Below are positions 1 to 25,944 of a stretch of 25,944 nucleotides of DNA, piece by piece. Source of the stretch: a virus; IMG/VR virus record IMGVR_UViG_3300032235_001005, positions 1 to 25,944 of that record; one strand, given 5' to 3'. How positions within the stretch are numbered: the stretch's first letter is position 1; every line of letters begins with the position of its first letter. The translations under genes were made by a program, and so were the position numbers. A model generated the notes under the pieces. The model searched no databases. It saw only the letters and a program-made list of their open reading frames with translations, and was not told the DNA's origin.

Positions 1-865
1 CAAGTTTATCTACCATACTCTCAAGTACATCATATCTATCTTCAGGGATTGTTACATAATGTTCTTCAAAAAGACCTTTCATTCCCTGAAGGAATGATTC
101 GGTCATTTCATTTTTAATGCCTGTTTCTATAGAGAGTGCATTTTCAGCAATCCATTCATCAGCAACATACTCTAAATATGAGTCAATTCTTTCTTCAAAT
201 GCTTCTTTAATTTCTTCTACTTCTTCTGCAAGTTTTTGCTCGTAGGTATGAATAATTGCTTCTTCAATTTGAGCAGTTCTGGAATTTAAAGCAGCTTCAA
301 ATACTGTTTTTGCTTTTAACTTAAATTCTTCGGAGAGATCATCCTCTGAAAGAAGCGCACTTACATCTTCTTCAATTTCTTCTTCAACTTGAGCAAATGC
401 CTCTTTCATAGCCTTGCTCTTTTTTTCTTCATCATCTTCTTCTTCACCTTCTTCATCATCTTCTTCATCTTCTTCGTCTTCATCTTCTTCATTTGAAGAT
501 TTTGCTGCTTCATCAAGTTCTTCTTCTACCTCTTCTTCAATCAGATCTTCATCTTCCAGATCTTCATCTTCTTTGATGGCATCTGACTTCTTCAGACCTT
601 TCATTGATTCGGCAGACTTTGCACCTTTATTTACAACATCTTTAACAGACTTAAGTGATGGTTCCTTCAGTTTTGCTGAATCGTCATCGGGTCTATAATT
701 TTCTGGGGTAGGACCACCAAGATCTTCCCAACTACCAGTTTGACCATCAGGAATACCTGTAGTCAAATGCTTCATTGGATCTGCTGGTTTTGCACCTGCG
801 TTTACTGCAGTTTTAGATTGCTTAGTTCCTGTTTCCATTTCTTGTAAATTTTTACCACGGGACAT
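1..865 (-). CDS. 22: gp22-like prohead scaffolding core protein (C-terminus cut by window edge)
   Basis: Main scaffold of the T4-type prohead core, around which the capsid shell assembles; it is later degraded by the gp21 protease. 288 codons are visible and the frame is open to the left edge. Residues 1-90 are a flexible, polar N-terminal part with a duplicated motif (VN-x-GAK near 21-26 and 79-83, each followed by A-D/E-P/S-MK). Residues 98-147 are almost only Glu/Asp. From about 150 onward the sequence is helical and charged, as expected of a scaffold, ending with a conserved-looking block (FLQGMKGLFEEHY, 258-270). Three L/I-x-E|A sequences (117-120, 200-203, 219-222) fit the T4 prohead protease cleavage rule. 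The start has a strong ribosome site (GGAGAG, 871-876) and a late promoter lies upstream. Position directly after gp21 supports the call; the MCP gp23 would follow outside the window. Confidence 0.9.
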   Translation of the reverse strand, partial: MSRGKNLQEMETGTKQSKTAVNAGAKPADPMKHLTTGIPDGQTGSWEDLGGPTPENYRPDDDSAKLKEPSLKSVKDVVNKGAKSAESMKGLKKSDAIKEDEDLEDEDLIEEEVEEELDEAAKSSNEEDEDEEDEEDDEEGEEEDDEEKKSKAMKEAFAQVEEEIEEDVSALLSEDDLSEEFKLKAKTVFEAALNSRTAQIEEAIIHTYEQKLAEEVEEIKEAFEERIDSYLEYVADEWIAENALSIETGIKNEMTESFLQGMKGLFEEHYVTIPEDRYDVLESMVDKL

Positions 866-903
866 TTGATCTCTCCGATTAACCTATATGTTTAATCTAT
901 ATT

Positions 904-911
904 TATTTATA
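904..911 (-). promoter_or_regulatory. T4-type late promoter box for gp22
   Basis: The minus strand reads TATAAATA, identical to the T4 late -10 box recognised by the phage sigma factor gp55. It sits in the 48-base gap between the gp21 stop and the gp22 start, 38 bases before the ATG. A promoter here fits the high scaffold demand. Confidence 0.75.
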
Positions 912-913
912 AA

Positions 914-1564
914 TTACAAATTTGATAAAAACTGCTGGAATAAAGAAATTTTATTCTCCTCAAGAAGTTTTTCATCTACCAAAGTATTTATTTTTCTTTT
1001 AATTTTTGATACATTTTGTTCTCTTAGAACACCACCATCCCAAACCCATTCCTTACCTTCCATAATTCCTTGAACGAATGCATCGGGTGCAGATGGATCA
1101 GCAACAATATCGGCAGCAGTTGCAAGCATAAAATCTTCACCGACAAGTGAATAACCTTCATTTGTTGGAATTAAAGAACCAATGCCACGAGAAGAAACAC
1201 CAAGACAAACACCTTCACCTAAAAGGGAAGATGCAATTTTTCCCATTGGAGTTTCGAGAATTTTTGCTTTCCCAATAAAATTATCACCATTCCTATAAAG
1301 TTCACAAATTTTATGTGAAACTCTATCAAGGTTTACTGTGGGACCATCAGGATGTCCAAGTTCACCAAGAGCACGACCTTTCTGAATAAAATTTTCATTA
1401 TATCGTTTAACCTCTCTTTCAAGAGTTCTCATTTCATAAAGTCTTTTGTTTCTATTTGGTTTATTTGCTTGGAGAAAAATTCCCTCAATGAAAAGAGATT
1501 TTTTACCGTTTCTTTCTTCGGTAATTACTTTTACCTTTTCGATTTCTTCTGTGATTAATTTCAT
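914..1564 (-). CDS. 21: gp21-like prohead core protease
   Basis: Serine protease of the T4 prohead that cleaves scaffold and shell proteins before DNA packaging. 216 residues, close to the 212 of T4 gp21. The likely catalytic His is in GELGHPDGP (H71) and the likely catalytic Ser in LGVSSRGIG (S124 or S125), with a downstream acidic block (GEDFM, then DPSAPDAF) typical of marine T4-like gp21. A longer frame to 1618 exists, but I chose the ATG at 1564: it follows the preceding stop codon by one base, has a ribosome site (AGGTGGA, 1569-1575) four bases upstream, and gives the family's usual length. Location between portal/core genes and gp22 matches T4. No late box was seen directly before it, so it is probably co-transcribed and translationally coupled with the 191-aa gene. 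Confidence 0.92.
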   Translation of the reverse strand: MKLITEEIEKVKVITEERNGKKSLFIEGIFLQANKPNRNKRLYEMRTLEREVKRYNENFIQKGRALGELGHPDGPTVNLDRVSHKICELYRNGDNFIGKAKILETPMGKIASSLLGEGVCLGVSSRGIGSLIPTNEGYSLVGEDFMLATAADIVADPSAPDAFVQGIMEGKEWVWDGGVLREQNVSKIKRKINTLVDEKLLEENKISLFQQFLSNL

Positions 1565-1565
1565 T

Positions 1566-2141
1566 TTATCCACCTGCGATTTGAATTTCCGTGATGTGAA
1601 CGTTTGCTGCCTGACCATCTCCTTTCACACCAACTTTTGTAATTCTTCTCAATTCAGCAGTTTGGTCAACATTTGAAACTGATGGTGTCCAAACTGATGG
1701 ATACGCAACAGAAGAAGTATTGTGATCTATTTCAATTCTTCTAGAATAACCACCATTATTGGTATGCTCATTATCTACAGATACAACACGAGAAAAATTG
1801 GTGTTTATACCTGCAAATTGAATTCCTGTAAGTTGAACATAATCACCAGCAATAAATTGGGAAAAAGTTCCTTCTGGTAAAATTACATTAGTAGTTGCTC
1901 CTGTTTGGATTCCTACTACTTTTTGTGAAATTACAGTGTCTTTAATTACGACAGTTTCACCAGAAGCAATCCATAAACTAGAAGTGCTTAATGATGGAGT
2001 TGGACTTATTTCAACAAAAATATTTTGGTCAGAACTAATTTTCAAGTAACCAGACTTTAAAGGTATTGGTCCACTGGTGGAAATGCCAGAAGAAGAAACT
2101 GCAACTGTCTCAATATTTTGAACAATTTTAAATGCAAACAT
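1566..2141 (-). CDS. Conserved structural protein of unknown role between gp67 and gp21
   Basis: 191 residues. I do not recognise a T4 homologue; T4 has gp68 near this position, but this is not a small helical core protein. The sequence is rich in Ser, Thr, Gly, Val and Ile with alternating hydrophobics, predicting a beta-sandwich virion protein rather than an enzyme. The N-terminus (FKIVQNIETVAVSSSGIS) and the C-terminal strand (VHITEIQIAGG) resemble proteins I recall at this locus in marine T4-like phages. It contains a segment on the theme 'F-x-x-GDYVQLTGI', loosely like segments in the gp7-position fragment at the far end of the window. Start ATG at 2141 has no clear Shine-Dalgarno but a late box lies 23 bases upstream. 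Placement in the head cluster, coupled to the protease, suggests a head-associated or decoration role; that is inference. Confidence 0.7.
   Translation of the reverse strand: MFAFKIVQNIETVAVSSSGISTSGPIPLKSGYLKISSDQNIFVEISPTPSLSTSSLWIASGETVVIKDTVISQKVVGIQTGATTNVILPEGTFSQFIAGDYVQLTGIQFAGINTNFSRVVSVDNEHTNNGGYSRRIEIDHNTSSVAYPSVWTPSVSNVDQTAELRRITKVGVKGDGQAANVHITEIQIAGG
1569..1575 (-). promoter_or_regulatory. Ribosome binding site that fixes the gp21 start
   Basis: The minus strand reads AGGTGGA four bases before the ATG at 1564, inside the last codons of the 191-aa gene. It favours this start over the upstream alternative at 1618, which would overlap that gene by about 50 bases. Confidence 0.7.
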
Positions 2142-2164
2142 TTTATTGTTGTGATGATATTAAC

Positions 2165-2171
2165 TATTTAG
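2165..2171 (-). promoter_or_regulatory. Late promoter-like box for the 191-aa gene and gp21
   Basis: The minus strand reads TCTAAATA when one more 5' base is counted (CTAAATA at 2171-2165). This is a one-base variant of TATAAATA, 23 bases before the ATG at 2141 and in the 52-base gap after gp67. The same variant recurs before four other genes here. Confidence 0.6.
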
Positions 2172-2193
2172 ACATAACTAATATCACAAAATA

Positions 2194-2355
2194 TTAATTT
2201 TCTGTTCCAATAGCATCATTAAACATAGAATTTGAAATACTTGGACGTATTTGTTCTATTTTTTCTGTTGCTTTTGCATAAAGAATTTCCTTTATTTTAT
2301 CACTTATATTTGATGGTGCATCATCAGATGCTATCATATCTAATAAATCATTCAT
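2194..2355 (-). CDS. 67: gp67-like prohead core protein (53 aa)
   Basis: Small open frame of 53 codons starting with ATG at 2355 and ending TAA at 2194. Position directly after the portal gene equals that of T4 gene 67, a minor prohead core component needed for correct head assembly. The protein begins MNDLLDMIASDDAPSN and continues with an amphipathic helix (KIKEILYAKATEKIEQI). This pattern resembles the N-terminal half of T4 gp67 (MEGLIEAIKSNDLVAARKL...), including the spacing of hydrophobic residues. It ends NSMFNDAIGTEN and lacks the long acidic tail of T4 gp67. No strong Shine-Dalgarno is visible, but an exact late promoter box lies 25 bases upstream. Codon choice is like its neighbours. 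Confidence 0.8.
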   Translation of the reverse strand: MNDLLDMIASDDAPSNISDKIKEILYAKATEKIEQIRPSISNSMFNDAIGTEN

Positions 2356-2380
2356 TTTTATTTTAAGTAAAACTTAAAGT

Positions 2381-2388
2381 TATTTATA
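2381..2388 (-). promoter_or_regulatory. T4-type late promoter box for gp67, overlapping the gp20 stop
   Basis: The minus strand reads TATAAATA. The gp20 stop codon TAA (2386-2384) lies inside the box. Spacing to the gp67 ATG is 25 bases. Confidence 0.7.
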
Positions 2389-4054
2389 TTTGTCCTTCTT
2401 TTCCTGTCAAATCAACTCCTGTTTGTGCCCCAGTAATTGTTGGTTCTTGAGGCATTGCCCCCAAAGCATTCATATCTTGCCCCTGAGGTGCAACATTGGG
2501 TTGCATCATTGCAGCAGGATCGGGGATTATTCCTTTTTTAATTTCTTTATCTATTTGCTTATCTATTTCCCTCATCTCATAGTCTGTTTGCCCTAAAATA
2601 TTTTTTCTGACATACTCCACAGAAAAATATCTTCCAAGGTATGGTTCCATAGAAGAAACTACACCCATTTTATCATTCATCAATTCATTTTTTTTCAGAT
2701 CTGCAAAATGATTGTCATAGACATAATCATATTGAATGTGATCACTCAAAGTATCCCAATCTTCAGGTGTTACAATATTTTTCAATATTAATTGGGTCTT
2801 TAACATATCATTAAATATTTGAGAAAATCTTTTTCTCAAACGTCCAACAAATCTAGTAAATTTTAATTCATCTCTTAAAATTTCAGATGATCTTCCCAAA
2901 TTAAAACCACCACCACTATCCAATCTTGTTGATGGGACACCTAACGACTTATAAAGTTTTTTCTGGAAATATTCAATATCGGAAAGTTCTCCAAGATTTT
3001 GACCACCAGGAAGAGTAGTAATTTCAGTTCCCCTACCACCCTCTCTTCTTGGCAACCAAAAATCTTCTAACATTGCCATGTATTTTCTATCATCACGAAT
3101 TTCTCCAGTTGATGCATCATAAACAAGTTTATTTCTATAACGCATCATAACATCACGAAGATATTGTTCTGCTTTAATTTTTGGAAGATTTCCAACATCA
3201 ATATAAAAAATTCTTCTTTCTGGTGCTCTAGATAGTCTATAAATTACAAGACTATCTTCAATCATTCTCAATTGATTGAGTGATTTAATTGCCTTATGTA
3301 AGTATGAAAGAATTGTTTGTTTATTTCTATCTACCAGTCCAGAAGTTATATAAGTAATTGAATCTTTTGATATTCTTACATTATTAACATCTGAATTTCT
3401 AAAAGTAGTATTCTGAGATGTTCCAACATTTGGATCATAAAGATAAAATTCCTCTATCTCTGGTGAAATAAAGTCATCATAAGCACCTTGTTTACTAATT
3501 ACACTTCTAAACTCTGCTGAAAGTGTAGATTTTTGATTCTTTTTTAATTTTCTTACGTGCTTTATTTTTAAAGGATCAATGTATCTAATTTCCTTTATTC
3601 CATCCGAAGGTTTATTGATATCTATTACTTTATGGTAATAAATTCTTCCATCAACGTACCAATTTCTAAAGATTTCGTGACATTTTTTGTCAAAATCCAT
3701 TACTTCTTTAATATATCTAAATTCCTGTCTGATTGCTTCCTTTAATTTATCAGATGCAGGTAAATTAGATAATTCTATTTCTACAGGTGAATCATTTAAA
3801 TCTGAAACTATTGCTTCATTGACTACATCCTCAATAGCACTATCGCACTCTGGATGTAATGACATTTCACGATATCTTCTGATTAAATCGTGCTCAGTTT
3901 TATATACACCTTCAATATCTACATATTGACCATAAAAACCACTAGAAACGTAAAAATCCGATTTATCCTCGGAATTCTCTGGAATGGGGGAAACAATTTT
4001 AGATTTTTTGTCTCCCCCTTTATCATTAATTTTAAAACCAAATAATCTAGCCAT
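2384..4054 (-). CDS. 20: gp20-like portal vertex protein
   Basis: Forms the dodecameric ring at the single head vertex through which DNA enters and leaves; it nucleates prohead assembly and docks the terminase. 556 residues against 524 in T4. Typical portal blocks are visible: the early MSLHPECDSAIEDVVNEAI helix, the basic stretch around APERRIFYIDVGNLPK, the FWLPRREGGRGTEI block, GGQNLGELSDIEYFQKKLY and the LGVPSTRL segment that closes the central domain. The C-terminus is a low-complexity tail rich in Pro, Gln, Met and Gly. This is the gene widely used as a marker for marine T4-like phages. It starts at ATG 4054 with a purine-rich leader (AAAGAAAG) and its own late box; gp67 follows. Confidence 0.96.
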   Translation of the reverse strand: MARLFGFKINDKGGDKKSKIVSPIPENSEDKSDFYVSSGFYGQYVDIEGVYKTEHDLIRRYREMSLHPECDSAIEDVVNEAIVSDLNDSPVEIELSNLPASDKLKEAIRQEFRYIKEVMDFDKKCHEIFRNWYVDGRIYYHKVIDINKPSDGIKEIRYIDPLKIKHVRKLKKNQKSTLSAEFRSVISKQGAYDDFISPEIEEFYLYDPNVGTSQNTTFRNSDVNNVRISKDSITYITSGLVDRNKQTILSYLHKAIKSLNQLRMIEDSLVIYRLSRAPERRIFYIDVGNLPKIKAEQYLRDVMMRYRNKLVYDASTGEIRDDRKYMAMLEDFWLPRREGGRGTEITTLPGGQNLGELSDIEYFQKKLYKSLGVPSTRLDSGGGFNLGRSSEILRDELKFTRFVGRLRKRFSQIFNDMLKTQLILKNIVTPEDWDTLSDHIQYDYVYDNHFADLKKNELMNDKMGVVSSMEPYLGRYFSVEYVRKNILGQTDYEMREIDKQIDKEIKKGIIPDPAAMMQPNVAPQGQDMNALGAMPQEPTITGAQTGVDLTGKEGQI

Positions 4055-4077
4055 CAGTTAATATACTTTCTTTTTAT

Positions 4078-4084
4078 TATTTAG
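4078..4084 (-). promoter_or_regulatory. Late promoter-like box for gp20
   Basis: The minus strand reads TCTAAATA (CTAAATA at 4084-4078), 23 bases before the gp20 ATG, in the 39-base gap after gp19. Confidence 0.6.
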
Positions 4085-4093
4085 AGAGTATTA

Positions 4094-4741
4094 TTATTGG
4101 TTCAAATTGCTGGTTCCTAAAATTGATGCATCATTAGCATCATAAGCATCCCACCAATGGACCTGCAAATCTACAGTAAATTCCTCAATAGTATCTGCAG
4201 AATCATAACTAAGATCAATAGCACTTACTGAGGTTGGGAAGCATCCATAAAACTTATATGTTTTCAAAATTTTCATTTCATCTGAAGTTGCTGGTAATTT
4301 TCCACCAGTAGCACCACCTGTATTTTCCCTTCCTCTGCTGAGTTGATGGACAAGCATTTCTCTCTGATATGATGCCGGAGTGATAACACCAGCATTATCA
4401 TCGTGTCTGTTCATATAATTCATCCATTGCTCAAACGTGTTTCTAATTGTAAAGTTGGTATCGTTGATGACAGTAATTGTCCAAGGATCAAAGGTTCTGT
4501 CACCTGCTACTTTTAAATTTCTTCCTCTGAATGGAACATCAATGACATTGATAGTAGATGCAGGCATAGATGCAGCTTTTATCATAAATCTCATATCTCT
4601 ATCAAGATCTGAGTTGGGAGTAATAAAATCTGGGAAATTAATAATACATTCAAAAAGATTTGGTCTTGCACCACCACCAACAAGTCTAGATTTAAAATCA
4701 CTAATAGTTCTATCTGTATACTGTGGTCCGTTAAATGACAT
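4094..4741 (-). CDS. 19: gp19-like tail tube protein
   Basis: Major subunit of the inner tail tube inside the contractile sheath. 215 residues, somewhat longer than the 163 of T4 gp19. It opens with a short flexible arm (FNGPQYTDRTISDFKSRL) followed by GGARPNLFECIINFP, the usual first beta strand of phage tubes, then MIKAASMPASTI and PFRGR, both recurrent in T4-like tubes. A mid-protein WTITVINDTNFTIRNTFEQWM block and the C-terminal IEEFTVDLQVHWW complete the fold. A strong ribosome site (AAAGGAG, 4749-4755) lies in the 20-base gap after gp18, with no promoter of its own, so it is probably transcribed with the sheath gene. High expression is expected. Confidence 0.94.
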   Translation of the reverse strand: MSFNGPQYTDRTISDFKSRLVGGGARPNLFECIINFPDFITPNSDLDRDMRFMIKAASMPASTINVIDVPFRGRNLKVAGDRTFDPWTITVINDTNFTIRNTFEQWMNYMNRHDDNAGVITPASYQREMLVHQLSRGRENTGGATGGKLPATSDEMKILKTYKFYGCFPTSVSAIDLSYDSADTIEEFTVDLQVHWWDAYDANDASILGTSNLNQ

Positions 4742-4761
4742 TTTTAGACTCCTTTAGTAAA

Positions 4762-7167
4762 TTAAACTGTACCTACAACTTCAGAGAAGCTAACTCCAGT
4801 GCGAGTAGCCACAAATGTAAGACCAATGTAATTAATTGATCTTGCTGGTTTAATGAATATGTCAGCTTTAAATTGATTTGAATCAATTATATCTGGAGTG
4901 TTATTTGTTTCATCGCAAATAACAACAAATTCTGTAATTCCCCTCTTTGCCTTTATATCACGTAAATAAGGTTCAACAATATTGACAAAATTATTTCTTG
5001 TGATAATATCGTTGAATTCAAAGAGTTGTGCTCTTGCTGCCCTCTCAATTGTTGATTCTAAAGTTAAGAATAAACGACGAACATTAATTCTATCAAAAGC
5101 AGAAGGATAAGATAATGCTGTCTTATCTCCAAACAAGATAAATCCAGCACCAGAATTGGCAATAATTGGATTTATTCTATTTGAGTACAGATCATCTCTT
5201 TGCGATTGAGATGGATTGTATGCCAGTTTAATTACATTATTCAGAGAACCTCTTGAACTGCCTGCTGGTGAAAACCAAGGATAGTTATTAGAACTAGTTC
5301 TACACATTAAACCAGCAACATCAGAGTTGCAGGGGAGATATAGGAAAGCATTATTGAAACGATCATATGTATATTTGTATCCACTATCAAATACAGCATA
5401 AGATGAAGATGTAATGGGTGAGAAGAAACTTATAATTTTTTCTGTTTGTGTAGCACTGGAAACTTCACCAACTACATCAGATTTGAATGGAGAAATTACT
5501 GCGATACAATCTTTTCTTTCCTCTGCAATAGAAATTAATGAATTTGCTTTATCTTGAGATTCATATATATTGGATGAGGAAGGTCCATAAATTAAATAAT
5601 TTACAGAATATTCTGCTGGGTTTCTTAAAGTCTCATAAGAACTTTTAATATTTCCAGTTCCAGCAGCATATCCACCAATGTTTGCGTTTCCACTATAATC
5701 TGTTCCACCAGAAAGTGTGTATGTTTTTTTACCAATAACATTAAAAACTACTCCTTGGGTTGGTCTATCCCAAGATCCACTGGTTAGAGAATATGTTGTT
5801 GCAGATGCACCAACTACAATACTTCCAAACGAACCAGTTTCAGATTCACCAACAAATAAGTACTCTGAATTATTTGAAATATAGTCTTTATAGTATACTG
5901 ATTCTTGTGGACTAATTCTTCCGTCCAATGACTTAGTTAATTTTGAAAACTTTTCAACAATATTTGCTGCAGTTCCGGTCACACTTCCAGAATCATCAAC
6001 TACTGCAATATTAATTTCATCATATTTAGAATTCCTTTCTGCTGCATATTGTGATGTTCCAGGTTTTTCTGCAATATTTCTCCAATAAATTGTTTGATTT
6101 ACTAAACCTAAAGTTTGCTGATTATACCAATCTTTAATGTCCTCTGTAATAATTGATGTTAAAGCAACACCAGCACTGGTGGAAAAGTTTAATGGGGAGG
6201 ATCTAAAACTATCAAATGAGTAGATATTTAATGATTCATTTGCGTTTCCTGGATTTTTATATTCAACAGGAGTGGAGATATTATTTTCCACCCTATCAGT
6301 AATACGAACATAAACTTCGTTTTCCCCAACACCTTTAACAACACCTCTCAAATATCCACCATAAACAACTCCATCAGGACCAGTTTTGTTTAAAGATTGG
6401 GTTACCGCACATCCCACAGTAACTGCTGCTCCAGTCTGTGTTGAAGATCTTGTCCCAAAATTAAGATCTAGTGTCAATGAAGTTCCGTTTAGTGATGCTG
6501 GTGAAAATGTTACTGAAGACGTTCCAATTCCTGTAATTGTTGAAGAAGAACCAACGATTCCAGAAATTGGTTCTATAAATTGACCTAAGGCAAGAGATGT
6601 TGTATTGATGCCAGTCAATGATGTTGTAGTTACTCCAAGAACAACACCTGTTTTTGTTACAACAGATGAAAAATTGCTTACAAAAGTTGCAACAGTGCTG
6701 ACACCAGTAATAATTTGATCTGCAAAATTATCTATGACACAGACTTTTAAATTATTTGCCCAAGAACCAGGATTCTTTGAACTGTAATACCATCCAGAAG
6801 GTGTCGAACTGTCATAATCTTCTTTAGATTTTATTGTCAAAACAGCTGGACTGCCACTAGTGCCAGAGTTGGAATTGTTTAGTGCCCCACCTGCAGTAGA
6901 ACCACACCTAATAACTCTTAAAGATCCACCGTAGGAAAGGTAGTTTGAAGCACTCCACCAGTATTCATTTTGTCCGTCTGCTACTTGTGGATAACCAAAA
7001 ATTCTCAATAAATCTTGCTCATTTTCAACAAAAACCGGAGTATCAATTGGTCCTTTTTGAAATGGACCAGCAATTGCGCCAACTTGATCATTAATAGTAT
7101 CAATTCTTCCAATAGTTAAGTCAACTTCTCTTACTTTGACGCCTGGAGATACTAAATTTAATGCCAT
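4762..7167 (-). CDS. 18: gp18-like contractile tail sheath protein
   Basis: Polymerises around the tail tube and contracts to drive it through the host envelope. 801 residues against 659 in T4. The N-terminus (MALNLVSPGVKVREVDL) and the GAIAGPFQKGP block are hallmarks of T4-like sheaths, as is the C-terminal core with FNDIITRNNFVNIVEPYLRDIKAKRGI and the end GLTFVATRTGVSF. Residues about 150-250 are a Thr/Ser/Gly-rich beta insertion (repeated S-x-T-GI-x-T/S segments) that accounts for much of the extra length. It begins with a strong ribosome site (AAGGGGA, 7174-7180) and an exact late box, fitting one of the most abundant virion proteins. Confidence 0.96.
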   Translation of the reverse strand: MALNLVSPGVKVREVDLTIGRIDTINDQVGAIAGPFQKGPIDTPVFVENEQDLLRIFGYPQVADGQNEYWWSASNYLSYGGSLRVIRCGSTAGGALNNSNSGTSGSPAVLTIKSKEDYDSSTPSGWYYSSKNPGSWANNLKVCVIDNFADQIITGVSTVATFVSNFSSVVTKTGVVLGVTTTSLTGINTTSLALGQFIEPISGIVGSSSTITGIGTSSVTFSPASLNGTSLTLDLNFGTRSSTQTGAAVTVGCAVTQSLNKTGPDGVVYGGYLRGVVKGVGENEVYVRITDRVENNISTPVEYKNPGNANESLNIYSFDSFRSSPLNFSTSAGVALTSIITEDIKDWYNQQTLGLVNQTIYWRNIAEKPGTSQYAAERNSKYDEINIAVVDDSGSVTGTAANIVEKFSKLTKSLDGRISPQESVYYKDYISNNSEYLFVGESETGSFGSIVVGASATTYSLTSGSWDRPTQGVVFNVIGKKTYTLSGGTDYSGNANIGGYAAGTGNIKSSYETLRNPAEYSVNYLIYGPSSSNIYESQDKANSLISIAEERKDCIAVISPFKSDVVGEVSSATQTEKIISFFSPITSSSYAVFDSGYKYTYDRFNNAFLYLPCNSDVAGLMCRTSSNNYPWFSPAGSSRGSLNNVIKLAYNPSQSQRDDLYSNRINPIIANSGAGFILFGDKTALSYPSAFDRINVRRLFLTLESTIERAARAQLFEFNDIITRNNFVNIVEPYLRDIKAKRGITEFVVICDETNNTPDIIDSNQFKADIFIKPARSINYIGLTFVATRTGVSFSEVVGTV

Positions 7168-7204
7168 CTGCTTTCCCCTTGTAAGAACTTCATTAGTCTA
7201 GAAG

Positions 7205-7212
7205 TATTTATA
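7205..7212 (-). promoter_or_regulatory. T4-type late promoter box for gp18-gp19
   Basis: The minus strand reads TATAAATA in the 66-base gap between gp17 and gp18, 37 bases before the gp18 ATG. This is one of the longest gaps in the window and contains nothing else I can name. Confidence 0.75.
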
Positions 7213-7233
7213 AATTACTAATTCTATCTTCAG

Positions 7234-8883
7234 TTATCTATATTCCCACATAAAAGAAACATCACCATACTCATCTGCGTACCATCTATCTCCATCAGAA
7301 TCTACAAAAGTTGACTCACCATCCACACCGTTCTCAATAAAACCAAATGGAGACATATCTTGGTCTATTTGATCTTTTTGTTCTTCATAAATTCTTTTTC
7401 TTATGTCATTATCTGTTAATTCTTTGAAGTAAGGTTGAACAACCAACCAAGAAAAAATTACAAGACACATAGCAAGGTCATCATTGCAACCATCTTCTGC
7501 TTCAAAAGACTGATTCTTTTGAATAAATGTCGTCAATTCACTTATAATATCATAATCATTGACAAGCAATTTATCGTCTTCTACCAAAGTTTTTAAATTA
7601 GAACATCCAACTTTTTTTACAGTTTTGGACATTTTAATTCCAAGTTGAGATTTTTTCCCAGAAAAACCTTGACCAACTAATTGACCTGCCCTACCTCTCA
7701 TAGAGCACATTAAAATATTATCATACTCCAAGTCAAAATGAAGCATAGAAGAAACCTGTTCTCCAATATCATTAACTTCAACTAAAACGTATGCTTTATT
7801 GTATGCCTTTGCTATGTCATTGATGATGTTTGGAAATAATATTGGTTTAATTTCATTATTTCTGTATTTTCCTACAATTGCGTAAGGTAAAGTAGTAATG
7901 TCATAAATTATGAATGCAGAGTAATCATTATTTGTTCCCCTAGAAACATCAACTGTTAGGAGATAATTATGATCTTCTTTTGGTTCTTGATAGACATCTA
8001 AACCTTTGCTTCTCTTTATTGGGTCCTCATAAACTAAAGTTCTAAGTTTTGCAGGTGCAATTAAGGTATCAACTGAACCTAAAAATTCACATTCAAATTC
8101 TTGTGTAAATTGCCTTTCTGAAGTATTTCGTATAGTCTCTTCTTTCCATTTTGCATCTCTTCCTGGAACCTGAGACCAATGAACTTCTAAAGGAATATAA
8201 CCGTTCTTTCCCCTTTCCGCATCGTGCCAAAGTTTGTAAAACATATTCATCCCATTAGGAGTTGAGATGATTATGACTTTTGTGCTAATACCTGATGAAA
8301 TTGTAGGATATACTGAACTAAAGAACTGTTCTGCAATATGATTTGGGATGAAAGCAAATTCATCCAAAAAAATAATATTAAAAGAATTTCCTCGGACAGC
8401 AGAAGATGAAGTAGATGCTGCTACAATTTTACTACCGTTTTCAAGTTCCAAAGAACCTTTGTTCCAAGAACCAACACCCTGCTGTAGCCATTTTGGTAAA
8501 TTTTCATAAGATAATTGAAGTCTACTTAATAATTCCCTAGCAGTTTCTGCTTTGTTTGCTAGAATGGCAATTCTTATATTGTCATTGAATAAAGCATAAT
8601 GCAAAAGATAAGAAACTACGGTAGTAGACTTTCCAGTTTGCCTGGGTAACTTTGCAATATTAAACCTATTATCGTGAAAATTGCTAATAAGTTCTTCTTG
8701 AAAATCATACATTTCAAAAGGAATAAGACCCTTATCAAGAGAAACAATTTTTACATATTTTTTTGCAAAATATATTGGGTTTTCTTTGCACTGGATATAT
8801 TCTTGAATTTGTTCTTGAGTGAATTCAATTTGAACATTTTCTGCCTTTAAATTCGGATTTCCCTTATAATGCTTTTCAGTCAT
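7234..8883 (-). CDS. 17: gp17-like large terminase subunit (packaging ATPase and nuclease)
   Basis: Motor protein that docks on the portal, pumps DNA into the prohead and cuts the concatemer. 549 residues against 610 in T4. ATPase domain: Walker A PRQTGKST (80-87), Walker B IIFLDEFA (170-177, with D174 and E175), coupling motif STPNG (207-211). RNase H-like nuclease domain: TVDVSRG with D312, LVEV with E369, and NDDLAM with D468/D469. The D312-E369 spacing of 57 equals that of D401-E458 in T4. All key residues are present, so it should be active. The start ATG overlaps the stop of the 61-aa gene (ATGA at 8883-8880), indicating translational coupling. Confidence 0.97.
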   Translation of the reverse strand: MTEKHYKGNPNLKAENVQIEFTQEQIQEYIQCKENPIYFAKKYVKIVSLDKGLIPFEMYDFQEELISNFHDNRFNIAKLPRQTGKSTTVVSYLLHYALFNDNIRIAILANKAETARELLSRLQLSYENLPKWLQQGVGSWNKGSLELENGSKIVAASTSSSAVRGNSFNIIFLDEFAFIPNHIAEQFFSSVYPTISSGISTKVIIISTPNGMNMFYKLWHDAERGKNGYIPLEVHWSQVPGRDAKWKEETIRNTSERQFTQEFECEFLGSVDTLIAPAKLRTLVYEDPIKRSKGLDVYQEPKEDHNYLLTVDVSRGTNNDYSAFIIYDITTLPYAIVGKYRNNEIKPILFPNIINDIAKAYNKAYVLVEVNDIGEQVSSMLHFDLEYDNILMCSMRGRAGQLVGQGFSGKKSQLGIKMSKTVKKVGCSNLKTLVEDDKLLVNDYDIISELTTFIQKNQSFEAEDGCNDDLAMCLVIFSWLVVQPYFKELTDNDIRKRIYEEQKDQIDQDMSPFGFIENGVDGESTFVDSDGDRWYADEYGDVSFMWEYR

Positions 8884-9065
8884 AAAGTTTTAAATGCCGA
8901 ATCCAATTCACCTATCAACTCTTGTTGTTGTAAATATAATCTACAATATGATTTAGCAAAATTTCTAGCATCATCCAAATCCATTTTATCAATTACCCTT
9001 GCTTGTTGCTCATAAACTAAAAGTTTATTTAAACTTGTTATTTTTATATCTTCAGGGTTCATCAT
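8880..9065 (-). CDS. Small conserved protein of unknown function preceding gp17
   Basis: 61 residues starting MMNPEDIKI; either of two adjacent ATGs could be used. It contains a hydrophobic/charged helix pattern (LNKLLVYEQQARVIDKMD) followed by ARNFAKSYCRLYLQQQELIGEL, probably two alpha-helices. I recall similar short proteins just before the large terminase gene in marine T4-like phages, but not in T4 itself, and I know of no assigned function. It overlaps the 180-aa gene upstream by 14 bases and gp17 downstream by 4, so all three are likely translated as a coupled set. A role as a packaging accessory is suggested by position only. Confidence 0.7.
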   Translation of the reverse strand: MMNPEDIKITSLNKLLVYEQQARVIDKMDLDDARNFAKSYCRLYLQQQELIGELDSAFKTL

Positions 9066-9594
9066 TTTTTCCTATAAACAATAATGGTTTGGTTGGATCT
9101 TTTAATGCTGGTGCAAACGAAATAACAACAGCACCTGGATATACTTTAACTATCTCATCTGTAATTTCTTTTTTAGTTGGTCTTTTTACTTGTGGGAAAA
9201 ACATTTGAGACTGTATGTATTTCCCCTTCCAAGTTAATAAAATAGCATAAGTTGCCCCAGAAGACTGTATTCTAGTATATTGTTCTTTTACTGGAGATTT
9301 TTCTACCTTTTTTAATCGTGTGTAATAATCGGGAAGTTCATCTAAATGCTGCAATGCAATATTTTTAGCAACATCTAAATTTTGTGTGTGCTCTTTTTCA
9401 ACTTTAATCCCAAGTTCCAACTGTTTTGTCAATTTATCTAAACTAATATTATGTTTTTTTGAAATTTCTTCAACTGATTTGTGTGGTTTTAAACCTGGAC
9501 AAATATCCTTTCCGTGTATGGGGCAATCCACGTTACTCTTTGTATTGTTGCAAAGAGAAGATGCCTCGAAAATAAAAGTATTAAAAGTTTTCAT
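9052..9594 (-). CDS. DUF5661-like protein with a capsid-targeting-type N-terminus
   Basis: 180 residues between the small and large terminase genes. The N-terminus MKTFNTFIFEA aligns residue for residue in its key positions with the T4 internal protein capsid-targeting peptide (MKTYQEFIAEA), including a gp21-type cleavage site I8-F9-E10|A11. Next comes a Cys/His cluster (C15, C24, H27, C32) that could bind a metal. Residues about 45-98 resemble DUF5661, with GIKVEKEHT and the conserved helix LQHLDELPDYYTRLKK. Residues about 102-177 form a second compact domain (YAILLTWKGKY, FFPQVKRPTKKE, VYPGAVVI, KDPTKPLLFIG) that I cannot assign. It has a late box overlapping the gp16 stop. A packaged internal head protein is the best reading; a terminase-associated factor is the alternative. 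Confidence 0.72.
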   Translation of the reverse strand: MKTFNTFIFEASSLCNNTKSNVDCPIHGKDICPGLKPHKSVEEISKKHNISLDKLTKQLELGIKVEKEHTQNLDVAKNIALQHLDELPDYYTRLKKVEKSPVKEQYTRIQSSGATYAILLTWKGKYIQSQMFFPQVKRPTKKEITDEIVKVYPGAVVISFAPALKDPTKPLLFIGKNDEP

Positions 9595-9612
9595 TTAACT
9601 TTTGATTTTTAT

Positions 9613-10041
9613 TTATTTAGAACTATCAAAACTTTTTTTTAAAAGTTTTTGTAAATCTGAGGTTGAACCAACAAACAAAGCATTGGTTACATTTTTTGGT
9701 CCTTTTGTCGGTTCATCTTCATTTAGTCTCTTCATTTTTTGCTGCAAATCAATTAGTTTCTCAGAAACATCGGCAACATTTTTAATCAATTGACCTGCAA
9801 CTTCAAATGCACGAGGACTATCACTTTGCTGTGCGACATCCAATATATCACTAATTGCTTGTTGACCTTTTTCTATGAGTGAATATAAATTTCCTCTTGT
9901 ATACTCATAATCTGTTTCTGCATTTTCTTTTTTTGGTGAATGCTTATCTAAAGAAATTTTATTTTCTTCAACTATTTCTTTAGAAACTGTTGTTGTTTCA
10001 ATACTTAAAGCATTTTCTATCGAGTCAAATTTGTTTTTCAT
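9613..10041 (-). CDS. 16: gp16-like small terminase subunit
   Basis: Regulatory packaging subunit that binds phage DNA and stimulates the gp17 ATPase. 142 residues against 164 in T4. The central helical hairpin is recognisable: DYEYTRGNLYSLIEKGQQA (44-62), then DSPRAFEVAGQLIKNVADVSEKLIDLQ (74-100). The C-terminal tail NVTNALFVGSTSDLQKLLK (117-135) is near-identical in type to T4 gp16. The first 43 residues are variable and charged. The ATG overlaps the gp15 stop (ATGA, 10041-10038), so translation is coupled. In T4 gp17 follows directly, whereas here two genes intervene. Confidence 0.94.
   Translation of the reverse strand: MKNKFDSIENALSIETTTVSKEIVEENKISLDKHSPKKENAETDYEYTRGNLYSLIEKGQQAISDILDVAQQSDSPRAFEVAGQLIKNVADVSEKLIDLQQKMKRLNEDEPTKGPKNVTNALFVGSTSDLQKLLKKSFDSSK
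9614..9620 (-). promoter_or_regulatory. Late promoter-like box for the 180-aa/61-aa/gp17 unit, at the gp16 stop
   Basis: The minus strand reads TCTAAATAAATA: the variant TCTAAATA, with AATAAATA overlapping it. The gp16 stop codon (9615-9613) lies within it. Spacing to the ATG at 9594 is 19 bases. Confidence 0.55.
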
Positions 10042-11087
10042 AAATCAACATCAATTCCTTTTGTGGGACTATAAATTTTACCATCACCAAAATCAAATCT
10101 ATCTTCATTGAATCCAAAATCATCTCCAAATTCAATTAACTCATCGTCAGAAGAATCTATAATGTTGATGGCATCACCTGCTATGTGAACAGATTTAATG
10201 GTACTATCCTTTCCTCTGTCAACCACTAAAGTATTTCCAGAAATCTCTCTAATATAAATTGCTTCATCATTTATCATAATATAACTATCTTCTATCAATG
10301 AAGATGCATCTGAAACATTAATTATTGTTGAAGTTTCATCAATGTCTTCTGACAATGATGCACTTTGGTCATTATCATAATCTTTTAATGCTCTTGGAGT
10401 TGCAACATATCTCAATTCTCTTGATGAATTTTTAATATTTGTATTGCTATAATAGTCAACTTGAACTTTTTTGATTAGTTTGTCACTACTATCTGCAACT
10501 GGTCCAAAGATATAGGTCTTTACACTAAAATTTAAATTATAAATTAAAATTCTCCTTGAATCATAAGAACCCTCGTAATCGTCATTCATCTGAATACTTT
10601 CCAATGTTACCGGAACGTCTCTTTTTTCACCTATTGACGATACTAAATTGATTGATAAATTGAAATGGGGTTGAAAATATGGTAAAATTTGCTCTACAAT
10701 TTGAAGCATATCGTCATTATACTTTCCCATAATACTTAATTGAATGCCAATATTATAGGGAACTGGCATATAAACTTTTGTTTGTTTATTATCCTTTAAC
10801 CCTTTAAATGTCTGAACTGTCGATACTTTTCTTGATGGATCATATTGTAGACTTGTCATCTCAAAAGACATTCGTGGCAAAGTTATAGCAACTCTTTTCC
10901 TTAAATCTGGTTTTTGCTCAAGTCTTGCTAAAAACTTTTGTATTGGACCATAAGCAATTGAAACTTTTATTAGACTAGTATCATTATCATTTTCGTCTTG
11001 ATGTTTAATGTAAATATTATTAAACAAAGTTCCAAACGAAATTATTGTCTTCCTTATAATTTCATTATAACTATATGACCCAAGCAT
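10038..11087 (-). CDS. 15: gp15-like tail sheath stabiliser / tail completion protein
   Basis: Caps the finished tail tube and sheath and forms the joint to the head-neck complex. 349 residues against 272 in T4. Start LGSYSYNEIIRKTIISFGTLFNNIYI matches the T4 opening, and DDMLQIVEQILPYFQPHFN (125-143) is almost identical to T4. RRILIYNLNFSVKTYIFGPV (178-197) ends the conserved core. Residues about 243-311 are an added beta module (DETSTIINVSDASSL, then INDEAIYIREISGNTLVVDRG) not found in T4 gp15, followed by an acidic, Phe/Gly-containing tail. A late box precedes it, overlapping the gp14 stop. Confidence 0.94.
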   Translation of the reverse strand: MLGSYSYNEIIRKTIISFGTLFNNIYIKHQDENDNDTSLIKVSIAYGPIQKFLARLEQKPDLRKRVAITLPRMSFEMTSLQYDPSRKVSTVQTFKGLKDNKQTKVYMPVPYNIGIQLSIMGKYNDDMLQIVEQILPYFQPHFNLSINLVSSIGEKRDVPVTLESIQMNDDYEGSYDSRRILIYNLNFSVKTYIFGPVADSSDKLIKKVQVDYYSNTNIKNSSRELRYVATPRALKDYDNDQSASLSEDIDETSTIINVSDASSLIEDSYIMINDEAIYIREISGNTLVVDRGKDSTIKSVHIAGDAINIIDSSDDELIEFGDDFGFNEDRFDFGDGKIYSPTKGIDVDL

Positions 11088-11115
11088 TTTAAATTAAATT
11101 TAAGTTTCTATTGAT

Positions 11116-11122
11116 TATTTAG
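11116..11122 (-). promoter_or_regulatory. Late promoter-like box for gp15-gp16, overlapping the gp14 stop
   Basis: The minus strand reads ACTAAATA (CTAAATA at 11122-11116); the gp14 TAA stop (11121-11119) lies inside it. Spacing to the gp15 ATG is 28 bases. Confidence 0.55.
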
Positions 11123-12507
11123 TAATCTCCAAAAGGATTTCTTTCAGAAAAATCAATAATGTTATCTGCTTCTGTTTCTATAGTAACATTATCTGCGTAA
11201 GTATCGTAAAAATCATCCATATTATTTACTGATAGCAACTTATAACTTGCTGCAGTTCCAACTATACTTTCACCAAGAGAAAAAGTTCCATCGACAATAG
11301 AAACTTTGAGGGATCTTGTTTGCGAATCCCAATCTTTAACATATCCTTTTGTTCCTGAAGATTGACCAATCACTTGTTCATTAAAGACATAATTTCCTTG
11401 TGATGTTCCAACTGGTGATTGTATTGTAATAGTTCTAGAAAATGCTTGTAGATAACCACTTCCAGCATCAATATATCTCACTGATGTCACTGTTCCAGAA
11501 GAATTGATAGATGCAGTTGCTATTGCAACTCTTCCGTTTGCTGATGGTGGAGGTGATATAGTTAATAGTGGTGGGGAAGAATATTGCAAACCACCATTGA
11601 TAATTGAAATTGGACCAAGAACACCAGTATCAATAATTGCCGTTGCAATTCCACCAGAACCAGATGAAGAAATGATTTGAACAGATGGTGGAGTTGTGTA
11701 ACCATATCCAGAATTAGTAATCAAAATTTTATCAATTGAACTTCCAGTTCTTCCGGGAATGGTTTTCATCACAGCAACGGCTGAAGCTGTTTGTCCTCCA
11801 GATGGTGCAGATGATATTGCTATTCTCGGTGGAGTTATATAACCATAACCATCGTTTATTATGTCAATATAACTGACTGATTGCGGTATATTTACCTGTG
11901 GGTTTGATAATACTAGTGAGGTTGCAGAAGAACCTACCATAGTTAAAGTTGCAATATATCCAAAATCTTGAACCGATTCATCAACTTCATCAATTGAGGT
12001 GTTTATGACTTCATCTTCATACTCAAACAATTCACATTTCAATTCATAAACATATAAATTGTTTAATTGATAAAATGGACGTTTCCCCTCTACATACTTA
12101 ATTTCAAATAAAGAATTATCAAGAGGAAAATATATTAAATCTCCTTCCTCTGGTCTTATAGAAACTTTAACATCAGAATTTGCCATTAAAAATGGTGATA
12201 CTAATTCTTCATATCTTTCTTTAGATATTATTAATGTTAATTCATCAGTGGATCTTACACCAAATTTTGATAATATATCTCCCTGCCCACCAAATCCATC
12301 AAAATTTAATATATATGCTTCCAATCTAAAACTATCATCAAATTTGGTATAGATATTTTCTTTAATTACTGTTTTCTCACCAATAAATTTTCTTGGCATA
12401 TAGACAACATCTTGCCCATACATTTTCAATTGCTCATTTATCAAATCTTGTATTAATCTTTGTTCTGAAGAAGAACCTTGCAAAAAATATGGATTTAATG
12501 GAGTCAT
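11119..12507 (-). CDS. 14: gp14-like neck protein with a large internal beta-repeat insertion
   Basis: Head-completion neck protein that seals the packaged head and joins it to the tail. 462 residues against 256 in T4. Residues 1-170 match the family (YMPRKFIGE, ILNFDGFGGQGDILSKFGV, EEGDLIYFPLDNSLFEIKYVE, PFYQL), and the final residues (NIIDFSERNPFGDY) resemble the T4 C-terminus. Between them, about 185-430, lies an insertion with four imperfect repeats of an I-x-I-x-N-x-GYGY-x-x-PP-x-x-x-I type (about 214-360). One 'F-N-E-x-VIG-x-SSG ... GTFSLGESIVG' module follows (about 374-417). The start follows the gp13 stop by one base, so translation is probably coupled. Confidence 0.93.
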   Translation of the reverse strand: MTPLNPYFLQGSSSEQRLIQDLINEQLKMYGQDVVYMPRKFIGEKTVIKENIYTKFDDSFRLEAYILNFDGFGGQGDILSKFGVRSTDELTLIISKERYEELVSPFLMANSDVKVSIRPEEGDLIYFPLDNSLFEIKYVEGKRPFYQLNNLYVYELKCELFEYEDEVINTSIDEVDESVQDFGYIATLTMVGSSATSLVLSNPQVNIPQSVSYIDIINDGYGYITPPRIAISSAPSGGQTASAVAVMKTIPGRTGSSIDKILITNSGYGYTTPPSVQIISSSGSGGIATAIIDTGVLGPISIINGGLQYSSPPLLTISPPPSANGRVAIATASINSSGTVTSVRYIDAGSGYLQAFSRTITIQSPVGTSQGNYVFNEQVIGQSSGTKGYVKDWDSQTRSLKVSIVDGTFSLGESIVGTAASYKLLSVNNMDDFYDTYADNVTIETEADNIIDFSERNPFGDY

Positions 12508-12508
12508 A

Positions 12509-13324
12509 TTAACCTATCATATCTAAAGGTGGAAGTTCATATTCTGATTTTAAAGATGCCTCTATTTCTTCTATTTCTCTTTCTGCATCTTCATATAACT
12601 GTCTACCGTTTAATGTAATTCCTCCAGGAAGTTGAACACCATTGAATTTGATCATATTCTGCCCCCACTGTCTTTTAATTTGTGCAGTGAGATATTTTTT
12701 TAACCAAAAATCGTTATAAATTTTTGGAAAATCACTTGGAGTTATTATCCTATAACAATCTACTATAATATATTGATTTTCTGGAACCTGTCTCCAATCG
12801 ATATCTAAATATAACCTATGTTGTTTTTTATTGAATCTTAATTGAACATCAGGTGTAAGTAATCTGCTAATATCTTCTAAATGAGTTTTTACCATTGCAT
12901 AATTTAACAAATCCAATGCACCATAATAATATAAATCATTTAAAAATATTTGATATTTAATATTAAATAAACCACTAGATATTGTGCTTGAATCTACTTT
13001 AAAAACATTATTGACTCCAATTATGGTATCTGGAAGAGGTAAATAATTTTGTGCCTCTTCATAGGTAGAAGTGGTTATTCCCGAGCTTGAAGTTCCAATT
13101 GTAGTTGATGGATTTTTTGTAATTATATTTTTTTCATCCCCAGTTAGTTTGTGTTTCAAAAAAACTCTTTCTATTCCATCAAAATGCCTTTCATTGAAAT
13201 ATTGTAAAGCATCATCGACACGATCCTCTATTTGATCATCTTCAACATTAATCTCCAAAACTGGATGTCCCAATTTTCTTAAGCAATAATCAATTAAACC
13301 TTGACGAGTTGATGGTTGTGCCAT
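12509..13324 (-). CDS. 13: gp13-like neck protein
   Basis: Forms the neck connector with gp14 beneath the portal after packaging. 271 residues against 309 in T4. The N-terminus RQGLIDYCLRKLGHPVLEINVEDDQIEDRVDDALQ is the typical opening helix pair of this family, followed by YFNERHFDG. The C-terminal half includes YIIVDCYRIITP, DFWLKKYLTAQIKRQWGQNMIKF and LPGGITLNG, recurrent in T4-like gp13. Its ATG shares one base with the stop of the upstream coiled-coil gene (TAATG), so it is likely to be translated by reinitiation. No Shine-Dalgarno is evident. Confidence 0.93.
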   Translation of the reverse strand: MAQPSTRQGLIDYCLRKLGHPVLEINVEDDQIEDRVDDALQYFNERHFDGIERVFLKHKLTGDEKNIITKNPSTTIGTSSSGITTSTYEEAQNYLPLPDTIIGVNNVFKVDSSTISSGLFNIKYQIFLNDLYYYGALDLLNYAMVKTHLEDISRLLTPDVQLRFNKKQHRLYLDIDWRQVPENQYIIVDCYRIITPSDFPKIYNDFWLKKYLTAQIKRQWGQNMIKFNGVQLPGGITLNGRQLYEDAEREIEEIEASLKSEYELPPLDMIG

Positions 13325-13542
13325 TATTCTATATTAGGACTAGAAAAATCTTCGTTATTTTTAGTTGACCTTTTACTTTTCTTTTCAATTTCACTAGAAA
13401 GTTGATTTACTTTTTCCTTTAACGATTCAATAGTTTGATTGGCAGTTATTATTTTTGCTTCTAGAGCAATAACTTGATTGAAAAGGTCAAATGACTTTTG
13501 TTGATATGAACCTAACAAGGTTTTAAAATCAATCTCATTCAT
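13324..13542 (-). CDS. Small coiled-coil protein preceding gp13
   Basis: 72 residues from ATG 13542 (MNEIDFKTLLGSYQQKSF). A slightly longer reading from a TTG at 13557 is possible but less likely. Residues about 15-60 show heptad-like hydrophobic spacing (LFNQVIALEAKIITANQTIESLKEKVNQLSSEI), a probable coiled coil, followed by a Lys/Ser/Asn-rich tail. I recall small proteins of this type beside gp13 in marine T4-like phages; the function is not known to me. Coupling to gp13 (TAATG) suggests matched amounts, perhaps a neck or whisker-related factor. It is the first gene after an exact late promoter box. Confidence 0.72.
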   Translation of the reverse strand: MNEIDFKTLLGSYQQKSFDLFNQVIALEAKIITANQTIESLKEKVNQLSSEIEKKSKRSTKNNEDFSSPNIE

Positions 13543-13581
13543 TTTATTCGTATACAATAAAAATATTGTTATCTATACTTT

Positions 13582-13589
13582 TATTTATA
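13582..13589 (-). promoter_or_regulatory. T4-type late promoter box for the 72-aa gene, gp13 and gp14
   Basis: The minus strand reads TATAAATA in the 60-base gap after the fibre-like gene, 39 bases before the ATG at 13542. Confidence 0.72.
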
Positions 13590-13602
13590 GATCATTATAT
13601 AT

Positions 13603-15417
13603 TTAAAAGGAACCAGCATCTATAGTAATATTTTCTAAATATCTTTGCGAATTGGTACAAGTTATGACTTGCGACTGACCAGCACAGTCATAAACTGAGA
13701 GAGCACCAATTTCTATATGTGCCATTCCAGATTGACCACCTACAGGTGAAAGAACACCAGAGGAGTCTGTAATGTCAGAAGCAAATACAATTTTTGTTGC
13801 ACTATCATCCCAATAAACTGCAGATGTTTTAGCACCGCTTGAATAGTAGTGCAATAATATACCAACATCAAGGTTGGCATCTGAAGATGGTGGTATAAGG
13901 GTTCCAGAACCATCATCAACAAGTCCGAGATCAATTAATTGGTCTTTTACCTTTAAATTAACAGTATTGATAGAAGTGATCGAACCCTTAACTGTCAAAC
14001 TTCCACCAACTGTTAAATTAGTTGTAATTCCAACATCACCAGATACTCCCGTTATTGTTAATGCTTCTACTCCAGATGTAGATTTTAAAGTTCCTGCATG
14101 AAGTGTACTTACACTTAAAGTATTTGATGATGGCACAAAAGTGGCACCACTACTTACTCGTATTATTTCACCATTTTCTCCAGATGATGTATCTGAAAAA
14201 AGCATATAATAAGTAGAAGAATCTGAAGTTCCTGTCGTATTTACACTAGTAGCAGTTGATATTGTTCCAGAAATAGATCCAGATATATTGGTGGTATTTA
14301 TGCTTGAAAAATATCCATTTGTCGAATAAATTGAATCATCAGTCATCGAAATGCCAGAACCAACCGCAAAAAGAACATCACTTTCTACTTGAGTTGTTCC
14401 TATTGCAACACCATAATTAAAAGCAAATATATCAGTCTTAAAACCAAGAGTTCCCGATTTAAACCACATTAATTGCTTATATGTATCAGGAAGTGTATTA
14501 ATTCCAGATACAGCAAAGGAAACTAATGGAGATCCCTCTGTTGAAGCAATTGCAACACCAGCATGATTTGCAGTTGTATCGTCTGGTGTTACTGAAGTAG
14601 TGTAACCAAGAATAATATCTTTATTCTCAATAAAAACATCAGTTCCCTTTAATGTTACAGTTGTTCCACCAAGAGAAATATTTCCAGATACCACAAGATC
14701 ATTGTAAATATCAACATGAGATTGTATAATTACCTTCCCAGCAGAGGAAGATAAGTATAAATTACCAGAATTAGTATCGATTTTTTGATTGTCGGTAATT
14801 CCAATTTGAATATTTTTTGATGTCAAACCTGAATTAAATGAACTTATTCCAGTAAAATAACTTCCTCCACCAACTGTAAAATTGTTATTGATTCCCAAAC
14901 CACCATCAATTTGTACAGCACCACTATTTGCATCACCTAAAATATTATCAGTGACATTTGAAAATGTAGTGATGCCAGAAAAATCAGCATTTGCATTTAC
15001 ATCAAGAAAAGATCCATTAATTGTTGTGATTCCAGTAAAAACTGCGTTTTGTGACCCACTCCCCCAACTTAAATTTCCACTTCCATCATTTGTGAGTACA
15101 CTATTTACTGAACCTTGTGTACCGGGAAGTTGATATGTGACAATACCTGCTAAAGTATTTGGGGATTTTAAATTTATACTATTGATTCCGTCTTTATCGA
15201 CTAGTTTAAAATGAAGAGATGTTGTTCCATTTTCTCTCCCCCAATAACGATGTGAACCAAAGAATTTATTTCCAATATTAGTTCCATCAGAACCAATATA
15301 AAAGTCATATTTGTCTGTAGTAAATCCGGGTTCACCTTGACGAAAAGAAACTATTCCAGAAGTTAATAGTGTTGATGGACCTCTCTTAAAGTGAATTACC
15401 GGTGATGACTGCGACAT
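13603..15417 (-). CDS. Fibre-like virion structural protein (wac position)
   Basis: 604 residues, almost wholly beta-type and rich in Gly, Ser, Thr, Asn. Residues about 8-50 (IHFKRGPSTLL, FRQGEPGFTTDK, FYIGSDGTNIGN) are the short N-terminal domain common in phage fibre and appendage proteins. Residues 120-250 carry fibre repeats (FTGITTING, DFSGITTFSN, DNILGDANSGAVQIDGGLGI, YFTGISSFNSG). Two related segments, about 241-290 and 473-521, suggest an internal duplication. The gene lies where T4 has the whisker fibritin wac, but the heptad coiled coil of fibritin is absent. Likely a tail- or neck-attached fibre; receptor binding is possible. It has a strong ribosome site (AAGGAA, 15424-15429) and a late box. 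Confidence 0.75.
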   Translation of the reverse strand: MSQSSPVIHFKRGPSTLLTSGIVSFRQGEPGFTTDKYDFYIGSDGTNIGNKFFGSHRYWGRENGTTSLHFKLVDKDGINSINLKSPNTLAGIVTYQLPGTQGSVNSVLTNDGSGNLSWGSGSQNAVFTGITTINGSFLDVNANADFSGITTFSNVTDNILGDANSGAVQIDGGLGINNNFTVGGGSYFTGISSFNSGLTSKNIQIGITDNQKIDTNSGNLYLSSSAGKVIIQSHVDIYNDLVVSGNISLGGTTVTLKGTDVFIENKDIILGYTTSVTPDDTTANHAGVAIASTEGSPLVSFAVSGINTLPDTYKQLMWFKSGTLGFKTDIFAFNYGVAIGTTQVESDVLFAVGSGISMTDDSIYSTNGYFSSINTTNISGSISGTISTATSVNTTGTSDSSTYYMLFSDTSSGENGEIIRVSSGATFVPSSNTLSVSTLHAGTLKSTSGVEALTITGVSGDVGITTNLTVGGSLTVKGSITSINTVNLKVKDQLIDLGLVDDGSGTLIPPSSDANLDVGILLHYYSSGAKTSAVYWDDSATKIVFASDITDSSGVLSPVGGQSGMAHIEIGALSVYDCAGQSQVITCTNSQRYLENITIDAGSF

Positions 15418-15436
15418 CGTGTATTCCTTTTTTTAC

Positions 15437-15443
15437 TATTTAG
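15437..15443 (-). promoter_or_regulatory. Late promoter-like box for the fibre-like gene
   Basis: The minus strand reads ACTAAATA (CTAAATA at 15443-15437) in the 29-base gap before the gene, 19 bases from the ATG. Confidence 0.58.
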
Positions 15444-15446
15444 TTG

Positions 15447-15755
15447 TTAAAAAAATCCAGCATCAACATCAATTTTATTATCTAAACTTGAATCTACTGC
15501 AGAAAGAAAATCTAATGGTAATCCTGGTCGTGGTCCAGTTGAAGTTGATGCTGCTGATAAAATAACATCAGGATCAACAATTGTAAATTTTCCTACCTGA
15601 TTGTTATAGACCAAAACATAGTTATCAGTATTTGTTCCCAACCCACTGATGCTTACATCGTACAATTCTGTTAAATTATTTGTCCCTACTACGGATGAAA
15701 CTATTTTTCTTTTAGATTCATTTCCTAATCTTACTCTAATTGGTAAATTTGCCAT
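15447..15755 (-). CDS. Small tail/fibre-associated structural protein, unknown role
   Basis: 102 residues. The start (MANLPIRVRLGNESKRKIVSS) is basic; the middle (LTELYDVSISGLGTNTDNYVLVYNNQVGKFTIVDPDVIL) resembles the 'module followed by decision on the next index' linkers of marine phage fibres. The end is IDVDAGFF, very like the IDAGSF end of the fibre-like protein encoded next. The ATG lies two bases after the stop of the 115-aa gene, without a clear ribosome site, so translation is coupled. Its position between the baseplate and fibre genes suggests an appendage or adaptor protein. No T4 counterpart recognised. Confidence 0.65.
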   Translation of the reverse strand: MANLPIRVRLGNESKRKIVSSVVGTNNLTELYDVSISGLGTNTDNYVLVYNNQVGKFTIVDPDVILSAASTSTGPRPGLPLDFLSAVDSSLDNKIDVDAGFF

Positions 15756-15757
15756 TT

Positions 15758-16105
15758 TTATACAATAGTAGTAGTTACTCCAGCTGTTACCAATGCACTT
15801 CCCTCGATAACTCTTGATCTTTCTTGCCCATCATCAATTAAAATATCATAACAATATCTTCCTGGTTTTAAAGATGAAGTAATAGAAGATGCTAAAGCTA
15901 TTTTAAGTTGTCCAGTTCTTCTTGCAATTGGAAAAATTATTTCAAAAACTGCCGCAACTTTTGAAGATTCCGGATGTTTTTTTAAGATAGATGCAGCAGT
16001 ATACCCAGTTAAATCTAAAATTCCACCAGAAGAGTCTTCCAATATAAATGTTTGATCAAAATCAGCACCAGATGGGATTGTAATATTGCTTACATATACC
16101 GACAT
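15758..16105 (-). CDS. Small beta-sandwich phage structural protein
   Basis: 115 residues with a pattern common in phage tail peripheral proteins: IPSGADFDQTFILEDSSGGILDLTGYTA, then a set of strands (GQLKIALASSITSSLKPGRYCYDILIDDG) and a final RVIEGSALVTAGVT. This is the layout of BppU-type or Ig-like baseplate adaptor domains, so a fibre adaptor or decoration role is plausible. I cannot name a T4 equivalent. It is the first gene after an exact late promoter box and is coupled to the 102-aa gene. Confidence 0.68.
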   Translation of the reverse strand: MSVYVSNITIPSGADFDQTFILEDSSGGILDLTGYTAASILKKHPESSKVAAVFEIIFPIARRTGQLKIALASSITSSLKPGRYCYDILIDDGQERSRVIEGSALVTAGVTTTIV

Positions 16106-16130
16106 TAGAATTTAATTATATATTTTAAAC

Positions 16131-16138
16131 TATTTATA
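16131..16138 (-). promoter_or_regulatory. T4-type late promoter box for the 115-aa and 102-aa genes, overlapping a stop codon
   Basis: The minus strand reads TATAAATA. The stop TAA of the 66-aa gene (16136-16134) lies inside the box. Spacing to the ATG at 16105 is 25 bases, the same geometry as the box at the gp20/gp67 junction. Confidence 0.7.
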
Positions 16139-16334
16139 TTTTGGAATCAATTAGAATTTTTATCAGTTGCTTTAACTCGGAAACTTCTTTTTTTAAATCA
16201 TCCAATTCACTTTTCTCTTTTAACTTTGAATTTTTTATTTTTAAGTATTGTTCATATTCATAGTCATTGCAATTTATTATCGCATTTGAAAACTCATCAC
16301 GATATAAGTTTGTGTGTCCTTCTACTGGTATCAT
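16134..16334 (-). CDS. Small coiled-coil protein after the giant tail gene
   Basis: 66 residues. The N-terminus MIPVEGHTNLYRDEFSNAIIN is a compact conserved-looking head that I recall in small proteins of marine T4-like phages. Residues about 28-65 (YLKIKNSKLKEKSELDDLKKEVSELKQLIKILIDS) form a clear coiled coil. Its ATG overlaps the stop of the giant gene (ATGA, 16334-16331), so translation is coupled. An assembly factor or adaptor for the giant protein is possible, but no function is known to me. Confidence 0.7.
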   Translation of the reverse strand: MIPVEGHTNLYRDEFSNAIINCNDYEYEQYLKIKNSKLKEKSELDDLKKEVSELKQLIKILIDSKI

Positions 16335-19300
16335 ATTGTTGCAATTGCTCTAAAGTTTTTGATTGAAGGTATAGATGCCTGATTTGTTCCAGTCACAATA
16401 ACTTTTATTTGGTATCCAGTAAATAGTGGAAGATCTTTTATTGTGTATTCATAATTTTTATAATCAAAAACATAATTTGAAATATTCACAAATCTATCTG
16501 GATTTCCACTGTTATTTGAGAAATCAACTACATTTCCATTGCTATCTAAATTATCATATCCAGGGAATAATTGATATGTTTGCTGTGAAGAAGGAGAATC
16601 GTCTCTAAAAATTCTATATAAAACTTTAATCTCATTACTATTGTCAGTATAAGCATCAAATAAAACTTTTAATGAATCTGCACTTCTTTCCAATTTAACT
16701 AGTCTTGATATGTAAATAAATGAGTGTGGGTCATCATATATACTGTTCACTCTGGAATCATTTATAATATTGCTTATTGGTTTATCAATTCTGCACATTG
16801 AAGTTATCACACTAACTCTATCCAAATCAATAAATGGAGAAACTCTTGTATCTTTTGTTGTCAATTCAAGATCCATAGTGAAAGATTTTTTACCAGGATA
16901 TGGGTCAAGATAAGTATTCTCATTGACTCTAGATAAAATTGCTCTTTGAGTTGGGAAATAATTATTTGAATTGAGTGATATAGGTTCAAATCCTTGGTCA
17001 ATAAATGGATTTTCATTTCCAGAAACACTGGAACCACTAAATGTTCTTACCTTTGCTTGAATGTTGGTAGTTTCAGGCAAAAGAGTTTGGACATTTGGTC
17101 TCAATATTGAGTAAGAAATATTTTGAGTTGCTTTTGGACCAGTTATTGAATTTGCAGAAACATTATATGAAGAATAATTTCCCCCAGTCTTTGTTTCTTT
17201 AAAAAATAGTGCTGGAATTCCAACATCATCTGTTGAACGATCTTTAACTAATGATGAAAAATTAGACATATCAATGTCAATGTAATATTCATCCAAACCA
17301 ATTGGGTAATTGGGTGAAATATTATGTGATTTGTTTATTCTCAGCAAAGATGCACCGTTTAATTCATATTTAAATGCTGGTGAACCGGTGGGATGTGAAC
17401 TAGTTTTAATTGAAACTGTTCCAGACTCCAAATAATCATCAATTGCAATTCCTCTTGTTATTCCAGTTAATGTGGAATTAGTTTCATTGTAACCAGTATA
17501 TTGTATTATTTCACCATTAATTATAATATAACCAGGATTCGATGGACTTACTACTATCCCTTCAAAATTTTTAAATTGTTCTATTGAATCCAATTTCAAT
17601 GGGTCTGTAGAATTTATTTGATAGTCATTTCCTATTTTTGATGGTGCAATGTCAGATTCAAAATTAAATAATTTCACCTTATCATCTAAAGAGTACATTC
17701 CGTGATTATTGTGACTTACCTTAAATTGACGACCAGAGGAAAGATTTGTACTTGAAATAACTGTGCCACCGACAATTTCTGTAGATATTCCTGAAGTGTT
17801 TACAAATTTTATTTCATTTGCAGATCCAGATGTATCAATTGATCCTTGAATATTATTGATGATAAATCCATTAAATGCGGAGATTATTCCTACAGTGTTT
17901 GGAACAGTAAATATTGCATCATATCCAAAACCACCAATACTAGATGAATCAAAGGTCAAACTATCACCAGGAGAGTATCCAGTACCACCGTTAGTAATTG
18001 TTGCTGCTATTGCAACTGGATTTATATTAATATTTGCTGTTGCACCAAATCCATTTCCACTAATAGAAATTAATGGAACATTATTATAAATTGCAGAAGT
18101 ACTGTAACCATATCCAGCATTTGTAATTTCTAAATTACTTCCTATTCCTATGGAACCAATAATATTTTCTAAATTTCCAGAGAAATTGTTATTTGCTCCA
18201 TTTTGAGATAATTTTGTGCCTATTGATAGACTTGAATATTCACCAGAACTTAAACTTTTTCCTAATCCAATTTTAATTTTCTTAGAGAAGAAAGAAATTG
18301 AGTTTGCTCTAAGTGAAGTTATTTGTCTATTTCCAACATTTAATACTGGATTGTAGAATTTTATAGAACCAGATTCTGATGTAAATTCTGCACGATACAA
18401 CTTAAATTTAAGATCTTCCAATTGAGATGGTTCCCAAGTAGAACCATTTTGTGATTTAAATAAAGATCCAAGTGTTGGTTGTTGGGATACAATAATTCTT
18501 TCAGATTCTGGTCTATTGATGCTTGTAACATCAACTTCTGTCATTCTAGATATCCAAACGTTATATTCGTCGGAATTTGAAATAAGAACAATTGCATATG
18601 ATTGTCCTGTCTCCAAATAGACTGGAGATTCAAAAGTAAAAGTCGTAGGAATTGTAGAATCATCAGAAACAAAAATGTCCTTTGGTTCTAAAACAACTTC
18701 TGAAAATGGAAGAATAGTTTGTGAAGGTAATCCTGTTTCAACAGTTCTTACTTGAAGAGTTACTGGAATATTTCCAGAATCTTTAGTTCTGAAAAATATA
18801 TCACATTTTGTTATGAAGACTCCATTCGGATCAGTGACTTCAAATGTTTCTGCTAGAGGATCAACCCATCTAGTTTGAATTCTTGTCTGAGAAAATCTAG
18901 AAGTAGATACAGTATCTGCAACTAATCTATCTTCAGTTTCAGATACAGTCCTTTCTTCTCTTCTTATATTTCTTTCAACATTAGCATTTCTAATTCTTAA
19001 AGTGACATTCTCAACATTTTCTAATGTTCCACTGGAAGTGAAGTTAGTTTCTGCAAGACTATCACTAAAACCAGTCACCTTTGAATTTGTTGAACTTGTC
19101 GAAAGTAAGAATGTTTTGGTGCCAGATTCAAAACTTGGATTTGATGGTAAAGTTGGGTCTGGAATAAATAATGAACCAATCAAAGTTCCAGCATTATCAC
19201 TAATTAAACGAATATCAGATACTCTAGATACGGCATTACTCGATTGCCCAACTAATTGCATTCCAGGAACAATACTTCCAAAAAATTCAGATGCTGCTTG

Positions 19301-22300
19301 AATTTCAAGACTTGCAGTATCAACATTTAATATTGTAGTTGTTGCAGAGTATGAACTTGATAAAGAATTTTCTGGATTATATGGATTCAAACTAAAGACT
19401 TCTGTTGGTGAATCATATGGACCATATTTGTGATTTTGTGTTGCTAATCTAAATCTAATTGTTCTAGAATTGGATAACCCATCAGATGTTGGAATTAAAC
19501 CGATTACGGTTTCTCCTTGCTGGAACGTTCCACTTACCATTTCAACTTCAAGAAGTTTTGGAACAATAAAATTAGTAACAGAAATATTATCAAAAAATCC
19601 ATAAAATCTAGTTGATGGTTTTAGTCTCTTGGAAACAAATTCAATATTTCTAGATCTCATAAAGTTTACTACGGACCTAGAAACAACTCTATCACCTAAA
19701 GAAGTACTATCGAATCTTTCACTTACTCCAAATTGAATACCCTCTCTACTTTGCAATCTATTAGTTTCTATTCTATCTTGTCTAATAATATTTTGAGTAT
19801 CTTCAAACTGTTGAGTTCTTGTTATTCCCCACCAATCAGACGTGGAGGTATCTGAAACTAATCTTGTAGGACCTTGTATTCTGAGTATTTCAGGTCCTTC
19901 AACTGTAGAAGATCCCACCCAATTAGTTTCCCAAGAATTCCAATTTATTGGGGAAATTCCAGTATTTGTATCTGTGCCCAAAATGCTCATAAATGCACTG
20001 AAATTTCCTTCAGTGTCTTCTACTCTTTCCGATCTTCTAGTCTCTATCCAAGTATCAGAAGATGGATTTAAATCTATGGAACCAATCCAACTTGGAGTAT
20101 TGAATGGATTAACATTCTCAGTTCTAGTAGCAAATTTATTTTCCGTGTATGGAACATCTTTATAATTTAAACTGACCAAATCACCGGTTCTTTTTACATT
20201 TGAGTTGCCAAAATCATCAGCAAATCTAATATCAACAGAGTAATTTTCAGATTGACCAATTCCAATTAAAGATTGAGTACCAACTAATAGATCTAAAGAT
20301 GTTGAATAATGTTGTGGCTTCAATAATCCAGAAGAAGTATCTATTGAACATCTAAATTGTAAATTAGAAATGTCACCACTAGAAGAGGATTTGAAATTAT
20401 CAACAAAAAAACCACATTTGAATTTATCTAGATTTGTTTGTGGATCTTTTATTGATAAGTTATTGGTATCAGTCTCCAATAAAGACAGGGACGTGTAATA
20501 TTCTACATTTGAAAGACGATCTTCAAGTCTAGAAATATCTTTCATTGTATATCTTCTATGAGAAGATGATGAAATTTTTACGTCTTTAATATCATAAACA
20601 TATGCTGGATAATATATTGTGGCAATTTCAAGTGAAGAATCGACAGAATTTGGTGCTTTTGGTGAAAAAGAAGAAATTCCTTTATTGACTATAAAGACAC
20701 CATTTTTTGATAAAAATATTTTATCAATTCTTGGAAGATAATAACTGTATGAAAGACTTATATTTCTGTCTTTTGCTAAAATGTTACTAGAAGAATTAAA
20801 TGTTGAATTAAATTCTCTAGAAGAATATTCAAATGGTGATTTTAGACTAGAAGAAATATTATATGGATTTACCCTTGGTCTCAAATCTATAATGTCGGTA
20901 TTTCTTATTCCATTTATAGATGGAATATCGGAAGTATATCTATCACTGTCGTATGAATCTACGGAAACAAAATCTCCTTGTGATGACTGATCAATTTGAT
21001 AATGATTAAAAATTATTTTAATTTTTTTTGTGGGAGAATTAAATTCTTTCTTTCTTGTTACTCTCGAATAGTCGTAATATTCTGGTCTTTGACCATTTTC
21101 TAAGATAAAATTATTTTTTATTTCTCTATCACCAACAGATACAGCACCAATTACACCAGAAATATTTGATTCTTTTGATGTTACAGTTTCACCAAGATAA
21201 AATTTATTCTCGTTGGCATAAACGATTTCAATTTCATTTGAACCACTATTACTTACAAAATATGCAACAGCATTGCTATCCTTTCCAATTAAAAGTTCAC
21301 CTTTCAGAAAATTATTAATGTTATTGTTTATCGAAGAGAAGAATAATTTTGGTAGTTGTGGATCTTGTGTACTTGAAGATTCAAAAATACCAAGAACATT
21401 AACAACATCTGGTACATTTAATGATATTTGCTTATCTTGAACTCTTAATCCATATCTATTATCAAAAGATAATCCATCGTTTAAAGATGTTGACCCAATT
21501 CCGGACAAACGTGAGTTTGACTTTGAAACAATTATGGAAGAACATCTAGAAAAATTCTTTCTTTTTTGACTTAAATTTGTTTTTCTTAAAGAAGCAGTCA
21601 AAATAGCAGGACCATTTTGGCTTATATTTTGAAAAGATATCGATTTATCTAAAATTAAAGTATTTTGATTTGATAGAGGTTCTACATTTCCAGTATTTAC
21701 AAAAGACAAATTATAATCTTCCTCATCAAATATCTCAAAAAATAGATTGGGATCAGTTTCTAATACTTGCCCAACACCAGATGTTATAGTTACATTATAA
21801 CTTTTTCTTACTATAACATTTGAATTTGTTAAATCTAAATTTGAAACATTATTTTTACTAAATTGAGAATAAAAATAAGAATTATTTACATTTCTTGAAC
21901 TTAAAATGATCTTCTTTAAGTCGTTTACAGATGTAGTAGAACCAAAAACACTACCATCACAAACATTAGACACCGATGGTGTGGGAGTTACATAAATCCT
22001 TTTATTTGGAATATCAATTTCATCAACAGAATTATATGTCGGAACACTTTGTGATGCTTTTGTATATGACAATATGTCTCCAATCTTTAAATTCTTAAAG
22101 AATGATTCATTGGAAGATGTGACTATATTTCTAGATCCACTAGGTGTAAAGGTAAATCCAGTGCTTGATTCCGATAGAGGTATACCAACATCTAAGCAAG
22201 TATCGGCACTAAATGATCCAGTTCCAGATGTTCCAACAAATTGATGGGCATCTGACAAATCATAATCTCTAATTGAAGAAATTACTCTACCATCATCAAT

Positions 22301-23875
22301 TCCATTAATTTTTATTCCCTCATTAGTTTTAAATGAACCAGAAACTTGATATAGTGTTAAAATATTACTGTTGACTACATCTTCTGCAAGATAACCATTT
22401 GCGCCACTGCTTTTTCCTTCAATAAATGCAGGAGAAGGTAATGTGATATTTGTTCCTAAAGTTATTTTAGTATAAGTTTGAATATCATATAAAGAAAATT
22501 CATATCTTGTAGAATCATTTAAATATTCTGAATTTTTCAATTTAAAATCATAAACCCTAGCAACACCAATTTTGGTTCCTGATGAAATTCCCGAATTTAA
22601 TGTTCTATTTGTATAAAAAGAAATTTGTGATGAAGTGGAAAAACCAGATATTATTGATCCGTGAACATTATTTGCATCAATTTGTCTACCTACACTAAAT
22701 GGAATTGATTGATTGAAAAGTTTTTCTGTTTCCCTTGGTTTGTCAAAATCTATTATTGTTGTTCCCTTTACATCTACCTCATAACCTCTTACAAATGCTT
22801 TTCCTGGACTAATACTTATACATCCAATATTATTTGAGGGTACGTTTCCTTGCTTTGTTTTTTGATTTTCTGGATATACTCCATTATTTCCTATTTTATC
22901 ATTCAATGATTCTTTAATAGATAATGAAAATGGTCTTACATAATAGTCACCAGATTCGTCATATGTTCTTCTAGCAAGTTCGTTTGTAACTAAATTGTAA
23001 TCAGTTTCGTTTACAAAATTTTGCAAAATTCCATTTTCTACTCTTAATAATTCAATAAAGTTTTCATCACTAAAATCATCTATATCTTTCTTTATTAATA
23101 CTGCATCAACTAAAAGTCTGTCTGCACCAGGTGCGGCAAAATTTGAAAATCCTTGAGCATTATCAAAAAGATCATTATATTTATTTGATGCTACAGCAAA
23201 CTCTTCGTTGATATTTAAACCAACTCTATATGAAGGTTTATTTGAATATTGATCTAAAATAACAGTTTGTGGATTTACTGTAATAAAAAATCCTCTAATA
23301 AAATAAACACCCTCTGTTATTTTTGCAGCAGATCCAATTGAAGTTGATGCTGAAATTATAGAAGTTGCAAATGAATTATTTGTAAGTATCGATGATATTC
23401 CATAATCAATATTTTGAAGAGAAATTAAATTCTCACCATCAACAAATGAATTTGTTGAAAAATTTGTATCACTTGAACTTTGATATTTTATGTATAGAGT
23501 ATAATTTGATCTATCAGATTCCGAATTTGTTATATAATTTTCTATCTTTGCAGTTACTCCACTTATCTCACCTTTAATTTTTACTCCAACTAATTTTTCA
23601 ATATATGTAGATACTGGAATGCCCAAGTGAGTATCATCAATTTCGATACAAGTATAATTGCTATCATAAGATATTTGTCCAGGAATAACCATAGCACCTT
23701 CTTTAAAAAAGTGCTGTCCAAATTTTTCTATTTGATTTTGTAAAATAGATTGTAAAGTAGTTAATTCTCTGGATTGTATTGGATATCCTGGTTTAAATAA
23801 TACCTTTTGATAATTTTTAGATGGAGTAAAATCATCAAAATATGGAGAAACATTTAAATTACTGTTCTGAGGCAT
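16331..23875 (-). CDS. Giant DUF4815-like baseplate/tail-periphery protein (2,514 aa)
   Basis: Residues 1 to about 430 form a DUF4815-like N-terminal region (VLFKPGYPIQSRELTTLQSI, QIEKFGQHFFKEGAMVIPGQ). Further along are 'GE-x-V-x-G' modules (about 482-527, 857-907, 1442-1485), a block FMRSRNIEFVSKRLKPSTRFY (about 1405), and a charged stretch leading to DPLAETFEV (about 1668). That begins a beta domain through VWISRM (about 1778). A GYGY-type repeat pair follows at about 1905-2002, an 'INGEIIQYTGY...TRG' module at about 2119-2145, and an Ig/FN3-like end. It sits after gp8, where T4 has gp9, gp10, gp11 and gp12, so it probably serves as baseplate periphery and fibre attachment. The frame is intact throughout. 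The gene starts 6 bases after gp8 and has no promoter of its own. Confidence 0.85.
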   Translation of the reverse strand: MPQNSNLNVSPYFDDFTPSKNYQKVLFKPGYPIQSRELTTLQSILQNQIEKFGQHFFKEGAMVIPGQISYDSNYTCIEIDDTHLGIPVSTYIEKLVGVKIKGEISGVTAKIENYITNSESDRSNYTLYIKYQSSSDTNFSTNSFVDGENLISLQNIDYGISSILTNNSFATSIISASTSIGSAAKITEGVYFIRGFFITVNPQTVILDQYSNKPSYRVGLNINEEFAVASNKYNDLFDNAQGFSNFAAPGADRLLVDAVLIKKDIDDFSDENFIELLRVENGILQNFVNETDYNLVTNELARRTYDESGDYYVRPFSLSIKESLNDKIGNNGVYPENQKTKQGNVPSNNIGCISISPGKAFVRGYEVDVKGTTIIDFDKPRETEKLFNQSIPFSVGRQIDANNVHGSIISGFSTSSQISFYTNRTLNSGISSGTKIGVARVYDFKLKNSEYLNDSTRYEFSLYDIQTYTKITLGTNITLPSPAFIEGKSSGANGYLAEDVVNSNILTLYQVSGSFKTNEGIKINGIDDGRVISSIRDYDLSDAHQFVGTSGTGSFSADTCLDVGIPLSESSTGFTFTPSGSRNIVTSSNESFFKNLKIGDILSYTKASQSVPTYNSVDEIDIPNKRIYVTPTPSVSNVCDGSVFGSTTSVNDLKKIILSSRNVNNSYFYSQFSKNNVSNLDLTNSNVIVRKSYNVTITSGVGQVLETDPNLFFEIFDEEDYNLSFVNTGNVEPLSNQNTLILDKSISFQNISQNGPAILTASLRKTNLSQKRKNFSRCSSIIVSKSNSRLSGIGSTSLNDGLSFDNRYGLRVQDKQISLNVPDVVNVLGIFESSSTQDPQLPKLFFSSINNNINNFLKGELLIGKDSNAVAYFVSNSGSNEIEIVYANENKFYLGETVTSKESNISGVIGAVSVGDREIKNNFILENGQRPEYYDYSRVTRKKEFNSPTKKIKIIFNHYQIDQSSQGDFVSVDSYDSDRYTSDIPSINGIRNTDIIDLRPRVNPYNISSSLKSPFEYSSREFNSTFNSSSNILAKDRNISLSYSYYLPRIDKIFLSKNGVFIVNKGISSFSPKAPNSVDSSLEIATIYYPAYVYDIKDVKISSSSHRRYTMKDISRLEDRLSNVEYYTSLSLLETDTNNLSIKDPQTNLDKFKCGFFVDNFKSSSSGDISNLQFRCSIDTSSGLLKPQHYSTSLDLLVGTQSLIGIGQSENYSVDIRFADDFGNSNVKRTGDLVSLNYKDVPYTENKFATRTENVNPFNTPSWIGSIDLNPSSDTWIETRRSERVEDTEGNFSAFMSILGTDTNTGISPINWNSWETNWVGSSTVEGPEILRIQGPTRLVSDTSTSDWWGITRTQQFEDTQNIIRQDRIETNRLQSREGIQFGVSERFDSTSLGDRVVSRSVVNFMRSRNIEFVSKRLKPSTRFYGFFDNISVTNFIVPKLLEVEMVSGTFQQGETVIGLIPTSDGLSNSRTIRFRLATQNHKYGPYDSPTEVFSLNPYNPENSLSSSYSATTTILNVDTASLEIQAASEFFGSIVPGMQLVGQSSNAVSRVSDIRLISDNAGTLIGSLFIPDPTLPSNPSFESGTKTFLLSTSSTNSKVTGFSDSLAETNFTSSGTLENVENVTLRIRNANVERNIRREERTVSETEDRLVADTVSTSRFSQTRIQTRWVDPLAETFEVTDPNGVFITKCDIFFRTKDSGNIPVTLQVRTVETGLPSQTILPFSEVVLEPKDIFVSDDSTIPTTFTFESPVYLETGQSYAIVLISNSDEYNVWISRMTEVDVTSINRPESERIIVSQQPTLGSLFKSQNGSTWEPSQLEDLKFKLYRAEFTSESGSIKFYNPVLNVGNRQITSLRANSISFFSKKIKIGLGKSLSSGEYSSLSIGTKLSQNGANNNFSGNLENIIGSIGIGSNLEITNAGYGYSTSAIYNNVPLISISGNGFGATANININPVAIAATITNGGTGYSPGDSLTFDSSSIGGFGYDAIFTVPNTVGIISAFNGFIINNIQGSIDTSGSANEIKFVNTSGISTEIVGGTVISSTNLSSGRQFKVSHNNHGMYSLDDKVKLFNFESDIAPSKIGNDYQINSTDPLKLDSIEQFKNFEGIVVSPSNPGYIIINGEIIQYTGYNETNSTLTGITRGIAIDDYLESGTVSIKTSSHPTGSPAFKYELNGASLLRINKSHNISPNYPIGLDEYYIDIDMSNFSSLVKDRSTDDVGIPALFFKETKTGGNYSSYNVSANSITGPKATQNISYSILRPNVQTLLPETTNIQAKVRTFSGSSVSGNENPFIDQGFEPISLNSNNYFPTQRAILSRVNENTYLDPYPGKKSFTMDLELTTKDTRVSPFIDLDRVSVITSMCRIDKPISNIINDSRVNSIYDDPHSFIYISRLVKLERSADSLKVLFDAYTDNSNEIKVLYRIFRDDSPSSQQTYQLFPGYDNLDSNGNVVDFSNNSGNPDRFVNISNYVFDYKNYEYTIKDLPLFTGYQIKVIVTGTNQASIPSIKNFRAIATI

Positions 23876-23881
23876 TTTTCT

Positions 23882-25450
23882 TTAGAACTCCAATACGATT
23901 TTAATATCTTCTTTTTGACTTTTTGTTCTTGGGACTGGTTGTCTGTTATCGATGTAAATAATATCACCAGATTTCTTATCATATTCTGATGACGAAATAC
24001 CAGAAATAAAATTACTTCCCAATTGATATGTCCTATTATTTATTACCGCACTGGTCCCATTAAATGATGAGTCTATAGATAGAACACTTCCAGAAATATT
24101 ATCACAGTTTATTAATAACGAACCTCCTGTTGCTGGTGAAGATGTAAATTGATTTATTTTATAACTAACTCTCCCTGTTGCAAGACCAACAGGTTGATAA
24201 TACTTTAGGACACCAGTAATATTGTCCCAAGATGCAACAAAACCTATTGCTGTCGATCCTGAACCTATTGTCTGTGTAATAATAGAATCAACTGCATAAT
24301 TAGTTAATGTTGTTGCAGTTCCAGTTAATTTTAATGAATTTAAAGCACTAATTTCAGATTCTGTTATTCGATCACCACCTAGTTTTTCTGGATTTTTTAA
24401 AATTCCAATTCTAGAAAAATCATTGCCAACAATGACATCGGGATTTGAATCATCAGTTTTGTATCTGGAGTATAATAAAACCCTGTATGCTCCAAGTTCT
24501 TTGTAGATATCATACCCGTGACCACCTGCTGGTGGAATAATGACATTAAACTCTGCTATAGTTCCATCATTAGTTAATTCTGATGGTATTCCTGGGGCAC
24601 CTGGTTCAAATCTTATAAATCCTTTAGTATAATTTTCACCACCATCAGTAACAAATATCTCTGAAACTTTTCCAAAAGAGTCTACAGTTACAGTTGCTTT
24701 TCCATTTGTTCCATCACCTAGTATTGGTATATTTGAAAATGATTTAGAAATTGGTTGATAATTTATTCCTCTATTTCTAATGTTAATTATTTTGATATTA
24801 CCATTAATAGAATTATTTTTTACTGAAAAACTTTCACTTCCTTCAGCACCCCAATTTTCTGGAACGGGAATGAATTCAATAGAATCAAATTTTATAATTT
24901 CATTTGGTTTTATTGTATACAAATATTTCCAAATATATCCATCACCACTAGTTCCTGCTGCCCTTGGTTCCAAATCAACAAACAATGGTTGGTCTATGGA
25001 GGGTCTACCATTTAGATTTTCTGGATCTGTTCCATTTTGAAGGCAGACATAGACTCTAAAATCTTCATTGATTACATAAAAATTAGATTCATATAAACTA
25101 GAAGAATTGGTATTTGGTGTTAAATTATAAATTGAATAGTCGTGTCTATACATCTCATAAGTTTCACCAGAATTCCAGTTAACTTTTCTGACAATTCTCC
25201 TGACATCATCATTTGTCACTCTTTTTAAAGAAAGAATAGTTTCTTTAATTTCACTTTCTTCTTTGAACCCATCCAATGGTGGAGGTACATTTGTGGTCCA
25301 ATCAGATGTACCATTTGCTTGTAAATTTGATGAATTTGGTTGACCAATAAAAGTATAATAGTTGTTTGAGGTATTTCCAACAGAAACGAAACTTTTTACA
25401 AAAGTCTCAGCATTCATCAGTCTAAATTTATCAGATATAATAGCTGGCAT
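23882..25450 (-). CDS. 8: gp8-like baseplate wedge protein
   Basis: Component of the six baseplate wedges that trigger sheath contraction. 522 residues against 334 in T4. Landmarks shared with T4 gp8: the opening (IISDKFRLMNAETFV), GDGYIWKYLYTI (169-180), an FIPVPENWG block (193-201), and the C-terminal GDIIYIDNRQPV...EDIKIVLEF (495-522), which parallels GEMIYMENRPPI...EEINILFTF in T4. The extra length lies in two inserted beta segments: 218-277 (NIRNRGINYQP, then VTDGGENYTKG) and about 385-450 (SGSTAIGFVASWDNITGVLKYYQ). Both resemble modules in gp14 and the giant protein. The start ATG at 25450 has a purine-rich but weak leader. Confidence 0.9.
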   Translation of the reverse strand: MPAIISDKFRLMNAETFVKSFVSVGNTSNNYYTFIGQPNSSNLQANGTSDWTTNVPPPLDGFKEESEIKETILSLKRVTNDDVRRIVRKVNWNSGETYEMYRHDYSIYNLTPNTNSSSLYESNFYVINEDFRVYVCLQNGTDPENLNGRPSIDQPLFVDLEPRAAGTSGDGYIWKYLYTIKPNEIIKFDSIEFIPVPENWGAEGSESFSVKNNSINGNIKIINIRNRGINYQPISKSFSNIPILGDGTNGKATVTVDSFGKVSEIFVTDGGENYTKGFIRFEPGAPGIPSELTNDGTIAEFNVIIPPAGGHGYDIYKELGAYRVLLYSRYKTDDSNPDVIVGNDFSRIGILKNPEKLGGDRITESEISALNSLKLTGTATTLTNYAVDSIITQTIGSGSTAIGFVASWDNITGVLKYYQPVGLATGRVSYKINQFTSSPATGGSLLINCDNISGSVLSIDSSFNGTSAVINNRTYQLGSNFISGISSSEYDKKSGDIIYIDNRQPVPRTKSQKEDIKIVLEF

Positions 25451-25470
25451 TTTTAATAGATATTTTTTTC

Positions 25471-25478
25471 TATTTATT
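25471..25478 (-). promoter_or_regulatory. Possible weak late promoter box for gp8
   Basis: The minus strand reads AATAAATA, one base off the T4 late consensus, in the 28-base gap before gp8 and 20 bases from the ATG. This is the weakest of the series. Confidence 0.35.
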
Positions 25479-25944
25479 CTAAATTAAACCACGAGACCTA
25501 TAAATCCTTGGTGAAGTTGATAATCCTATGAGACCATTGTTAGTATCTACAACAAAAGATTTTGAATTTTGTGTGGATCTATTTTGATAATCAAAAAACT
25601 TTGACCAAGAATATTTTCCATACACACCATTAGTCACATTAAAAGAGTTGACTTGAATCGAACCACCACCTGGAGCATATTGGAAGTAGCACTTTATGGT
25701 GGTAATTCCACTTAAAACTGTAGGTGTTCCAATAACTTCAGATACAACATAAACACCGTCTAGATAGGTTGTAGCAGTTCCAACTATAGATTCTGGATAA
25801 TTTGAAAGTCCACCAAGATTCACATCAACACAAGTCAAGGAGTGACCAACTGTTGGACTACTATCGAAGATAGTGAAATAATCACCAACTTCCAATTGAC
25901 TATAATTTACACCATACACATTAAGAGAACTGTATCCAATTCCA
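25479..25944 (-). CDS. C-terminal end of a baseplate protein at the gp7 position (5' end outside the window)
   Basis: The frame is open to the right edge (it reads GIGYSSLNVYGVNYSQLEVGD at the edge), so the true start lies outside; an internal GTG at 25919 should not be taken as the start. About 155 residues are visible, beta-rich, with SPTVGHSLTCVDVN, YVVSEVIGTPTVLSGITTIKCYFQY and a C-terminal block KYSWSKFFDYQNRSTQNSKSF, then SPRIYRSRGLI. In T4 the gene before gp8 is gp7, a large wedge protein. Position suggests the same here, but I cannot confirm homology from this fragment alone. Confidence 0.6.
   Translation of the reverse strand, partial: GIGYSSLNVYGVNYSQLEVGDYFTIFDSSPTVGHSLTCVDVNLGGLSNYPESIVGTATTYLDGVYVVSEVIGTPTVLSGITTIKCYFQYAPGGGSIQVNSFNVTNGVYGKYSWSKFFDYQNRSTQNSKSFVVDTNNGLIGLSTSPRIYRSRGLI

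Follow-up and report, generated by a model that had tools for sequence, protein, structure and literature searches.

What kind of protein does a marine T4-like phage encode between its two terminase genes, and why does that protein begin like an internal head protein of T4? The question is raised by a 180-aa reading frame with an ATG start (9052–9594, minus strand; the strand had been left out of the initial annotation) in the window, by which we mean the whole 25,944-nucleotide stretch of viral DNA analysed here. The gene lies 18 nt after that of gp16, the terminase small subunit (9613–10041, minus strand; phrog_445, E=3.4e-52), and its 3' end overlaps by 14 nt a 61-aa gene (8880–9065, minus strand; phrog_27081) that is also kept beside its orthologues and is followed by gp17, the terminase large subunit (7234–8883, minus strand; Pfam Terminase_6N/6C). 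Judged by its portal protein, for which the best isolates are Sf-FS3, S-SKS1, S-SSM7 and S-SRM01 (66–69% identical, with Sf-FS3 the closest at 69%), the phage is a T4-like relative of cyanophages.

On sequence grounds, we consider it likely that this reading frame codes for an internal head protein of the T4 type, a tag-led member of a family of modular cargo proteins. We infer the packaging, cutting, ejection and final role of this protein from its sequence features, their conservation, an association between the N-terminal tag and virion proteins in cyanophage S-CREM2, and an enrichment of cutting sites at module starts; for a second cut and for ejection, our confidence is lower than for the explanation as a whole.

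A putative T4-like targeting peptide and its conservation

The translated frame begins MKTFNTFIFEA, exactly as first read, with a candidate gp21 cleavage site at I8-F9-E10/A11. Residues 1–10 (9565–9594, minus strand) resemble a capsid-targeting sequence, with gp21 predicted to cut between E10 and A11, and residues 4–11 are predicted to be helical in the structure model. Comparison with T4 in the initial annotation rested on IPI and IPIII. MKTYQEFIAEA is indeed the start of IPIII; IPI, however, begins MKTFKEFTSTTTPVSTITEA, and the second carrier is IPII. The ten-residue peptide of IPII and IPIII (and of Alt and IPI) shares with the window protein an aromatic residue at position 4, F7, I8, E10 and A11. 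Mutagenesis of T4 IPIII, as summarised in PMC9026906, linked residues 4 and 7 to targeting and residues 8 and 10 to processing. In an alignment of six orthologues, M1, K2, F4, F7, I8, E10 and A11 are invariant and positions 5, 6 and 9 vary, such that the targeting positions are occupied by the invariant F4 and F7 and the processing positions by I8 and E10. Two homologues about 88% and 83% identical to the window protein both keep the N-terminus, the latter with one substitution, at variable position 6.

Given the composition of the proteins encoded in the window, about 1e-6 chance occurrences of MK[ST][FY]xxF[IL]xE[AS] would be expected in 19 genes. A degenerate DNA form of the motif has a single match in the window, at the 9052–9594 gene, and 17 matches in 29 other records, against none for its reversed control in those records; in T4, it matches exactly ipII and ipIII. 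The gp21 gene that had been reported in the same window was borne out by a Peptidase_S77 match (E=1.4e-37; phrog_207, head maturation protease) on the minus strand; its likely start, MKLITEE, gives a gene at 914–1564, with the longest frame spanning 914–1618. We propose that residues 1–10 would serve as a capsid targeting sequence, docking the protein to the prohead core via F4 and F7, and that the phage's own gp21 would remove them after I8-F9-E10, so that the mature protein stays in the head beside the DNA. Taken as a whole, the evidence makes it likely that the protein is packaged and is trimmed after E10.

How widely the tag is kept was followed through several searches. Among 80 loci from a motif-only scan of viral contigs, four (L071, L098, L107 and L078) combine the tag with a Cys/His cluster and a DUF5661 domain, and a later module analysis added a fifth (L168); all five keep the gene order gp16, candidate gene, 61-aa gene, gp17. 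The same scan also recovered families labelled as internal virion or internal head proteins. Because some orthologues had been found through the tag itself, the search was redone with residues 12–180 only, using patterns taken from the DUF5661 core. Loss of the site from homologues had been named in the initial annotation as evidence that would count against packaging; of 51 different proteins whose N-terminus is complete, 31 open with the tag or something very close to it, in nearly every case 5–22 nt after gp16, and 20 are without it.

A search with DUF5661 only returned mostly long proteins lacking the tag, which was found at the start of just two (L189 and L256) among 80 DUF5661 loci in viral contigs. 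The tag is therefore tied to the gp16–gp17 locus and to this protein build, not to DUF5661 itself. Conservation of the motif next to DUF5661, raised earlier as a check, thus holds in the six orthologues and fails in most remote DUF5661 proteins. DUF5661 was also considered as a packaging mark in its own right and was ruled out, because in viral contigs the majority of DUF5661 proteins open with a different module and are untagged. Two further occurrences of the domain were recorded. In Flavobacterium phage immuto (L038, 4935–5693), a DUF5661 protein starts MKKSQLRQIIKEALD, a different peptide with an I-x-E/A site, and in Vibrio phage VPs20 (L034, 4401–5669), from an unrelated phage family, DUF5661 lies inside a DUF2213 gene near the terminase.

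Tagged proteins in cyanophage virions

Published virion lists of two cyanophages link the tag to virions indirectly. The NMNAT of S-SCSM1, a virion protein by mass spectrometry (PMC9602691), starts MKSFLQFLKEA. In S-CREM2, 218 translated coding sequences were checked against the virion list of PMC10665884 (Table 3) with a strict start pattern, M[KRQN]x[FYL]xx[FLM][ILVMF]xE, which is looser than the T4 form. This tag was found in 4/51 virion-detected and 0/167 undetected proteins (Fisher p=0.0027), the carriers being a SAM hydrolase (MKDFDSFLEE), gp13 (MKDLHSFLTE), gp136 (MQTFSMFFSE) and a cytidylyltransferase (MKNFSSFLTE). Inclusion of a kinase with a GTG start (VKRFDAFLTE) brings the count to 5/51 versus 0/167 (p=0.0006), an association of four or five proteins from mass spectrometry without N-terminal sequencing. 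Both gp136 and gp137 are encoded between the terminase genes and both were detected in virions; gp136 carries the tag, and gp137 holds the C-terminal domain of the window protein. The prohead targeting and trimming proposed from the outset for the window protein thus draw support from the invariant F4, F7, I8 and E10, from the 31 tag-led homologues and from these S-CREM2 and S-SCSM1 virion proteins.

In the S-CREM2 study, carry-over was left as a possible source of such non-structural virion proteins (PMC10665884). From the sequences, the tag may explain the entry of non-structural proteins into cyanophage heads. T4-like targeting peptides were seen at or near the N-termini of the S-CREM2 SAM hydrolase, Cas9, APH-like kinase and cytidylyltransferase (L349, 3837–5081, 7704–10313 and 10579–12846; L351, 31609–32469); in Cas9, which was detected in virions, the peptide is LRFASFMAE/A near the start. 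Separately, 8/66 tag-led proteins at loci L069–L148 match cytidylyltransferases by Pfam, and proteins of this set also match DUF6267, DUF6321, a GNAT acetyltransferase and a zeta-toxin/AAA_33 kinase-like domain. A search of papers outside subscription journals for work joining capsid targeting with cyanophages found a T4 review only.

Domains of the protein and candidate cutting sites between them

Behind the tag lies the Cys/His cluster C15...C24-P-x-H27-G...C32 (9499–9552, minus strand), whose four Cys and His residues (C15, C24, H27 and C32) are exactly where the initial annotation placed them. Together with P25 and G28 they are invariant in the six orthologues, making the cluster a possible metal site; it falls in a low-confidence region of the structure model. 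The DUF5661 assignment was likewise upheld (residues 42–99; 9298–9471, minus strand; Pfam PF18905, 57.7 bits for a gathering cut-off of 27, E=1.6e-15), and residues 41–99 are helical in the AlphaFold2 model. The C-terminal domain (residues 105–176; 9067–9282, minus strand) is basic and is modelled as strand-strand-helix-strand with pLDDT mostly 88–97. Residues 105–180 have a pI of 9.6, and the predicted mature protein, residues 11–180, has a pI of 9.2 and a charge of about +7. Homologues of this domain include a 'virion protein' of S-SCSM1 and S-CREM2 gp137. Pfam searches of the window protein did not return DUF6321, a domain found at the C-terminus of long relatives.

Sequence profiles compared with solved structures gave nothing convincing for the window protein, and a full-length fold search gave nothing below E=0.3. 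With the C-terminal domain only, no PDB match fell below 1e-3, the best being 8pw2 (E=0.094, prob 0.89), 4njc (prob 0.72) and 4lk0 (prob 0.72). The proteins best matched in this domain-only search are phi29 p6, YkzG and T7 Gp2, small proteins of beta-beta-alpha-beta build; because these matches are non-significant, no host target is claimed, and the modelled likeness hints at DNA or RNA-polymerase binding but does not count as evidence for it. Comparison of the window protein with a defence library returned no match.

Between DUF5661 and the C-terminal domain, residues 102–109 have pLDDT values below 50, and this linker is predicted to be disordered. It holds a predicted second gp21-type site, V102-K103-E104/Q105 (9283–9291, minus strand). 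A cut here may split the protein into a half with the Cys/His cluster plus DUF5661 and the basic C-terminal domain. The Glu at position 104 does not vary and lines up with the tag Glu in proteins from Sf-FS3 and S-SSM7. The Sf-FS3 gene at the same position encodes MKSFQKFLGE/G followed at once by the C-terminal domain, and its E10 aligns with E104. These two relatives (Sf-FS3_117 and S-SSM7_139; 82–83 aa), located like the window gene between gp16 and gp17, carry the C-terminal domain (46% identity) directly behind a tag-like peptide, but lack the Cys/His cluster and DUF5661.

Similar sites recur at module starts in a wider family. Among 143 nonredundant proteins, HMMs of six modules revealed many shuffled arrangements, and sites following the gp21 cutting rule used here, [ILVMF]-x-E, were counted directly before each module. 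They precede the C-terminal domain in 57/64 distinct contexts (shuffle mean 12.9), the CW module in 35/45 (8.1), the DUF6321 (D) module in 48/61 (12.1) and the LW module in 25/44 (7.0); in all four cases, the observed count was reached by 0/2000 shuffles. The KD and DUF5661 modules show weak enrichment, with 29/2000 and 30/2000 shuffles, respectively, reaching the observed value. Because the contexts are related by descent, these counts describe a pattern rather than independent events, and linkers rich in K and E can mimic the site.

Some long members of the family show further peculiarities. In L204, L220, L261, L200, L224 and L257, a near-complete, K[ST][FY]xQFM-like tag peptide is found internally, immediately ahead of the DUF6321-type module, as if two tag-led proteins had been fused; examples are KTFTEFME/DWQ in L204 and KTYSQFMTE/VAAWQ in L257. 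In L235 and L256, the KD module (KDACY...SAYASGALVKC) is interrupted after SAYA by an intein-like insertion, from CVPE... onward; in L235, the module restarts with SGALVKC after ...TGN.

It is possible, though rather unlikely, that gp21 cuts after E10 only. A single 170-aa piece would then neutralise or organise the DNA in the head and play no role in the next host, with VKE104 and the module pattern as by-products of K/E-rich linkers. The basic mature protein would suit such a role, as in T4, whose internal proteins are present in large numbers amid the packaged DNA (PMC3012670); moreover, VKE/Q, with V in the P3 position and Q in P1', is a less typical and weaker site than I-F-E/A. Against this, however, stand the invariance of E104, its alignment with the tag Glu of a stand-alone domain in Sf-FS3, and the recurrence of the same site grammar before four unrelated module types.

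An accessory role in terminase function or head completion, in which the peptide would do no more than bring the protein to the prohead core or portal and the mature head would not retain it, appears improbable. It would fit the strict gp16–gp17 position of the orthologues and the DUF5661 fusion near the terminase of VPs20; relatives of the domains have nevertheless been labelled as, or detected among, virion proteins, and these modules also follow the tag where the surrounding genes are different. That the likeness to IPII and IPIII arose by chance or reflects an N-terminus common among late genes, and that the protein is a non-virion early or regulatory one, is very improbable: many DUF5661 proteins do lack the peptide, but the chance expectation is minute, the reversed pattern found nothing, the positions critical in T4 are invariant, and in S-CREM2 only virion-detected proteins carry the tag.

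A proposed modular cargo family at the gp16–gp17 hotspot

Like the T4 internal proteins, the window protein would have a basic mature form, and a gp21-type protease, here a family match, is encoded in the same genome. It differs from them in a mature part unrelated by Pfam, in its Cys/His cluster, DUF5661 and second domain, in the position of its gene between the terminase genes, and in a second candidate cutting site between its domains. By its sequence, it is best called a protein in which the T4 address tag and protease rule appear to be kept, the cargo and gene position differ, and there are signs of a multiply cut family.

Other occupants of the hotspot set the protein in context. The cyanophage proteins S-SCSM1_29 (labelled a virion protein), S-SM2_109 (T4-GC119), S-CREM2 gp137 (detected in virions) and a 'structural protein' of RN05-S share its gene position and C-terminal domain and, in some cases, DUF5661, yet they are far longer, contain more modules, mostly lack an N-terminal tag and have their candidate sites internally. 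In the phrog_1742 family (a small gene of RN05-S, SSCSM1_30 and Sf-CH8_73), a tag-led start resembling MKTFKQFMSES also precedes a domain similar to the C-terminal domain; these proteins, however, have about 105 aa, lack DUF5661 and sit beside the long protein instead of replacing it. The window protein, short and tag-led, would belong to a cargo family assembled at the gp16–gp17 hotspot from modules joined at gp21-type sites. Its released parts would probably exit together with the DNA and do their work in early infection, with the nucleic-acid machinery of host or phage as a possible target.

More broadly, the hotspot of T4-like marine phages may hold packaged modular polyproteins that gp21 cuts in the head into several effectors accompanying the DNA, with the tag as a cargo address label across cyanophages; we offer this tentatively, as a reading whose chances fall somewhat short of even. 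If it is true, the tagged cargo would include a SAM hydrolase, an APH-like kinase, NMNAT/cytidylyltransferase and a Cas9 nuclease, and a ten-residue N-terminal motif would allow proteins loaded into T4-like heads to be predicted from sequence. It would also supply an address mechanism for non-structural cyanophage virion proteins, which were indistinguishable from carry-over in the S-CREM2 study (PMC10665884), and a function class for the DUF5661 lineage of the window protein together with many hypothetical genes at a known hypervariable spot. One packaged chain, finally, might then yield several products under the action of prohead proteases.
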